Shown here piece by piece: positions 1 to 64,000 of a stretch of 64,000 nucleotides of DNA (positions are counted from its first letter, which is position 1; each line of letters starts with the position of its first letter). The stretch is from Deltaproteobacteria bacterium (GTDB lineage Bacteria > Desulfobacterota > Desulfuromonadia > Desulfuromonadales > Geopsychrobacteraceae), in NCBI GenBank assembly GCA_018399135.1, contig JAGYPB010000005.1, positions 1 to 64,000 on the forward strand. The letters run 5' to 3'. The translations under genes and the position numbers were made by a program. The notes under the pieces are model-generated. The model was not told where the DNA came from. It ran no database searches and saw nothing but the letters and a program-made list of their open reading frames with translations.

Positions 1-45
1 CAAGCCCCCCCCCTTCCCCTTTCGCGGCAAATTTTTTCTAATATC

Positions 46-102
46 GTAACTATTCAGCTGTCGTCCTTGCGCAGGATCGGGGATCCTGTGCTGAACAGAT
101 AC
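46..102. repeat. Dispersed intergenic repeat, short form
   Basis: The element runs from an arm reading TATTCAGCTG to GCTGAACAGATAC, with GCAGGATC..GGATCCTG inside, so it can fold as a hairpin. The same ends recur at 15184-15331, 27353-27498 and 47578-47636. The rest of the first 274 bases shows no gene. Confidence 0.7.
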
Positions 103-274
103 CTAATATCTAAAGTGCCAAAGCGTCAGTAAAATCTGTAAAGAGTGTAAGCTGTGTTACATTCTATCTTTACCGATCTCGTTAGCATTAGGGAAAAGAA
201 TTTGTTAAGACGATGTTTAACCTAAAGAACTATGGTTGAGCTTTTATCAACCAGGTTTCAACAAAGGAGGATTT

Positions 275-802
275 ATGAGTCGCATACGTACCCTTGATGT
301 TCAGGATGGATCGGAAGAGGTTGTTGGGATTATCAACGAAATCAATCAGGCCTTTGGCTATGTTCCCAACCTGTTTTTGACCTATGCCCATCATCCGCCA
401 CTGCTCGAAGCGAACTGGAATAAGGTTAAGCGGGTGATGATGGAGGGTGATCTGGCGCGTAAGACCAAGGAAGCCATCGCCCTGCTGGTGTCGCAGGACA
501 ACGGCTGTAACTACTGTGTCGCAGCCCATACCGGCGCTCTGAAAATGATCGGGGTTGCCGATGAGGAGATTGAGCGTATCTCATCGCAGCTGGATGCAGC
601 TGATTTCACGTCGGCAGAGCGGGCCCTGATCAGCTTTGCCCGTAAAGCTAACACTGACCCCCACAGGGTCAGCGACGATGAATTTGCGGTACTCAAGGCA
701 ACCGGAGTGACGGATGCCCAGATTATCGAGGCTCTGGGCGTCATGGAGGTTTTTACCGCTTTTAATAAATTTCTTGATGTGCTTCAGGTCGAGCAAGGGT
801 GA
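275..802 (+). CDS. AhpD-like (carboxymuconolactone decarboxylase family) protein
   Basis: A 175-aa helical protein of the AhpD/CMD fold. The signature is a C-x2-C-x3-H motif (C78, C81, H85) in DNGCNYCVAAHTGA, the redox-active dithiol of alkylhydroperoxidase-like proteins. The ATG at 275 is chosen because AAGGAGG ends four bases upstream; the frame is open from a TTG at 236 but that start lacks a ribosome site. It is the first gene of a co-directional cluster with a radical SAM enzyme and a VTT-flavin oxidoreductase. Peroxidase-like proteins of this fold accompany radical SAM enzymes in arsenosugar-type clusters, but nothing here fixes the substrate. Family is secure; function is open. Confidence 0.85.
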   Translation: MSRIRTLDVQDGSEEVVGIINEINQAFGYVPNLFLTYAHHPPLLEANWNKVKRVMMEGDLARKTKEAIALLVSQDNGCNYCVAAHTGALKMIGVADEEIERISSQLDAADFTSAERALISFARKANTDPHRVSDDEFAVLKATGVTDAQIIEALGVMEVFTAFNKFLDVLQVEQG

Positions 803-916
803 TTTTGCGCTTTGTTGTACTAATGTACGAATGAGAGGATATCGAATTTAAGCCGTGACTCTGTTTGGCGTTACCTGTAACGGTGATGGCACGAGTCTTC
901 ACCGGGAGACGTTTCA

Positions 917-1831
917 ATGAAAATGAACAACTGTGACGCTTGGCTTTTTACCAGCCGTAATGAACCGCGTGGCTATATCCAGCCACAGACCCTTGAGGAG
1001 CTCTGGTTTCATACTGGAACCAATTGCAATTTGCGTTGCCCATTCTGTTTTGAAGGATCAAAACCGGGGGATAGCCGCATCGAATTTTTGACTCTGGATG
1101 ATGTCCGAACCTTTATCGATGAAGCGCTTGACCTCGGGGTCAAGACTTTTTCTTTCACCGGCGGGGAGCCCTTTGTCAACCCGAATTTTTTAGAGATCCT
1201 GGCTTTGGCTCTGGAGTATCGCCCTTGTCTGGTGTTGACAAATGCAACCGAACCGCTGATGAAGCGAATGGTTGATGTTCAAAGACTGCGCGACAAACCA
1301 CATGCGCTGAAATTCCGGGTCAGTCTCGACGACCCTGACCCTGTCAAACACGATGAATTACGTGGTAAGGGTAATTTCAGCAAGGCTCTGACGACGCTGG
1401 GAATGTTGTACAAAGCCGGGTTCAGTGTATCTATCGCGCGGCGGATGTTGGCAGATGAAGAAAGCGCCGTTGTGGACAAGGCTTACGTCCAAACGTTGCG
1501 CACCGTCGGTATTGAAGAAGATATCACCATGATAAAATTTCCCGAATTTCACCTGCCGGGTTCCTTGCCCCATGTCCCGGAGATTACTGAAAACTGTATG
1601 ACCCGCCATTTAAATGCCCAGCAACGAGAAAACTTCATGTGCAATTTCAGTAAGATGGTTGTTCGTAAAGATGGACGGTGCGGGGTCTATGCCTGCACTT
1701 TAGTCGATGATAATAAAAGCTATGACCTGGGCGCGACCCTTAAAGGTGCAATGCAGAAGCGAGTCATTCTCGGACATCATCGTTGCTATTCCTGCTTTGC
1801 CTGCGGTACCAGTTGTTCTGAAGGGGACTGA
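917..1831 (+). CDS. Radical SAM protein with Cys-rich C-terminus
   Basis: A 304-aa radical SAM enzyme. The cluster motif C-x3-C-x2-C is at C37, C41 and C44 (TNCNLRCPFC), followed by the GGEP-type SAM-binding motif in FTGGEPFVNP. The C-terminal third adds several cysteines (CGVYAC, then CYSCFACGTSC at the very end), which suggests an auxiliary SPASM-like cluster. A start at 917 is supported by GGGAG just upstream. The gene lies between an AhpD-like gene and a VTT-flavin oxidoreductase. The substrate is unknown. It lacks the obvious ArsS-type N-terminal sequence, so I do not name it as an arsenosugar enzyme despite the similar company. Confidence 0.85.
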   Translation: MKMNNCDAWLFTSRNEPRGYIQPQTLEELWFHTGTNCNLRCPFCFEGSKPGDSRIEFLTLDDVRTFIDEALDLGVKTFSFTGGEPFVNPNFLEILALALEYRPCLVLTNATEPLMKRMVDVQRLRDKPHALKFRVSLDDPDPVKHDELRGKGNFSKALTTLGMLYKAGFSVSIARRMLADEESAVVDKAYVQTLRTVGIEEDITMIKFPEFHLPGSLPHVPEITENCMTRHLNAQQRENFMCNFSKMVVRKDGRCGVYACTLVDDNKSYDLGATLKGAMQKRVILGHHRCYSCFACGTSCSEGD

Positions 1832-1951
1832 TACTGTCATGATTGAACCTTGACGTGGTTTGACTTGTTCAACTGTTGAGTTCAGACCCGGCGGTAAGGA
1901 CGGATCTGAGCACTTATCTGTTCTGTTTGTAAGCGATTTTGAGAGGTTGAT

Positions 1952-4093
1952 ATGAAAGGTCCTTGGAATAAAATGTTGATTGTTGGCATCATTGTCATTT
2001 TTTTGGTGCTGTTTTTTGTGTTTGACCTGCATCAGATGTTGACCCTCGCGGAGCTTAAGGCACGTCAAGAGGCTTTTTATCAGTATTATTTGAATCATCG
2101 CCTGCTGACGCTGGGGGGCTATTTTGTTCTCTATGTCCTGGTGACAGCACTGTCACTACCCGGTGCTGCCGTCATGACCCTGGCTGGTGGAGCGCTGTTC
2201 GGGTTCCTTCCGGCTCTGATCGTCGTTTCTTTTGCCAGCACCATCGGCGCGACCCTCGCCTTTCTGGTCAGTCGTTTTCTGTTGCGTGATTGGGTTCAGG
2301 GGAAATTTGGCGAGCGTCTGAAGGCACTCAATGACGGCATCGCCAAAGAGGGGGGATTCTATCTGTTTACCTTGCGGTTGGTGCCTCTATTTCCCTTCTT
2401 TGTCATCAATCTGGTCATGGGCCTGACCCCGATGCGAACCTGGACCTACTACTGGGTCAGTCAGGTCGGCATGCTTGCTGGTACCGCTGTTTTCGTCAAT
2501 GCCGGTACCCAGCTTGGTCAGATCGAGAGCCTGGGCGGAATTCTTTCACCAGGGTTGCTCTTTTCATTTGTCCTGCTCGGAGTGTTCCCTTTGCTGGCTC
2601 GTAAAGGAGTTGATGTTGTGCATAAACGCCGCACCCTCAAGAGGTTTATCAAGCCGAAGTCCTTCGACTACAATATTGTCGTCCTGGGGGCCGGCTCAGC
2701 CGGTCTGGTCAGCTCCTATATTGCTGCGGCGGTAAAGTCGAAAGTTGCTCTGATTGAACGCGACAAGATGGGAGGCGATTGCCTCAATACCGGCTGTGTA
2801 CCGAGTAAAGCCCTGATCCGGTCGGCTAAAATTCTTAACTATGCGCGCCGGGCCGACGAGTTTGGCTTGCGACGAACGGATATGGATTTTGATTTTACCG
2901 AGGTGATGGAGCGGGTTTCACAGGTCGTCACCAGGATTGAACCCCATGACTCGGTGGAACGTTATACCAATCTCGGGGTTGATTGTATTCAGGGTGAAGC
3001 GCGAATCACCTCGCCTTATACGGTGGAAGTGGGAGACCGCACCCTGACAACCCGTAACATTATCGTTGCTACCGGAGCTGCCCCCTTTGTGCCAGCGATT
3101 CCAGGGCTGGATCAAATCGATTATCTGACCTCTGACAACCTCTGGCAGTTACGGGAGTTGCCAAAGCGTCTGGTGGTGCTGGGTGGCGGCCCCATTGGTT
3201 GTGAAATGACGCAAGCCTTCGCCCGGTTTGGGGCCCAGGTAACCCAGGTTGAAATGGCTCCCCACATTATGGGGCGGGAAGACGAGGATGTCGCCAACTT
3301 TGTCCGCCAACGTTTTGTTGCCGAAGGGGTGCAGGTCCTGACCAACCATGCAGCCAAAGAAGTGGTTGTAAAAGGCGATGACAAACTTCTGATTTGTGAA
3401 CACCAGGGCGAGCGGGTGGAGATTCCCTTTGATCAACTCCTGGTTGCTGTCGGTCGCAAGGCCCGTGTGGCAGGGTTTGGCCTGGAAGAACTGGGCGTTC
3501 GGCTGAATGAGCGCGGTACCGTCGATGTCGATCCCTTTATGCGTACCAATATCCCCAATATTTTCTGTGCCGGAGATGTCGCCGGTCCTTACCAGTTTAC
3601 TCATACCGCTGCCCACCATGCCTGGTTTGCTGCAGTCAATGCTCTGTTCGGCGATTTTAAAAAATTCCGCGTTGATTACCGCGTGATCCCATGGTGTACC
3701 TTTACCGATCCCGAGGTCGCGCGCGTTGGCCTCAATGAAGCTGACGCCCGTGCCCAGGGAATTCCCCACGAGGTGACCCGCTTTGAACTGGCAGAACTCG
3801 ATCGCGCTATCGCTGAAGAGGAAACCCACGGTTGGGTCAAGGTCATCACTGTATCGGGCAAGGATAAAATCCTCGGCGCCACTATTGTCGGTACTCATGC
3901 CGGTGATCTGATCGCGGAATATATCCTGGCGATGAAGCACGGTCTGGGCTTGAACAAGATTCTTGGCACCATCCACCCCTATCCGACCCTGGCTGAAGCC
4001 AACAAGATGACTGCCGGGGCCTGGAAAAAAGCCCACGCCCCGGAAAAACTCCTGACCTGGGTGGAGAAATATCATGCCTGGCGTAGAGGTTAG
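1952..4093 (+). CDS. VTT/TVP38 membrane domain fused to flavin disulfide oxidoreductase
   Basis: A 713-aa fusion. Residues 1-220 form a TVP38/TMEM64 (VTT, DedA-like) membrane domain with several hydrophobic helices. From about residue 240 a pyridine-nucleotide disulfide oxidoreductase follows: FAD motif VVLGAGSAGLVSS, redox pair in CLNTGCVPSK, NAD(P) motif VVLGGGPIGCEM, second FAD motif IFCAGDVAGPYQ and the dimerisation motif HPYPTLAEA. The C-terminal cysteine pair of true mercuric reductases is absent, so reduction of Hg(II) is not supported. The architecture tethers a disulfide reductase to the inner face of the membrane; its substrate may be a quinone or thiol compound (inference). The start at 1952 follows GAGAGG. 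Confidence 0.9.
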   Translation: MKGPWNKMLIVGIIVIFLVLFFVFDLHQMLTLAELKARQEAFYQYYLNHRLLTLGGYFVLYVLVTALSLPGAAVMTLAGGALFGFLPALIVVSFASTIGATLAFLVSRFLLRDWVQGKFGERLKALNDGIAKEGGFYLFTLRLVPLFPFFVINLVMGLTPMRTWTYYWVSQVGMLAGTAVFVNAGTQLGQIESLGGILSPGLLFSFVLLGVFPLLARKGVDVVHKRRTLKRFIKPKSFDYNIVVLGAGSAGLVSSYIAAAVKSKVALIERDKMGGDCLNTGCVPSKALIRSAKILNYARRADEFGLRRTDMDFDFTEVMERVSQVVTRIEPHDSVERYTNLGVDCIQGEARITSPYTVEVGDRTLTTRNIIVATGAAPFVPAIPGLDQIDYLTSDNLWQLRELPKRLVVLGGGPIGCEMTQAFARFGAQVTQVEMAPHIMGREDEDVANFVRQRFVAEGVQVLTNHAAKEVVVKGDDKLLICEHQGERVEIPFDQLLVAVGRKARVAGFGLEELGVRLNERGTVDVDPFMRTNIPNIFCAGDVAGPYQFTHTAAHHAWFAAVNALFGDFKKFRVDYRVIPWCTFTDPEVARVGLNEADARAQGIPHEVTRFELAELDRAIAEEETHGWVKVITVSGKDKILGATIVGTHAGDLIAEYILAMKHGLGLNKILGTIHPYPTLAEANKMTAGAWKKAHAPEKLLTWVEKYHAWRRG

Positions 4094-4147
4094 TTAGTCT
4101 ATGAATGCTACAAGCTGATTTAAGAGCAGAACAGAAAGGAATTTCAC

Positions 4148-4606
4148 ATGAGAACAGTACTTATCGGAACGCTCCTGTTGACGCTGACTGTTGCTACAGG
4201 TTTTGCAGCTGACGGACTTGTCAGTATTGAAAGTTCTTATTCAACCAAGCAGACAATGGATCGACTGGTGGGGATCGTTACGCAAAAGGGGTTAACGGTC
4301 TTTGCGCGGATCGACCATGCCAAAGGGGCGCAGAGTATCGGGAAGGAGTTCCGTCCCACTGAGCTTCTGATTTTCGGAAACCCTCAGGGAGGTACGCCTT
4401 TTATGGAGTGTGCTCAAACCGTGGCCATTGATCTGCCACTTAAAGCTCTTGCCTGGGAAGATCAGCAAGGACAGGTCTGGCTCAGTTACAATGATCCTGG
4501 CTACCTGGCCGAGCGTCACGCCGCCCAGTCTTGTCCGGTTGTCGATAACCTCAGCAAGGCGCTGAACGGTATCAGTCAAGAAACCGTTGCGCTTGAGGGA
4601 AAATAA
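4148..4606 (+). CDS. DUF302 protein, exported
   Basis: A 152-aa protein with a clear signal peptide (MRTVLIGTLLLTLTVATGFA, cleavage near residue 21) and then a DUF302 domain, recognisable by the stretches VQKGLTVFARIDHAKGA-like, PTELLIFGNPQGGTPFM and LPLKALAWEDQQG. The family fold is known but its role is not; it often travels with sulfur or redox genes. AGAAAGGA precedes the ATG. It follows the VTT-flavin oxidoreductase by about 55 bases in the same direction, so co-transcription is likely. Location is probably periplasmic. Confidence 0.85.
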   Translation: MRTVLIGTLLLTLTVATGFAADGLVSIESSYSTKQTMDRLVGIVTQKGLTVFARIDHAKGAQSIGKEFRPTELLIFGNPQGGTPFMECAQTVAIDLPLKALAWEDQQGQVWLSYNDPGYLAERHAAQSCPVVDNLSKALNGISQETVALEGK

Positions 4607-4812
4607 GTCGAAGACTGCCAAGGGGGGTGCGATTTGTAACGACGGAGAACAGTATTATCAACCCAACCCGCCTGATCGTCTGAACCCAGTTTATCAGTAG
4701 CTGAAGGAACTACACAGTATAAGCCAGGTGATATTCTTAACCTTCACAAGCCCGTTAGAATGAAGCTGTAACTGGTTGCTTTTTACGATCTCTGACCCTT
4801 ATGGAGGAGCTG

Positions 4813-5844
4813 ATGAAACTGTCCTGTGGGATCGCTTTTTTTCTGACGTTGGTGCTGCAGAACGCCTGGGCAAATGCACCAATACCAACTCAGACTCCGC
4901 TGTTATTAACACAGGAACTGGAACAATACTGGCAAGCAAGCCTTTCCGGTGGGCCCGGCAAGGACGGGATTCCTTCTATCGATCGCCCTCGATTTCAACC
5001 TGCGGATCAGGCGGGACTCAACAGTGATGACATCGTCATGGGGGTTTATCTGGACGGTCAGGCTCGTGCCTATCCACAGCGTATTCTGGTTTGGCACGAA
5101 ATCGTCAATGACGCCATCGGCGACCTTAATATCGCGATCAGTTACTGTCCCCTGACGGGTACCGGGATCGGCTTTCTGCGCGGTGATACCGAGCTTGGTG
5201 TGTCCGGTCGGCTGGTGAACAGCAATATGCTGATGTATGACCGAGCAACCGATACTTATTGGCCGCAAATTGCCGCGGCCGGTGTCAAGGGCCCGCTGGC
5301 CGGTCAGGGATTACAGGAATTCCGCGTGGTCTGGACCACCTGGGGGCGTTGGCTGGCACGTCATCCAGAGACTGAGGTGTTGTCTCAACGTACCGGTTTT
5401 GCCCGCAACTATCGACGCGATCCCTATGGCAGCTACGCCCCGAAGGGGGGCTACTATGCGGAGCAGTCCGGGGTGATGTTCCCGCTGATGAATGAAAGTT
5501 CGCGCTACCCATCTAAAAGGGAAATGATCGGATTCCGCACCGCAACCGAGGCGATAGCCATCGATAAACAGGCACTCAGAGACGTGCAGGTCATGCGCTA
5601 CCAGGGCGAGCACCGGGACTTCCTGATCCTCTACGATGACGGGTTGGATAGTGCCTGGGTGCTGCAGGGAAACCATGGTGCGTTACCGGACAATCTGACC
5701 CTGGCAGATGTCGATTTTGGCCCGATCGGGCCGGTTGGCGAGCGTCTTGCGGGTTTGGCGCCGGTTAATGCCTTTGATGTGTTCTGGTTCGCCTGGTATG
5801 CCTTTTATCCACAGACGGTGGTGCTTGATGGCAAGAATCAGTAA
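4813..5844 (+). CDS. DUF3179 domain protein, exported
   Basis: A 343-aa protein of the DUF3179 family, recognised from VYLDGQARAYPQRIL, WHEIVNDAIGD and the conserved core SYCPLTGTGIGF. An N-terminal signal peptide (MKLSCGIAFFLTLVLQ..ANA) points to the periplasm. I choose ATG 4813 rather than ATG 4801 because the earlier codon is itself part of the ribosome site (ATGGAGGAGCTGATG). Function of the family is unknown. The gene sits between DUF302 and the DUF547 remnant in the same direction and is probably part of one transcription unit with the upstream genes. Confidence 0.85.
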   Translation: MKLSCGIAFFLTLVLQNAWANAPIPTQTPLLLTQELEQYWQASLSGGPGKDGIPSIDRPRFQPADQAGLNSDDIVMGVYLDGQARAYPQRILVWHEIVNDAIGDLNIAISYCPLTGTGIGFLRGDTELGVSGRLVNSNMLMYDRATDTYWPQIAAAGVKGPLAGQGLQEFRVVWTTWGRWLARHPETEVLSQRTGFARNYRRDPYGSYAPKGGYYAEQSGVMFPLMNESSRYPSKREMIGFRTATEAIAIDKQALRDVQVMRYQGEHRDFLILYDDGLDSAWVLQGNHGALPDNLTLADVDFGPIGPVGERLAGLAPVNAFDVFWFAWYAFYPQTVVLDGKNQ

Positions 5845-5947
5845 CCAGCGCCGACTGGTCGTAATGAGCGGTTTTTTCTATGGCATGTTTTATCTCTATG
5901 CGATCGGCGACCTGAATTTCATCGGGCCGCCGGTGTGGGATGTTTGA
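5831..5947 (+). CDS. Possible small membrane protein or truncated gene start
   Basis: A 39-residue frame (ATG 5831) overlaps the 3' end of the DUF3179 gene. It encodes a basic N-terminus and one hydrophobic segment, MSGFFYGMFYLYAIGDL. It looks like the N-terminus of a larger membrane protein that was cut short, in line with the decay just downstream, but it could be a genuine tiny protein. No clear ribosome site is seen. Confidence 0.3.
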   Translation, partial: ARISNQRRLVVMSGFFYGMFYLYAIGDLNFIGPPVWDV

Positions 5948-6001
5948 GTCCGGTTAACCGCGAACAAAAGAATTTTTAAAAATAACCTCATGGAGGAGCT
6001 T

Positions 6002-6590
6002 ATGCGTTTTTACCAGGCAATATCAAGTTTGCGGTTTGTTTGGTGTTGATGTTGTTTTCGACAGCAACCAGTGTTGCTGACGTCAATAGCGACATGGAAG
6101 AGCTCTATGCTCCCTATGCCGAGGTGCTGGAGCGCTTTGTTGTGGAAAATGCCCTGTCCGGTGGCGGTCTGGTGTCAGCCTTTAATTATGAAAAAGCCCT
6201 TGCTGACAGTCGTACTTTCGCATTACTGAACCAGCAAAAATCCCTCTTGGCGGAGTTTGATCCCGACCGGCTGACGGAACAATATCAATCGATCGCCTTC
6301 TACCAGTTCGAATACCTATAATTTTCATGATCGAACACCTGCTGACCCATCCCCTTAAAGGACAACTGGTTGATTCTGTCTGGGATTATGGCGGGCGGTA
6401 CAAAGCCCCTTTAAAGCACGTTTTTTGAGCGGGAGATGTTCACTGTCAGGACAAAAATACAGCTTAGTGCCATCGAAAAGATATTCTGCTTGGCAGCGAT
6501 TATCAGCGCGAAGAGGGTGGAAGGACGCCCGTGTTCATTACGCAGTGAATTGTGCTTCGGTCGGTTGCCCGCCCTTGAGATCAAAAAAGA
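6002..6590 (+). pseudogene. DUF547 protein remnant, multiply frameshifted
   Basis: Remains of an exported DUF547 protein. An ATG at 6002 follows GGAGGAGCTT, but the frame breaks inside the signal peptide near 6020; restoring one base joins MRFYQA to an export signal ending TATSVAD. The frame continues to about 6310 (LTEQYQSIAFYQFEYL), breaks where the family motif with YN should follow, resumes as MIEHLLTHPL, and breaks again near 6420. The diagnostic DUF547 motif HYAVNCASVGCPPL is at about 6536-6577 in yet another frame. At least four shifts are needed, so this is decay or very poor sequence. The 3' end has been lost and is replaced by phosphoesterase sequence. Confidence 0.7.
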
Positions 6591-6951
6591 AGAACTCGAT
6601 CTGGCGGGTACCGATATCGTCATCGGTGGTCACAGCGGCATACCTGATGGTCAAGCCATCGGTGATGGGTTTTGGCTCAATGCCGGAGCCATAGGTTTTC
6701 CTGCTAACGATGGTACCCTTGATGGGTGGTACCTGCTGCTGTGTCCTGAACAAGAAGCGATAGCGTGTCGCTGGCAAAGGCTCGCTTATCCGGCAGCACG
6801 TACGGCAGAAGTGATGCGATCCAGAGGGTTTGTCGGCGGCTACACAGATGCTTTGTGGACCGGCCTTTGGCCCAGCATGGACGTTTTGCCGGAGGCGCAG
6901 CGTCAATTAAGGGGGCAACCGATTAAAATGAACAAGCTGATTTGCTGCTGA
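6591..6951 (+). pseudogene. Metallophosphoesterase C-terminal fragment
   Basis: From about 6591 one frame reads TDIVIGGHSGIPDG.., GFWLNAGAIGFPANDG.. and LDGWYLLL, the C-terminal half of a calcineurin-like metallophosphoesterase (GH motif and the conserved asparagine/glycine strand). The N-terminal half with the first metal ligands is missing; the frame upstream is DUF547 sequence instead. The junction near 6572-6590 therefore looks like a deletion joining two genes. Metallophosphoesterases are known companions of DUF547 and radical SAM clusters, which fits the original gene order. Confidence 0.6.
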
Positions 6952-7005
6952 AGAAGTGTCATGGATGATGAATTTGAAATGACCAACGCCGATTTTGACG
7001 TGGCC

Positions 7006-7713
7006 TCATTGATTCTCCTGCAACTCATAAATCAGGCAGTTCATCAGTTCCTCTTTGGATGCACCGTCAAACTCAAGAAAATTGACGGCGAAGCCCCCCT
7101 CAAATAACCTGACAACTGTCGCGGCTATTTCAAATGCCAGGGTGCCGGAAGATTCACTTCTCAGTGGTAATTTGAGCCGTACCTTTGTCCCTGAAGACAA
7201 GATTTCCGAATCGGTTAAAATGGCGCAGCCGCTGGCGGAGACATCGACCGCCTTGCCGTTGAAAACCTGTGTGTCGTAGTGAACAGCGATCCAGGTATTT
7301 TGCAGATTAAAGCGTAATCCTTGTCTTCGTTTCGATTGATTCAAGAGTTCATCTGCTTCTGCCAGGGTTTTGACATAAATAGGCTTATAGCTGCGGATGC
7401 GCGCCGCCAGGTTAATGAGTTGGCGGAATACTGTGCTTTGTTGGTCGACAACGCGAATGACTTCCCGGGCACCACTGCTGACCAGATGATGCATGATGTT
7501 GCGCATGATCGGCAGGGCGGCCAACTGAAAAAGGTGACAGCTGCTCATATCTTCAACAACGTCGAAGCCCGGTTTGAGTTCCGGCACCCGTTCCTTGATC
7601 CCGTCCAGCAGGCCGGTGAGTTCATCAAGGGTGCTTTTTTCGCTGAAAGTACAATAGAGGCGGTTTTTGGGGATATCGGCGCGTATGTTTGATAATATGC
7701 CGTTGACGGTCAT
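7006..7713 (-). CDS. PilZ-domain protein (c-di-GMP receptor)
   Basis: A 235-aa cytoplasmic protein. The C-terminal half is a PilZ domain: the arginine motif RRQGLRF at about residue 128 is followed by DVSASGCAI, which is the D/N-x-S-x-x-G motif that grips cyclic di-GMP. The N-terminal 120 residues have a STAS-like look with a helix pair and no recognisable active site. The ATG at 7713 is preceded by AGGAAACAG. It stands alone on the minus strand, so its target process cannot be read from context. Confidence 0.85.
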   Translation of the reverse strand: MTVNGILSNIRADIPKNRLYCTFSEKSTLDELTGLLDGIKERVPELKPGFDVVEDMSSCHLFQLAALPIMRNIMHHLVSSGAREVIRVVDQQSTVFRQLINLAARIRSYKPIYVKTLAEADELLNQSKRRQGLRFNLQNTWIAVHYDTQVFNGKAVDVSASGCAILTDSEILSSGTKVRLKLPLRSESSGTLAFEIAATVVRLFEGGFAVNFLEFDGASKEELMNCLIYELQENQ

Positions 7714-7920
7714 CTGTTTCCTGTGCGGAGGGTTAGGTCTGGTGCAGCTATATCACCATGCTCTGGGTTAATCTTAGGTTGGCAATTTTTACAAGCAGGT
7801 CAAATATTCTGGACGCCTAAATGTTAGTCCTTTCTTAATGTTGAAGCAATACAAATATGACCTGGTGGACACGCATTTGTGGGGTAAGGCTATAACGAAA
7901 AAAATCAGTGAGGTGCAGGG

Positions 7921-8793
7921 ATGAATCTTGTTTATCTGAATGGCCAGTTTATCGAAGAAGAGCGGGCCTGTATTTCGGTACTGGATCAGGGGTTTCTCTA
8001 TGGTGACGGAATTTTTGAAAGCTTTCGCTCGATTAACGGCAAGCTCTATCAATTTCCTTTGCACTATAAGCGCCTGGCCCAATCGGCCCAATCCCTGTCT
8101 TACCCTGTGATGTTTTCCCAGGCAGATCTGGAGGAGAAACTGCTGGAACTGCAGCGCCGTAACCAGATCAGTAATGGCTACTTTCGTATCACCATCACCC
8201 GGGGCCCGGGTGAGATTGGTTTTTTGCGCAATATGGAGAGTCCTTTGACCTGCCTGATCGTTGCGCGTGAGTTTAAGGGGCTCAATGAACATCTGTATCT
8301 ACAGGGGGTGTCTCTGTCGGTCGCGAAAACCCGGCGTAACGCGCCGGAGGCGATCAATCCAAAGATCAAATCGATCAGTAACCTCAACAGTCTCCTTGGC
8401 AAACTCGAGGCCAGGGCCGCCGGGGCAATTGAGGTGATCATGCTCAACAGTCGCGGTCATCTGTGTGAAGGGTCGGCCTCCAACCTGTTCTGGGTGCGCG
8501 ACGGCTGGGTTTTTACCCCTGATGTGTCAACCGGCCTGCTGGAAGGGGTGACGCGTTCAACCATCATGCGTCTGTGTGAAGATAAGCTGAAAATGCGGGT
8601 GATCAGCGGCGAGTTTCGCCTGCAGGATTTACATTACTCTGACGAGGTTTTTATCACTTCCACCTCTCTGGAGGTGTTACCGGTGGTGCGGGTGGATGAT
8701 TTTGTTATCGGTAACGGGCTGGTGGGCCCGATAGCGCGTGATTTACGTTGGGAATTGCTTCGGGATATGGGGGTGGCGGTGTTGATGAGGTAG
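7921..8793 (+). CDS. Class IV PLP aminotransferase (IlvE/DAAT/PabC-like)
   Basis: A 290-aa fold-type IV PLP enzyme. Landmarks are LDQGFLYGDGIFESFR near the N-terminus, the probable PLP lysine in INPKIKSISNLNSLLGK, the phosphate-binding stretch EGSASNLFWV and the late motif EVFITSTSLEVLPV. These features are shared by branched-chain aminotransferase, D-amino acid aminotransferase and aminodeoxychorismate lyase; the sequence does not settle which. GAGGTGCAGGG precedes the ATG. It stands alone between the PilZ gene and a repeat element. Confidence 0.85.
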   Translation: MNLVYLNGQFIEEERACISVLDQGFLYGDGIFESFRSINGKLYQFPLHYKRLAQSAQSLSYPVMFSQADLEEKLLELQRRNQISNGYFRITITRGPGEIGFLRNMESPLTCLIVAREFKGLNEHLYLQGVSLSVAKTRRNAPEAINPKIKSISNLNSLLGKLEARAAGAIEVIMLNSRGHLCEGSASNLFWVRDGWVFTPDVSTGLLEGVTRSTIMRLCEDKLKMRVISGEFRLQDLHYSDEVFITSTSLEVLPVVRVDDFVIGNGLVGPIARDLRWELLRDMGVAVLMR

Positions 8794-8804
8794 TGAGGTG
8801 GTAC

Positions 8805-8909
8805 GGGGCCGGGACTCCCATACCAAGGGACGCTTTTCGCCGTCCATGGCCGCTTGACTGTCGCCATCCCTGGCGACAGACACCCTTGATATGGGAGCCC
8901 CGACCCCCT
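8805..8909. repeat. Dispersed intergenic repeat, core variant with 25-bp inverted ends
   Basis: About 105 bp with imperfect inverted ends (GGGACTCCCATACCAAGGG against GGGCTCCCATATCAAGGG read on the other strand). The middle (GGGACGCTTTTCG, CGTCCATGGCCGCTTG, TGGCGACAGACACCCTT) matches the interior of the long copies at 15184-15331 and 27353-27498, but the outer ends differ. It lies between the aminotransferase and cysS 3' ends and may act as a bidirectional terminator. Confidence 0.7.
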
Positions 8910-8928
8910 TTTAGGAAAGGTTTAATAT

Positions 8929-10378
8929 CTACTTCAATTTCCAGCTGGTTCCTTCACGACTATCGAGTAGCTCGATGCCGCGTTCTTCCAGTTGTGTGCG
9001 GATCTGATCGCCGCGCTCAAAATCCTTGTTCTCACGGGCGACAAGGCGTTCGTTGATCAGGGTTTCTATCTCGTCTTTGCTGATTTCCAGGTCTGCCAGC
9101 CCCGCCATGCGCACACGCTCAAGCCATTCTGCCGGTTGTGATCCAAGAATACCCAGCACGCTGCCAAGTTCAATGATGGTGGCGTGCAGATCCTTGACCT
9201 GGGCGATGAGATCCGGTTTTTAGCGAACTTTTTTGGTGGCAATCAGACGGTTATGGTGCACCCATGAGTCGGCAGATGAGCAATGGCCAGGCGCTGTTGA
9301 AATCGTCGTTCATCGCCTCATTGAACTGTTGCCTGAGTTCAGTCCCAAGGTGCTGGCGGGTGCAGTGGGATCGCTTGGGAATGCCGTTGGTGATTTGTGC
9401 GCGGCATTCTGCAGGCTTCGCAGAAACGACTTAAGCCGGTGCGTGCATCTTTGAGATTGTGGTCGGAAAAGTCGATGGCGAGCGATAATGGGCGATGAGG
9501 ATGAAAAAACGCACCGCTTCTGCGTCATAGACCTTGAGAATGTCGCGGATGGTGAAAAAATTGCCCAGGGATTTACTCATTTTCTCCTGGTTGACATTGA
9601 CAAAGCCATTGTGAATCCAGTACTTGACAAACGGCTTTCCGCTGGCTCCCTCACTCTGGGCAATTTCATTTTCATGGTGGGGGAAGATCAGGTCGCGGCC
9701 GCCACCGTGGATATCAAAGCTGTCACCAAGCAGCGATGAACTCATGGCTGAGCATTCGATATGCCAGCCGGGGCGGCCTGGACCCCAGGGGGATTCCCAA
9801 CTTGGTTCACCCGGTTTGGCTGATTTCCACAGGGCAAAATCCATCGGGTTGCGCTTAAGCTCTCCCGGCGCTATCCGTGTGCCGGCGAGCATTTCATCCT
9901 TGTTGCGCTTGGAGAGCTTAAGGTAATCTGGAAAGCCGTCAACGCGGTAATAGACATCGCCGCCGGCCTCGTAAGCCAGCCCTTTATCGATCAGTTTCAG
10001 GCTGATGTCGATAATCTCGTCAATGTAGGCGGTGGCGCGCGGCTCATGGGTCGGTTTGACTAATCCTAACGCCTCCATGTCTTCATCGAAGGCACGAATG
10101 AATTCTTCAGACAATTCTTGACTGGTAATGCCTCGCTCGTTGGCGCGCTTGATGATCTTGTCGTCGACATCGGTGTAATTACGTACGTAGGTGGTGACGA
10201 AGCCGATGTATTGCAGGTAACGAAAGATCACATCAAAAACAATATTGGCGCGGGCGTGGCCGATGTGACAGTAGTCATAAACGGTAACACCGCAGACATA
10301 CATTTTGACCTTGCCCGGTTCCAGAGGCTCAAAATCTTCTTTTTTCCCGCTAAGGGTGTTGTAAACACGTAAACTCAT
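8929..10378 (-). CDS. cysS: Cysteinyl-tRNA synthetase, frameshifted as read
   Basis: Charges tRNA-Cys. Residues from the ATG at 10378 (after GGAGACAACG) carry the HIGH motif CHIGHARAN, zinc ligands in MYVCGVT and [13 protein letters not shown], and the KMSKS motif [10 protein letters not shown]. The frame breaks at about 9478: the expected RSPLDFSD appears as RSPSTFPT. Fragments of the correct protein follow in other frames ([12 protein letters not shown], then [14 protein letters not shown]), and the last 76 residues ([15 protein letters not shown] to SWKLK) are again open to 8929. At least three indels lie in 9160-9480. As the enzyme is essential, sequence error or a second intact copy is more likely than loss. 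Last gene of the carD-ispDF-glnS-cysS block. Confidence 0.85.
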
Positions 10379-10400
10379 CGTTGTCTCCAAGAAATAAAGA

Positions 10401-10499
10401 TCACCACAGAGCCACTGAGATTAAATGATAATACGTTGAAATCTGTGTATTTGCAGGTCAGTACTTATCACATTTGTAGTCTCTGTGGCTCTGTGGTGA
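10401..10499. repeat. MITE-like inverted repeat between glnS and cysS
   Basis: Left arm TCACCACAGAGCCACTGAGA (10401-10420) pairs with right arm TCTCTGTGGCTCTGTGGTGA (10480-10499), one mismatch in 20. The 59 bases between are AT-rich and code for nothing. The element fills the glnS-cysS gap. Confidence 0.75.
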
Positions 10500-10505
10500 A
10501 AAGAT

Positions 10506-12173
10506 TTACTCTCTGATTTTTTCCCAGGTGTTCCGCAGCGTCACTGTTCGGTTAAACACCGGCTTGCCCGGCTGCGAGTCCTTGCTGTCGATGGTAAAGT
10601 AGCCGACACGTTCAAACTGAAAGGTTCCACCAACTTTCTCATTCAACAAGCCTGGCTCCGCCAGACCCTCTGTTGCCTTGAATGAATCCGGATTGAGAGC
10701 GTCCAGAAAGTTAGCTGCCTTGTCCGGATGTTCGAGTTGAAAGAGGCGATCATACTGGCGGATGACCACCGACCTGGCATGGTGGGCGGAAACCCAGTGG
10801 ATGATCCCCTTGACCTTGCGCCCGTCTGCCGGGTTTTTCCCCAGGGTATCAAGGTCGGCACTGCAGCGTAGTTCGACCACTTCCCCCTGTTCGTCACGAA
10901 CCACCTCATCACAGCGGATGATGTAGGCGTTGCGCAGGCGCACCTCCCGTCCCGGACCAAGCCGGAAGAATTTCTTTGGGGGATCTTCCATGAAGTCATC
11001 TCGCTCAATATAAATTTCGTGACAGAAGGGCAGTAGCCGCGTGCCCGCTTGAGGGTTCTGAGGATGATTGGCTGCCTGTAGTTCTTCCGTCTGGTCTGCC
11101 GGATAGTTGGTGATGACGACCTTGAGGGGATCGAGGACAACCTGACGGCGCGGCGCGGTTTCGTTCAGTTGTTCGCGCACACAGTCTTCCAGCACGGAAA
11201 TATCAATCCAGCTGGCTGAGCGACCAACACCAATGCGTTCGCAAAAGGTACGGATAGCTGCCGGCGGGTAGCCGCACCGCCGCATTCCCACCAGGGTCGG
11301 CATACGGGGATCATCCCAGCCGCTGACGTGGTTTTCCTTGACCAGTTGCAGTAACTTGCGCTTGCTCATTACCGTGTAACTCAAGTTAAGGCGGGCAAAT
11401 TCGATCTGTTGCGGTGCAAAGATGTTGAGTTCGCGCAGGAACCAGTCGTACAGAGGGCGGTGATCCTCAAACTCGAGGGTACAGATCGAGTGAGTCACCC
11501 CTTCGATGGAATCCCCCTGGCCGTGGGCATAGTCGTACATCGGGTAGACGCACCAGTTATCGCCGCTGCGATGATGATGAGCATGAAGAATCCGGTACAT
11601 GGCGGGGTCGCGTAGATTGATATTGGGTGAGGCCATATCAATTTTAGCTCGCAAAATATGACTGCCGTCGGGGAATTCACCCAGTTTCATCCGTTCGAAC
11701 AGATCCAGGTTCTCGGCGACGGAGCGGTCACGGTAGGGACTGGGAACACCGGGTTCGGTCAGGGTTCCGCGATTGATGCGCATCTCTTCAGCGCTCTGGC
11801 TGTCGACATAGGCCTTGCCCTGTTTAATCAGTTCAACTGCCCATAGATAGAGCTGCTCAAAGGTGTCAGAGGCGTAATACAGGTGCTCACCCCAGTCAAA
11901 GCCAAGCCACTGGACATCTTCTTTGATGGCGTCAACATACTCTGATTCTTCCTTGCTGGGATTGGTGTCGTCGAAGCGCAGATGACAGCGCCCGTTCAAT
12001 TCCTGTGCTAATCCAAAATTGAGACAGATACTCTTGGCGTGGCCGATGTGCAGGTAGCCGTTAGGTTCGGGGGGGAAACGGGTAACAATCGATGTGCGGC
12101 GGCCACTGGCAAGGTCATCGCTGATGATGGTTCGGATAAAGTTGGAGCCAGACGCGGTATCCGGGGTTGTCAT
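10506..12173 (-). CDS. glnS: Glutaminyl-tRNA synthetase
   Basis: A 555-aa class I synthetase, the usual length for GlnRS. HIGH-type motif in [14 protein letters not shown], the conserved RFDDTNP segment and KMSKS-type motif [10 protein letters not shown] are present, and the C-terminal beta-barrel anticodon domain is complete (..[14 protein letters not shown]). I choose ATG 12173 ([12 protein letters not shown]) with AAGGGAAATT upstream; the frame is open a further 37 codons but that part has no family character. It lies directly downstream of ispF with a 14-base gap. Confidence 0.95.
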
Positions 12174-12187
12174 AATTTCCCTTTGTA

Positions 12188-12703
12188 TCAGGTTAGCAGC
12201 GCGGCACGGCGTGCACGTTCTATGGTGGATGGACGGGTGATCAGGGCGACGGCATAAGCTGCAATCCCTTCGCCACGTCCGCAAAAGCCCAGTTGTTCCG
12301 TTGTGGTAGCTTTGACATTAATCTGTTGCAAGGGCACACGGCAATCTGCGGCAATGTTGGCAATCATGGTGGGGATATGGGGCGCAAGTTTGGGTTGCTG
12401 GCAGACGATGGTCGCATCGATGTTGCCTGGCAGGTAACCATCTTTGCCAATCAGCTCCATCACCCGGCGCAGCAGAACACGGCTGTCACATCCTTTGTAG
12501 GTCGGGTCAGAGTCGGGGAAATGGCGACCAATATCGCCCAGGCCGGCAGCGCCTAAAAGCGCGTCGCAGATGGCATGTAGCAGCACATCTGCGTCTGAGT
12601 GGCCCAGCAGCCCCAGCTCATAATCAATGGTAACACCACCAAGAATCAGCGCTCTTTCTGGTGCCAGCTGATGAACATCGTAGCCATGACCAATACGCAT
12701 CAT
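12188..12703 (-). CDS. ispF: 2-C-methyl-D-erythritol 2,4-cyclodiphosphate synthase
   Basis: Converts CDP-methylerythritol 2-phosphate to the cyclodiphosphate in the MEP isoprenoid pathway. The zinc ligands are in GYDVHQL and [11 protein letters not shown], and the late motif [20 protein letters not shown] is intact. At 171 aa it has slightly more C-terminal tail than the usual 157-160. Its ATG overlaps the ispD stop as ATGA, so translation is probably coupled. Confidence 0.95.
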
Positions 12704-13440
12704 GCCGATTTCTCCTTGTAACTGTCAAGAAGTGCCGTAGCGATCAGCAGATCCCCCGGCGTTGTAATTTTAATATTGCGATCCTCCCCTGCGAGCACCT
12801 GTACCGGATAGCCGGCAGCGGCTACCATGGCGGCGTCATCGGTCGCGGGAACAGCGCTGGAAATTTGTTGGTGAACAGCCTTGTTAAGGATATCAAAGTG
12901 AAAACCCTGTGGGGTCTGAGCCTGCCAGAGCTGGTCACGCGGCGGGGAGGATACGATTTGCCCTTGAATGACCTGTTTGATGGTGTCTTTCGCCGGTACG
13001 GCAATAATGCAGGCCCCGCTGGTGTCGATGCTGTCCATTAGTGCTGCAAGCAAGTCGGCATTGAACAGTGGGCGGGCACCATCATGGATCAGGACAGGGC
13101 GCCTCGGTTGATCGTAGCCATCCTCAATCAGAGCAGCCAGTCCGTTACGAACGGAATCCTGACGTTCTTTGCCACCGGCAATCAGGCGTCGGACGCATTT
13201 GAATTGATAACGGTCGAGAATCTCGCGTTGACAGTACTCGCGATCATCTGCAAGGACAATGGGATAAATCGCTTCAACCAGGGGGTGCTGATCAAACAGG
13301 GCGATTGTGTGTGCGAGTAACGGTTTCCCCAGTAGCTGCAGATATTGTTTGCTGGTTGCGGCTCCCATGCGGCGGCCCGAACCGGCGGCTGGAATCAGCA
13401 CGATGGATTTCAACTCTGGAATTGGCAGCGCTGGCAACAA
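12700..13440 (-). CDS. ispD: 2-C-methyl-D-erythritol 4-phosphate cytidylyltransferase
   Basis: Transfers CMP to methylerythritol phosphate, the step two before IspF in the MEP pathway. The nucleotide-binding motif [23 protein letters not shown] and HDGARPL are all present; 246 aa is normal. No ATG exists upstream of the core, and AAGGAG sits three bases before a TTG at 13440, so a TTG start is the best choice (TTG 13437 is also possible). Its 3' end overlaps ispF by four bases. Confidence 0.92.
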
Positions 13441-13453
13441 GGACTCCTTGATG

Positions 13454-13490
13454 TAAAAAAAGACCAGGTGCTATATATAGCACCTGGTCT
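13454..13490 (-). terminator. Rho-independent terminator between carD and ispD
   Basis: A perfect 30-bp palindrome at 13461-13490 (arms AGACCAGGTGCTATA / TATAGCACCTGGTCT) is followed on the minus strand by seven T residues. It ends carD transcription and would limit read-through into ispD, so carD may have its own unit or ispD its own promoter. Confidence 0.9.
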
Positions 13491-13521
13491 TGACTGTTTG
13501 AAATGGTAAATTGCCTGAAAA

Positions 13522-14001
13522 TCAGTGGAAGATGTTTTCCAGACGTTGCATGACCTGATCTTCTTTGGCTCCCTGAGCGAGGGCGACTTCAGTCACCAGT
13601 AATTTGCGTGCCTGCTCGAGAACCTTTTTTTCGCCGTATGAAAGCTCCTTGGCGGTCTTGATCTGGTAAAGGTCGCGCAGAACCTCGGCAACCTCCAGCA
13701 GATTACCGGTTTTCAGCTTATCATTATATTCACGTTGACGCCGACTCCAGGAGGCAATCTTGCCGTTTTCCGTGCGCTCAGCCAGAGCATCAAAAATGCC
13801 GGTGATGCGTTGTTGATCAATCAACTGACGCATGCCGACACTGGTGGCATTGCCGATCGGAACCATGATCCGCATGTCGCTGTCAACCAGACGCAGGATG
13901 TAGTATTTCAGGGTTTGGCCGGAATACTCCCGGACTTCGATATCCTCTATTACCCCGACCCCTTGGGTTGGGTATACTGCCATATCACCAATTTTAAACA
14001 A
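13522..14001 (-). CDS. carD: CarD-family transcriptional regulator
   Basis: A 159-aa RNA-polymerase-binding regulator. The N-terminal Tudor-like domain begins FKIGDMAVYPTQGVGVI and the C-terminal helical DNA-contacting part ends LLVTEVALAQGAKEDQ. CarD-type proteins bind the RNA polymerase beta subunit and tune promoter opening. The start is a TTG at 14001 behind AAAGGAGT with a six-base gap; the next ATG (codon 7) would cut into the domain. A strong terminator follows. Confidence 0.93.
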   Translation of the reverse strand: MFKIGDMAVYPTQGVGVIEDIEVREYSGQTLKYYILRLVDSDMRIMVPIGNATSVGMRQLIDQQRITGIFDALAERTENGKIASWSRRQREYNDKLKTGNLLEVAEVLRDLYQIKTAKELSYGEKKVLEQARKLLVTEVALAQGAKEDQVMQRLENIFH

Positions 14002-14174
14002 GGTTGTACTCCTTTAGCTTGACTTGGAGATACTAACACAAGGGCCCTCGGGCGTCAATGTCTCATTTTTAGATAACACACTGATTTATCGGAAGAAAGT
14101 TTTTGGCTAAAAGCTGATGTAAAGATTGTGTTAGGATTCTGACAGAAGCTCATCCCAGACAGGGAGGTAATGTC

Positions 14175-15089
14175 ATGCGTATTGCAGTTGTTGGAGCCGG
14201 GGCGCTTGGCCTGTATTATGGAGCCATGTTGCAGCGCAGCGGAGTCGATGTCTGTTTTTTATTGCGCCGCGATTATCAGGCCATCAATACCAGCGGTCTA
14301 CAGGTTCGTTCCGTCAATGGTGATTTTTATCTGGCGCAGGTCAAAGCATGTAGAGCCCCTGCAGAGATCGGAGCGGTGGATCTGGTCATCGTCGGCCTCA
14401 AAACCTTCTCAAATGACCAGATGATCGAGCTGGTCAGGCCTCTTGTTGGTAGCGAAACAGCCATCTTGACCCTACAGAACGGGCTGGGTAACGAGGAGCT
14501 TCTGGCGGAAGCCTTCGGCCCGGAACGGGTACTCGGTGGCATAGCGTTTCTGTGCAGCAATCGTGGGGAGCCGGGAGTCGTTCACCATCTTGGGGAAGGA
14601 CGGATCCGTCTGGGTGAATTCAGGGCAGGGCTGACCCCGCGCAGTGATAAACTGGCACTGTTGTTCAAAGAGGCTGGTGTCCCCTGTGAGGCGGTGGCAG
14701 ATGTGCGTCGGGCACGCTGGGAAAAATTGGTCTGGAATATTCCCTTCAATGGTCTGTCCGCATTGCTGGGACAGGATGTGACTGATATCCTCACCTGTAG
14801 TCACACGCGGAAACTGGTGCGCGAGCTGATGCTGGACGTGATCGCCGGAGCTAACGCCCAGGGTCTCAGCAAAGAAATCGATGGCACAAAGTTCAGCGAA
14901 CAGATGATTACATTTACCGACGGTATGGATCACTATCGGCCAAGTATGCAGATTGACCGGGAAGAGGGGCGCCCCCTGGAGCTGGAAGCAATCTTTGCCA
15001 TTCCGCTGCAACGGGCTGCTGCCGCCGGTACCACTATGCCTCGGGTTGATATGTTGTATCGGTTGCTGGCCAGTGGCGAGAAAATCTGA
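14175..15089 (+). CDS. panE: Ketopantoate reductase family protein
   Basis: A 304-aa NADP-dependent reductase of the ApbA/PanE family, which reduces 2-dehydropantoate to pantoate for coenzyme A. The Rossmann motif is RIAVVGAGALGLYYG; the cofactor-loop stretch TLQNGLGNEE, the catalytic-lysine segment WEKLVWNIPFNGLSAL and the late EIDREEGRP-like region (MQIDREEGRPLELE) match the family. GGGAGGTAATGTC precedes the ATG. Paralogues with other 2-oxo acid substrates exist, so the symbol is a family assignment. It stands alone, divergent from carD. Confidence 0.8.
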   Translation: MRIAVVGAGALGLYYGAMLQRSGVDVCFLLRRDYQAINTSGLQVRSVNGDFYLAQVKACRAPAEIGAVDLVIVGLKTFSNDQMIELVRPLVGSETAILTLQNGLGNEELLAEAFGPERVLGGIAFLCSNRGEPGVVHHLGEGRIRLGEFRAGLTPRSDKLALLFKEAGVPCEAVADVRRARWEKLVWNIPFNGLSALLGQDVTDILTCSHTRKLVRELMLDVIAGANAQGLSKEIDGTKFSEQMITFTDGMDHYRPSMQIDREEGRPLELEAIFAIPLQRAAAAGTTMPRVDMLYRLLASGEKI

Positions 15090-15183
15090 TGATCAGATAA
15101 TCTATGAATGTTGCTTCGGTGCTGAAACAATCAATAGGCCGCCATTTAGCTGTCGGATTAACAACTAAATCGTAAAAAAATTC

Positions 15184-15331
15184 TGTAACTATTCAGCTGC
15201 CGCTCTTGGCGCAGGGTTTTCGGTTCCTGTGGCAAGGGTGTCTGTCGCCATGGACGGCGACAGCAAGCGGTCAGGGATGACGAAAAGCGTCCCTTGTCAT
15301 GGGATCCGAAGATCCAGTGCTGAACAGATAC
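15184..15331. repeat. Dispersed intergenic repeat, long form
   Basis: A 148-bp copy with ends TATTCAGCTG-type (ACTATTCAGCTGCCGCTC) and GCTGAACAGATAC, and an interior with the palindrome TGTCGCCATGGACGGCGACA. It matches the inverted copy at 27353-27498. The remaining bases of 15090-15677 hold only the operator at 15566-15584. Confidence 0.75.
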
Positions 15332-15565
15332 AAAGTTCTTCCCTTTTTCATCTCTAGCGTGATGCTGCCTTCCTTGGTTCCCTTTCGTTTTCAGGTGTCG
15401 CATATCCCGCCGGCTTAGGACAATAAAGCGTTCTGATGGGCCTCCCCGTAGAAGAACATTGGTTTGTATTTTTAATTGACCGCTGTCATCGCCATCAAAA
15501 ATCACCTAAACAATAGCATTAACGCTGTTTTAATAATTTCTACTTATGGCCTCTATTATGATTTT

Positions 15566-15584
15566 AAATTGGTATGACCAATTT
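15566..15584. promoter_or_regulatory. GntR (PdhR/FadR)-type operator palindrome
   Basis: A perfect 19-bp palindrome with core AATTGGT-ATG-ACCAATT lies 94 bases before the reductase ATG. TTGGT-N3-ACCAA is the pattern bound by FadR-subfamily GntR repressors such as PdhR. No GntR gene is in the window; the nearby regulator is LysR type. Confidence 0.6.
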
Positions 15585-15677
15585 TTTGGTGTTAACAGGT
15601 AAGTTGTGAAAAAGATCCATGTTCCATGTCAAGCAGAGGTAGGTTGGCTCTATTTAAACCGAAAGGAGCATTATAAC

Positions 15678-18200
15678 ATGGTAACCCGCAGAAATTTTCT
15701 CAAGTTGACGGCGGCAACACCGGTTGCGGCCGGAGCAATGCTTGGCCGGGCTCAGGCAGCGGAAAATGTAACGGAAATTGATTATGGAATCGAACAGAAA
15801 ACCCCGGTTCTGTGTCGCATGTGTGCTCAGTCATGCCCAATGCTGGCGGTGGTCAGGGATGGTCGCGTGGTGCGCATGGAGACGAATCATGCAACGGCTT
15901 ATGCCGGTATCTGTGGCCGCGGTAAATCCGCTCCGGCGGCACTGTACAGCCCCGATCGGGTAAAGACCCCATTATTGCGTGTCGGGGAGCGCGGTGAGGG
16001 CAAGTTTGTACCAATTTCCTGGGAAGAGGCTCTTCACCGGGTTGGTGGCAAGCTTAAAGAGATACGCGATCAGGGCGACAGTAAGAAAGTTGCTTATCTG
16101 CCACGTTTCCGTAGCGCCCCCCAATTGGACAATCATTTCTTTGGTGTCTACGGGACACCGAACATTTCAAATCACAGCGATACTTGTGATGCCAATGCTC
16201 TGGTTGTCGGTTTATCGGCCATCTGGGGGGGGAATCTGGATAATGGTGTTCCCTATCAGGGAACCAGCACCTTTACCTCCGATTATGAAAATGCCAAATA
16301 TGCCGTGTTATTGGGGCGCAATCCCGGCGGTGGTCTGGTGACGTTCCCCTGGGGAGTCATGTTCGGTCGCGGCAAGGCCAATGGTCTGAAGGTTACCGTT
16401 GTTGACCCCAGATTGCCGGCGGAAGCTGGTGAGAGCGATGCCGAGTGGGTACCGATTCGGCCGGCGACCGATTCTGCTCTGTTGCTTGGGTTGATTCATG
16501 AAATTTTTGGTAATGATTTTTATGATAGTGCTTTTCTGCGGCAACATACCAACGCCGACATGCTGATTGACACGGAAACCCTGCAGCCGGTGAAGCTGGT
16601 GGTTGAAGACAAAAAAGGGGATTATCTGGTGTACGATGGTCTTTCAGGGTCGGCGGTAATGAAATCGCAGGCCGGAGCACCTGAATTACTTGGGGCCTTT
16701 ACCGTGGATGTGGATGGACGTCAGGTCAGCTGCAAAACAGGTCTGCAGCTGTTGAAAGATTCGGCTCAGGAGTTCGGCCTTGATCAGGCGGAAAAAATCA
16801 GTGGTATCCCCAAGGCTTCCATTGCTTCGATGGCGGCCCGACTCAATGAACACAAGCCGGCCGCCTTTATTGAACGTGGTTATCGGGCTGAACGCTATGC
16901 CAACTCCATGAGAGATAAGCTCCTGATTAATGTCACTAACGTCCTGCTCGGAAACATTGGAGCCAAAGGGGGTTGCATTATCAAAGGGGGGTTGAAAACA
17001 GGAAAGTACTTTAAAACACCCAAGCCGGCGGAAAAAAATATCGCCCACTACTACATGGAACATGACCCACACTTCAAGATGGCCAGTATCAAGGGATATC
17101 GGCGCCTGATGATGAGGGCGATCCGTGATGAAGTGCCTTATCGTTTCCGCATGGTCTATATCGATGGTCAAAACCTGGTTGGGGCGTCAGGCGCCGGGGA
17201 TGAGCTGGGTGAAGCTCTCAAGCTGGTGGAGATGGTTGTCCATATGACGCCGTTTCTTAATGAAACCTCCCAGTATGCCGATATTGTTTTCCCCTCCACC
17301 CTGTTTCTGGAGCGAGATGAACCACTGTCAACCTCGTTTAAGGCCCCCTTCCCGATGGTCGGTGCCAATCAGAAAGTGATAGAACCTCTTTACGAGATTA
17401 TGGATTCCTATCAGGTCGTTCTGGAGCTTGCTAAACGCTCTCTAAGTGCTGATGAATACGCGCACCATTTCAGTGCCTTTGAAAAAGATGGAATGCAAGC
17501 CGTTTGGCAAGCTCAGTATGCCGGCATTGACGATAAATTCAAATCACAGATCGGTTCCCTTGAGCAGTTGTTACGAGCCGGAATCTGGACTACTGACAAG
17601 ATTACCTACGGACAGAAAGCCAAGAGTACTCCTACCGGTCTGATAGAGATCTACAGTACCTATCTGGCAAAAACCTATGCCGATTTGCGCAGTAGCCATT
17701 TTGCCTATGCGGACTACGCCAGTCCACTGATGGTCTACAACAAAGCGTTCTGGCAGGAAGAGCGTGAGGAGTTAGGCAAGGATGAGTTCATCCCGATTAC
17801 CGGATTCTCACCCTTGAACTCCTTTACCGGCGGCCAGACCAAAAACAACCCGCTCATCGTTAGTATTGCCGCCAAGGTTGACCTGGATGCCATTTTTATC
17901 AATCGGGATAAAGGCACAGCCATTGGCTTGAAGGATGGTGACTGGGCTGACGTCTACAATATCAGCAAACCGGACAAGGTGTCGCGTGCCAGAGTGCGGT
18001 TGACGGAACTGCTTCACCCCGAGGCGATGTTTTCCTATTACGGATTCAGTGCCGGGTACATACAGCAATATGCTGAGTCATTGCGACATGTAGCCCCCGG
18101 CGGATTTAATCCCAATCATGTTTCCGATTTTAAATTTATCCCCCTGACCGGTGGTCATCCTGCACAGGATTTCATCGTTAAGATACGGAGGGCTTCATGA
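15678..18200 (+). CDS. Molybdopterin oxidoreductase, catalytic subunit (thiosulfate/polysulfide reductase-like)
   Basis: An 840-aa Mo-bisPGD enzyme of the DMSO reductase superfamily. A Tat signal (TRRNFLKLTAATPVAAG) exports it. C46, C49, C53 and C79 form the first [4Fe-4S] site; the probable molybdenum ligand is C170 in NISNHSDTCDANA. The start at ATG 15678 follows GAAAGGAGC. It heads a three-gene operon with a four-cluster ferredoxin subunit and a cytochrome b, the standard layout of membrane-bound respiratory reductases such as Phs/Psr. At 840 aa it is longer than typical PsrA/PhsA (about 760) and near arsenate reductase length, so the electron acceptor is not settled. A PdhR-like palindrome upstream suggests metabolic control. 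Confidence 0.88.
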   Translation: MVTRRNFLKLTAATPVAAGAMLGRAQAAENVTEIDYGIEQKTPVLCRMCAQSCPMLAVVRDGRVVRMETNHATAYAGICGRGKSAPAALYSPDRVKTPLLRVGERGEGKFVPISWEEALHRVGGKLKEIRDQGDSKKVAYLPRFRSAPQLDNHFFGVYGTPNISNHSDTCDANALVVGLSAIWGGNLDNGVPYQGTSTFTSDYENAKYAVLLGRNPGGGLVTFPWGVMFGRGKANGLKVTVVDPRLPAEAGESDAEWVPIRPATDSALLLGLIHEIFGNDFYDSAFLRQHTNADMLIDTETLQPVKLVVEDKKGDYLVYDGLSGSAVMKSQAGAPELLGAFTVDVDGRQVSCKTGLQLLKDSAQEFGLDQAEKISGIPKASIASMAARLNEHKPAAFIERGYRAERYANSMRDKLLINVTNVLLGNIGAKGGCIIKGGLKTGKYFKTPKPAEKNIAHYYMEHDPHFKMASIKGYRRLMMRAIRDEVPYRFRMVYIDGQNLVGASGAGDELGEALKLVEMVVHMTPFLNETSQYADIVFPSTLFLERDEPLSTSFKAPFPMVGANQKVIEPLYEIMDSYQVVLELAKRSLSADEYAHHFSAFEKDGMQAVWQAQYAGIDDKFKSQIGSLEQLLRAGIWTTDKITYGQKAKSTPTGLIEIYSTYLAKTYADLRSSHFAYADYASPLMVYNKAFWQEEREELGKDEFIPITGFSPLNSFTGGQTKNNPLIVSIAAKVDLDAIFINRDKGTAIGLKDGDWADVYNISKPDKVSRARVRLTELLHPEAMFSYYGFSAGYIQQYAESLRHVAPGGFNPNHVSDFKFIPLTGGHPAQDFIVKIRRAS

Positions 18201-19000
18201 GCAGGAAAATGATCTGTTACGATACCCAGTCCTGTGTCCGCTGTTTTTCGTGCATGCTCAACTGTTCGGTGGAAAACCGTGTACGTTTGCAGCGAAACGG
18301 TAAAGAGAATGTCGAGAAATCCCTTAACACAGACTATCCTCACCTGGATTATCTCACCCCGATTCGCAAGGAATTCGGCAAGTATCCGGAAGCGCGGCAG
18401 GTGACCGCATTTCATCACTGCAACCATTGTGAGAACGCGCCCTGCAAGAATTTCTGCCCGACCGGCGCCATTGAGAAGCGTCAAACCGGGGCGATTGTGA
18501 TCAACGAGAAGACCTGCATCGGGTGCCGTGCCTGTATCGATGCCTGTCCCTACGACGTGCCGGTTTTTAACGCCGCCACCAATCGAACCTATAAGTGTAT
18601 CCTCTGCTATGACCGGGTTGAGAATGGTTTGCAGCAGTCCTGTGTTGAGGCCTGTCCAACCAGTGCCATGTTTTCCGGGGATGAGGCGGAGGTGATCGCC
18701 GAGGCCCAGATGCGGGCGGATCGCTACAGCAAGGCCTTTAACGAACCTTATATTGTCTACGGCAAGGATCGGGTCAATGGCTATGTCGGCAATCTGGCCT
18801 GGTTAACCATCGCGCCGGAAAAAGATGTCGCACATTATATGTTGCCGGCCGATCCTTACAAAGCCTCCATGTTGTTCCATTCTTTCGCACGAACCTCCGG
18901 TGCAGCTGTCGCGGCAGTGACGGCCGTAGGGTTGGGAGCGCATTTTGTCTACTGGCTGGCCAAGCGTAAGGAAATGATCAGCGAATACGAGGAGGACTAA
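18197..19000 (+). CDS. 4Fe-4S electron-transfer subunit with C-terminal membrane anchor
   Basis: A 267-aa ferredoxin subunit. Four cysteine groups can hold four [4Fe-4S] clusters: C13/C16/C19/C23, then HCNHCENAPCKNFCPTGA, CIGCRACIDACPYD and CILCYD..CVEACPTSA. A hydrophobic segment near the C-terminus (AAVAAVTAVGLGAHFVYWLA) anchors it, as in FdnH and HybA. It has no signal of its own and is probably exported with the Tat-bearing catalytic subunit. Its ATG overlaps the upstream stop by four bases (ATGA). Confidence 0.92.
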   Translation: MSRKMICYDTQSCVRCFSCMLNCSVENRVRLQRNGKENVEKSLNTDYPHLDYLTPIRKEFGKYPEARQVTAFHHCNHCENAPCKNFCPTGAIEKRQTGAIVINEKTCIGCRACIDACPYDVPVFNAATNRTYKCILCYDRVENGLQQSCVEACPTSAMFSGDEAEVIAEAQMRADRYSKAFNEPYIVYGKDRVNGYVGNLAWLTIAPEKDVAHYMLPADPYKASMLFHSFARTSGAAVAAVTAVGLGAHFVYWLAKRKEMISEYEED

Positions 19001-19002
19001 AG

Positions 19003-19719
19003 ATGGAACGGAAAATCATTGTATTTACCCAGTTGCAGCGCTGGTTTCACATGCACAGTATCCATTTTTTCGTCTTTCTGACGATTACCGGTCTGCCGTT
19101 GTTAAGCCCAAGTTTCAGCGGTTTGGCCTATGTGTTTGGCTGGCCGGTCAGCTGGTTAACGGATGCCGGCTCAGCTAAAGAAATCCTGGCTTCCGGAATG
19201 CAAGTGTCACGAGTGGTGCACCGGGTGATGGGGATACTCTTTACGATCACTGCGATCCCCTTTGCGCTGGTGATGCTGACCAAGATCCGTTCCTGGCAGA
19301 TCTGGCCGGAAAGGTGGGGAGTCAGGGCCATCCTGGATGGATTCAGAGATCTTTATATTTGCTACGTCAAATTTGACAAGGTGAATTTCGGCAAATACAA
19401 CATGGGACAAAAGCAGCTGGCCTGGTTCCTGATGATCGCAACTGTTATCATGATGGTGACCGGATTCATGTTGATCTTCCGCAGTTCCTTTCCTGACGCT
19501 ATCGGTGCTCTGGCCAAATCGGCTCATGCGATCTTTTTTATTCTGATCATGATCACCATGATGTTCCATATCTACCTGTCGACTCACCCGATCAATCGCC
19601 ATGGTTTGAAGGCAATGTTCAAGACCGGCACCATGGAAGAGCGCTATGTCAAGGAGAAGCACCTGCTCTGGTACAAGAAGATCGAAGAGCCGGACAAGCT
19701 GGTCGGTAAGGGGCGCTAG
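19003..19719 (+). CDS. Cytochrome b subunit (formate dehydrogenase gamma-like)
   Basis: A 238-aa integral membrane protein with four or more hydrophobic helices and histidines suited to haem b ligation (RWFHMHSIHFF, SRVVHRVMGI, SAHAIFF, MFHIYLSTHP). It is the quinone-reacting membrane subunit that passes electrons to the FeS subunit. GAGGAC lies just upstream and the gap to the previous gene is two bases. Its cytochrome b nature separates this complex from NrfD-type Psr enzymes. Confidence 0.9.
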   Translation: MERKIIVFTQLQRWFHMHSIHFFVFLTITGLPLLSPSFSGLAYVFGWPVSWLTDAGSAKEILASGMQVSRVVHRVMGILFTITAIPFALVMLTKIRSWQIWPERWGVRAILDGFRDLYICYVKFDKVNFGKYNMGQKQLAWFLMIATVIMMVTGFMLIFRSSFPDAIGALAKSAHAIFFILIMITMMFHIYLSTHPINRHGLKAMFKTGTMEERYVKEKHLLWYKKIEEPDKLVGKGR

Positions 19720-19734
19720 AGTTGGGCAGATGAG

Positions 19735-20694
19735 TCAGATTGCCTCCTGCTGTTGGTCTTTACAATCACACAGCGGGTGCAGCCCACGTTCAATGCAGGT
19801 AAAGTGGAAGGTGCTGCGCTGACTGTAATCAATGAATTGTTGCAGCAGAGCCGATACATACTTGTTGCGATGCATTACGACATACATGGATCGTTTCATT
19901 GCCGAAAGACGGAAATCCAGTTTCTTCAGTTTGCCGCTCAGCAGATCAGGCTGAGCGGCAATGCGTGAGACGCAGCTGATTCCCAGCCCGGCAGCAACGG
20001 CATTGATCACCGCCTGGGTGTGATCAAGCTCCAGACGCACGGCGAAGTCACCGAGACAACACTCCATGGCCTTGTCAAAAACTGCACGCGTGTTTGAGCC
20101 GCGATTTCGCAGAATCCAGTGCTGAGTCCTCAGGATTTCTGTCGTCAGTTTCCGATTGACAAGCTCCGAATCCGGTGACGCAATGAAAATCAGGCACTCT
20201 TCCATCCAATGCTGTTTGAGAATCTGTTTGTGTTCATAATTTCCTTCGATAAAGGCCACATCCACATCATTGTTGAGCAGTTGCTTGACGGCATTTTCCG
20301 TACTGGTAATGCTCAGTTCAAGCTGACTGTGAGGAAAGTCCTGAACAAAACCGGCGATTATCTGGGGCAGAATATAGTTGCCGATAGTACAGCTGGAACC
20401 GATATGGATCTTTCCTGAAAGGGCGCTATCTTCCTGCAGAACAGAGGGGAGATCATGCATTCGGTCAAGGATATCGACGGCCCGTTCGTATAGACGTTTC
20501 CCCTGGTTGTTGAGATGCATTCTGCCGCCGATGCGATCAAATAGCTTGCGTTCAAGCTGGTTCTCCAGCTCAGCAAGGGAGAGGCTGGCAGCGGCTTGCG
20601 AGATGTAAAGACCTTCTGCTGCCCTGGTCAGATGTTGTTCATTGGCAACGGCGACAAAAACTTCCAGTTGTCGCAAAGTGATACAGGCGTTCAT
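19735..20694 (-). CDS. LysR-family transcriptional regulator
   Basis: A 319-aa LysR regulator. The N-terminal winged helix-turn-helix is MNACITLRQLEVFVAVANEQ..LTRAAEGLYISQAAASLSLA (read in two parts), followed by a periplasmic-binding-protein-like effector domain. It is convergent with the reductase operon, its stop only 15 bases away, and is the nearest candidate regulator, though no operator is visible. The ligand is unknown. Confidence 0.9.
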   Translation of the reverse strand: MNACITLRQLEVFVAVANEQHLTRAAEGLYISQAAASLSLAELENQLERKLFDRIGGRMHLNNQGKRLYERAVDILDRMHDLPSVLQEDSALSGKIHIGSSCTIGNYILPQIIAGFVQDFPHSQLELSITSTENAVKQLLNNDVDVAFIEGNYEHKQILKQHWMEECLIFIASPDSELVNRKLTTEILRTQHWILRNRGSNTRAVFDKAMECCLGDFAVRLELDHTQAVINAVAAGLGISCVSRIAAQPDLLSGKLKKLDFRLSAMKRSMYVVMHRNKYVSALLQQFIDYSQRSTFHFTCIERGLHPLCDCKDQQQEAI

Positions 20695-20807
20695 TTAACA
20701 CTCCCTGGCTGGTGGCCGTTTAACGGTATCTCTCATTTTATCAATTGCCAGCACAAGAATACCAGCCTCTGGCGAGCTGTCCGGTTCCTGTGGTTTTAAA
20801 TCCAGAG

Positions 20808-21617
20808 TCAGCGTTTTATCGGAACCAGAAAGCTCAGCGCGAAAAAGGTGCAGGCAGCGACCACAATACTGGGTCCGGTGGGGGTATCCCACTGGAAAGA
20901 ACCGTAGAGCCCACCACCGACTGCGGCACATCCAAACAGGCAGGCCAATAGTGCCATCATTTCCGGATTGCGGGCAAAGCGCCGGGCGGTCGCTGCCGGG
21001 ATGATCAGCAGGGAGGTCACCAGTAACAGACCTACCACCTTCATCATCACCGCAACAGTCAAGGCTATCAGGGCCAGGAACAGACCGTTAATTCGTGTCA
21101 CCGGAACCCCTTCAACCCGCGCCAGATCTTCATGAATCGTGATAGCCAATAACGGTTGCCACAACCATAGCAACCCGGCCAGCGCCCCTCCTCCCCCAAG
21201 ATAAATCCACAACAGGTCGCTGTTACCGATAGCGAGAATATCACCGAACAGGTACGCCATCAGGTCAATGCGAACGTCCGGCATGAAAGCCAGGGTGACC
21301 AGACCCAGGGAGAGGGCGCCATGAGAAAAGATGCCCAGCATGGTGTCGCTGGCCAGTTGGCGTTGGCGCTGACTGAAGAACAGCAGTAATGCCAGCAGTT
21401 GACAGACAATAATTACCCCAAGGGTTAAGTTGATGTGAAGTAAAAATCCCAGGGCAACACCGAGCAGGGCGGAGTGGGCGAGAGTGTCACCAAAATAGGC
21501 CAGGCGCCGCCAGACGACAAAGGCGCCGAACGGCCCCGCGACCAGAGCTACACCGATTCCACCGAGCAACGCCCGCAGGAGGAAATCATCAATCACAAGA
21601 ACAGCCTCCGTGGTCAT
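20808..21617 (-). CDS. znuB: Zinc ABC transporter permease
   Basis: A 269-aa ABC-3 family permease with about eight hydrophobic helices; recognisable stretches are [17 protein letters not shown] and the coupling region [21 protein letters not shown]-like. The start [12 protein letters not shown] at 21617 fits the family and overlaps the 3' end of znuC by about 29 bases. Together with ZnuC and ZnuA it forms the high-affinity zinc importer. This is the only gene of the locus that reads without a break. Confidence 0.88.
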
Positions 21618-22325
21618 GATGGTGGTTCCGGTCATGTTGGTAGAGGGCCAGGTGACCATACATTTTAAGGTATTCAGGGTCGCTGGTGACCACGGCAGGG
21701 GTACCACTGCAGCAGATGTGGCGATTAAGGCACAGAACCCGGTCGGTCGCCGCCATCACCAGATGGAGATCATGGGAGACCATCAGCACGCCGCAGTTGC
21801 GTTCATCGCGAATGTTGCTGATCAAATGATAAAGTTCCACCTGTCCATGGACGTCTACCCCCTGTACCGGCTCATCGAGAACCAGCAGATCCGGTTGACG
21901 TAACAGTGCGCGGGAGAGCAGTACCCGTTGCAGTTCTCCGCCGGAAAGATGCTGCATGGCAGCATCAATTACATGTTCAGCTCCGGTCTCTTTCAATGCT
22001 GTTCGCAATGTGGCAGTGTCACATCCTTTGCGAGCAAAGCAAAGAAATCGCTTTACGGAAAGGGGAAAGGTCGGGTCAAGCTGCAGGCGCTGGGGCATAT
22101 AGCCGATGGTCAGTTGGGGACGACGATACAGGGTTCCCGACGATGGTCGCACAAGTTCAAGGGCTACCCGCAACAGTGTTGTTTTACCTGCACCGTTGGG
22201 GGCCGATGACGGTTACTATTTCCCGAATGGGATCGCGAAGCCGGGATCGCTTCCAGCAGAGTATTACCACCTGAAGTATCGCGAATATTGCTGGCGCTAA
22301 TCAATGTAGTGTTAGTTGTGGTCAT
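21589..22325 (-). CDS. znuC: Zinc ABC transporter ATP-binding protein, frameshifted as read
   Basis: ATPase of the zinc importer. From ATG 22325 the start reads [20 protein letters not shown]; the frame then breaks near 22255 and again in a six-C run near 22196, within Walker A, where PNGAGKTTL should read. From 22173 the frame is open to the end: signature [15 protein letters not shown], Walker [14 protein letters not shown]-loop MVSHDLHLV, and a His-rich tail [10 protein letters not shown] typical of ZnuC. The first few bases overlap the zur 3' end. Confidence 0.82.
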
Positions 22326-22795
22326 GTCTTGTCGCCCTGGGCAAAAACAGTCAGGCATAATCCCATAATTTCGACCAGACGATCCTGAACTAAAAAGCCG
22401 CACAGGCCGGCACTGTGATTGATCTCACGTGTGATTGACGTGGTGCTGAGTTCAGCGCAAAGCTCTGCAGTGATGCAGAGAAACCGTGAGATGCTCCTGG
22501 ATGGGCACATCCGACAAAGGCATTCAGGGATGAGATCCGGTGGATCAAAACCAAGGTTCAGCAGAAAATCGAGGGCCCGGTAGACGGTCGGGGGCGGTGC
22601 GTGCCTGCTGCTGCAGCTCCTCCAGAATCTGGTATGCCCGATCGGTTTATGCTGCGCCAGATCAGTTCGAAAACCTTGCGCCTGGGATATGGTAAAGTTG
22701 TCCCCGTTCAAGGCAAATCTGTTCGGCCCTGGCCAGGGCAAGGAAACGCACTGCTGGTGGTCATGATCAGGGTCGACAAAGTTTGATGAATACAA
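22322..22795 (-). pseudogene. zur: Zinc uptake regulator (Fur family), frameshifted as read
   Basis: A Fur-family repressor that senses zinc. The N-terminus (DPDHDHQQC) and the C-terminal zinc-binding tail region are in one frame, but the interior is only Fur-like when frames are changed: SHKPIGAYQIL-like sequence near 22640 and PPTVYRALDFLLNLG at about 22560-22600 are diagnostic. Several single-base indels lie between. Start is probably TTG 22795. It is divergent from znuA with the Zur-box-like site between, and precedes znuC and znuB. Confidence 0.75.
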
Positions 22796-22835
22796 GAGCG
22801 AAATCTTCTTTTCTCAAAGGGTGTGCTTGACTCCA

Positions 22836-22859
22836 GTAAATGTTATAATATAATGTTAC
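22836..22859. promoter_or_regulatory. Candidate Zur box
   Basis: GTAAATGTTATAATATAATGTT lies between zur and znuA. It matches the left half and centre of the Zur consensus GAAATGTTATAnTATAACATTTC closely; the right half is imperfect. It would allow Zur to repress both directions. Confidence 0.65.
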
Positions 22860-22898
22860 TACATTGCTATTATGCGACCGATTCTACGGAGAAAAACA

Positions 22899-24013
22899 AT
22901 GAAGAGATACCTTTTTGGTTATTGCTGCTGATCTTTAGTTTTCCCTGCTGTGTGGTCACATCAGCACGAGGCGCCCCATGTCGTTGTGAAGAGTATCGGG
23001 GCCGATTCATTCCCAGCAGCGGTGATGGAGGGGTTGGTGAGCCGCAACCACATCAAGGGCGCCGGATCACCCCATAGCTATGCACCGACCCTGAGGCACG
23101 ATGCCAGCGAAGCAGGTTCGGTGATCTGCTGGCGAGGAACTGGAGATCGCTTTTGCTGCGCCCACCGGCAACCCCGCGGCAAGGCAGCGCGACAGTTGGA
23201 ACTCGCTGACCTCCTGCAGGATCGAATGTTGCCGGTACGCGCCGGGGGGGCTTGGGAAGGTCACGCCCATGCCCACCACGGTGACGATCACAAAGACGCC
23301 CACCACGGTGACGATCACAAAGACGCCCACCACGGTGACGATCACAAAGCACGCCCACCACGGGTGACGATCACAAAGACGCCCACCACGGTGACGACCA
23401 CAAAGACGCCCACCACGGTGACGATCACAAAGACGCCCACCACGGTGACGACCACAAAGACGCCCACCACGGTGACGACCACGACCATGCAGCACTCAAA
23501 TCACTGAACCACCATATCTGGACCAGCCCTTTGCTTGCCAAAGATATTGTCGATCTGGTAGCGGTAGCCTTGGGTGACATGGATCCGTTCCATCAGGAAC
23601 AATACCGCAAAAATGCTGCAGAACTGCAGAAAAAACTTGATAAATTGTATCAGGAGGTCAGACAACAACTGGCGCCAGTTTCTTCCCAGCCTTACATCGT
23701 ATTCCATGATGCCTATCAGTATTTTGAACGGGATTTCAGATTGAATGCGGTGGGCTCGGTGACAATCGACACGGAGCGCTCGCCGGGCGCTCGCCGTATT
23801 AAAGAGGTGCGGGAAAAAATAACGGAATTGGGGGCCCGGGCAGTTTTCAGCGAACCGCAATTTCAATCTCGAATAGTAGCCACGGTATTAGAAGGAACAG
23901 AGGCAAAAGCCGGCGTACTTGACCCGTTGGGAGCGGATCTGGCCGAGGGGCCGGAGGCCTATTTTTCCCTGATCAGAGCAATGGGTACAAGTATTCTGGG
24001 AGCCCTGAAGTGA
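22899..24013 (+). pseudogene. znuA: Zinc ABC transporter substrate-binding protein, frameshifted as read
   Basis: Periplasmic zinc receptor. ATG 22899 gives MKRYLFGYCC then a stop; one frame over, the signal peptide continues WLLLLIFSFP. Correct ZnuA segments appear in alternating frames (SHQHEAPHVVV, AVMEG, GAGSPHSYA, ARQLELADLLQDRMLPV). A His/Asp-rich loop coded by eight 27-bp repeats follows at 23271-23485; two single-base insertions in it (23350 and about 23363) move the frame by two and exactly rejoin the intact C-terminal 170 residues, including YIVFHDAYQYFERDF, the family metal-site region, and ARAVFSEPQF. Errors in sequence are the likely cause of most breaks. Confidence 0.8.
23271..23485 (+). 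repeat. Eight tandem 27-bp repeats inside znuA
   Basis: The unit begins GCCCACCACGGTGACGATCA and ends CAAAGAC; it encodes AHHGDDHKD. Units start at 23271, 23298, 23325, 23353, 23381, 23408, 23435 and 23462. Units three and four are 28 bases (extra C at 23350; extra G in the GG run of unit four). GAT/GAC alternation is the only other variation. Confidence 0.95.
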
Positions 24014-24023
24014 TGCAAACACA

Positions 24024-24062
24024 CCGTCCCGCAGAACCGCTCTGTGCTGTTCTGCGGGACGG
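24024..24062. terminator. Bidirectional terminator hairpin between znuA and prc
   Basis: Perfect 14-bp stem CCGTCCCGCAGAAC / GTTCTGCGGGACGG around an 11-base loop, placed between the convergent ends of znuA and prc. T-tracts are poor on both sides. Confidence 0.75.
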
Positions 24063-24074
24063 TAGAAACAAAGA

Positions 24075-26177
24075 TCAGGCAGCGGCAGGTAGGGATAGAA
24101 GATCGGCGAGAATTTTTTTCCCTTCCTGAACATAGGGATCATCCTTCAGGGATTCGATCAGCACCTCTTCCCGACTTTTATTACCATTATCTACCTCCAC
24201 CGAGGGCATGCCGTGGGGGGTGTTCAGATTCTTTTGCTCTTCCTGTAACTGGCGGCGCTCTTTCAGCATATCGTCGAGGCGTAGGGACTGGGTGGTCAGT
24301 TTACGCCGCTCAGCAGCTCGCTGTGCGGCCTGCCTGATGTTATTAAATTCATCGCTGTTGTTGGTTCGTTCATGACTGCGTTGCTGCAGCTGCTTGAGGT
24401 TGTCCGATGGAGCCTTCCAGGGGGTATAAATAGCGGGGGCAATACGATCCCAGACCAGGGCGTTATCCATGTATTTTTCACCGCTTTCCAGCCCGTCGAG
24501 ACGTGAGGGAAGGATAATGTCGGGGATGATGCCGCGTTCCTGGGTTGAATCACCGGTAATCCGGTAGAACTTCTGTATCGTCACTTTGGCCGCTCCCAAC
24601 GGCATGTATTGAGACATACCACGGAGTCGGATAAAGCGATCCAGATCTAGAACCGCCTGAACCGTCCCCTTGCCGTGAGTGTGATCATCGCCGACGATCA
24701 GGGCACGACCATAATCCTGAAGGGCCCCTGCCAGAATTTCCGATGCCGAAGCGCTGAAGCGGTTAACCAGTACAATCAGCGGGCCATCATAGGTCATATC
24801 TTTGTCGTCATCACGCAAAGAACGAATACTCCCGGAACTGTCGCGAACCTGAACCACCGGGCCACCATCTATAAACAGACCAGTGACACTGACGGCATCG
24901 GTCAGGGAGCCGCCACCATTGTTGCGCAGATCAAGAACCAGCCCGGAGATTCCCTGCTGTTGCAGACGCATCAGTTCCGTGCGGGTGTCGTCTGTACTGT
25001 TACGTTCAGTTTTGCCACTGTGATCACGATAAAACGAGGGGATTTTTACGTAACCGATGCGGTTGCCATTGACCCCATCAATCGCCGTACTCAGGACAAA
25101 AGATTCCTCAATTTCGACAACATCTCGAATAATCGGAATAACCAGTCGGCGGCCATCCGGTTTGCGCAGGGTTAAGCGCACCTCGGTGCCTTTTTTGCCG
25201 CGAATAAGAGATACCGCATCGCGCAATCGAGTATTGGTGATCTCAATCGGCTCGGCGGTTCCTTCAGCAACCTTAAGGATAACGTCATCCGCTTCCAGCT
25301 GCCCTTGGCGTGCCGCAGCTCCACCGGGAATCACTCTGACCACACGGATAAAGCCGTCATCGTCACGCAGAGTAGCACCAATTCCCTCCAGCGAACCACT
25401 CATCTGGATGTCGAAATCTTCCTTGCTGGTTGGCGGCAAGTAATTGGTATGAGGGTCATAGGCGCGGGCGATGGCGTCAAGGTAGCGATCGTAATGATCC
25501 TGCTCGGTTTCTGCCAGCATTCGCTCTAAAAAGATGTTGTGTGATTTGACCACATTTTCCCGCGCCTTGTTTAACAGCTCAGCATGAGTCTGTTGATCAA
25601 CGGGAAGAAGTTCACCTTCATCGTCAAGACCAATGTCCATTTCGCGCAGGCCGATATAGCGGCTTAATATCTGAAATTTGATGTTTTTGCGCCAGTGTTC
25701 GCGCAGTTCCGTAAGGTTTACGGAAAATTTATACTTATCCGGATCTGTTTCAATCTCTTCAGCGGCATCAGTGTCGAGGGGGTCGTCGAGAATGGCTTCG
25801 GTGATGGTTTTAACCTGCTTGATTCGTTCCAGCAATATTTCTCGTCCGGCCAGGGGCAGATCCAGCCGTCCGCGTCGGATGGCGCTGTCGATCTGGTTAC
25901 GGTGAACCTGTAGCTGGTCGATATCTTCCTGAAGAAGAAAACGTTTTTGTGGATCGAGCTGCTTTAAGTAGAGATCATAGGCCGTTTGCGACAAACGAAT
26001 ATCGCTGAGGTTCTGGTTGTAATGCTGACTACCCAGTTGTTGATGCAGGATGTGACCAAGCAGGCGAGCACGGTTAGTGTTCAGCGAATCATCAGCTATC
26101 CCGATGGAAGCGGACGGCAACACAAAGATCAGAGCAATGAAGAAACTGCGAACCACATTTTTTGTTAACAAAGACAT
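24075..26177 (-). CDS. prc: Tail-specific periplasmic protease
   Basis: A 700-aa S41 serine protease that trims or degrades periplasmic proteins from the C-terminus. A signal peptide (FFIALIFVLPSASIGIA) leads, an N-terminal helical domain follows, a PDZ domain lies near residues 230-320 and the catalytic core has the serine in FSASASEILAGAL (about residue 474) and the lysine in HGKGTVQ (about 501), the Ser-Lys dyad spacing of Prc. The C-terminal helical region after residue 560 matches full-length Prc (E. coli 682 aa), not the shorter CtpA. GGAGAG precedes the ATG. Confidence 0.93.
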   Translation of the reverse strand: MSLLTKNVVRSFFIALIFVLPSASIGIADDSLNTNRARLLGHILHQQLGSQHYNQNLSDIRLSQTAYDLYLKQLDPQKRFLLQEDIDQLQVHRNQIDSAIRRGRLDLPLAGREILLERIKQVKTITEAILDDPLDTDAAEEIETDPDKYKFSVNLTELREHWRKNIKFQILSRYIGLREMDIGLDDEGELLPVDQQTHAELLNKARENVVKSHNIFLERMLAETEQDHYDRYLDAIARAYDPHTNYLPPTSKEDFDIQMSGSLEGIGATLRDDDGFIRVVRVIPGGAAARQGQLEADDVILKVAEGTAEPIEITNTRLRDAVSLIRGKKGTEVRLTLRKPDGRRLVIPIIRDVVEIEESFVLSTAIDGVNGNRIGYVKIPSFYRDHSGKTERNSTDDTRTELMRLQQQGISGLVLDLRNNGGGSLTDAVSVTGLFIDGGPVVQVRDSSGSIRSLRDDDKDMTYDGPLIVLVNRFSASASEILAGALQDYGRALIVGDDHTHGKGTVQAVLDLDRFIRLRGMSQYMPLGAAKVTIQKFYRITGDSTQERGIIPDIILPSRLDGLESGEKYMDNALVWDRIAPAIYTPWKAPSDNLKQLQQRSHERTNNSDEFNNIRQAAQRAAERRKLTTQSLRLDDMLKERRQLQEEQKNLNTPHGMPSVEVDNGNKSREEVLIESLKDDPYVQEGKKILADLLSLPAAA

Positions 26178-26309
26178 AAACTCTCCAACGCCGGACGATG
26201 GCGGATATAAAATGACGACCAGGTGAGTGTACCTCCGCCAGGCAACTCATCGCAAGGTTGAATCTCTGCACTTTCTTGTGTGCAATAACGCAGATCCTGT
26301 TGTTTCTTG

Positions 26310-26579
26310 CTAAAGAGGGATGCGCATCTTTTTACCAAAACTGCGCAGGATCATTTCAGCTTGATTGAGACGGGTGATGCGGTAGTTTTTTTGTTTTACA
26401 GCGTCTACATCATCAAGGGCAACCTGCACTTGTCGAAGTTCACGCTGCACGATCTCAAGATTGCTGAGCAGAACTTTGAGTTGTCCCGGCGTATGGCCCT
26501 TCAGCATGGGTGGCGAGAGACGGACAAAGCCTTCGGAAACAGCTTGGGCAAATTTTTTCGGATTACCTGAAATAGACAT
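26310..26579 (-). CDS. Conserved hypothetical protein
   Basis: An 89-aa helical, cytoplasmic-looking protein (SISGNPKKFAQAVSEGF.. to GKKMRIPL). Start ATG 26579 has AAAGGAAC upstream. A central stretch (LSNLEIVQRELRQVQVALDD) could form a coiled coil. It begins 21 bases after the DgkA-PAP2 stop in the same direction, so the two are probably co-transcribed. I do not recognise a family. Confidence 0.6.
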   Translation of the reverse strand: MSISGNPKKFAQAVSEGFVRLSPPMLKGHTPGQLKVLLSNLEIVQRELRQVQVALDDVDAVKQKNYRITRLNQAEMILRSFGKKMRIPL

Positions 26580-26599
26580 CAGTGTTCCTTTACATAAAT

Positions 26600-27298
26600 T
26601 CAACCGAACAGAAGAAACGCCAGCAGGGTGACCACTGTCCCCAGCAGTGCCCCGAGAAAAACCTCTCGCGGGGTGTGGATGGCCATCAACAGCCGACTCT
26701 GGCTGACCAGTAAGGCCAGAATCAGAACCAGCAGACCGATAATTAGACCGACTCCCGAGAGCAGAGTTGAGACAGCAATGGAAAAGGCCACAGCAGAATG
26801 ACCGCTGGGCATGCCACCATGCAGAGGAGAACCATGGTTAAAGTGTGCTTTGAGAAGTATTACCAGAATAATAACTGCCAGCAGCGCGCCAACAGGTATT
26901 GTGCCTTCAGGCTCGCGGGAGAGGGTTTGGGAGCCATCAAACAGCGGAAAAATGTGGCCGGAAAGCACCAGGTAGCCGAGAACGACGGCACCGAAGCTGG
27001 TAACCAGTACTGCCCCGGCAGCAATATCCTTGGCCAGCTTGGCTAGTTCGTGATAGTCGGGGGAAACCAGATCGACGACTGTTTCTATCGCGGTATTGAT
27101 CAGTTCGGCAAAGAGCACAAGCAGTGCAGCCAGAACCAGCAGAAAAAACTCCAGGGCCGATACATGGAAAAACAGGGCGAGAAAGAGTACTGCTAAAGCC
27201 GCAAACAGATGGTAGCGAACGTGGCGCTCACTCTTAGCGGCCCAGAGGATCCCCTCAATGGCGCAGTTAAGGCTTTCCAGCCAGCTTTTGGGTTTCAT
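26600..27298 (-). CDS. DgkA-type lipid kinase fused to PAP2 phosphatase
   Basis: A 232-aa membrane fusion. Residues 1-115 are a diacylglycerol/undecaprenol kinase: three helices with the motif AELINTAIETVVDLVSP. Residues 125-232 are a PAP2 phosphatase with the PSGHSAVAFS and SQSRLLMAIHTPREV motifs (phosphatase motifs 2 and 3; motif 3 has E in place of the usual D). The two activities are opposite in sense, phosphorylating and dephosphorylating lipid carriers such as undecaprenol. ATG 27298 follows GAGGAACC; an upstream extension to 27343 has no family character. Confidence 0.88.
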   Translation of the reverse strand: MKPKSWLESLNCAIEGILWAAKSERHVRYHLFAALAVLFLALFFHVSALEFFLLVLAALLVLFAELINTAIETVVDLVSPDYHELAKLAKDIAAGAVLVTSFGAVVLGYLVLSGHIFPLFDGSQTLSREPEGTIPVGALLAVIILVILLKAHFNHGSPLHGGMPSGHSAVAFSIAVSTLLSGVGLIIGLLVLILALLVSQSRLLMAIHTPREVFLGALLGTVVTLLAFLLFG

Positions 27299-27352
27299 GG
27301 TTCCTCGCCAGATGTTGGTGTTGGCAGTCCCTGGAGTAAACAATCAAAAATA

Positions 27353-27498
27353 GTATCTGTTCAGCTCCGGATCTTCGGATCCTATGTCAAGAGACGCTTT
27401 TCATTATCCATGACCGCTTGTTGTCGCCGTCCATGGCGACAGACACCCTTGCCACAGGATCCGAAGATCCGGAGCCATGAACGGCAGCTGAATAGTGA
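27353..27498. repeat. Dispersed intergenic repeat, long form, inverted
   Basis: A 146-bp copy in the opposite orientation to 15184-15331: it starts GTATCTGTTCAGC and ends GCAGCTGAATAGT. The interior TGTCGCCGTCCATGGCGACAGACACCCTTG (two overlapping parts) is shared with the copies at 8805 and 15184. Confidence 0.75.
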
Positions 27499-27632
27499 CT
27501 CAAAATAAAGATAACAGGTTCAGCCACTACACACCAAGACCATTTGCAGCGTTTACTTGGGAGGGGTAAACAAGGTAGTCTTGCCGGCGAGAGGCATATG
27601 ACTACCAGCACAATCGCCAAAGGATGAAGAAC

Positions 27633-28835
27633 ATGAATGATGATATCAACAACGACGAATCAATGGGCATGGAGGATGAGGACTTTGCCGCCATGTTGGA
27701 AGCGAGTCTGGCCGGAGTCGGGCAGGAGTTGCACACCGGAATGAAGATTACCGCGACCATTCTGCAAATCGGTACCGAGTGGACTTTTCTTGACGTTGGT
27801 CAGAAGGGTGAGGGGGTGCTGGCAACAGCAGAACTGCTCGATGCCGAAGGGCAGATAACTGCGGCCGCAGGTGATCAGATCAGCGTGTATTTTATTTCAC
27901 GCAAGGATGGTGAGTTGCGGTTTACCACCAAGGTTGTCGGCTCCGGGTCCGGTACGGAACAGCTGCAGCAGGCCTATCAGGCTGCTATTCCGGTTGAGGG
28001 ACGGATCGACAAAGAGATCAAGGGAGGATATGAGGTCGCTTTGCCCGGCAACGTTCGTGCCTTCTGTCCATTTTCACAGGTGGGGCTGAGAACGGTTGAC
28101 GCCAGCGAGCTGATTGGGCGCAATCTGTCTTTTCGGATCACTCAGTTTGATGAACGTGGACGTAACATTGTCGTTTCCCACCGGGTGTTGCTTGATGAAG
28201 AGCGGAGTCAGCAGCGCGAGTCGTTGCGCCAGACCTTAAAAGAGGGGCAGATGGTTTCTGGCACGGTGACCAACCTGCGCGATTTTGGTGCCTTTGTCGA
28301 CATCGGTGGGATTGAAGGGTTGTTGCCGATATCTGAGGTCAGTTACGGGCGAGTGGAAGATATCAACATGGTTCTTGAGGTTGGTCAGCAGCTGGATCTT
28401 ATCGTTAAAAGAATCGACTGGGCCAATAACAAGTTTTCCTTCAGCCTGCGTGATACTCTGGCCGATCCCTGGCTCAAGGTTGGGAGCAGCTACCAGGTCG
28501 GTGGAAAATATCCAGGTACAGTGAGCCGCCTGGCCCAGTTCGGCGCCTTTGTCACCCTCGAAGAAGGGATCGACGGGCTGTTGCATATCTCAAAAATGGG
28601 GGACGGGCAGCGCATCCGTCACCCTCAGGATCTATTCAAGGTCGGACAGCAGATTTCCGTGGTGATTGAAAAAATTGATGATGGCGAAAAACGCATTTCT
28701 CTGGCTCTGGCCGGATCTGTCGATGAGGTCACTGAAACCAGTTACAGCGAGGACACCAGTGGCGCCGGCATGGGCACCCTGGGGGAGCTGCTCAAAGCCG
28801 CCCCGCTGAAAAAAGAACGCCGTCAACGCAAATGA
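27633..28835 (+). CDS. S1 RNA-binding domain protein (RpsA-like)
   Basis: A 400-aa protein with four S1 repeats: about residues 33-105 (TATILQIGTEWTFLDVGQKG), 120-190, 205-275 (VSGTVTNLRDFGAFVDIGG) and 290-365 (PGTVSRLAQFGAFVTLEEG). It resembles a shortened ribosomal protein S1 and probably binds mRNA on or near the ribosome. ATG 27633 is preferred over ATG 27624 because AAAGGA lies at the right distance only from the former. The acidic N-terminus and basic C-terminus (KKERRQRK) are typical. Its stop overlaps the MFS gene start. Confidence 0.85.
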   Translation: MNDDINNDESMGMEDEDFAAMLEASLAGVGQELHTGMKITATILQIGTEWTFLDVGQKGEGVLATAELLDAEGQITAAAGDQISVYFISRKDGELRFTTKVVGSGSGTEQLQQAYQAAIPVEGRIDKEIKGGYEVALPGNVRAFCPFSQVGLRTVDASELIGRNLSFRITQFDERGRNIVVSHRVLLDEERSQQRESLRQTLKEGQMVSGTVTNLRDFGAFVDIGGIEGLLPISEVSYGRVEDINMVLEVGQQLDLIVKRIDWANNKFSFSLRDTLADPWLKVGSSYQVGGKYPGTVSRLAQFGAFVTLEEGIDGLLHISKMGDGQRIRHPQDLFKVGQQISVVIEKIDDGEKRISLALAGSVDEVTETSYSEDTSGAGMGTLGELLKAAPLKKERRQRK

Positions 28836-30214
28836 ACCAGCCGGTTTCCCGCTCAGCCGTGCTCTTTGCAGTGTGCATGGCGCATTTTCTCATGCCTTTT
28901 ATGATGTCATCGGTAGGGATTGCCCTGCCGGTGATTGGTCGTGAATTTCATGCCAGTGCGCTGCAGCTGGGGCTGGTGGAAACAACCTACGTTTTGTCGG
29001 CATCGATTTTTCTGCTGTCCATGGGCCGATTTGGTGACATTCACGGCCGCCGCCGAATTTTTCAGACCGGCCTGCTGGTTTTTGGTGGTATGGGAGGGCT
29101 GATTTCCCAGGCGTGGTCGATTGAAGTCGTCATTGCCCTGCGCTTTTTACAGGGGATGGGGGGTGCCATGGTGATGGCAACAACCATGGCGATGCTGGTA
29201 TCGACCTATCCCGTGGCCGAGCGCGGGAAGGCATTGGGGATCGCTGTTGCCAGTGTTTATGCGGGTATCTCCTGTGGTCCCTTTGTTGGTGGCATGCTGG
29301 TTGAGTTGTTGGGATGGCGTTCCATCTTTTATCTGATTTTCCCATTAAGTCTGCTGACCTGGGGTGTGACCCGGCTAAAAATCAAAACAGAATGGGCCGA
29401 AGCCAAAGGTGAGCCCTTCGACTGGTGGGGCGCCACGACCTACGCTGCGGCGGTCATGTTGCTGGTGATCAGTGTTACCAATTTAAGTCGTGGCGGATGG
29501 GCCTGGGCGCTCCTGATACTGGCCAATCTGTTAATCGGGCTATTCTTGTTTCAGCAGTCGCGCCACCCTTATCCACTGCTCAACCTCAGCTTGCTGCTCA
29601 ATAACCGGGTCTTTGCCCTGAGTAATCTGGCCGCCCTGTTCAACTATGCTGCGACCTTCGGCGTTACCTTCTTTTTGAGCCTTTATCTCCAGTACGTTAA
29701 AGGGATGAGCCCATCCCAGGCCGGTCTCATTCTGATTGTTCAACCCATTGTTCAGACCCTTTTTTCTCCTTTTTGCGGGCGTTTGTCCGACCGGATTCCG
29801 GCCTCCTATGTGGCAACGACCGGTATGGCTTTGTGTGCTGTTGGACTGGCTGTTGCCTCCACCCTTCAGGCAGCATCGGCGCTCGCCGTGGTTTATCTGT
29901 TGCTGGTATTGATGGGGCTGGGGTTTGCCCTTTTCTCTTCCCCCAATGTCAGCCTGATCATGGGCAGCGTCGAACCCAAATATCTGGGAGTGGCCTCCGG
30001 CCTTAATTCCAGCATGCGCACCCTGGGGATGATGACCAGTATGATGATCATCACCCTGATTTTTGCCTATCTAATGAATGATCAACCGGTGACCCCGGCA
30101 ACCGAGCCTCAGTTTCTTGCCAGTATGCGTCTGGCCCTACTGATTTTCAGTGGGCTGTGTGTGGTGGGTATCGGTTGTTCACTGGGACGTATCGGTAGCG
30201 TAAAGCCAAGGTGA
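28832..30214 (+). CDS. MFS drug transporter, DHA2 (14-helix) family
   Basis: A 460-aa integral membrane transporter. The MFS motif A appears as GRFGDIHGRRRIF and motif C-like GISCGPFVGGMLVE near helix 5; the 14 hydrophobic segments and length fit the DHA2 branch, which exports drugs or metabolites with proton exchange. Its ATG overlaps the S1-protein stop (ATGA), so the two are co-transcribed and translationally coupled. The substrate is unknown. Confidence 0.88.
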   Translation: MNQPVSRSAVLFAVCMAHFLMPFMMSSVGIALPVIGREFHASALQLGLVETTYVLSASIFLLSMGRFGDIHGRRRIFQTGLLVFGGMGGLISQAWSIEVVIALRFLQGMGGAMVMATTMAMLVSTYPVAERGKALGIAVASVYAGISCGPFVGGMLVELLGWRSIFYLIFPLSLLTWGVTRLKIKTEWAEAKGEPFDWWGATTYAAAVMLLVISVTNLSRGGWAWALLILANLLIGLFLFQQSRHPYPLLNLSLLLNNRVFALSNLAALFNYAATFGVTFFLSLYLQYVKGMSPSQAGLILIVQPIVQTLFSPFCGRLSDRIPASYVATTGMALCAVGLAVASTLQAASALAVVYLLLVLMGLGFALFSSPNVSLIMGSVEPKYLGVASGLNSSMRTLGMMTSMMIITLIFAYLMNDQPVTPATEPQFLASMRLALLIFSGLCVVGIGCSLGRIGSVKPR

Positions 30215-30235
30215 AGAGTCCCATTGTCAGTGGAT

Positions 30236-30250
30236 TGGCACGAATAGTGT
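30236..30250 (+). promoter_or_regulatory. Weak -24/-12 promoter candidate before the sensor kinase
   Basis: TGGCACGAATAGTGT keeps the full -24 element TGGCACG but has GT rather than GC at -12. It lies about 60 bases before the kinase ATG. If active, the sigma-54 regulator at 31917-33344 would be its natural activator. Confidence 0.3.
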
Positions 30251-30308
30251 AAAGGTATGCTGGGTTCTGTTCGTTCTTCCAACGAGGTTCTTCTTTGGGG
30301 AGTCATGG

Positions 30309-31901
30309 ATGCGCATCCGTTTAGCCATTAGATATACGCTTATCTCCAGCTGCATTTTGCTGGTGATCATGCTGAGCTCTTCCTTTTTTCACATTACCAA
30401 GGTTCAGAAAATATTTGCCGAAACTTCAATGCATGATGCCGATGCCTTGGCCGACCTGATTTTGCGCAACTCTTACCATCTGATGATGGAAGACGACAGG
30501 CGCCATCTGCAATTGATGATGGAGGAGCTTGGCGAAAGCAAGCGGGTGGATCGAGTGAGGATTCTTGGTCGCGAGGGAGTCGTCAGCTTTTCGACGAATG
30601 TTGCAGAGGTGGGTACTTCTTTAACGTTGCAGGACAAAAGTTGTTCTTTCTGTCATGTTCCTGGGGCTGAGGCACTGTTGGATGTTCCGGTAGAGGATCG
30701 AACCCGGGCGATATCGGGTTTCCAATACATGCATGTTACCAGGGGAATCTACAACGAGCCAAGCTGCTCAACGTCTGAGTGCCATGCCCATCCACCCGAA
30801 CAGGAAAAAATCGGTGTGCTCGACATGGTAGTCTCTTTGGATCAAATGGCTTACTTGACTCATGTCCATCACAACGACGTGCTTCTCTCAACTCTGCTGA
30901 TGCTTATTTTTTTATCGGTCGGTCACTATCTGGTGACAAGACGCTATATCTGCAAGCCGATTGAAGGGCTGCTGACCCAGACCCAGGCCCTTTCCAGCGG
31001 CGACCTAAGTGCTCGAGTTGCGAACCCGTCCAGCGATGAACTTGGGGAGCTTGGCCGTTCTTTTAACCAGATGGCCGTAAATCTGGAACAAGCACAGTTG
31101 GAGTTGAAGGGTTGGGGGTCAACCCTCGAGTATAAGGTGGAAAAGCGTACCACCGAAATGATGGAAATACAGAGCCAGCTGATCAGATCAGCCAAGCTGG
31201 CCTCCATGGGGGAACTGGTTGCAGGGATTGCCCATGAAATTAACAATCCGCTGACCGGTATTCTGATGTTTGCCTCTTTATCGTCTAAACACAAAGACCT
31301 TCCCCCACAAGTCAAGGACAACCTTGAGCTCATTGTTGCGGAAACCGGGCGCTGTGCCAAAATTGTCCGTGGCCTGCTGGAGTTTGCCCGCGAGTCGGTT
31401 CCTGAAAAGAAGCCCGTTGCGATCAATGCCATTATTGAGCAAACCCTCGAGCTGGTTTCACATCAGTCCATCTTTCAGGACGTTGATATCGTCTGTCAGC
31501 TTGGGGAGGATATTCCTGAAATTGAGCTGGATGCCGATCAGTGGCAGCAGGTATTTGTCAATATGGTGATTAATGCCGGCCAGGCAATGCCACAGGGGGG
31601 GCGTTTAACGATACTAACCCGTTTTATCGCGGCAGAGAACCAGGTGCATATTATTTTGGAAGACACCGGTACCGGTATCAGCCAGGAACATCTGGAGAGG
31701 ATATTTGATCCATTTTTCACTACCAAATCGGAAAAAGGATTTGGCCTGGGCTTGTCGGTTACCTATGGAATTATCCAAAATCATGGCGGCAAGGTTGATG
31801 TGCAGAGTACTGAAGGAGAGGGAACCCGTTTCAGCATTCTGCTGCCGATTGAAAATCCGGGGTGGGCTGAAGGCCCAGGCCCGGATGAAGGGGACGAGTA
31901 A
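30309..31901 (+). CDS. Sensor histidine kinase with c-haem-like periplasmic domain
   Basis: A 530-aa membrane kinase. Helix 1 is about residues 8-28, helix 2 about 191-209. The periplasmic domain between carries CSFCH (C112, C115, H116) and C-x4-CH-x-H (C153, C158, H159, H161 in NEPSCSTSECHAH), so one or two covalent haems are likely. HAMP spans about 210-262; phosphoacceptor H309 is in GIAHEINNPL; the ATPase boxes are NMVINAGQAMPQGG, EDTGTGIS and GFGLGLSV. Partner is the convergent NtrC-type regulator whose stop lies 15 bases away. It probably senses redox state or a haem ligand (inference). Confidence 0.9.
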   Translation: MRIRLAIRYTLISSCILLVIMLSSSFFHITKVQKIFAETSMHDADALADLILRNSYHLMMEDDRRHLQLMMEELGESKRVDRVRILGREGVVSFSTNVAEVGTSLTLQDKSCSFCHVPGAEALLDVPVEDRTRAISGFQYMHVTRGIYNEPSCSTSECHAHPPEQEKIGVLDMVVSLDQMAYLTHVHHNDVLLSTLLMLIFLSVGHYLVTRRYICKPIEGLLTQTQALSSGDLSARVANPSSDELGELGRSFNQMAVNLEQAQLELKGWGSTLEYKVEKRTTEMMEIQSQLIRSAKLASMGELVAGIAHEINNPLTGILMFASLSSKHKDLPPQVKDNLELIVAETGRCAKIVRGLLEFARESVPEKKPVAINAIIEQTLELVSHQSIFQDVDIVCQLGEDIPEIELDADQWQQVFVNMVINAGQAMPQGGRLTILTRFIAAENQVHIILEDTGTGISQEHLERIFDPFFTTKSEKGFGLGLSVTYGIIQNHGGKVDVQSTEGEGTRFSILLPIENPGWAEGPGPDEGDE

Positions 31902-31916
31902 AGAACAATCCAGGGA

Positions 31917-33344
31917 TTACAGTGCCGCGTGATCTTTAGCAGAGATCCCGAGTTTTTTCAGCAGCGCCTGGAAGTTGGGGCGGAGCATCCCGGTTTCTTC
32001 TGCGGCCTTGGTGATATTCCACTGGTTTCTTTCCAGGGCGGCCAGAACAAAAGCTTTTTCAATCGGTTCAACTGCCTGCTCACGTACTTTCCGTTTAGCC
32101 TCTTTTAACTCTTCACTATTGAGGGGTGTCGATATCTCTTCTGTACCGCAGCCCTGCATCTGGCTGCCGGGCAGTTCCAGGGTATCGCACTGAATAATAT
32201 CCCCCTGGGTTAATACCACCGCCCGTTCGATGATGTTTTCCAGCTCGCGCACATTGCCACGGAACGGGTATTGATGCATGGCGATCTGGGCATCAGCTGA
32301 TAACCCCTTAATTTCCTTGCCGATCTCATGGGAAAACTTATGAAGAAAATAGTTGATCAGCAGCGGAATATCACCGTTGCGTTCACGTAATGGCGGCAGT
32401 TCGATGGGGATAATATTCAGGCGGAAATAAAGATCTTCTCGAAAGGCTCCTTCTTTGACCATGACATCCAGGGCGCGATTGGTGGCAGCGACCAGGCGGA
32501 TGTCGATAGGGGTTGCTTTGGTTCCGCCGATGGCCGAGACCTCGCGTTGTTGGAGGACCCGTAAAAGCTTGGCCTGGGTGGCCATACTCAGGTTGGCAAT
32601 CTCATCGAGAAACAGGGTGCCACCGCTGGCAACGCAGAAGAGTCCGGGCTTTGAATGGGTCGCACCGGTGAAAGATCCTTTGACATGACCGAACAGTTCG
32701 CTTTCGAGCAGGTTTTCCGGCAGGGAATTGCAATCGATGGCAACAAAGGCCTCCTGATTACGGGTGCTGTTACTATGGATTGCACGAGCAACCAACTCCT
32801 TGCCGGTACCACTTTCCCCGGTAATCAGTACTGTACTGTTGGTCGGAGCAACCTTGATAATGCGTTGAAAAACCTTCTGCATCGGGGCGCTTCTGCCAAT
32901 AAAGAAATCTGAAATGCCCTCTATGGCCGCGTTGTCAGGGTCATTTGTCTGGTTGCTTAAATCCTGGATACGATGATGAATGGCGGTTTCGACTTTATTA
33001 ATAATTCGGTCAGGAAGGAAGGGTTTGGTGATATATTCAAAGGCACCATTTTTCATGGCTTCAACGGCTGAATCAACAGTAGCAAACCCGGTAATAATGA
33101 TGACCGGTACCTCCGGTTGCAACACCTGAATCGTCTTAAGAACTTCAATACCATTCAAGACGGGCATTTTCAGGTCGCTGATCACGACACTGAACTTGTC
33201 TTTCTGGAGTTTTTCCAGGCCAATTTTGCCATTGGCAGCAACTTCAACCTGGTATCCCGACATGGTTAATGCCTGGCGGATCCCCTCGCGGATAATGGCT
33301 TCATCATCGATAACCAGAATTTTATGTACAGCAGTTTCATCCAT
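31917..33344 (-). CDS. Sigma-54 response regulator (NtrC family)
   Basis: A 475-aa activator in three parts. Receiver with phospho-acceptor D57 in VVISDLKMP; AAA+ domain with Walker A GESGTGKE (176-183), sigma-54 loop GSFTGA (223-228, serine replacing the usual first alanine of GAFTGA) and Walker B GGTLFLDEIANL; and a C-terminal Fis-type helix-turn-helix (NITKAAEETGMLRPNFQALL). It is the partner of the kinase at 30309. A good -24/-12 promoter lies at 34052 in front of the cytochrome operon, its likely target. Confidence 0.93.
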   Translation of the reverse strand: MDETAVHKILVIDDEAIIREGIRQALTMSGYQVEVAANGKIGLEKLQKDKFSVVISDLKMPVLNGIEVLKTIQVLQPEVPVIIITGFATVDSAVEAMKNGAFEYITKPFLPDRIINKVETAIHHRIQDLSNQTNDPDNAAIEGISDFFIGRSAPMQKVFQRIIKVAPTNSTVLITGESGTGKELVARAIHSNSTRNQEAFVAIDCNSLPENLLESELFGHVKGSFTGATHSKPGLFCVASGGTLFLDEIANLSMATQAKLLRVLQQREVSAIGGTKATPIDIRLVAATNRALDVMVKEGAFREDLYFRLNIIPIELPPLRERNGDIPLLINYFLHKFSHEIGKEIKGLSADAQIAMHQYPFRGNVRELENIIERAVVLTQGDIIQCDTLELPGSQMQGCGTEEISTPLNSEELKEAKRKVREQAVEPIEKAFVLAALERNQWNITKAAEETGMLRPNFQALLKKLGISAKDHAAL

Positions 33345-33897
33345 GCCGATAACATCACCTTTTTCGCTCTTGAGCCGACGAACATCAGACGAGATGGCCT
33401 ATCTCTTTTCATGGGCGCTCGAAGGATGGCGGTACGGGTAGTTGATAGCGCCATCCGTCTGATCGCAATTTTTACGCCAAGTTAGCAAGATGGTTATGAA
33501 CCTGACCGAGATTGAACTGTTAAAGCCGGTTTTATTATAACTTTACCCCGCTTTGTCGGGGTTTGTGTGACAAAGGTAAAATCATTCGATATTTAATAAA
33601 AACTTATACTATGGGCAGGTCTGGGGGCAGTCAAGGTTTTACTTATAACTCATCTGAATGTTCGTAGAGCCTTGTCGGTATTGATGGAAACATCTAATAA
33701 CAATATAGAATTTTCACTGTATAAGAAAAGTGCGGTGGCTGTTCGGAGGTCTCAGCGAATTGTCTATGTATATTAATTTTATTCATCAATGAAATCCACT
33801 ATTGGCAGGTGACGCAGAGGATAAAATAGTTAATATCAAAGTCTATTGAAGCCTTTGTATATTATTTATATGCGTATAAAAAACTATATAGAGTAGC

Positions 33898-33961
33898 CAG
33901 TTAGCCCTGTTGTTCACGATCCGGATGCCAGTCAGTATAAAGAAAATATACAGTTAGCCCT
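33898..33961 (+). promoter_or_regulatory. Paired CAGTTAGCCCT sites upstream of sigma-54 promoter
   Basis: CAGTTAGCCCT occurs at 33898-33908 and 33951-33961, 53 bases apart (five helical turns), 91-154 bases before the -24 element. Spacing and phase fit enhancer sites for an NtrC-type activator. Confidence 0.45.
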
Positions 33962-34051
33962 TTCTTAGCCTTCCTTTGAAAAATCCAAGTATAACCTAAA
34001 AGACTTGCAATAACAGATAGATATCCTTTGTATTGTAAAAATATTCAAGAC

Positions 34052-34067
34052 TGGCATGCCCTCTGCA
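34052..34067 (+). promoter_or_regulatory. Sigma-54 (-24/-12) promoter
   Basis: TGGCATGCCCTCTGCA matches TGGCACG-N4-TTGC at both invariant dinucleotides (GG and GC, correctly spaced). Transcription would start near 34079, 57 bases before the first gene. Confidence 0.7.
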
Positions 34068-34135
34068 GATGTCCGCACTGAGGTTTAATATAGGCCAATG
34101 GGCACTTTTTTAAATTATTATTCAGGGAGAGAGAG

Positions 34136-34297
34136 ATGATCGATTTTTTTCTTAATGTCGGACAGGTAGAGCAGATTTACACGGTGGTTGATTTTTATAC
34201 TTACATCAAGGGCCTTGAATACCTGATTTGTCTCTTGTTCTTTGCCACCTTCCCGATCTTTTACCGGTATATCCATGGTGGAGACGATAAAAAATAG
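34136..34297 (+). CDS. Small single-helix membrane protein
   Basis: A 53-aa peptide (MIDFFLNVGQVEQIYTVVDF to IHGGDDKK) with one hydrophobic helix (LEYLICLLFFATFPIFY) and a charged C-terminus. GGGAGAGAGAG precedes the ATG. As first gene of the cytochrome operon it is placed like the tiny subunits of Hmc-type complexes (HmcD), and is probably a complex subunit rather than chance. No family is recognised with certainty. Confidence 0.7.
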   Translation: MIDFFLNVGQVEQIYTVVDFYTYIKGLEYLICLLFFATFPIFYRYIHGGDDKK

Positions 34298-34387
34298 TGA
34301 TCCCCTGACAGGGTGGATCGAACCATCTGTTGCTTTGTCTGGTGATCAATTCATGGCAGAGCATTTTTTAAACAAGGAGCTGAAGCT

Positions 34388-34909
34388 ATGGTTAATACCG
34401 GAAAAAAATTCATGGCAGGACTGGCAGGACTGATAATCTGCTGCCTGCTCATGATGAATTGCTATGCGATGGAATCCTATCCGGAAGAAATAGAGATTGA
34501 TGTTCTGGCCGAACTTTATGAAGGGGTCGTTTTTGATCATGGCCTTCATGTCATGATGACCGAGGGCTGTGCAGTTTGTCACCACCATACGACAGGAACA
34601 CCGGTCGTCGATTCCTACTGTGCTAAATGTCACACCAATGAGGAGCCGATGGCGACCGTATCCTGTAAGGATTGTCATTCATCCGAGCCGGTTACTGCCG
34701 GCAGTGTCCGCGGAAAAGATACCGTTCTTTTTCATGATGACAAGCCTGACCTGAAAGCGGCTTACCACTTAAGCTGTCTTGGCTGTCACCAGGATATGGG
34801 CGCACCCGTTGGTTGCCAGGATTGTCATGCGCGTACCGAAGCAGGTGATGCCTTTTTCCACTCTGGTCAATTCGCCCCGACAGGATCTACCGGCAGCTCC
34901 GGGCACTGA
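34388..34909 (+). CDS. Pentahaem c-type cytochrome
   Basis: A 173-aa exported cytochrome. After a signal peptide (FMAGLAGLIICCLLMMNCYA) come five CxxCH sites: CAVCH, CAKCH, CKDCH, CLGCH and CQDCH, with extra histidines for bis-His ligation (HGLHVMM, CHHH, LFHDD). The spacing is that of class III (c3/c7-like) cytochromes. CAAGGAGCTG precedes the ATG. It is the periplasmic electron carrier of the FeS/NrfD complex that follows. Confidence 0.92.
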   Translation: MVNTGKKFMAGLAGLIICCLLMMNCYAMESYPEEIEIDVLAELYEGVVFDHGLHVMMTEGCAVCHHHTTGTPVVDSYCAKCHTNEEPMATVSCKDCHSSEPVTAGSVRGKDTVLFHDDKPDLKAAYHLSCLGCHQDMGAPVGCQDCHARTEAGDAFFHSGQFAPTGSTGSSGH

Positions 34910-34954
34910 TGCTGTTGACGGGTTATTGAGGAATACAATCAAGGAGAGAAGGTC

Positions 34955-35887
34955 ATGAGTAAAATAACACGCAGAAAATTTCTAGCCGGCAGTATGGCAG
35001 GGGGTGCCGCCATCGCTATGGCTCCGACCAAGAAGGCATTCGGGGCAAATCTTGAAGGTTTTCCGGATGGCATGGGTGTGCTGGTTGATATGACCCGCTG
35101 TGTCGGCTGTCGCAGCTGTGAAGCGGCATGCAATAAAGAACAAAATCTGCCGGAACCGAATAAATCATTCGATGACTTTTCCGTATTTGATGAAATTAAA
35201 CACGGAGAAAAACGCCGCCCAACGGAAAAGGCTTACACCGTAGTCAATCGTTACGAACCTGAAGGTAGTGAGCCGGTATATCGTAAAATTCAATGTAACC
35301 ACTGTAACGAGCCGGCCTGCCTAACTTCATGTTTTGTTAATGCCTATACCAAGACCCCGGAAGGCGCTGTTATCTACAATGACAAGGTGTGTGTCGGCTG
35401 TCGTAACTGTATGATCGCCTGCCCCTTCAGCATTCCCGCGTACAGTTACAGTTCCGCCATCAACCCGATCATTAAAAAATGTATTTTTTGTTATGACACC
35501 CGTTTAAAAAATGGCCAGACACCAGCTTGTGTCGAAGCGTGCCCACAGCAGGTTATGGTCTTTGGTAAGCGCAAAGAATTGATCAAGATTGCCCATGATC
35601 GGATCAGAAGAAGTCCGGGTAAATACGTCGACCAGGTTTACGGTGAGAAAGAAGTAGGCGGGACCGGGTGGCTATACCTGTCAGGGGTACCTTTTCAGCA
35701 AGCGGGTTTTAACGTTTCCCTGCCGAGTGAACCAATCATCAATAATGTTAAGGATTTCCTTGCTATCGTGCCGATGGTATTGGCGATCTGGCCGGCTCTT
35801 TTCACCGGTTTCCATCTGCTCGCTACAAAAGGCAAGTCACATGGGCATGGAGACGATCACAGTCATGATGGGCAGGAGGAACACTAA
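34955..35887 (+). CDS. Tat-exported 4Fe-4S subunit with membrane anchor
   Basis: A 310-aa HybA/HmcB-like ferredoxin. Tat signal TRRKFLAGSMAGGAA; then four cysteine groups: CVGCRSCEAAC, CNHCNEPACLTSC, CVGCRNCMIACP and CIFCYD..CVEACPQQ. A hydrophobic helix near residue 265-285 (FLAIVPMVLAIWPALFTGF) anchors the C-terminus, which ends in a His/Asp-rich tail (HGHGDDHSHDGQEEH). It passes electrons between the cytochrome and the NrfD-type subunit. CAAGGAGAG precedes the ATG. Confidence 0.93.
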   Translation: MSKITRRKFLAGSMAGGAAIAMAPTKKAFGANLEGFPDGMGVLVDMTRCVGCRSCEAACNKEQNLPEPNKSFDDFSVFDEIKHGEKRRPTEKAYTVVNRYEPEGSEPVYRKIQCNHCNEPACLTSCFVNAYTKTPEGAVIYNDKVCVGCRNCMIACPFSIPAYSYSSAINPIIKKCIFCYDTRLKNGQTPACVEACPQQVMVFGKRKELIKIAHDRIRRSPGKYVDQVYGEKEVGGTGWLYLSGVPFQQAGFNVSLPSEPIINNVKDFLAIVPMVLAIWPALFTGFHLLATKGKSHGHGDDHSHDGQEEH

Positions 35888-35889
35888 CC

Positions 35890-37146
35890 ATGAAAAAATT
35901 AGCTGCAAATGGGATCAAACCACATGATGCTGAAATGAGAGCCGACGGGCAAAAATTCAGCCTGATGGAAAAGCTTCTGCTCGGATTGACCCTCGATCAA
36001 TATGTACAGCAGGTTATTCGCAACAAATTCAACTGGATATTGGCGCTGATTTTTGCTGTTGGAATCCCTCTGATTATCTACCGTTTTATCTTTGGGCTCG
36101 GAGTTGTTACCCATAGCTCGTACGATTATCCCTGGGGTCTGTTTTTGGGTTTCGGTCTGTTCTGTATGGTTCCTCTATCAGCCTCAGGGTTTATGCTGGG
36201 AACCACCGTCGAGATTTTTGGTCGACATGATTTTGAGCCGATCGAACGGCTGGCACTGCTGAACGGCTTGCTGGGATACTTCTTTGCCGTTGTTTATCTG
36301 CTCGTCGATTTGGGGCAGCCCTGGCGACTGGCTTATCCGATGGTCTATTCCTTCGGTCCGGCTGCCGTGCTTTTTCTGGTTGGTTGGCACGTTGCTACCT
36401 ATCTGTCGGTTCAGGTTGCGGAAGTTTCAACGGCCTTTTTTGAGTGGATCGGCTTTCGTCGCGGGTACGAGTTTATTCGTAAGGGCACCATCGGCTTGAC
36501 GGTTTCCGGAATCATTCTGTCGACCCTTCATCAGGGTGCTTTGGGAGCTCTGTTTGTCTATGCCCCTGGTAAGGTGCACCCGCTCTGGTACTCCGCCCCC
36601 TTTCAGTGGATCCACTTTTTCGTGTCGTCAATCCCTGCCGGTCTGTGTATGGTCATTTGCGTCAGCACGGTAGTTATCTATACGATGAAGTGGCGCTGTG
36701 ATCAGCGCTTTATTGACAGCCTTGACCGGATTACCATTTCCCTGGCCAAGGGCGCATCTATGGGTCTGTTTACCTACCTGGTTATCAAATTTCTGGCTGT
36801 TGCTCATGATAACGAGTGGGCTTATCTGGCAACCGGTTGGGGAGCCTGGTGGCTGTTTGAGATATTTTTTGGAGTCATCCTTGCTTTGCTCGTCCTGGGT
36901 GTCGGCATCCATCATAAAAGTGTCGCTCTCTGTCGCTTGGGGGCACTGATTACCGTCCTTGGCATTTTGCTAAACCGTTTGAATACTGCCTTGATCGCCT
37001 TTAACTGGAACCTCTATCCGGAAATACCTCATATTTTTGAAGTGATTATTTCCATCACAATATTTGCCATTTACATCGCCACCTACCGGTTTATATTGAA
37101 CCGCTTGCCGATTCTGTATCAATTTAAAAACCGGGCTGAGGCTTAA
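35890..37146 (+). CDS. NrfD/HybB-type quinone-reactive membrane subunit
   Basis: A 418-aa integral membrane protein with about ten helices, of the HybB/NrfD/CbcU kind. Conserved-looking stretches are YDYPWGLFLGFGLF, VDLGQPWRLAYPM and LSTLHQGALGALF. It exchanges electrons with the menaquinone pool and hands them to or takes them from the FeS subunit. It begins two bases after the FeS gene. With the pentahaem cytochrome this forms a three-part complex like CbcSTU of Geobacter (family resemblance, not proven orthology). Confidence 0.9.
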   Translation: MKKLAANGIKPHDAEMRADGQKFSLMEKLLLGLTLDQYVQQVIRNKFNWILALIFAVGIPLIIYRFIFGLGVVTHSSYDYPWGLFLGFGLFCMVPLSASGFMLGTTVEIFGRHDFEPIERLALLNGLLGYFFAVVYLLVDLGQPWRLAYPMVYSFGPAAVLFLVGWHVATYLSVQVAEVSTAFFEWIGFRRGYEFIRKGTIGLTVSGIILSTLHQGALGALFVYAPGKVHPLWYSAPFQWIHFFVSSIPAGLCMVICVSTVVIYTMKWRCDQRFIDSLDRITISLAKGASMGLFTYLVIKFLAVAHDNEWAYLATGWGAWWLFEIFFGVILALLVLGVGIHHKSVALCRLGALITVLGILLNRLNTALIAFNWNLYPEIPHIFEVIISITIFAIYIATYRFILNRLPILYQFKNRAEA

Positions 37147-37158
37147 CCGGTCATGGAG

Positions 37159-37201
37159 AACCCGGTCGACGGTGCTTGTCTTCTTTCGACCGGGTTTTTT
37201 G
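37159..37201 (+). terminator. Rho-independent terminator after NrfD-type gene
   Basis: Stem AACCCGGTCGA / TCGACCGGGTT (11 bp perfect) followed by TTTTTG. It lies between the complex genes and the second sensor, so the latter may be expressed at a lower level by read-through. Confidence 0.88.
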
Positions 37202-37233
37202 TTTCTTTCTGATACGGCGTAAGGAGTTCCCCT

Positions 37234-38133
37234 ATGTTTGATAACCTGATCGCCAGAGCCATTGTTCCTGTAACTATTGCTGTGACAGGGTTTGTTATTT
37301 TCGGCTGTATATTTTTGTATTCATTTATCAAGGTTGATATGACTGCCGAAGCTGTTCGTCATGTTGATGGTCTTGCTGAAACGGTTGTCCGGGCTACTCA
37401 CTATGCGATGATGAAAGATGATCGTGATTCGTTGCGGAATATTCTTGCTAATGTCAATCGTTTGGAAGAGGTAGAGCGGATCAGGATTTACGATCAGCTA
37501 AGTCAGCCGAAATTCTCCGATCTGGAAGGAGTTACTGCTCCCGGTTCTTTTGCTGTGCGCGTCGATGATTGGTCGAAGGGTATTGTTGTCGGAGACGGGT
37601 ACGATCGCAAGGAAACTCTCCATCAGGTCGATCATGATTATGGTTTTATTGCAGTCAATATGCCCATCCTCAACGAGCCAAAATGTTCTACTGCGGCATG
37701 TCATTTCCACGCCGAAGACGAGCCAATCCTGGGGTTTTTGAGCCTTGGTTTTTCCAGCGCTCATCTGGAGAAAACCCTTGCCCTGCTTAAAACCCGAATG
37801 ATAGCATTCAGCCTGATGGTGCTGTTCCTCACCGTTGTCGGGGTTGCAGCATTGCTGAGGATAAACCTGTTTTTGCCCATACTCAGGCTAACCCACGAGA
37901 TGGAACAGGCCGTAAATGGGGTTGCCGAAACCGACCTGCCAAAGTCCAATCGTAAATTGGGAAAACTAGGCAGGGACTTCCGATTGTTGGTCAAACAGCG
38001 TGATGAGGCCTTGCTCCGCAAGGATGCAACAACAGCAGCCAGGGGAAGCGATGACGGACTCGAACAAGCCAATGGCAGAAGATCCTCTGCCGGACATGAG
38101 CCCACTGCAACAGCAGGTTCAGGCGAAAATTAA
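37234..38133 (+). CDS. Sensor-HAMP protein without kinase domain
   Basis: A 299-aa relative of the input half of the kinase at 30309. Helix 1 is about residues 10-31, helix 2 about 189-208, HAMP about 209-262. Shared sequence includes HYAMMKDDR (HLMMEDDR in the kinase) and NEPKCSTAACHFH (C151, C156, H157, H159), the same C-x4-CH-x-H motif. The kinase's extra CxxCH is missing here. After HAMP the protein ends in a low-complexity tail with no phosphoacceptor or ATPase domain. It may modulate the kinase or be a truncated receptor. Its last 83 bases overlap the next gene in another frame. GTAAGGAG precedes the ATG. Confidence 0.8.
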   Translation: MFDNLIARAIVPVTIAVTGFVIFGCIFLYSFIKVDMTAEAVRHVDGLAETVVRATHYAMMKDDRDSLRNILANVNRLEEVERIRIYDQLSQPKFSDLEGVTAPGSFAVRVDDWSKGIVVGDGYDRKETLHQVDHDYGFIAVNMPILNEPKCSTAACHFHAEDEPILGFLSLGFSSAHLEKTLALLKTRMIAFSLMVLFLTVVGVAALLRINLFLPILRLTHEMEQAVNGVAETDLPKSNRKLGKLGRDFRLLVKQRDEALLRKDATTAARGSDDGLEQANGRRSSAGHEPTATAGSGEN

Positions 38134-38566
38134 GCGCTTTGAGCTGTTATCCGGTACCGGGCTTTGGGTTCTTGCACTGTTTACCGCGCTCAGTATCGGA
38201 GCTTCTCGCAACTTTGATTTTCTCCCCCCGTTAAGCGCCGGGATCCGTAATCTCCTGGGCGCAGGACCACCGGTTAATTATATTAACTGGGCTTTAGTAG
38301 TCTATGGTTTTTCTGCTCTGATTCTTGTTCTTGCTCAGATGGCAAACAACAAAAAGCCCCGTGGTGCCCTGGCGCATTTCGGGTACCTCGGAGCTTTTTA
38401 TTTGTTTTATTACTTTTCTGATGGGCTACAGGATAACTTCTGGGCAATATTTGTTGTCGGGCTGACGATCCTTGGTTTGCAGAGCTACCATGTCTGGAAC
38501 TATTACCACGAAAAAATCCATGAACAGAAAGAAATTCTCGAAGAACTGAACAAGCTTGCCGGTTGA
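38051..38566 (+). CDS. Hypothetical four-helix membrane protein
   Basis: A 171-aa protein with three or four hydrophobic helices (LLSGTGLWVLALFTALSIG, INWALVVYGFSALILVLAQM, FGYLGAFYLFYYF, NFWAIFVVGLTILG) and a charged coiled C-terminus (HEKIHEQKEILEELNK). ATG 38051 has GGGGAAGC upstream; it overlaps the sensor gene by 83 bases. It is the last plus-strand gene of the locus and probably belongs to the same transcript. No family recognised. Confidence 0.7.
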   Translation: MTDSNKPMAEDPLPDMSPLQQQVQAKIKRFELLSGTGLWVLALFTALSIGASRNFDFLPPLSAGIRNLLGAGPPVNYINWALVVYGFSALILVLAQMANNKKPRGALAHFGYLGAFYLFYYFSDGLQDNFWAIFVVGLTILGLQSYHVWNYYHEKIHEQKEILEELNKLAG

Positions 38567-38651
38567 TTATCCCCCCAGCAAAATAAAGCTGCCCGATGGG
38601 GCGGCCCTGATTTCACGGCATGATATTATCTACAACGATCCGATTTGCCGG

Positions 38652-38900
38652 TTATCTGGTTTTAACCGTTGCCCGGACGTTTTTTCTCTCTGCAACCTGC
38701 TGTCCTGCGGCTTTCGTCATACCAAAGAGAGCCAGAACAGCCGGGATCAATTGGGCCACGATCAGAAGTGCGCAGAAACCGACAAATAACAGAATCAGCA
38801 GACCACTGTTATAGGTAACAGTTGTATCCACAGCAAAAACTGGTGAAATCATCAGTAAAACCAGGGTCAGGGTAGATAATAGTGACTTGACTGGAAACAT
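38652..38900 (-). CDS. Nested small exported membrane protein (internal start)
   Basis: From ATG 38900 with a strong ribosome site: signal peptide MFPVKSLLSTLTLVLLMISP, a short linker, then a hydrophobic helix LLILLFVGFCALLIVAQLIP and a basic tail. It aligns with the 75-aa protein at 39347-39574 (GF.ALI...QL.PA..), so the two are paralogues and this is probably the real product, with or without the upstream receiver. Confidence 0.6.
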   Translation of the reverse strand: MFPVKSLLSTLTLVLLMISPVFAVDTTVTYNSGLLILLFVGFCALLIVAQLIPAVLALFGMTKAAGQQVAERKNVRATVKTR

Positions 38901-39314
38901 GTTCTTCTCCTTTACCGTATTGTAGTTTGTTGATGTATTTTCTTCGTACTTTCTGAAGGCACACAGAACTGCCTCGCGTATTTCTACAAAATGATCATCT
39001 GATGTGGGGCGTAATGCATGATAGAATATCCCTTCTTGGCGGATTTTTTTCACCAGATTCATCGGCATATCGTCACTGACAAGAATAATAGAGATATTAC
39101 GGTTGCACTTTTTTAACAGGGGGATCAGTTTCGCGACATTATGCTCGTCGTAAAGCCCATCCAGTACCACAACCTGAATCTCTTTGTTGATAATGGCTTC
39201 GAGGGAGTTTGCGACACAATCTGTAGTCACCACCTGGTAAGTATCATTGACAAATAAATCGGCCAGTTTGTCCCGCGCTTCGTTATTTTTATTTGCTATC
39301 AGTAGTCCTCGCAT
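38652..39314 (-). CDS. Receiver-like domain continuous with small exported membrane peptide
   Basis: One open frame of 220 codons from ATG 39314 (AGAGG upstream). Residues 1-125 resemble a response-regulator receiver (RGLLIANKNNEARDKLADLF, VVVLDGLYDEHNV, ILVSDDMPMNLV), with D55 as the possible phosphoacceptor but no classical acidic pair. The remainder is an export signal plus a hydrophobic segment. An internal ATG at 38900 is preceded by AAAGGAGAAGAAC, so an 82-aa protein can also be made alone. No stop separates the two parts. Confidence 0.65.
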   Translation of the reverse strand: MRGLLIANKNNEARDKLADLFVNDTYQVVTTDCVANSLEAIINKEIQVVVLDGLYDEHNVAKLIPLLKKCNRNISIILVSDDMPMNLVKKIRQEGIFYHALRPTSDDHFVEIREAVLCAFRKYEENTSTNYNTVKEKNMFPVKSLLSTLTLVLLMISPVFAVDTTVTYNSGLLILLFVGFCALLIVAQLIPAVLALFGMTKAAGQQVAERKNVRATVKTR

Positions 39315-39346
39315 TTTTGACACCTCTTTCTATTTAAAACCTCAAT

Positions 39347-39574
39347 CTAACGAGAAACTTTGGCCTGTTTTTGATCCCGTCCAAACAGTCCGCGCAGAAT
39401 ACCAACCAGCATTAATGTTGCGGGTACCAGTTGAAATATAAAGATTAAGGCAAAAAAGCCGAAAAACATGGCGACAAGTAAGCTGCCCCCTCCGGCACCT
39501 GCAGCCTCTGTAGCAAAAGCTGACGAACAAAGAATGGTAAGGGCAATCAGGGTGCTCTGCAGGATGCGTTTCAT
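39347..39574 (-). CDS. Small exported membrane protein, paralogue of the nested one
   Basis: A 75-aa protein from ATG 39574 with AAGGAGGACAAT upstream. Signal peptide MKRILQSTLIALTILCSSAFA, glycine-rich linker, one hydrophobic segment LLVAMFFGFFALIFIFQLVP, basic tail. Same plan and related sequence as the protein nested at 38652-38900. Function unknown; possibly an accessory of the envelope electron-transfer locus. Confidence 0.7.
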   Translation of the reverse strand: MKRILQSTLIALTILCSSAFATEAAGAGGGSLLVAMFFGFFALIFIFQLVPATLMLVGILRGLFGRDQKQAKVSR

Positions 39575-39937
39575 ATTGTCCTCCTTGATATGACACGTAA
39601 TGAGTGTGGTGATTTCGGTTGAATTGATGCAGGGTGTGTGCCAAGGGCGAGGAAGCTGGACGGACAGCATGTAACTAATTGATTTTAAAAAATATTACTG
39701 TTGTTCCTGAGAGGGGTATAGCGGTTGTCTGGATTGAGGTGTATGTTTGCTCAATACAGCCATTTCTCTTTTGATTCCCATGACACGACAATGCATTATT
39801 CTAAGCCACTGAAAACAAAAAGAAAAAATCGTCATTCTGGAAAGGTGGGTAAAAATCAAGAGATATTAAAAAATTATTCCGTTGATTTGCTCGGCAATCA
39901 GGTTTGGTTGGATGAAAAACACAGATGGGCGCACTGC

Positions 39938-40078
39938 TCAAGGGGTGTCGTCGTGGTCTGAATCGGAAGGAAAGTCCTTATGTACCTTTTTCTCCAGTAG
40001 CCAATTGCGCCACTTCAAATAACCGATATGAGCAATGAGTATAAAAAAGATCAAAAAAAGGATAATCACAACCGGCAT
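39938..40078 (-). CDS. 46-aa single-helix membrane protein
   Basis: MPVVIILFLIFFILIAHIGY then KWRNWLLEKK and an acidic tail. AGAGGAAC precedes the ATG at 40078. Small and unrecognised; the signal-anchor pattern and ribosome site make it credible. The region 39575-39937 shows no convincing gene. Confidence 0.5.
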   Translation of the reverse strand: MPVVIILFLIFFILIAHIGYLKWRNWLLEKKVHKDFPSDSDHDDTP

Positions 40079-40148
40079 GGGCGTTCCTCTGATTTGCAAC
40101 AGGATGACATTATTAACTGTTCTCTCATCGTAAGTATTCAGCTCCATA

Positions 40149-40191
40149 CGTGCCACAGGATTCGAAGGGCCGGTGCTGGACAGATACCTGT
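40149..40191. repeat. Dispersed intergenic repeat, end fragment
   Basis: GTGCCACAGGATTCGAAGGG and GGTGCTGGACAGATACCTG match the right end of the repeat family (CCACAGGATCC.., GTGCTGAACAGATAC) with a few changes. The left end is missing. Nothing else is seen in 40079-40469. Confidence 0.55.
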
Positions 40192-40469
40192 CATCAAGTA
40201 TGCCTGATTTCGTTATTTTTTAAAAGCAGCTCTTCTGATTTGCTTTTGTCGAGGGAGAACCTGTCCCGGAGTTCGATCATGAAAGCGTCTGGAAAGGGAA
40301 CGCAGAAGGGCTGCTGTCGTTGTATTGAATTCAGATGTCATAAAAACTTCAGGTGATTGTACGGTAGTTCATCGTTGAAGTTTGATGCCGGAGCCGCTAG
40401 TATCGGCTTGATAGAACAGATGATAAAGTGCAGAGTAGTTCAGTACAGCATGGATGATGGAATAAATTA

Positions 40470-40832
40470 ATGGAACAACAACATCTACCGGATCCGACAG
40501 AATATGCAGAAGGCTTGAAAAAAGTCCGTTTTCGACGCCTGTTGTTATGGCTGGTAATATGTGCTTATCTGCCGGCAATGATCATTGCCCTGGATTCCCC
40601 CGACTATCGTAAATGGGCAGCAACGGTTTTTGTCGGCTGGATTGTGTTGCTGATTTTTACTGTCGGTTATGCCTGTCTGGTTCGCTGCCCCCGCTGCAGT
40701 GAACTCTTTCATACCCATGGCCCAACCTTTTTGCCATTACGTCGCTGCCTTCATTGTGCTTTGCACGTAAAGGCAGATAAGCGGCCACCGGAACAAAGTG
40801 ACCCGCGAACAACATGTCGGAAGAAGAAGTAA
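40470..40832 (+). CDS. Two-helix membrane protein with zinc-ribbon-like cysteines
   Basis: A 120-aa protein: two hydrophobic helices (LLLWLVICAYLPAMIIALD, ATVFVGWIVLLIFTVGYACL) then CPRC and CLHC about 20 residues apart, a treble-clef or zinc-ribbon pattern, and a basic tail. It is about 40% identical by eye to the next gene product. Unknown family; probably membrane-bound metal- or redox-binding. Confidence 0.65.
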   Translation: MEQQHLPDPTEYAEGLKKVRFRRLLLWLVICAYLPAMIIALDSPDYRKWAATVFVGWIVLLIFTVGYACLVRCPRCSELFHTHGPTFLPLRRCLHCALHVKADKRPPEQSDPRTTCRKKK

Positions 40833-40879
40833 AAAGTGCTCTGGAGTACCCGGAGAAATCAAGGCGTCAAGGAGACCCC

Positions 40880-41227
40880 ATGGACAGTCATACCGATATC
40901 ACATTGGATGAATTGCACACTGGTTTACGTACTGTGCGCATGCGCCGCTGGTTTTTATGGCTGTTGATTCTGGCCTACGTGCCGCTGATGATGATCGCCC
41001 TGGGTGCCAACGATGCCAAGCGGATGGTGGTGATAGCTTTTGTTGTATGGGTGCTGTTGTTGATTATAGCCGTTGCCATGATGGCCTTGGCGCGTTGCCC
41101 ACGTTGTGGGCACTGTTTTCACATGAGCGGCTATCTGTTCAGGCCGGTACGCCGGTGTTTTGAGTGTGATCTGCACATAACAGCCGACAAACAACTGAGA
41201 AAAAACGATCTGAAGCATCGGGGCTAG
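40880..41227 (+). CDS. Two-helix membrane protein with zinc-ribbon-like cysteines, paralogue
   Basis: A 115-aa tandem copy of the preceding protein: LHTGLRTVRMRRWFLWLLIL, second helix VIAFVVWVLLLIIAVAMMAL, then CPRCGHCFH and CFECDLHITADK. ATG 40880 follows AAGGAGACCCC; the frame is open upstream and overlaps the previous gene. Local duplication. Confidence 0.65.
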   Translation: MDSHTDITLDELHTGLRTVRMRRWFLWLLILAYVPLMMIALGANDAKRMVVIAFVVWVLLLIIAVAMMALARCPRCGHCFHMSGYLFRPVRRCFECDLHITADKQLRKNDLKHRG

Positions 41228-41354
41228 AGGCGCAGGATCCTTTTTTTGTTTAATTCCGGCTTTAGCGTCGTATATTTGTTGATCGGCTTCCCTGGTGAAT
41301 TTTGCCGGACTGATTTCTTCAGTGGGGTAAAATGTCCTGCTGACGGAGGATAGA

Positions 41355-41813
41355 ATGAATTACTGGCTGATGAAATCTGAGCCCAATGCCTTCAGTATTG
41401 AAGATCTGGCCCAGCGACCTGAACAGATGGAACCTTGGGATGGCGTCCGCAATTATCAGGCGCGCAATTTTATGCGCGACCAGATGCAAACAGGTGATCA
41501 GGTGTTTTTCTACCACTCCAACTGTGAGGTGCCGGGCATTGTCGGCATTATGGAGGTAGCCGGCAGGAGCTATCCTGATCCAACGGCCTTTGATCCACAG
41601 AGTAAATATTTTGATTCGAAAAGTTCGCCTCAACAGCCGCGCTGGTTTCTGGTTGATGTCAAATACGTTCGCCATACCCGCCGGACAATCTCACTGGCTG
41701 AGCTTAAAGAGCACGAATTTCTGGAAAATATGCATCTGCTACGCAAAGGGAACCGACTGTCGATCATGCCGGTGACAAAGGAGCAGTGGGACTATATTAT
41801 GCGGCTGGAATAA
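41355..41813 (+). CDS. EVE domain protein
   Basis: A 152-aa protein of the EVE (DUF55) family: MNYWLMKSEPNAFSIEDL, WDGVRNYQARNFMRD, GDQVFFYHSN and GIVGIMEVAG are characteristic. EVE domains are PUA-like folds that bind modified bases in DNA or RNA. CGGAGG precedes the ATG. The role in a given bacterium is usually unknown. Confidence 0.92.
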   Translation: MNYWLMKSEPNAFSIEDLAQRPEQMEPWDGVRNYQARNFMRDQMQTGDQVFFYHSNCEVPGIVGIMEVAGRSYPDPTAFDPQSKYFDSKSSPQQPRWFLVDVKYVRHTRRTISLAELKEHEFLENMHLLRKGNRLSIMPVTKEQWDYIMRLE

Positions 41814-41872
41814 TCGCCTCTAACCAAGAGCAAACAGGCAACTTTTACGCTGACAAAAAAGCGAGTTTTGAA

Positions 41873-42724
41873 ATGAATAATTCGTATTTTACCCCTGAAC
41901 AACTGGCGAACAGACTGGTTGAATGGGGTGCCGAAAAAAAGTCTGTTTCAGGGGTCAGGCTTTTTGTTCTTGGGGTTTTGGCCGGGGTTTATATCGGCTT
42001 TGCTGCTCACCTGGCGACAGTAGTCGGAACCGGAGACTTTGCCTGGATCGGACTACAGAAGTTTTTTGTCGGGGCCGTTTTCAGCTTAGGACTGATGCTG
42101 GTGGTGATTCCCGGCTCGGAACTTTGGACCGGTAACACGATGATGACCGCTGCCTGGCTTGAACAACGCCTTACGTTAACAGATGTTTTGCGTAACTGGG
42201 GGTGGGTTTACCTGGGGAACCTGGTCGGTTCGGTTTTCCTGGCCTGGCTGATCGTCAGCCAAACTGGTTTGATGGATGGTGCTTTTGGAGGTACCGCACT
42301 GCAGATCGCATCGAACAAAGTATCAGAGGAGTTTGCTACCACATCCCACAGTGGTGCTTACCTGTTTCGTGCTATTGCCTGTAACTGGCTGGTGTGTCTA
42401 GCGGTACTGCTGGCCATGGCGGCTAAAGATATCACTGGAAAGATTCTGGGGATTTTCTTTCCCATCATGGCGTTTGTCGCTGCCGGTTTTGAGCACGTTG
42501 TCGCCAATATGTACTTTATCCCGGCGGGAATCTTTGCCAAAGCTCTGCCGCTGGCACGGGAAGCTTCCGGCCTTGACACAACGCTTCTCGCTCAACTCAA
42601 CTGGTGGACCCTATGGCAGAACAACCTGTTGGTAGTTACTCTCGGCAATTTGATTGGCGGTGGATTTTTTGTTGCGGCTGTATACTGGTGGTTATATTTG
42701 AAGAAGCAAAAATCAAAAGACTGA
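41873..42724 (+). CDS. Formate/nitrite transporter family channel
   Basis: A 283-aa FNT protein with six hydrophobic helices; landmarks are GVLAGVYIGFAAHLAT, SELWTGNTMM and GFEHVVANMYFIPAGI. FNT pentamers pass formate, nitrite or hydrosulfide; which one is not visible from the sequence. ATG 41873 is a fair start but the ribosome site is weak. It follows the EVE gene in the same direction. Confidence 0.88.
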   Translation: MNNSYFTPEQLANRLVEWGAEKKSVSGVRLFVLGVLAGVYIGFAAHLATVVGTGDFAWIGLQKFFVGAVFSLGLMLVVIPGSELWTGNTMMTAAWLEQRLTLTDVLRNWGWVYLGNLVGSVFLAWLIVSQTGLMDGAFGGTALQIASNKVSEEFATTSHSGAYLFRAIACNWLVCLAVLLAMAAKDITGKILGIFFPIMAFVAAGFEHVVANMYFIPAGIFAKALPLAREASGLDTTLLAQLNWWTLWQNNLLVVTLGNLIGGGFFVAAVYWWLYLKKQKSKD

Positions 42725-42859
42725 CCCCTGAGATAGCTTTAGATGTGTAATCTTTCCTTCCGTAACTCGCTGCGCCTAACCGAAGTAATATAGAAGTCAG
42801 AACGCAAAAGTATTTGCCTGTAAGGGCTTAGACTGGATGTCCTTCAAAATATTGAACTC

Positions 42860-43729
42860 TTAATTCTGATTTCCAGCACTCTTCGGAAATTCACGGGCAC
42901 ACAGGGAACTGATCTGGTCTAGATCGGTGCACACACTAATGCCAGGCAGGTGCAATCCATCACGTAAGGCAAACCCTCCGGCGATGATTTTGAGATGCTT
43001 TGGCAGCGTTTTTCGTAGCCAGGCCAAGTCTTGTTTTGCTTGTCGTGGGGTCGTTTGGACACTGAAGGACAGGGCAATGGCATCCGCATTGAGAAAATCC
43101 ACCATGGCGTTAATTTCTGCTACAGGCAACTCTTCAAGGACTAGATGGCACTCGCACCCATGTTGATTGAACAACACTGCTGATAATAGCAGGCCCAGTT
43201 TGTGACGTTCACCGCTCAAGGTCATAAAGATAACCTTTGGTGCAACCTTGCGTGGAATGAGTTGCTCTTTCAGGATCACAGTCAGGCAGTCCGAGAGCAG
43301 ATGCTCGCGTGCAATACTTAACTCTCCGGTCAGCCAGCCACGATCCATCACCGCCAGCAATGGGACTGCAAATTCCAGAACAAAAGCCTCGACACCACGC
43401 TGCTGCAACTGGATCCGCAGCTCCTTTTCGACTTGCGATGCTGCAACAGTTGTGACCAGATATTGCACATCCTGATGACTGTCGTCCGGCTGTTGTTGAT
43501 TCAGTAATTCCATACGTTCAGCAGCAGATAAGGCGAATAGTTGCTTGGGACGATGTCCCATATTCTGAAGTTTTTTGATGATACGCAGGTCGTCAATTTC
43601 TGCCGGCGAATACAGCCGGTGTCCGCGAGCGTTGCGTTCAGGGGTCGGAAAGCCAAAACGACGTTCCCAGACCCGCAGGGTGTCGACGCCAATCCCCAGT
43701 TCCTGACTCAATTGCTGGATGGTGACCAT
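42860..43729 (-). CDS. MerR-family regulator with CarH/LitR-type cobalamin-binding domain
   Basis: A 289-aa regulator. Residues 1-75 are a MerR helix-turn-helix (IQQLSQELGIGVDTLRVWER). The rest matches the adenosylcobalamin photoreceptors: W132 followed by nine residues and E142-H143 (the W-x9-EH signature above the corrin) and GERHKLG with E174 and H176 as the lower-ligand motif. These positions nearly coincide with those of Thermus CarH (W131, E141, H142, H177). In the dark such proteins bind DNA as tetramers; light breaks the Co-C bond and releases them. It is divergent from an operon with renalase-like and SRPBCC genes, frequent partners of such regulators. Confidence 0.88.
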   Translation of the reverse strand: MVTIQQLSQELGIGVDTLRVWERRFGFPTPERNARGHRLYSPAEIDDLRIIKKLQNMGHRPKQLFALSAAERMELLNQQQPDDSHQDVQYLVTTVAASQVEKELRIQLQQRGVEAFVLEFAVPLLAVMDRGWLTGELSIAREHLLSDCLTVILKEQLIPRKVAPKVIFMTLSGERHKLGLLLSAVLFNQHGCECHLVLEELPVAEINAMVDFLNADAIALSFSVQTTPRQAKQDLAWLRKTLPKHLKIIAGGFALRDGLHLPGISVCTDLDQISSLCAREFPKSAGNQN

Positions 43730-43817
43730 TGATTTGTCCTAGACAATGTTATAGTAACTGGATAATATATCAAAAAAAAAGTTTTGCAAACCCGATTGTG
43801 TGAAAAAGGAGACATTT

Positions 43818-44093
43818 GTGGACAAAAAAATTGAGCAACTTTTTTTTATTGCCTTAGGGGGAGCCCTGTCGGTGAAAGAAAAACTTGAAAACAACAGTGA
43901 GGAAGTCAAAAAGTGGCAGAGCGAAGCCGAAGCCAATGCGCGGGCATTTCTCGATGAACTCAGCCAGCGCGGAGCGCAGGAGAAAGATCAGGTGAAAGAT
44001 CTGTTACGTGAGCAGATCAAAGAGGTGATCAACGAGCTCGGTCTGGTGACAAAGGCGGATCTGGAAGAGTTGAAAAAGGATCTGAAAAACTAA
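43818..44093 (+). CDS. Phasin-like helical protein
   Basis: A 91-aa, highly charged helical protein (DKKIEQLFFIALGGALSVKE.., ..LVTKADLEELKKDLKN). The pattern resembles phasin/PhaF-like proteins found next to UbiB-type kinases. A GTG start at 43818 follows AAGGAG by six bases; a GTG at 43800 has no such site. Its stop abuts the GTG of the next gene (TAAGTG). Confidence 0.7.
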   Translation: MDKKIEQLFFIALGGALSVKEKLENNSEEVKKWQSEAEANARAFLDELSQRGAQEKDQVKDLLREQIKEVINELGLVTKADLEELKKDLKN

Positions 44094-45662
44094 GTGAACA
44101 GACTCAGACTCATTGTACATCTTTGCCGGCCAGGGCGCAGCTATGCCGTCTTCAACTTTCTGATGACAGTTTTTTTGCTATTTCGCCGTCGTTCGCGCTG
44201 GTGGTGGTGGCGTCCATTGTCTCCTGATCAACTGGTTGATACCATCCGTATGCTCGGTGCCAGTTTCGTCAAGTTAGCTCAGGTGCTGGCAACTAGAGCG
44301 GATTTTTTTGATGAGGATTATCTTGTCGCGTTACGGCAGCTGCATGACCGCATGCCGGCGATGTCAGCTGTTGACCGATCCCGGGTGTTCCAACGCGCCT
44401 TCAATGATCCGGGTGTTTTTGAATATTTTAACCCTCAACCTCTGGCCAGTGCCTCCATCGGCCAGGTTCATCGTGCACGGTTGCGTGAAGGTGGTCAGGA
44501 GGTAGCGGTCAAGTTGTTGCGTTGGAATATTCGCGTCCAGATCCAGGTGGATATTATTCTGCTCAACCTGTTTTTACGCGTCTTTCGCCCGCTGTTTACC
44601 GATCAGACCCGGCATTCCATCGAATCTGTACTTGCAGCTTTTACCAGGGTTATCCGTCAGGAAGTCAGCATGACCCAGGAACTGGCCAATCTCGAGCTCT
44701 TCAGCGAGACTTACGGTGATGCTGGAGTACGCTTTCCGGTTCCAGTGACCTCCCTGTGCAGTGATGATGCTCTGGTGATGAGTTTTGAAGAGGGCGCGCG
44801 TATTGACGACGTCAACCAGATTGAGACTTGGGGCGTGGATTTTTCCGCACTGATGAAAACCCTGGTGCTTTTTTATACCGAACAGATGTTGGTTAAGGGG
44901 TTTTTCCATGCCGATCCGCACCCCGGCAATCTGCTGGTCACCAGGGAAGGGCAACTGATCCTTCTTGATTTCGGCATGGTCAGCCGAATACCTCAAGATA
45001 TGCGCCAGGCAATGATCTATGCGGTTAAGGCCGCCTACGAGCGTGATTATCAGTTGTTGATTGGCGCGACCCGGCGTATGGGAATGCTGACCGAAGACGC
45101 CGACGGGGGAGACTTAAGCCGGATTGCCGAGAACCTGTTTGCGATCTTCGACAGCGATCATCTCGATGCTGCGAGTATGCAGGGGCTGGCTTTTGGGGTA
45201 TTGGAGGTTCTGCATGACCAGCCCTTCAAGCTGCCTCAGGATGTTATCTATGTCATGCGCGTCAGCTCTCTGATCGAGGGGCTGGGTACTCAGTACGTTA
45301 ATAACTTCAATGGTATAAAGGATATTTTACCGATTCTTAAAGAAAATTTACCGCGTGCATTAGGGGAGGATCGCGGTGTGGTTGAACGGCTTAAACGTGA
45401 GCTGGTCCAATTGCCCCTGACCCTTTCCCAGGCACGTACCGTTATCGAACAGGCACAGCAGGGTGATCTGACGGTGCGGATGGCGCGGCCTGACCGTGAT
45501 TATCTGGTTGAAAAAGTAAGCAGGCAACTGCGTCGACTTGGCCTGATGATTTTCTTTCTGGCGTTGGCCTATTATTTTCAACAGCTGTCGATCCGGTTCG
45601 GCAATGTACTGTCGATTGTTAGCCTGGTGCTGGCTGCCTGGATGCTGCGCTACAAAACATGA
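44094..45662 (+). CDS. ABC1/UbiB atypical kinase family protein
   Basis: A 522-aa ADCK/UbiB-like protein. The nucleotide loop is alanine-rich (LASASIGQVHRA), the VAVKLL lysine follows, and FHADPHPGNLLV with LLDFGMVSR are the catalytic motifs. Two hydrophobic helices close the C-terminus. UbiB-family ATPases support isoprenoid quinone biosynthesis or lipid handling. GTG start at 44094 directly after the phasin-like stop. Confidence 0.9.
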   Translation: MNRLRLIVHLCRPGRSYAVFNFLMTVFLLFRRRSRWWWWRPLSPDQLVDTIRMLGASFVKLAQVLATRADFFDEDYLVALRQLHDRMPAMSAVDRSRVFQRAFNDPGVFEYFNPQPLASASIGQVHRARLREGGQEVAVKLLRWNIRVQIQVDIILLNLFLRVFRPLFTDQTRHSIESVLAAFTRVIRQEVSMTQELANLELFSETYGDAGVRFPVPVTSLCSDDALVMSFEEGARIDDVNQIETWGVDFSALMKTLVLFYTEQMLVKGFFHADPHPGNLLVTREGQLILLDFGMVSRIPQDMRQAMIYAVKAAYERDYQLLIGATRRMGMLTEDADGGDLSRIAENLFAIFDSDHLDAASMQGLAFGVLEVLHDQPFKLPQDVIYVMRVSSLIEGLGTQYVNNFNGIKDILPILKENLPRALGEDRGVVERLKRELVQLPLTLSQARTVIEQAQQGDLTVRMARPDRDYLVEKVSRQLRRLGLMIFFLALAYYFQQLSIRFGNVLSIVSLVLAAWMLRYKT

Positions 45663-45672
45663 TGAGGAAAAA

Positions 45673-45948
45673 ATGATGAATACAACCTATGTTGAAACCC
45701 ACAAAGAGACCATCCTGGAAAACTTACCCGGATTTTTTGCTGAACAACTTGGCGAAAATCCCGAAGGATTGCTTGAACAGCTGGAGCAGGAGCTACGTAG
45801 TCTCTATGTGCGTCAGGGTAATGATTGGACCGGTCGTGGCGAGATTGGCGATGCCAGGCTCGAAGCGACCATAGCCGTGCTTGAAGCAGTACGGGCCGAG
45901 TGTCTGGTGCAGTTGGGGAAACATGGCGACAGCTCGGCTTCCGCATGA
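45673..45948 (+). CDS. Small hypothetical protein in light/B12-type operon
   Basis: A 91-aa helical, acidic protein (ETHKETILENLPGFFAEQLG.. ..GRGEIGDARLEATIAVLEAV). GAGGAAAAA precedes ATG 45673. Its stop overlaps the renalase-like ATG. No family recognised. Confidence 0.7.
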   Translation: MMNTTYVETHKETILENLPGFFAEQLGENPEGLLEQLEQELRSLYVRQGNDWTGRGEIGDARLEATIAVLEAVRAECLVQLGKHGDSSASA

Positions 45949-46901
45949 AAGCAGCAGTGATCGGGGCTGGGATGGCGGGTATAACCATCGCTCGCCAGCT
46001 GCGGGTACAGGGGATGGAAGTAACCCTCTTTGATAAGAGCAAAGGAACCGGCGGGCGCATGTCGAGTCGTTCCTGGCAAGGGGGTTGGATCGATCATGGT
46101 GCCCCTTATTTTGCCGCCCGGACCGAAGAGTTTTATAGCTATCTGCAGGCCCGGATTCCGTCAACAGCCTGTCAGCGCTGGCTGGCGCGGGTACAGGGGA
46201 TTCCCAACAATGATGAGCTCGTCGGCTATATTGGCGTGCCGCGTAACAGCAGCATCACCCGAGGGTTGCTCGGCGATTTAAACTTTCAACCATCAACCCG
46301 TATTGCCAGACTGGAGCGTGAGGGTCAGCGTTGGTTGCTATTTAATGACGGCGAATCCCTGTTGGGAGAGTGGGATATGGTCGTCCTATCCGCACCGGCA
46401 CCCCAGACCTATGCACTGGTGCGTGACATTCCCGAGATCGCCGTTCAGGTCAAAAAAGCAGAGATGGAGCCTTGCTGGGTTGCTGCTGTCCAGTTGTCAT
46501 TGCCTTTGCGTAAAGCCGCTGAGGTCATGATTGACCCGGCTCCGGGTCTGCGCCGGATCGTTGCAAACAGCGCCAAACCCGGACGAAATAATGATGGAGT
46601 CTATCTGTTGCAGGCGACTGCCGACTGGACGCAGGAGCATCTTGAAGGGTCTCCGGAGCAGGTCGGCCCCAAGCTGTGCGAACTGTTTGACCAGAAATTT
46701 ACTCCGGCAAAGCCGCCGGTACTGTTATTCGCTCATCGTTGGCGCTATGCCTTTACCAAAACGGCGCTCGAAAAAGAGTTTTTGTGGGGACGGGGTTTGC
46801 AAATAGGCATATGCGGCGATTGGTGCATTGGTCGCACGGTGGAAGATGCCTGGATCAGTGCCATGGCTTTGGGCAAACGAATCAGTGAAGGTATACAGTG
46901 A
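45945..46901 (+). CDS. Renalase-like FAD/NAD(P)-binding oxidoreductase
   Basis: A 318-aa flavoprotein. The dinucleotide-binding motif is MKAAVIGAGMAGITIARQL, followed by GGRMSSRSW, DHGAPYFAAR and a late FAD motif GDWCIGRTVEDAWISA, as in bacterial renalase-like amine-oxidase-fold proteins. ATG overlaps the previous stop by four bases. Homologues are common in CarH/LitR-controlled photoprotection clusters (established for other bacteria), which fits the divergent regulator. The substrate is unknown. Confidence 0.88.
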   Translation: MKAAVIGAGMAGITIARQLRVQGMEVTLFDKSKGTGGRMSSRSWQGGWIDHGAPYFAARTEEFYSYLQARIPSTACQRWLARVQGIPNNDELVGYIGVPRNSSITRGLLGDLNFQPSTRIARLEREGQRWLLFNDGESLLGEWDMVVLSAPAPQTYALVRDIPEIAVQVKKAEMEPCWVAAVQLSLPLRKAAEVMIDPAPGLRRIVANSAKPGRNNDGVYLLQATADWTQEHLEGSPEQVGPKLCELFDQKFTPAKPPVLLFAHRWRYAFTKTALEKEFLWGRGLQIGICGDWCIGRTVEDAWISAMALGKRISEGIQ

Positions 46902-46994
46902 TCAGAAGGTATTTAGACATGCAGCCAAAAAAGTTACAACTGGGAAAACCACTGCCGGTCATGAGTTGATTAATCAACCTGAAGGAGATATGAA

Positions 46995-47471
46995 ATGCAT
47001 GAACTTCGCCGCGAGATAGTGCTTGATGCTCCTTGTGAGACCCTTTGGGATTTCATAGCTACACCCGAAAACCTTAATCTGCTGACACCACCCGATCTGG
47101 ATTTTCAGATTGTCAGCGACTTGCCGAAACGGATGTACAACGGTTTGCCCATCCTGTACCGGATCCGCATTCCATGGTTCGGTACCCACCGTTGGCTGAC
47201 GGAGATCAAGCATATCCGTGAGGGAGTTTCCTTTGTCGATGAACAGCGTCTTGGTCCCTATCGCCTCTGGTATCACTATCACCAGGTTGAAAGCCTGGGT
47301 CTAAATAAGACGAAAATGATCGATCATGTAACCTATGCACTTCCCTTTGGGCCCATTGGGGATATTGTCCACTCGCTGAAAGTAAAGCAGATGTTAAGGG
47401 ATATTTTCGACTTCCGGCGGGGCAAATTGCTGGAGCTGTTCCCACCCGATATGAATGTGTCGAGTAACTGA
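46995..47471 (+). CDS. SRPBCC (START-like) family protein
   Basis: A 158-aa START-fold protein: LDAPCETLWDFIATPENLNLL at the N-terminus and VTYALPFGPIGDIVHSLKVKQMLRDIFDFR near the end (read in two parts) match the ligand-binding family seen beside photolyases in light-response loci. GAAGGAG precedes the ATG by seven bases. It likely binds a small hydrophobic ligand. Confidence 0.85.
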   Translation: MHELRREIVLDAPCETLWDFIATPENLNLLTPPDLDFQIVSDLPKRMYNGLPILYRIRIPWFGTHRWLTEIKHIREGVSFVDEQRLGPYRLWYHYHQVESLGLNKTKMIDHVTYALPFGPIGDIVHSLKVKQMLRDIFDFRRGKLLELFPPDMNVSSN

Positions 47472-47577
47472 TTTCGGTCAATACAATGATACAGCTTTTT
47501 CGGCGGCCGATTGCTGACCCTTGACGTTGGCGGGGTGGGGCTGTTTCAATTGGCTTGTGCGGGTTTTTTTTACCATG

Positions 47578-47636
47578 GTAACGATTCAGCTGCTGCTCTT
47601 GGCGCAGGATCTTCGGATCCTGCGCTGAACAGATAC
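47578..47636. repeat. Dispersed intergenic repeat, short form
   Basis: Starts TAACGATTCAGCTGCTGCTC and ends CTGCGCTGAACAGATAC, with the palindrome GCAGGATCTTCGGATCCTGC inside. Closest to the copy at 46-102. It sits between the convergent SRPBCC and exonuclease genes and may serve as a terminator. Confidence 0.75.
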
Positions 47637-47645
47637 TTACCATGT

Positions 47646-48380
47646 TCAGTGCCACAGTTCCCTCACGGAAGTTTGTGGGGTGAAATGCCAGGCAATTTGC
47701 GCTTGAAAGAGTTCGGCGGTAGCCAGGGCATCGATCAGGGCATGATGGGGAGTGTAATGCGGCAGATGATAACGGCTGCGACAGGCTGCCAGCCGGATCG
47801 ATTCGGGGGTGCGCCCGAAAAAATGAGCGATTTGTTGAAAAAAACGCCGACGCACATAGCGATTTTCGATCTCCATAGTATCGATGGCCGGAAAGACAAT
47901 CCCCTCACCAATCCGCTCTTTTAAGGCAACATCAAGAAAGCGACGTTCAATCTGTCGACAATGAACCACGGCCACCCTGCCCGCCAGTTCTTTTAACAAA
48001 TCGGGCAATATCTGGTTCAGATCATGTCCGACCATTACTTCCGCATGAGTGATCCCGTGAATAACCACCGAGCCGGTGGTCAGGGGTTTTTTCGGATTCA
48101 AAACCCAGTAGCGGGCCTTACTGCAGTAAATACGCTGCAAGTTGAAGGGAATCAGTCCAACACTGACAATGGCATCGCGCCTTGGATCCAGCCCGGTAGT
48201 TTCAATATCCAGTGCCACCAATGAAAGATCAGCCAGAGGGGTTGCAGGTGCTACCGCCCCGGTCTGGTAATATTTTTTGAGAAAAGGGTTTTTAGCTGAT
48301 GTTGCCAGCTGATCATACACCTGCGGCCACTGGGGCGTGCCATGACCGTCAGTATGCTTTTTGGCCCTAAGGTAGAGCAT
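47646..48380 (-). CDS. DEDDh 3'-5' exonuclease (DnaQ-like)
   Basis: A 244-aa exonuclease of the epsilon/DnaQ type: ExoI LVALDIETTGLDPRRD, ExoII near VVHCRQIERRFLDV and ExoIII HHALIDALATAEL. It hydrolyses DNA or RNA from the 3' end. It is not PolC-like in length and has no polymerase partner; it follows the DUF294 protein by three bases, an arrangement common in marine proteobacteria, where the two are thought to work together. Confidence 0.9.
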   Translation of the reverse strand: MLYLRAKKHTDGHGTPQWPQVYDQLATSAKNPFLKKYYQTGAVAPATPLADLSLVALDIETTGLDPRRDAIVSVGLIPFNLQRIYCSKARYWVLNPKKPLTTGSVVIHGITHAEVMVGHDLNQILPDLLKELAGRVAVVHCRQIERRFLDVALKERIGEGIVFPAIDTMEIENRYVRRRFFQQIAHFFGRTPESIRLAACRSRYHLPHYTPHHALIDALATAELFQAQIAWHFTPQTSVRELWH

Positions 48381-48383
48381 TGT

Positions 48384-50258
48384 CTATCCCTGTTTCGCGT
48401 TGCGCTTGGCCGGATAGCGGAATTTAAGAAATTTCTGGGCATTGGAAAGGGCCTGAAAAGCATCCTTCAGATTACGTCGGTCAAATTGACTTAACGTTTC
48501 CGGATCAATGTTGTTATGAACTTCTTCCCCGAGGGTCAGGCTTTGTGCCTGGTGCCTTAGTCGTACCATTGACATAAACTCCAGAGCATCACGCATAGCC
48601 TCGGTGCGACCCAGGGGGAGTAGATTCGCATCACGAATATCGTCGAGACGATCAAAGGAGTTTTGCGCAGTCGATCCCGACGCCAGGGCGTGTACGCGGA
48701 TCAGGGCCGCCAGTGGTGCTGTACCACGACGCTTGAGATCTAGTAAATTCTTGTGCTTGCCATCACGTTCGACCAGAAAATCCTTAAAAAACCCCAGAGG
48801 GGGTGTACGGCTTAAAGCACTACGGGCGAGGGCAAAGAGAAAATACGGGCTTTTTTCAGCCTGACCGGCAATCTGTTCTTTAAGTTGTTCGACCCAGCTA
48901 ACCTCGCCCCAGATCCCCTCCAGATCGAAGAAGATAGAGCTGTTCAGCAGGTCCTCTGGTGTTGGCTTGGCAATCCACTGGGAGAAATAACGACTCCAGA
49001 CTTTTCGTGGCTGCCGCCAACGGTCATTGGTCGCCATGATCCCCCCTTTACAATAAGGGTAACCACTAGCGGTCAGACCATCGCAGACAAAGGTTGCCAG
49101 TTGCTGGAAATAATCGTCGTGTGCTGCCGGGTCGTAGCTATCGTCAAGAATCAGAGCGTTGTCCTGATCTCCACCCGGCAACAATTCATCACGCGCCATC
49201 GAACCAAGGGCGACAAAACAACAGGGGATCGGCGGTGGCCCGAGTTTTTCAGTCACCAGTTCCAGCAGTCGCTGTTTGACACTGCGGCCGAACACCGACA
49301 TGGCGCTGCCGACCATCTGGGAATTGGCACCCTCATTGACCATCCGGACAAAGCTGGAGTTAATTTCGCCTTTTAGTGCGGATAGTTCTTCAACGTCCTG
49401 AGCTCGCAGGATACGCGCGACGACCAACAGGCTGTTCTGTGACTCATAACGGATCAAATCGGATAGGGATATCACTCCGACCGGACGCCGATCACGCATG
49501 ACCGGAAGATGATGAATATGGTAACGCAGCATGCACAACATCGCTTCAAAAACGTATTGCTGTGCTTCGATGCTGATCAGATCTTCTGACATGATGCCGG
49601 AAACCTCTGTTTCAAAAGGCAAACCGGCGGCAATAAAACGGGTACGCAAATCCCGATCAGTGATAATCCCCACTATCTGCTCAGGGTCATCGGCAGTGCA
49701 AATCAGCAGGGAGGATACACCTTCTTCAGTCATCCGTTGTCCAGCCTCATAAACACTGGCGGTTGCTTCAATGCTGACCGGTTCACGGGTAATCAACTGC
49801 TGGATGCGCGTACGCATCAACTCGTTGGATTGGTGGGCACGCGAAACCGCCTGGCGTAAACGCGCCCGATCCCCCAACTCGACGTAATCAGCAAAGGAAT
49901 CATGATGTTCGCAGAGATGATTAAATTGAGCTTCGGGAATAATATAGAGCAGAGAATCTTCGAGGGCGCGGGCAGGAAATCGCACGCGGTTATGCATCAG
50001 CAGACTCATCTGGCCAAACAACGACCCCTCTTCAAGACGATTATAAAGGGTGCCGTTACGCCGGAATACTTCAACTGAGCCGCTGCGGACAAAATAGATT
50101 TCGTGGATCTCGTCACCGAAAGTGAGGATGGTACTGCCAGCCTTGTAATAAGAGATTTCGACACTGGCAGCAACCTGTTGCACAGCATCGACCGGCAGCG
50201 CCTCAAAAGGCTCAAAGCGCTGCAGTTGCGTGGCAATTTCCAGCAGTTCAACTTCCAT
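48384..50258 (-). CDS. cNMP-binding / CBS / DUF294 nucleotidyltransferase-like protein
   Basis: A 624-aa signalling protein. A cyclic-nucleotide-binding domain (residues 15-125, FGDEIHEIYFVRSGSVEVF) is followed by two CBS domains (150-280, ending HHLPVMRDRRPVGVIS), a DUF294 nucleotidyltransferase core with GSMARDELLPGGDQDNALIL, and a DUF294 C-terminal domain. Such proteins resemble uridylyltransferase sensors. Neighbours are a BCCT transporter upstream and an exonuclease downstream. Confidence 0.9.
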   Translation of the reverse strand: MEVELLEIATQLQRFEPFEALPVDAVQQVAASVEISYYKAGSTILTFGDEIHEIYFVRSGSVEVFRRNGTLYNRLEEGSLFGQMSLLMHNRVRFPARALEDSLLYIIPEAQFNHLCEHHDSFADYVELGDRARLRQAVSRAHQSNELMRTRIQQLITREPVSIEATASVYEAGQRMTEEGVSSLLICTADDPEQIVGIITDRDLRTRFIAAGLPFETEVSGIMSEDLISIEAQQYVFEAMLCMLRYHIHHLPVMRDRRPVGVISLSDLIRYESQNSLLVVARILRAQDVEELSALKGEINSSFVRMVNEGANSQMVGSAMSVFGRSVKQRLLELVTEKLGPPPIPCCFVALGSMARDELLPGGDQDNALILDDSYDPAAHDDYFQQLATFVCDGLTASGYPYCKGGIMATNDRWRQPRKVWSRYFSQWIAKPTPEDLLNSSIFFDLEGIWGEVSWVEQLKEQIAGQAEKSPYFLFALARSALSRTPPLGFFKDFLVERDGKHKNLLDLKRRGTAPLAALIRVHALASGSTAQNSFDRLDDIRDANLLPLGRTEAMRDALEFMSMVRLRHQAQSLTLGEEVHNNIDPETLSQFDRRNLKDAFQALSNAQKFLKFRYPAKRNAKQG

Positions 50259-50288
50259 TGCGAGCCTGACTAATTAGATAGTGGTAGC

Positions 50289-50315
50289 CAGGGAACAGGA
50301 TCATCCTGCTCCCTG
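50289..50315 (-). terminator. Hairpin between BCCT and DUF294 genes
   Basis: CAGGGAACAGG-ATCAT-CCTGCTCCCTG folds to a ten-pair stem with one internal mismatch. No T-run follows, so it is more likely an attenuator or RNA-stability hairpin than a full stop. Confidence 0.5.
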
Positions 50316-50331
50316 ACGTATCAGCATGGTA

Positions 50332-52008
50332 CTACTTGCTATGTGGTTCTGATGCCAATCCTTTGATTAATGACCAGCAACTGATCAGCAGGAGAATGGT
50401 AAAGGGAAAACCGGTCGAAACTGCCATGGCCTGCAATGCCACCAGGCCACCACCAAGGATTAGGGCGATCGCTACCAGTCCTTCAAAGGTACACCAGAAA
50501 ACCCGCTGGGGGATAGGCGCTTCGACCTTGCCACCGGCAGAAATGGTGTCGATAACCAGTGAACCGGAGTCGGACGAGGTCACAAAAAAGACAATAACCA
50601 GAATAATTGCGATAAAGGAAGTGATCTGCGCCAGGGGCAGCGCATCAAGCATGATAAAGAGCTGTAACGGCAGCGCTGCTTCTGCCACCGCGGTATAGCT
50701 TTCTTTGACAAGCTGGCTGATGGCGGTGCTGCCGAAAACGGTCATCCAGAGAACACAAGCTGCTGAGGGAATGATCAGCACGGAAATCAGAAACTCCCGC
50801 ACCGTCCGGCCACGTGAGACGCGGGCGATAAACATACCGACGAAGGGTGACCAGGAAATCCACCAGGCCCAGTAAAAGGAAGTCCATCCTTGGGCAAAAT
50901 TACTGTCGGCGCGGCCGATGGGGTTGGCCAGGGCAGGTAGATGCTGTAAATAAGCACCGAGATTGCTAAAAAAGCCGGTGATGATTGCCAGGGTCGGCCC
51001 CACGATCACAACAAATAAGAGCAGGAGAGCTGCCAGTGTCATGTTGATTTGTGATAGCCGTTGAACCCCCGCCTCTAATCCGGCAACGACCGACAGCATA
51101 GCGATACCGGTTATTCCAGCAACCAGCAGAACCTGAGTGGTTGTACCTGAGGGCAACTCAAACAAATAACCCAAACCCGCAGCCGCCTGGGATGCTCCGA
51201 TGCCTAGAGACGTAGCAAGTCCGAAGAGGGTCGCAAATATGGCCAGAATATCGATAATGTGTCCCGGCCAGCCCCAGATTCGTTCGCCCAGGAGAGGATA
51301 AAAGATCGAGCGTACCGTCAGGGGGAGACCTTTGTTGAAAGAAAAGAGTGCCAGCCCCAGAGCAATCACCGAATAAATCGCCCAGGGGTGGAGTGCCCAG
51401 TGATAAATGGTGGCAGCCATAGCCAGTCGTTCTGCGGCCAACGCGTCACCGGCCGCACCGGCCAACGGTGCCCAGTCGGTGCGTAGACCATCCTCTATAG
51501 TCGTGCCGCCAAAGGCGCTGCTAAAGTGAGAAAGAGGCTCAGACACGCCGTAGAACATCAAGCCGATGCCCATACCGGCGGCAAACAGCATGGAAAACCA
51601 GCCCAGATAGCTAAAGTCCGGCTTCGCTTCGGTGCCACCAATTCGTACCCTTCCCAAAGGAGAGACAACCAGGCCGAGACAGACCAGTACAAAAATATTA
51701 CCGGCAGAAATGAAAAACCAGTCAAGATTGGATGTCAACCAACCCCGCAGGGCACCGAACAGCGGTTCGGCCTGAGTCTGGAACATCAGGGTCAGAACAA
51801 CAAACAGAATAATCGTCCCGCCTGCTGTAACGAACACCGGATTGTGAATATCAAACCCGTAACGACCCAGTTTGAAACTGACATTATCCTGCCCGACCTT
51901 ATAGTCAGTGTCGATAGTGTTGACGTCACCATCCGGCTCAATCTTGTCAAGGTGGGCGATGACTTCTTCGAGGTCATCAGGTTTATTCTTATCTTTCTTT
52001 TGTGTCAT
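50332..52008 (-). CDS. BCCT-family betaine/choline/carnitine transporter
   Basis: A 558-aa transporter with 12 hydrophobic helices. The family signature region is GMGIGLMFYGVSEPLSHF, with FYWAWWISWSPFVGMFIARVSRG and SDSGSLVIDT later. It takes up compatible solutes such as glycine betaine, driven by sodium or protons, which suits a saline habitat. The charged N-terminal 60 residues are probably cytoplasmic. GGAGATATCC precedes the ATG. Confidence 0.92.
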   Translation of the reverse strand: MTQKKDKNKPDDLEEVIAHLDKIEPDGDVNTIDTDYKVGQDNVSFKLGRYGFDIHNPVFVTAGGTIILFVVLTLMFQTQAEPLFGALRGWLTSNLDWFFISAGNIFVLVCLGLVVSPLGRVRIGGTEAKPDFSYLGWFSMLFAAGMGIGLMFYGVSEPLSHFSSAFGGTTIEDGLRTDWAPLAGAAGDALAAERLAMAATIYHWALHPWAIYSVIALGLALFSFNKGLPLTVRSIFYPLLGERIWGWPGHIIDILAIFATLFGLATSLGIGASQAAAGLGYLFELPSGTTTQVLLVAGITGIAMLSVVAGLEAGVQRLSQINMTLAALLLLFVVIVGPTLAIITGFFSNLGAYLQHLPALANPIGRADSNFAQGWTSFYWAWWISWSPFVGMFIARVSRGRTVREFLISVLIIPSAACVLWMTVFGSTAISQLVKESYTAVAEAALPLQLFIMLDALPLAQITSFIAIILVIVFFVTSSDSGSLVIDTISAGGKVEAPIPQRVFWCTFEGLVAIALILGGGLVALQAMAVSTGFPFTILLLISCWSLIKGLASEPHSK

Positions 52009-52629
52009 GGATATCTCCTGGGACCATTGAGTGAATAAATGGCCGAAAAAAAGGGGGATGCATGACTAATCGGCGGAAAAAGATCCCGGACGTGACTCAA
52101 AAGCGAGGGAAAAGACGATTAAGCTCTATGGCTTGGTGATTTCAGATCACGCTGTCCACTGATGCTCAGGTATTGCGGAACATAGCTTCAACGCGCCTGT
52201 CGTCCTGGCCTGCACCGTAAATAGTTATCCACGTTCAGACTGCCCGACCTGACATGCGACATCAATAAAGTGTTTATCGATCTAAACAGTCGGAAACGTT
52301 ATCATATGTTTTGGTGAATTGCAAAACAGGCCACAGCTTCATCCTTGCGACCGGATGCTGAACAGATACATCAACTCTACAGCAAAAACGCCTTGAAACG
52401 TTGCAAGGCCAGGATCTTTTTAGCTGCATTTTCTGAAAAAACTGAAGGCTAACATGCTGAAAACACATAAATGTAACCCGACATCCACTGGCATTTCGGT
52501 CGATGTCCAATGCGTAGGAGATTTTTTTCGGCTATAACTGAAATCAACTCGCAGTAAGGTGGACAAGGTGAAGGCAATAGTCACTGGGCCAAAGATCACC
52601 TTCGCAACCTTCAGACTAAGGAGGCAAAT
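52009..52629. other. Intergenic region with a repeat-end fragment
   Basis: About 620 bases between the divergent BCCT and basic secreted protein genes. At 52333-52370 it holds an end fragment of the dispersed repeat family (CATCCTTGCGACCGGATGC, then TGCTGAACAGATACATC). No gene is convincing here; promoters for both flanking genes must lie within it. Confidence 0.6.
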
Positions 52630-53013
52630 ATGAAAAAGGCTCTCATATTTTTTTTGGTAGCAAGTGTGTGTCTGGTAACACCGGCGCTGGCATCGGCTGC
52701 ACGAGGAGATGGTCATGGTGGTGGACAGAAGGTTGTTACCAGGGAAAAGGTGGTTGTTTATAAAACCACCCAGCAACGTGACCATCGGTATGATCGGCCG
52801 GATCGTCACCGTTATGAGCGTTCAGATCGGCGTTATTACCGGCAAACGAGAAATTATCACCGGCCACCACGTCATGCGCCGGCCCACGGTTACTATAAAA
52901 AATACTCATCATACCGTCACCAGCCGAAAAAGGTGGTAAGACATCATGCGCCTGCACCAAGAAATTCGGTGGTCATCGGTGTGCCCCGTATTATCATTCG
53001 CCTGGGGTTTTAA
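52630..53013 (+). CDS. Basic, His/Tyr-rich secreted protein
   Basis: A 127-aa protein with signal peptide MKKALIFFLVASVCLVTPAL. The mature part is low complexity, rich in R, H, Y, and K (DRHRYERSDRRYYRQ, HGYYKKYSSYRHQPKK), and ends VVIGVPRIIIRLGF. Such basic periplasmic or surface proteins are widespread and uncharacterised; metal or nucleic-acid binding is possible. TAAGGAGGC precedes the ATG. Confidence 0.75.
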   Translation: MKKALIFFLVASVCLVTPALASAARGDGHGGGQKVVTREKVVVYKTTQQRDHRYDRPDRHRYERSDRRYYRQTRNYHRPPRHAPAHGYYKKYSSYRHQPKKVVRHHAPAPRNSVVIGVPRIIIRLGF

Positions 53014-53041
53014 TCGCATCCTGTATTGCTGAAAGTACCAA

Positions 53042-53100
53042 CATGACGTATAAAAAAGAGGTCGCCGCTGGTGTCGGCGACCCTTTTTTTATACGTCATG
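53042..53100. terminator. Long palindromic terminator
   Basis: CATGACGTATAAAAAAGAGG..CGCCG pairs with CGGCGACC..TTTTATACGTCATG; arms of about 25 bases with a seven-base loop and one or two mismatches. A/T runs inside both arms let it work in both directions. It lies immediately before the HerA-like ATG. Confidence 0.85.
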
Positions 53101-53110
53101 GAGGCGCATT

Positions 53111-55533
53111 ATGATGCACGATTATGAAAAGCTGGGCTCATTTTACCTGGGCCGGTTGTTTGATGCGGAACAGGGCAAAACCGTTGACGACCTCCTTTTG
53201 TACGATGCCAGGGATCTGACCACCCATGCGGTGTGCGTCGGTATGACCGGGAGTGGAAAGACCGGCCTCTGTGTCAGTCTGCTGGAAGAAGCAGCGATCG
53301 ACGGCATCCCCTCCATCGTGATCGATCCGAAAGGAGATATGGGCAATCTTCTGCTCAGTTTCCCTGACCTCGCTCCGGCAGATTTTGCGCCCTGGATTGA
53401 ACCCCAGGATGCTGACCGCAAGGGCCTGACCATGACCCAACTGGCGGAGCAAACAGCGCTGAGCTGGAAAGAGGGTCTGGCCGCATGGCATCAGCCGACG
53501 GAGCGCATCGCCCGGCTCAAATCCGCCGCTGAATTTTCCATTTATACCCCTGGTAGCGAGGGTGGGAAGCCCTTAAGTATCCTTCGCTCCTTTAATGCTC
53601 CGTCCGCTGAAACCGTTGCAGATACCACGCTGTTCCGTGATTATGTCCTGGCGGCCGTTTCCGGACTGCTTGCCCTTGCCGGCATCACCGCTGATCCGAT
53701 CCGCAGTCGTGAACATATCCTTCTTTCCACTATTTTGGACTACCATTGGCGCCTCGGCCAGGATCTGGATATCCCCGCGTTGATCCATGAGGTCCAGAAG
53801 CCCCCTTTCAGCAAGGTGGGGGTCTTTGATCTTGACTCCTTTTATCCAGCGAACGAGCGGATGAGCCTGGCGATGGCGCTGAACAATCTGATCGCATCAC
53901 CCGGTTTCTCCGTGTGGGCGCAAGGTGAGTCCCTTGATATTCAACGTTTGCTTTATACCCCTGAGGGCCGGCCCCGCGTCGCTGTTCTTTCCATCGCCCA
54001 TCTGGCGGACAGCGAGCGCATGTTTTTCGTTACCATTCTGCTTAACGCAGTGATGGCCTGGATGCGTAAACAATCCGGCACCTCCAGTTTGCGCGCCATT
54101 CTTTACATGGACGAGATCTTTGGATTTTTCCGCCGACAGCGAATCCTCCCTCAAAGCAACCGATGCTCACTTTGCTGAAGCAGGCGCGGGCTTATGGACT
54201 GGGCGTAGTCTTGGCAGCGGAGCCGGTCGATCTCGACTACAAGGGACTTGCCAATACCGGTACCTGGCTGATTGGAGCGCCTGCAAACCGATCGCGACAA
54301 GGCGCGGGTGCTGGATGGTCTGGAGAGCGCTAGCCAAGGAGCCGGTGAAGGATTCGCGCGCGCGGGAATGATCAGCTGCTTTCCGGCCTGGGCAAGCGGG
54401 TTTTCTGATGCTACCACAGCGTACATCGGGGTCTCCCGCTGTTATTCCAGTCGCGCTGGGCCATGTCTTTTGCGCGGATACCCCTGACCATGAGCCAGAT
54501 CAAACTTCTGACCGGATCTGTGCACCCGTCCCCACTTTCCACTACAGAACCGGCGGTATTCAGGGATACCGCAAATCGCAATTCGACTGACAGCATGAAC
54601 TCCACGCCGTCTGAAATGGATACGTCCCGGTCGGCACCGCTCGCGTCACGCCCCAAGTTACCACCCGGGGTGGAAGAAGTTTTTGCGCCCGCGTCATCCG
54701 AAGCTTCGCCGATCACTTATCGACCGCTTATCTTTGCTGAGGTTCGCCTGCACTTTGCGGTAATGCCAGATCCAGAATCGATTGCTGGCAGACTATGCAA
54801 TTCATGCATCCGGTCGTTGAATACCGTGATGAATTCGCTTGGAACCAGGCTGATCAGTCAGCTGACCGAACTGGCGGCCTTTGATCGCCAACCCCTCGCC
54901 GGGGCAGAGTTTTGCCGCAGTGCCCGACGCCAGCGTGCGACCGGCCCAGATCAAGACACAAGGGAAAAATCTGCTGGCGTATATATATCGGGAAATCACC
55001 CTTGAACGAAAACCTGTCCCGAAGTAAAACTTTCATCAACGCTTGATGAAACAGAAGGCGACTTCAAAGCCCGAATTGCCCTGGCGTTGCGTGAAGCGCG
55101 ATGATCAGATAGAAAGATGCGCAAAAGGTATTCAAGACGCTTAACCGCCCTGCAGGAGCAGGTACGTAAAGCCAAGTCGGGTTGAAAAATCGAGGATCAA
55201 TACGGCAGCAGAAGATGACCACCGCGATTTCTTTCGGCGCTACCTTGCTGGGTGCGCTTTTTGGGGCGTAAAGCTGTCCCGCCGGCACTCTGGGCCGGGC
55301 AACCACCACCATGCGCGGCGCCCCGCGCGCTGCTAAAAAGCGCGACATCGATGAGGCGTCGGAGTCCCTGGCCGCAGTGGAAAGTCGCTATGACACTGGA
55401 AACGGAACTGGAATCGGAACTGCAACGCATTCAGGATGAGTTTGATATCGATCAGGTGCGGATAGAAACCATCCACATCCGTCCGCGCAAGACCGACATT
55501 TCAGTCACTGATTGGGCTGGCATGGATGCTTGA
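53111..55533 (+). pseudogene. HerA/DUF87-like ATPase, multiply frameshifted
   Basis: The first 335 residues are intact: [20 protein letters not shown] (Walker A) and [12 protein letters not shown], then [15 protein letters not shown] (Walker B) at about residue 330. Such HerA-like proteins are hexameric DNA translocases or helicases. The frame is lost near 54125; correct fragments follow in changing frames ([65 protein letters not shown]). The last frame ends at 55533. At least five indels are needed, so this is decay or poor sequence next to the repeat-rich cassette region. GGAGG precedes the ATG. Confidence 0.75.
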
Positions 55534-55569
55534 ATGATGGGGTTTTGAGCGCCCCGTTGGTTCTGGGAT

Positions 55570-55716
55570 CATAAAAGGGGTCAGGTCTCAACTCCGGACA
55601 TTCGGATTGTATGGAGTTGAGACCTGACCACTACAGATTTGTCATAAAAGGGGTCAGGTCTCAACTCCGGACATTCGGATTGTATGGAGTTGAGACCTGA
55701 CCACTACAAACTGTAG
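55570..55716. repeat. Two tandem REP-like palindromes
   Basis: Two copies (55570-55640, 55643-55716) of a unit starting CATAAAAGGGGTCAGG. Each folds with arms GGTCAGGTCTCAACTCC / GGAGTTGAGACCTGACC around a 17-base loop. A third copy is at 57432-57501 and an end fragment at 56383-56401. Confidence 0.9.
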
Positions 55717-55902
55717 GGGGCAGTTTTACTGATCTTTTGTATAGAATTTGGCATCCAACCTCACGGGTAGGCAAGACAAAGGGTTACTGTTGTGGTTGTT
55801 AACATGGGTTGGATTTAACCCATTTGTTTTCTTAGCTCATTTGAGATCAGCAGCTCTGTGTACGGTCTGAGTAGGAGAGGCGTTCGGATTGCTAATATCA
55901 TC

Positions 55903-55960
55903 GCTTAACAAGGTGAACCAGTGTGATGCCTGGCCGGGGCACCTGTTCACGCTGTTATTG
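55903..55960 (+). other. attC-like site 0
   Basis: R'' GCTTAAC (55903-55909, complement GTTAAGC fits GTTRRRY), L'' GTGAACCAG (55913-55921), L' CTGTTCAC (55943-55950) and R' GTTATTG (55954-55960). The L arms pair with one extra C on the left, as in integron attC sites, and the R-L gaps are equal. The R' core deviates from consensus. Confidence 0.5.
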
Positions 55961-55975
55961 CAGGGAGAACTGCCA

Positions 55976-56390
55976 TTGCCCTATCAAGTACTTGCAGACA
56001 CCGTCCTGCTTCTCCATTTCGGAGTTGTCATATTCGTGGTTCTGGGGCTCCCGGTTATTCTTATTGGCAACAGGATCGGTTGGCTCTGGGTCAATAACCT
56101 GTGGTGGCGTTTAGCTCATCTGGCGACGATTGCCGTTGTTGTCCTGCAGGCCTGGATTTGGGCCGCTACTGCTCCCTGACGAAAAGTGAGACCTCTTTGC
56201 GGGTGCAGGCGGAGTCAGGGTGGCTACGAACGGGCTTTACCATCCCGAGCACTGGGTGCAGCGTATCCTCTATATTGATGGGCCAATCTGGGGTTTTGCT
56301 GTGGTTTACACCGGCTTTGCGCTGTTGGTTGGTTGGACATGGTGGCGTTTTCCGCCGAGTCTGGGCAAAAGAAAGAAGTGCAAAACCTGA
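55976..56390 (+). pseudogene. DUF2784 membrane protein, frameshifted as read
   Basis: LPYQVLADTVLLLHFGVVIF and NRIGWLWVNNLWWRLAHL match the start of DUF2784 proteins; the frame then shifts near 56180-56270 and the rest (LYIDGPIWGFAVVYTGFALL..WTWWRFPPSLG) is in another frame, ending at 56388-56390. It begins 15 bases after attC-like site 0, so it is probably a cassette gene. Its stop lies in a REP fragment. Confidence 0.65.
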
Positions 56391-56428
56391 CCCCTACAGA
56401 TTTTACAAATTGACGGTTTATTCAAAGC

Positions 56429-56435
56429 GTTATGC
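56429..56435 (+). other. Isolated attC-type core
   Basis: GTTATGC, complement of the GCATAAC cores at 57096 and 58102, lies 19 bases before the higBA -35 box. The left half of a site is missing; a REP end fragment (56383-56401) occupies its place. Confidence 0.35.
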
Positions 56436-56453
56436 AATTCTGCCTGAACTTCA

Positions 56454-56482
56454 TTGACAAGCGTCACGTGACGCGCTACAGT
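56454..56482 (+). promoter_or_regulatory. higBA promoter with palindromic operator
   Basis: TTGACA, 17 bases, TACAGT form a strong sigma-70 promoter. The spacer holds the perfect palindrome GCGTCACGTGACGC (56461-56474), where the HigA antitoxin can autorepress. Confidence 0.75.
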
Positions 56483-56489
56483 TGATCAC

Positions 56490-56771
56490 ATGATCAAATC
56501 CTTCGCTGATAAAAAAACTCAAGAACTGTACTCCAAAGGTACGTCAAAGAAGTTTCCTGCGGATGTCGCATCGAGAGCCGCCAGAAAGCTTGAATACGTT
56601 AACCTGGCTGAACAGCTGGAGGACTTGAAAGTGCCGCCCGGCAATCGCCTTCACCCACTATCGGGAAACAGGCTGGGGCAGTATGCAATTTCAATTAATG
56701 ATCAGTGGCGTATTTGCTTTCGTTTTGAAGATGGCGATGCGTACGAGGTCGAAGTGTGTGACTACCACTAA
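56490..56771 (+). CDS. higB: HigB-type toxin (RelE superfamily)
   Basis: A 93-aa RelE-fold toxin: MIKSFADKKTQELY at the start, then LEDLKVPPGNRLHPLSGNR, QYAISINDQWRICFRF and VEVCDYH at the end, all HigB/plasmid-maintenance killer features. It cleaves mRNA on the ribosome. Toxin precedes antitoxin, the HigBA order; the strong promoter lies directly upstream. Confidence 0.92.
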   Translation: MIKSFADKKTQELYSKGTSKKFPADVASRAARKLEYVNLAEQLEDLKVPPGNRLHPLSGNRLGQYAISINDQWRICFRFEDGDAYEVEVCDYH

Positions 56772-56786
56772 AGAAAGGTGATGAAC

Positions 56787-57101
56787 ATGGCTATTCCTAA
56801 CACTACCGGTATGCAGCGCAAGCCAACTCATCCTGGTGAAATGCTCAGAGAGGATTTTTTGCCGGACTATGACCTGACGGTTGCAGGGCTGGCTGAGTCT
56901 CTGGGTGTCTCTCGTCAATCAGTTAATGAGCTGTTGCGAGAACGACGTGCTGTCAGCCCCGAAATGGCGCTGCGACTTGCCCGTTTATTTGGCAACTCTC
57001 CTGAATTTTGGCTGAATGCGCAGCGCGCTGTTGATCTGTGGACGGTGGCTCAGTCGGTCAAAGAGGAAGTTGATCGGATTAAACCGTTACAAGCTGCATA
57101 A
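56787..57101 (+). CDS. higA: HigA-type antitoxin
   Basis: A 104-aa antitoxin: RKPTHPGEMLREDFL, then a Cro/C1 helix-turn-helix (VAGLAESLGVSRQSVNELL) and GNSPEFWLNAQRAVDLW, all typical of HigA. It neutralises HigB and represses the operon. ATG 56787 lies eight bases after AAAGG; ATG 56781 is also possible. Its TAA is inside the GCATAAC core of attC-like site 1, as is common for cassette genes. Confidence 0.92.
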   Translation: MAIPNTTGMQRKPTHPGEMLREDFLPDYDLTVAGLAESLGVSRQSVNELLRERRAVSPEMALRLARLFGNSPEFWLNAQRAVDLWTVAQSVKEEVDRIKPLQAA

Positions 57102-57172
57102 CCAAGACATGCACCGGATGCCAACTCTCCGCTTCGCTGCGGTTTTGTCATCGGTGATGGCCAACGTTAGGC
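57096..57172 (+). other. attC-like site 1
   Basis: R'' GCATAAC (57096-57102), L'' CACCGGATG (57112-57120), L' CATCGGTG (57149-57156) and R' GTTAGGC (57166-57172, fits GTTRRRY). L' and L'' pair with one unpaired G on the left; both R-L gaps are nine bases. The next gene begins eight bases after R'. Confidence 0.65.
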
Positions 57173-57179
57173 ATTTCGC

Positions 57180-57428
57180 ATGGCTACTCTTTCCGTTGAG
57201 AAGCAAATCGCCGCACTGCGACCCACAACGGGCTATGCGGCACATTTTCACAATTGGCTGCTGCTCATTGCAACATTGGGCATCATTGCAGCGATCGTTT
57301 TCGGGCACCCGGTGCCGTTGATGTTTGCTCTTTTCTTTGGCGCGATCGGCCTCTTTGAACGCCATGCTGGATCGAACATTGTGGCCGCAATTTCTGCATA
57401 CGATGCGGGAGAGCCAGTGAGTTGCTGA
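57180..57428 (+). CDS. Small two-helix membrane protein (cassette gene)
   Basis: An 82-aa protein with two hydrophobic helices (NWLLLIATLGIIAAIVFG, PVPLMFALFFGAIGLF). It starts eight bases after attC-like site 1 with almost no leader, as cassette genes do. Where its own attC would be expected a REP-like palindrome (57432-57501) lies. Unknown function. Confidence 0.6.
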   Translation: MATLSVEKQIAALRPTTGYAAHFHNWLLLIATLGIIAAIVFGHPVPLMFALFFGAIGLFERHAGSNIVAAISAYDAGEPVSC

Positions 57429-57431
57429 AGT

Positions 57432-57501
57432 CATAAAAGGGGTCAGGTCTCAACTCCAGACATTCGGGTTGTATAGAGTTGAGACCTGACCCCTACAGAT
57501 T
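57432..57501. repeat. REP-like palindrome, third copy
   Basis: Unit CATAAAAGGGGTCAGG..GACCTGACCCC as at 55570-55716, with a few substitutions (CCAGACATTCGGGTTGTATA in the loop). Arms still pair over 17 bases. Confidence 0.9.
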
Positions 57502-57527
57502 GCCCCTGCAGATTTTGCTTCAGCACC

Positions 57528-57555
57528 TTGACACAGACTAAATAGGGTATATACT
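57528..57555 (+). promoter_or_regulatory. Sigma-70 promoter of second toxin-antitoxin pair
   Basis: TTGACA, 16 bases, TATACT. The ATG at 57565 lies only ten bases after the -10 box, so the message would be nearly leaderless. The overlapping AT-rich stretch GTATATACTAAAATTAATAT could be the operator. Confidence 0.65.
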
Positions 57556-57564
57556 AAAATTAAT

Positions 57565-57843
57565 ATGTGGAAAATATTCGAACATAAACGTGTTGATAAG
57601 GCCTTGTCTTCCGCGCCGCTAGAGGTTCTGCAACGTTATGAGAAGTGGAAGGATATTGTAAAGATCTCAGGTCCACAAGGATTGAAGATGATTCGGGGGT
57701 TTCACGATGAGGCATTGTCCGGCAATTGGAAGGGTTTTCGATCCTCCCGTTTGAATATCCAGTATCGGGTGATTTATAGGGTGCAAAAAGACCAAGTATT
57801 GGTAGAGGTTGAACGGGTGACGCCCCACGACTATCGGAGGTGA
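57565..57843 (+). CDS. RelE/HigB-like toxin, second pair
   Basis: A 92-aa RelE-fold toxin: MWKIFEHKRVDKALSSAPLE, GFHDEALSGNWKGFRSSRLN and IQYRVIYRVQKDQV with a C-terminal VTPHDYRR. Probably a ribosome-dependent mRNA interferase. It precedes its helix-turn-helix antitoxin by three bases, another toxin-first order. The message is nearly leaderless. Confidence 0.85.
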   Translation: MWKIFEHKRVDKALSSAPLEVLQRYEKWKDIVKISGPQGLKMIRGFHDEALSGNWKGFRSSRLNIQYRVIYRVQKDQVLVEVERVTPHDYRR

Positions 57844-57846
57844 TGA

Positions 57847-58107
57847 ATGAGTGAATATCGAAAAGCGATCAAAAGAATTGATGTTTCGTCTGGTGACTCG
57901 GTTCGTATATTGCGGGAATTGCAGGAAATGAGTCAGAACGATTTAGCTTCGCTGACAGGTATTCCGCAATCAACAATATCAGCCATCGAAAATGGTCGTG
58001 TACGCCTTGGTGTTGATCGCGCCAAAGTGTTAGCCAAAGCATTGCGCTGTCATCCAGCTGTGCTGGTTTTTCCTGGCTGGGATGTAGAGCAAGAATCTGC
58101 AGCATAA
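57847..58107 (+). CDS. Xre-type antitoxin, second pair
   Basis: An 86-aa helix-turn-helix protein: VRILRELQEMSQNDLASLTG and IPQSTISAIENGRVRLGVDR (typical XRE motif). It should neutralise the preceding toxin and repress the operon. Its TAA lies inside the GCATAAC core of attC-like site 2, exactly as for higA. Confidence 0.85.
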   Translation: MSEYRKAIKRIDVSSGDSVRILRELQEMSQNDLASLTGIPQSTISAIENGRVRLGVDRAKVLAKALRCHPAVLVFPGWDVEQESAA

Positions 58108-58159
58108 CCATTAATTACACGTGACCAGTTACGCTGGCGCGTGAATATGGGCGTTATGA
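58102..58159 (+). other. attC-like site 2
   Basis: R'' GCATAAC (58102-58108), L'' ATTACACG (58114-58121), central hairpin CCAGTTACGCTGG, L' CGTGAAT (58140-58146), R' GTTATGA (58153-58159). L' and L'' pair with one extra A on the left; R-L gaps are five and six bases. The R' core is one base from GTTATGC. Confidence 0.55.
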
Positions 58160-58431
58160 ATACTAAAAATAGGAATCAGGATAACGGAGCCCAGGGTATC
58201 CCGGGGACATAATATACCGATGAAGAGAATATCGGTTTTATGTTCCCCACTTGTTTCATTAATACCAACATTAACGACAGAGTCGCGGGTCACGGCCCCA
58301 CCCGCCGCGTCAAAATCGAAAGAGGGTTAACGACAGCAATAATAAAAGATCACACTTGACCAGGCAGCGATTAGGACCTAAAGCATAACCATAATATGGA
58401 TCAATATGAAAACTAAATGATGGTGCTAATC
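58160..58431. other. Non-coding cassette segment with long hairpin
   Basis: No gene seen. At 58203-58248 GGGGACATAATATACCGAT pairs with ATATCGGTTTTATGTTCCCC around a seven-base loop with a few mismatches; this could be a terminator or a mobile-element end. Another GCATAAC core is near 58381. Confidence 0.55.
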
Positions 58432-58683
58432 ATGAAAACTTTATTAGCAAATTGCTCCGCAAGCATCTCCGAACTCAAGAAGAATCCCAGTGCCCTGATC
58501 GATCAGGCAGAAGGGGAACCCATAGCTATTCTCAACCACAACCGGCCCACCGCATATCTTATTCCGGCTGAAACATATGAACAGCTGATGGAGAAACTCG
58601 AAGACTATCAGTTAGGTGTGATTGTAAGAGAGAGGCAAAACGAAAAAATCTCTGCCATTGAAGTGAATATTGATGAGTTATAA
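58432..58683 (+). CDS. Phd/YefM-family antitoxin
   Basis: An 83-aa antitoxin: CSASISELKKNPSALIDQAE, PIAILNHNRPTAYLIPAETY and EQLMEKLEDYQLG. The N-terminal half binds DNA, the C-terminal half wraps the toxin. Antitoxin-first order, and the toxin ATG overlaps its stop region. ATG 58432 is chosen; ATG 58417 is possible. Confidence 0.9.
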   Translation: MKTLLANCSASISELKKNPSALIDQAEGEPIAILNHNRPTAYLIPAETYEQLMEKLEDYQLGVIVRERQNEKISAIEVNIDEL

Positions 58684-59008
58684 ATACAACCTCAAATTCC
58701 TGCCAACAGCTTTTAAGGAGTGGAACAAACTCGATGGCTCCATTCAGTCACAGCTCAAAAAGAAATTAAGAGAACGTCTCCAGGAACCCCATGTGCCGGC
58801 AAGTCAGCTTTCGGGTTTTGTCAGTCATTACAAAATAAAATTAAGGGCAAGTGGATACCGTCTCGTTTATGAAGTAAACGATGAAGAAATATGTGTTTTG
58901 GTGATAGCAGTTGGCAGAAGAGATAAGAAGAAGTTTATAAGCAAGCCTTTTATCCCCCCTACCGCTTCTCCACCTTGTTCATCAGCGCCAGTAGCAACCC
59001 CAGGGTGA
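58673..59008 (+). CDS. relE: RelE-family toxin with abnormal C-terminus
   Basis: A RelE toxin from ATG 58673: YKYNLKFLPTAFKEWNKLDG, LKKKLRERLQEPHVPASQL, YKIKLRASGYRLVYEVNDEE and CVLVIAVGRRDKKKF. It should cut ribosome-bound mRNA. The last 17 or so residues (FIPPTASPPCSS..) are the reverse complement of the rnfE 3' end, not RelE. The native stop is gone, so the toxin's tail was replaced at a recombination boundary near 58955. Confidence 0.88.
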   Translation: MSYKYNLKFLPTAFKEWNKLDGSIQSQLKKKLRERLQEPHVPASQLSGFVSHYKIKLRASGYRLVYEVNDEEICVLVIAVGRRDKKKFISKPFIPPTASPPCSSAPVATPG

Positions 59009-59546
59009 TAAAGGCTCCGGGTGGCAGGATCATTAATATGACCGGCTGATAGCCAGCGCCGAAAATCGAGAAACCAAGAAACTCACCGGCGCCGAACAGT
59101 TCACGAATGCCGCCCAGGATAAAGAGAACCAGGGTAAAACCGGCCCCCATGCCAAGGCCGTCGGCAACCGCATGACTGACCGGATGTTTTGAAGCAAAGG
59201 CTTCAGCGCGCCCCAGAATCAGGCAGTTGCAGACAATCAGGGGGATGAAAATCCCTAACGCCTGAAACAGATCGTAGGCATAAGCCTCCATCACCAGTTG
59301 AACGACGGTGACAAAGGAGGCGATAATCAGGATAAAACAGGGAATCCTGACCTTGGCAGGGATCAGATGGCGGAAGAGGGCAACGACGGCGTTGGAACAA
59401 ACCAGCACAAAGGCCGTTGCCAACCCCATGCCGAGGCCGTTTTCTGCACTGGTGGTAACCGCCAGCACCGGACATAATCCCAGCAGCAGTTTAAAGACCG
59501 CATTTTCTTTCCAGATGCCGCGGTTGAAATCAGTTGCCAGGCTCAT
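58959..59546 (-). CDS. rnfE: Rnf electron transport complex subunit E
   Basis: A 195-aa integral membrane subunit with six helices; NAVFKLLLGLCPVLAVTTSA, GLGMGLATAFVLVCSNA and GIFIPLIVCNCLILGRAEAF are typical. Rnf couples ferredoxin:NAD+ electron transfer to Na+ or H+ export. The last gene of the operon; its 3' end overlaps the relE tail on the other strand. The ATG overlaps the rnfG 3' end by about 17 bases. Confidence 0.95.
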   Translation of the reverse strand: MSLATDFNRGIWKENAVFKLLLGLCPVLAVTTSAENGLGMGLATAFVLVCSNAVVALFRHLIPAKVRIPCFILIIASFVTVVQLVMEAYAYDLFQALGIFIPLIVCNCLILGRAEAFASKHPVSHAVADGLGMGAGFTLVLFILGGIRELFGAGEFLGFSIFGAGYQPVILMILPPGAFITLGLLLALMNKVEKR

Positions 59547-60144
59547 TGGTTACTCCCTGTGCGATGATTTTATCTTCATGCTCACGGTATAGTTCCAGGC
59601 CGGTTCGCACCGCCCCGACCACCGCCCGGGCAGAGATGGTGGCACCGGTCAGCTGGTCGAACTCACCCCCGTCTTTTTTGACCCGCCAATCATTACTGTC
59701 AAGGGCCTTATCGACAAACAGCGCCTTGTACCAGGGCTCACTGATTTTATCTCCGAGCCCCGGAGTCTCAGCGTGGGTAAGAATTTCGATAGCATGGACA
59801 CTGTGATCGGGGCGGATACCGACCATCACCGCAATGTTGCCACTGTAGCCATCAGGTGCCACAACCCGAAAGGCGGTGCCGACCAGTTGCTCCTCTTTTC
59901 GTCCCCGGTAAAAAACCGTTTCGACTTCTCTTCCTTGACGATCACTGCCGGTGACGATGGTCGTGGTGTCGCTGTCGGGACTGTTATCAAATTCCGGCAG
60001 TACAGCGCTCAAGGCCCGCAGCATCTGCAGGCGACGCTGTTCGGCAATCGGTTCGCGGGTCATGCTTTCAACCGCAGCGAGAATACCGCCGGCGATAGCG
60101 GCAATCAGGGTCAGGGCAATGATCAGGCGCGAAAATTCCTTCAC
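59530..60144 (-). CDS. rnfG: Rnf subunit G (FMN-binding)
   Basis: A 204-aa subunit with one N-terminal membrane helix (LIIALTLIAAIAGGILAAV) and a periplasmic FMN domain. FMN is attached to the threonine of TGATISARAV (residue region about 165-175) in the D/S-G-A-T motif. ATG overlaps the rnfD end (ATGA). Confidence 0.95.
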   Translation of the reverse strand: MKEFSRLIIALTLIAAIAGGILAAVESMTREPIAEQRRLQMLRALSAVLPEFDNSPDSDTTTIVTGSDRQGREVETVFYRGRKEEQLVGTAFRVVAPDGYSGNIAVMVGIRPDHSVHAIEILTHAETPGLGDKISEPWYKALFVDKALDSNDWRVKKDGGEFDQLTGATISARAVVGAVRTGLELYREHEDKIIAQGVTNEPGN

Positions 60145-61142
60145 TGCAGCCCTCCACGGTCATGGTGGTGATCGCCATAAATTTCCGCTCTGGTATAGCG
60201 ATCGATCAGCGGGGTGGCTGCATTCATCAGCAAAATGGCGAAAGAAACCCCTTCCGGGTAGCCGCCGAACAGACGGATCAGCACAGTCAGTAGACCGCAA
60301 CCGCAGCCGAAAATCAGCATTCCCCTTGCGGTAATGGGGGAAGTGACCATATCGGTGGCCATGAAAAAGACGCCCAGCATCAGACCCCCGGTCAGCAGGT
60401 GGAACAGCGGGCTGGGGTAGCGGGTCGGGTCAATCAGCCAGAAGATGCCGGCCATAACGATGACACTGCCGATAAAGCTGACCGGAATGTGCCAGGTAAT
60501 GACCCTCTTGAAAATGAGAAAGAGGCCTCCCAGCAGCAGTACCAGTGCCGATACCTCTCCTAAGCTGCCTGCCATCAGTCCGTAAAAATAGCGGTCAAAG
60601 CCACTGGTAGCCATCTCGGGCAGCTGGCCAGTGAGCATCACTGCCGACTTCATTTCACCTAAGGGGGTAGCACTGCTGAGCGCATCAAACCCCATACTTA
60701 AGGGCGCCGGTGCCGTCCAGCTGGTCATCTGAATGGGGAAAGAAATAAGCAGGACAACGCGGGCCACCAGGGCCGGGTTGAAAGGATTATAGCCAAGACC
60801 CCCAAAGATCATTTTACCGATGATAATAGCGATAGCAGCGCCCAGCAAGGCCATCCACCAAGGGCTGGAGGGCGGCAGGTTGAGTGCCAGCAGGATTCCG
60901 GTCAGGGCGGCCGATCCATCACCGATGGAAACCGGTTGCTTCATCAGTTTGCAGCACAACGCCTCACAGGCAACGCACCCGAGGGTGCAGATCAATAGCA
61001 CCTTAAGTGCCGGCAGCCCGAAAAATATGACCGCAACAGCAACTGCCGGCAATAGGGCATAGATCACCAGCCGCATGATTTTGTCGGTGGTGACGCCACT
61101 GTGGATATGAGGTGATGAGGAAATATACAGGGCTTTGTCCAC
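60141..61142 (-). CDS. rnfD: Rnf subunit D (FMN-binding membrane subunit)
   Basis: A 333-aa membrane subunit with about nine helices; LNLPPSSPWWMALLGAAIAI and GLGYNPFNPALVARVVLLISFP (two parts) are family hallmarks. The covalent-FMN motif reads SSATPLG, with serine in place of the usual glycine of SGATPL. GTG 61142 lies one base after the rnfC stop with AAAGGAAA upstream, so a GTG start is preferred over the longer frame. Confidence 0.93.
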   Translation of the reverse strand: MDKALYISSSPHIHSGVTTDKIMRLVIYALLPAVAVAVIFFGLPALKVLLICTLGCVACEALCCKLMKQPVSIGDGSAALTGILLALNLPPSSPWWMALLGAAIAIIIGKMIFGGLGYNPFNPALVARVVLLISFPIQMTSWTAPAPLSMGFDALSSATPLGEMKSAVMLTGQLPEMATSGFDRYFYGLMAGSLGEVSALVLLLGGLFLIFKRVITWHIPVSFIGSVIVMAGIFWLIDPTRYPSPLFHLLTGGLMLGVFFMATDMVTSPITARGMLIFGCGCGLLTVLIRLFGGYPEGVSFAILLMNAATPLIDRYTRAEIYGDHHHDRGGLQ

Positions 61143-61143
61143 G

Positions 61144-62460
61144 TCAATGTTTCCTTTTGTGTTCCATAATCGCCCCCTTGATTTCACGAATCGATTGAAC
61201 CAGCGGCAGGGTGGCCGGACACTGGTAGGTACAACAACCGCATTCTATGCAGTCAAGTGCGTTGTAGGAGTCTGCTCTTTCTATCAGTCCAAGCCGCGCA
61301 CAGAGGGCAATGACCGTCGGCTGTAGATGGATCGGACACACCTTGACGCACTGACCACAGCGTATACAGGGGCCAGGCTTTTTAATTGAGACATCCTGGT
61401 GACGTAGAACCAACAGCCCGGAGGTGCCACGAATAACGGGCACCTCCAGGGAAATCTGTGAATTGCCCATCATTGGTCCACCCAGAATAATCTTACCCGG
61501 GTCATCACTAAAACCACCACACTGCTCAATCAGATGAGAGAGGGGAGTGCCGATGACGGCCCTGAGATTTTGAGGGTTGCGAACTCCAGTCCCGGTCACC
61601 GTTGTAATCCGTTCTATCAGGGGCCGACCCTGACGCACAGCAGTGCTGACGGCTGCTGCGGTGCCGACATTCTGGACGACGGCGCCACAATCCATCGGTA
61701 ACTTGCCACTGGGTACCTGGCGGCCGGTAATCGCTTCGATCAGCTGCTTTTCGGCACCTTGCGGGTATTTTACCGGCAGCGGTTGAACTTCGATCGGTGT
61801 TTTCAAGCACAGCTTGCGCATGGCGTCGATGGCATCGGGTTTATTGTTTTCGATGGCGAGAATCACCTGGTTAACTCCAAGAATTTGGCGCAGGATGAGA
61901 ATGCCATCGACAATTTTAGAGCCTTCTTCCAGCATCAGGCGATGGTCGCCGGTGAGGTAAGGCTCGCATTCCACCCCGTTGATAATCAGGGTGTCGATCC
62001 GGCGATCCGGTGGCGGTGATAATTTTATATGGGTCGGAAAGGTAGCACCGCCAAGGCCAACTATGCCGGCTTGTTGCAACAACTGACGTAACTCGTCGGG
62101 GTTCAGGCTGTCGGGGTCGTATCCCTGTAACCCTTTATGCCAGCGCTCATCGCCATCGGGGCGGATAACGACGGCGGGCAAAGGGCGACCAACAGGATGG
62201 AGGCGCGGTTCAATAGCGATCACTTCGCCCGAGGTCGGGGCGTGGATCGGAACCGACACCGGGCCTACGGCCGTTCCGATCTGCTCCCCTTTGGCAACCT
62301 GTTGACCAACCGTGACACAACAGGCTGCCGGCGCGCCGATATGCTGCAGCATGGGAACAATCAGCTCGTTCGGCAACGAGCAGTTAACAAGTGCCTTGGT
62401 GGCCGTAGTTGCCTTGTTGTCGAGGGGATGAATCCCGCCCGGGAATGTAGGTAGCTTCAT
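61144..62460 (-). CDS. rnfC: Rnf subunit C (NADH/FMN/FeS)
   Basis: A 438-aa peripheral subunit. NADH and FMN site in GLGGATFPTHIKL and INGVECEPYLTGDHRLM; two [4Fe-4S] sites CIRCGQCVKVCP and CIECGCCTYQCP near the C-terminus. The N-terminus is GGIHPLDNK, as expected. It is the NAD-reducing entry of the complex. Shorter than some RnfC proteins, which carry an extended alanine-rich C-terminus. Confidence 0.95.
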   Translation of the reverse strand: MKLPTFPGGIHPLDNKATTATKALVNCSLPNELIVPMLQHIGAPAACCVTVGQQVAKGEQIGTAVGPVSVPIHAPTSGEVIAIEPRLHPVGRPLPAVVIRPDGDERWHKGLQGYDPDSLNPDELRQLLQQAGIVGLGGATFPTHIKLSPPPDRRIDTLIINGVECEPYLTGDHRLMLEEGSKIVDGILILRQILGVNQVILAIENNKPDAIDAMRKLCLKTPIEVQPLPVKYPQGAEKQLIEAITGRQVPSGKLPMDCGAVVQNVGTAAAVSTAVRQGRPLIERITTVTGTGVRNPQNLRAVIGTPLSHLIEQCGGFSDDPGKIILGGPMMGNSQISLEVPVIRGTSGLLVLRHQDVSIKKPGPCIRCGQCVKVCPIHLQPTVIALCARLGLIERADSYNALDCIECGCCTYQCPATLPLVQSIREIKGAIMEHKRKH

Positions 62461-62498
62461 GATATGACACTTTTTTGGTTGTTAAAGCCAGCCGAGCC

Positions 62499-63332
62499 TT
62501 AACCTGCGGGAACCGTTTCATCCGAGCCAGGTTTTTCTGCACTATTATTGTCAACCAGATCGCGAATACACTTCATCGGACATTTGGCAATGGCCAGGGC
62601 CGCATTGTCTGCCTGAGCATAATTGACCCGGGCAAGAAGGTTGTCGATGGTATAAGCCTCCGGGACGGTTTTTTTACAGATGTTGCAACCGATACAGCCG
62701 ACCTGACAGTATTTTCGCACCTCGGCCCCTTTGTCGTGGCTGTTGCACAACACGTGGGTGGTAACCGTTTTGGGTGCCATGATCATCACCTGGCGTGGAC
62801 AGGCTTTGAGGCACTGCTCACAGCCGGTACATTTGTCGCGGTCAATAACAGCGAGATGCTCCGGGGTCATAGTGATTGCCCCAAAAAGGCAGGCGCGTAC
62901 GCAGGAACCGAGACCAAGGCAGCCACCGGGGCAGGATTTGGGGCCACCGGCCAGCTTTTGCGCGGCATTGCAGTCTTCCAGCCCCAGATAATGATACTTC
63001 TGCCGGGCCAGATTGTCCCCGCCTTGACAGATCACTACAGCGACCGCCGGCTCTTTAACCTTGATCTTGATTCCCAGAATATCTGCCAGCGCTTCTGCTG
63101 TCTGCTGTCCGCCCGGCGGGCACAGATTCGGAGCCAGTCGTCCTTCGGCCACTGCCCGGGCGTAGCCGGAACAGCCTGGTTCGCCACAGGCCCCGCAGTT
63201 GACACCCGGCAATGCGGCCAGAATGGCCGCTTCCCTGGGGTCCACCTCTACGGCAAACTTTTTGGCGGCAATCCCGAGAGCGGTAGCGGCGACCAGGCCG
63301 ATGCCACCAAGACAGGCTACGGCTGCAAGCAT
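62499..63332 (-). CDS. rnfB: Rnf subunit B (polyferredoxin)
   Basis: A 277-aa subunit with an N-terminal membrane helix, then the RnfB cluster GVNCGACGEPGCSGYA..NLCPPGG, and several more [4Fe-4S] sites: CPGGCLGLGSCVRACLFGA, CTGCEQCLKACPRQV and CQVGCIGCNICKKTVP. It takes electrons from ferredoxin and passes them inward. It follows rnfA with a 31-base gap. Confidence 0.95.
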   Translation of the reverse strand: MLAAVACLGGIGLVAATALGIAAKKFAVEVDPREAAILAALPGVNCGACGEPGCSGYARAVAEGRLAPNLCPPGGQQTAEALADILGIKIKVKEPAVAVVICQGGDNLARQKYHYLGLEDCNAAQKLAGGPKSCPGGCLGLGSCVRACLFGAITMTPEHLAVIDRDKCTGCEQCLKACPRQVMIMAPKTVTTHVLCNSHDKGAEVRKYCQVGCIGCNICKKTVPEAYTIDNLLARVNYAQADNAALAIAKCPMKCIRDLVDNNSAEKPGSDETVPAG

Positions 63333-63363
63333 CTTAAATATCCATAAAAAAGGGATTTCGTCA

Positions 63364-63945
63364 TCATATTTTCACCAGTCCCGCAAAGCCCATAAACGCC
63401 AGCGACAGCAACCCGGCGGTAATCAGGGCAATAGCGGTACCGCGAAAAGCGTCAGGCACCGGACACAGATCGATGCGTTCACGCAGTCCGGCAAACAGCA
63501 CCATGGCCAAGGTAAAACCGATTCCCGCACCAATGGCAAAAACCAGCGACTCAATAAACGAGTAGGAATTCTGGATGTTGAGAACAGCAACTCCGAGCAC
63601 TGCGCAATTAGTAGTGATCAGCGGCAGAAAAATTCCCAGAGACTGATAGAGTACCGGGCTGGCTTTCTGGACAATCATCTCGACCAGTTGCACCAGTGAA
63701 GCGATGACCAGAATAAAAGCGATGGTTTGCAGATAGTCGAGGTTAAAAGGGGCGAGAATAAAGTATTGAATGAACCAGGTGACAACAGAAGCAACTGCCA
63801 TGACAAAGATAACCGCCATCCCCATGCCGATGGAAGTCTCGACTTTTTTGGAAACCCCAAGAAATGGACAGATGCCTAAAAAGCGCGCCAGAACGAAGTT
63901 GTTGACGAAAACGGCACTGACAAGAATCAGGATGAGCGAAACCAT
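63364..63945 (-). CDS. rnfA: Rnf subunit A
   Basis: A 193-aa integral membrane subunit with six helices: [39 protein letters not shown] and [20 protein letters not shown]. It pairs with RnfE around the central membrane iron site. ATG 63945 follows GGGAG; the frame is open to 63975 but those residues are not family-like. First gene of the rnfABCDGE operon; its promoter lies at the window edge or beyond. Confidence 0.94.
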
Positions 63946-64000
63946 AAGTGGTACTCCCGCAGATATGACAACCAAGACGGGATACTATCATGAGGGGAGA

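Follow-up and report, generated by a model that had tools for sequence, protein, structure and literature searches.

A CarH/LitR-type regulator, its predicted operator and a divergent phasin-UbiB operon in Pelovirga (Desulfuromonadales)

The regulator and the known B12 photoreceptors

The closest described systems are CarH of Thermus thermophilus (TtCarH) and LitR of Bacillus megaterium, class I LitR/CarH proteins that are comprised of a MerR-type helix-turn-helix (HTH), followed by a four-helix bundle and a Rossmann B12-binding domain. The light state of TtCarH uses His132, oxygen is needed to complete the switch, and the H132A variant is still largely tetrameric in the light (PMC10442372). 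CtMerR of Chloracidobacterium thermophilum (PDB 8JBS/8JBT) is also a MerR protein with a B12 domain and no His132 equivalent; it has Arg at this position, yet monomerises in the light (PMC11796333). Further class I-type loci are found in betaproteobacteria (Thauera, Azoarcus, Thiobacillus, Caballeronia). Class II LitR proteins of Pseudomonas (PplR/PmlR) differ in having no cobalamin Rossmann domain and in acting with short-LOV photoreceptors; their regulon includes light-induced phrB, SDR, FAD oxidoreductase and furan-fatty-acid genes (PMC9758184). No report of CarH in the Desulfuromonadales was found in the open literature.

The window, a stretch of 64,000 nucleotides (positions 1 to 64,000 of contig JAGYPB010000005.1, assembly GCA_018399135.1), belongs to a genome of the genus Pelovirga (Desulfuromonadales), whose assembly comprises 2.86 Mb in 153 contigs and is 85% complete. 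It contains the following features, and all genes named in the initial annotation are open at these coordinates:

42860-43729, minus strand: CarH/LitR-type MerR regulator, 289 aa (sequence, profile and structure matches), with the HTH at residues 3-62 and a four-helix bundle plus Rossmann cobalamin-binding domain at about 83-283
43734-43746, no strand: predicted operator palindrome TTGTCCTAGACAA, conserved in position at 33 of 35 loci in relatives
43737-43740, minus strand: AGGA, a putative Shine-Dalgarno-like tetramer of the regulator gene, read from the sequence
43740-43768, plus strand: predicted promoter of the divergent operon, -35 TAGACA (43740-43745), 17-nt spacer, -10 TAATAT (43763-43768)
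43762-43790, minus strand: candidate regulator promoter TTTGCA, 17 nt, TATTAT, from a consensus match only
43818-44093, plus strand: small helical protein of 91 aa, phasin/BMFP(UbiK)-like; GTG start codon preceded by AAGGAGA
44094-45662, plus strand: ABC1/UbiB-type atypical kinase/ATPase, 522 aa (PF03109, 1.9e-56)
45673-45948, plus strand: 91-aa protein (p91) of a family without Pfam entry, conserved motif LYVRxGNDWTGRG
45945-46901, plus strand: bacterial-renalase-like FAD oxidase, 318 aa (PDB 4zcc)
46995-47471, plus strand: SRPBCC-type (START-like) protein, 158 aa (weak PF03364)

The best full-length match of the regulator was TtCarH, which aligned from end to end (phmmer against PDB sequences, E 6e-26) at 22-28% identity. 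In this alignment W132-x9-E142-H143 and G173-E-R-H176 of the regulator correspond to W131, E141-H142 and G174-E-R-H177 of TtCarH, far beyond chance, which agrees with the initial observation that W-x9-EH and E-x-H stand at nearly the CarH residue numbers. All four residues for adenosylcobalamin (AdoCbl), W132, E142, H143 and H176, are kept, and among 33 relatives the equivalents of W131, E141 and H177 are invariant, while that of H142 is present in 32. The MerR HTH profile PF13411 matched at 2e-15 and the B12-binding profile PF02310 at 1.4e-5, the latter with a score of 25.3 that lies below the Pfam cut-off of 32.1; the NCBIfam CarH equivalog NF052513 gave 125.7 bits (E 1.9e-36), below its cut-off of 400. 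With the AlphaFold model (pLDDT 87.5), Foldseek ranked CarH chains first, including a full-length match to 5C8D/5C8E, and the cobalamin domains of photocobilin, CarH and CtMerR matched at Z about 17-18 (about 17.5 for the CarH domain, 16.7-16.8 for CtMerR). Domain order, both motifs and fold are thus common to the regulator, TtCarH and B. megaterium LitR. Its assignment as a full-length class I LitR/CarH-type protein is well supported by sequence and model, and AdoCbl binding is probable from the fold, the alignment and the kept ligand residues, as first proposed. No relatives of the regulator were found among viral contigs.

The regulator differs from TtCarH at the position of His132, which aligns with L133; His is found there in 0 of the clade relatives and in 0 of 44 beta- and gammaproteobacterial homologues. 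Loss of His132 as a mark of anaerobes was ruled out, the beta/gamma homologues being without it too. In terms of the SignatureFinder signature of light-responsive cobalamin-binding domains, EH and GxxH are present and DxxW and LxxxP replace GxxW and GxxxP, the signature glycines being D and L; the whole clade departs from both motifs, whereas the betaproteobacterial homologues keep the glycines and CtMerR, 17% identical over the aligned domain, has the full GxxW/GxxxP signature. A strict signature search as in PMC11796333 would therefore presumably miss this clade. Because His132 is missing, the bis-His light form of TtCarH is impossible for the regulator; by analogy, an aquo/hydroxo light state like that of CtMerR is more likely. 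A light response is compatible with the absence of His132, since CtMerR, with Arg there, monomerises.

The operator and the divergent operon

The palindrome TTGTCCTAGACAA overlaps the -35 box of the operon and the putative ribosome site of the regulator gene: TAGACA lies within the operator, as does the AGGA tetramer, 7 nt before the regulator ATG. In class I LitR/CarH loci the operator overlaps the promoter from which divergent genes are read, and a position over the -35 box is as expected of a repressor. The initial annotation had pointed to 43730-43817 as the operator stretch, which was the right place. The operator core occurs in 33 of 35 relatives' loci, nearly always near the regulator start, and in most of these loci TAATAT follows 17-18 nt beyond the operator-overlapped -35 box. 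If the candidate regulator promoter is used, the operator would fall in the leader of the regulator gene. Conservation at the operator may be partly translational, because AGGA lies 7 nt before the ATG; translation cannot account for the palindrome copies elsewhere in the genome. Of the 34 genomes with the regulator, 26 contain the exact palindrome, compared with 0 of the 113 that lack the regulator (p 3e-22, uncorrected for relatedness); the six genomes that have the UbiB clade and no regulator likewise lack the palindrome. Betaproteobacterial regulators, 31-38% identical to the one described here, share the operator type TTGTCnnnGACAA, and this palindrome form was present in 20 of 30 beta/gammaproteobacterial upstream regions. 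Upstream of beta/gamma regulators two copies often lie about 62 bp apart, for example at five loci, a spacing that suggests cooperative binding or looping. An Rfam search over the whole window gave 0 matches, and therefore no known cobalamin riboswitch at the regulator locus; literature searches on the operator string, and on phasin, UbiB and MerR together, returned nothing relevant.

The first operon product shows weak PF05597/PF04380 matches, the phasin score being slightly above that for BMFP (UbiK), which at 20.5 bits is below its Pfam cut-off of 37.2; seven of 13 orthologues match BMFP weakly. A second ABC1 gene, on contig C101, is a different paralogue from the adjacent UbiB gene. An ABC1 ATPase beside a small helical protein with weak BMFP similarity recalls the ubiquinone accessory pair UbiB-UbiK of E. 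coli, from which the Pelovirga pair differs in the sub-threshold BMFP match, the slightly better phasin match and the distinct UbiB paralogue. The product of 45945-46901 is, by sequence, a bacterial renalase homologue, aligned over residues 3-318 with 4zcc (E 1.1e-51). A structure model of p91 is helical and of low confidence (pLDDT 70), and p91 had no match in a plasmid collection. The p91 family is uncharacterised and consists of helical proteins of 80-115 aa, with members in the window and at six other loci; its genes often stand directly behind the operator, even apart from the regulator. The renalase-like, SRPBCC, UbiB-like and phasin-like genes that the initial annotation placed opposite the regulator are all present, and its description of a light-type operon is well supported.

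Neighbourhood conservation and operator copies in the genome

Among the relatives that share this gene order, the nearest are Pelovirga genomes, including that of Pelovirga terrestris M08fum. The regulator occurs in 34 of 147 related genomes, and in a regulator tree the 32 Desulfuromonadales rows form one fully supported clade. When operon content was compared across relatives, as first recommended, the phasin-UbiB pair stood directly opposite the regulator at 21 of 35 loci, with renalase at 11, SRPBCC at or near nine and p91 at at least six. Phasin and UbiB, considered less usual partners at first, are instead conserved core partners of the regulator in Desulfuromonadales. The operon UbiB clade and the regulator occur together in 26 genomes, where 7.4 would be expected (Fisher p 2e-16, relatedness uncorrected), and the phasin-UbiB pair is also found beside deeper-branching regulator copies; at the 30 beta/gammaproteobacterial CarH loci examined it was found 0 times. 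Light control is not essential to the phasin-UbiB module, because six relatives keep these genes without regulator or operator. In five relatives a photolyase gene ends the phasin-UbiB operon, and relatives' operons also hold DUF2177, DUF1295, FAD oxidase, DUF1365-CMAS, DUF2878, chalcone-isomerase-like, ADP-ribosylglycohydrolase and RudS-type genes. Two genomes (G103 and G082) each have two CarH paralogues, one facing phasin-UbiB-photolyase and the other p91-renalase-SRPBCC genes; combined, both loci resemble the single Pelovirga operon plus photolyase.

The pattern TTGTCCTRGACAA has four copies in the genome (its backwards-read control has 0), all preceding families that recur at CarH loci. 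Outside the window these are:

C2:57474: operator copy ahead of DUF3833, Chalcone_3, SnoaL, SDR, FAD oxidase, DUF1365, CMAS and DUF2878 genes
C74:13235: operator copy between uvrC and a PNPOx-like gene
C95:19778: operator copy within a short predicted ORF, with a flavin oxidoreductase gene following

The families of the C2 operon are those facing CarH in beta/gammaproteobacteria; in the beta loci these lipid operon families are divergent from the regulator, and in Pelovirga they stand at this second site. In Pseudomonas the same kind of light-induced cluster accompanies LitR (phrB, SDR, FAD oxidoreductase, UfaM; PMC9758184). The furan-fatty-acid pathway takes its ring oxygen from O2 and includes the DUF1365 protein UfaO (PMC7380195). 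In two Pelovirga genomes (L180 and L184, about 4390-4490) a PAS sensor-kinase-type gene diverges from the operator-marked lipid operon and could be a second target. The PNPOx-like family of C74 is also found beside the regulator in relatives, and the target at this site would be the PNPOx-like gene and/or uvrC; an operator between these two genes was seen in two Pelovirga genomes (L181:4236 and L185:4289), and light control of nucleotide-excision repair via the uvrC-adjacent operator is possible. The C95 flavin oxidoreductase belongs to a family seen in relatives' operons, and sister species have further operator copies ahead of SRPBCC2-ADP-ribosylglycohydrolase genes. Through the shared site, the operator-marked genes would form a dispersed light-type regulon of the regulator.

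The initial annotation had noted no photolyase or carotenoid gene. This holds at the locus; genome-wide, contig C72 carries a photolyase gene (L156:6409-7791), and phytoene synthase was neither found in the 85%-complete genome nor recognised at operator sites. Carotenoid genes are frequent though not universal targets in the CarH/LitR family, and the lack of a recognisable one here is a further difference from TtCarH and B. megaterium LitR. The C72 photolyase frame loses similarity toward its C-terminal end (392 bits, against 579-590 in three sister species); the gene is either damaged or mis-assembled, the sister-species copies being intact. A search allowing up to 2 mismatches found no operator close to this photolyase gene in Pelovirga. 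A PduO-type adenosyltransferase gene is present, and a CobA-type one was not found in the genome.

Pelovirga and these sediment bacteria are usually regarded as strict anaerobes. The earlier view of the host as an obligate anaerobe, which the window itself cannot show, is weakened by genes for aa3 (C81), cbb3 (C96) and bd (C1) terminal oxidases, and by an operator-marked operon with an O2-using UfaO (DUF1365) step. With three terminal oxidases encoded, a light response in a Pelovirga cell is less paradoxical.

Proposed mechanism, alternatives and significance

We consider it likely, from the sequence comparisons, that the regulator acts as a photoreceptor-repressor of the class I LitR/CarH type on the phasin-UbiB operon and the other operator-marked genes. 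In the dark, AdoCbl from the PduO-type adenosyltransferase would bind the regulator, and the AdoCbl-bound oligomer would sit on TTGTCCTAGACAA, which covers the operon -35 box plus the regulator leader and ribosome site; it would thereby block both the phasin-UbiB-p91-renalase-SRPBCC operon and the regulator gene itself, so that autorepression is expected. Green or blue light would break the Co-C bond, the oligomer would fall apart and the operon would be derepressed, together with the DUF3833/chalcone-isomerase-like/SnoaL/SDR/FAD-oxidase/DUF1365/CMAS lipid operon, the PNPOx-like gene and/or uvrC, and the flavin oxidoreductase gene. The products may shield the membrane lipids and quinone pool, and repair DNA damage, when light, probably combined with oxygen, reaches these sediment bacteria. 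Counting against this reading are the Pfam B12 and NCBIfam CarH scores below their cut-offs, the replaced GxxW/GxxxP glycines, Leu in place of His132 given the behaviour of TtCarH H132A (PMC10442372), and the window genome's photolyase gene without operator.

Sensing of AdoCbl supply or of cobalamin redox state instead of light, the AdoCbl form repressing and AdoCbl loss (through oxidation or corrinoid limitation) derepressing, is unlikely, though it fits several observations: the ligand residues are intact but His132, which TtCarH requires for its full light state, is absent, most hosts come from dark sediments, and the co-regulated enzymes would be as useful under oxidative stress as in light. 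Against it, photolyase is in the regulon of some relatives, light induces homologues of regulon genes in Pseudomonas (PMC9758184), the annotated loci and operator sites hold no recognised gene family for cobalamin synthesis or transport, CtMerR monomerises in light without the histidine (PMC11796333), and AdoCbl-bound proteins are all photolabile. Light sensing by the regulator is strongly favoured on the comparative evidence. Less probable still is a degenerate B12 domain, with the regulator depending on a partner protein or another ligand like the class II LitRs (PmlR2/PplR with short-LOV proteins), which govern similar genes without B12 (PMC9758184); the sub-threshold Pfam and NCBIfam scores would agree with this, but the regulator, in contrast to class II, retains a complete Rossmann domain together with the histidine that ligates cobalt, which is invariant in 33 relatives, and comparison of its model with CarH cobalamin domains gave Z 17-18. 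A classical MerR-type activator untwisting a long promoter spacer is very improbable despite the MerR-type HTH, because the spacer is 17-18 nt and not 19-20, which favours repression as in CarH, and because the palindrome overlaps the -35 box and does not lie between -35 and -10.

The initial annotation had included neither the operator, nor the other regulon members, nor the absence of His132. The CarH/LitR system itself is real, well conserved and lineage-specific in its output. Under the photoreceptor-repressor reading, it would extend CarH/LitR light control to the Desulfuromonadales and tie it to a conserved quinone/membrane module (phasin-UbiB-p91-renalase), and the operator makes an annotation guess a testable regulon. 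It also gives the p91 family (NDWTGRG motif) a first functional context. Because the clade is without the TtCarH switch residue, the system bears on B12 photoreceptor signalling without bis-His ligation, and under anoxia. Tentatively, it may represent a B12 photoreceptor lineage tuned to little or no O2, which would signal without the His132 switch or the O2 oxidation step and would light-induce genes for quinone handling (UbiB with its UbiK/phasin-like partner, renalase) and for the protection of lipids in sediment bacteria that reduce metals and sulfur.
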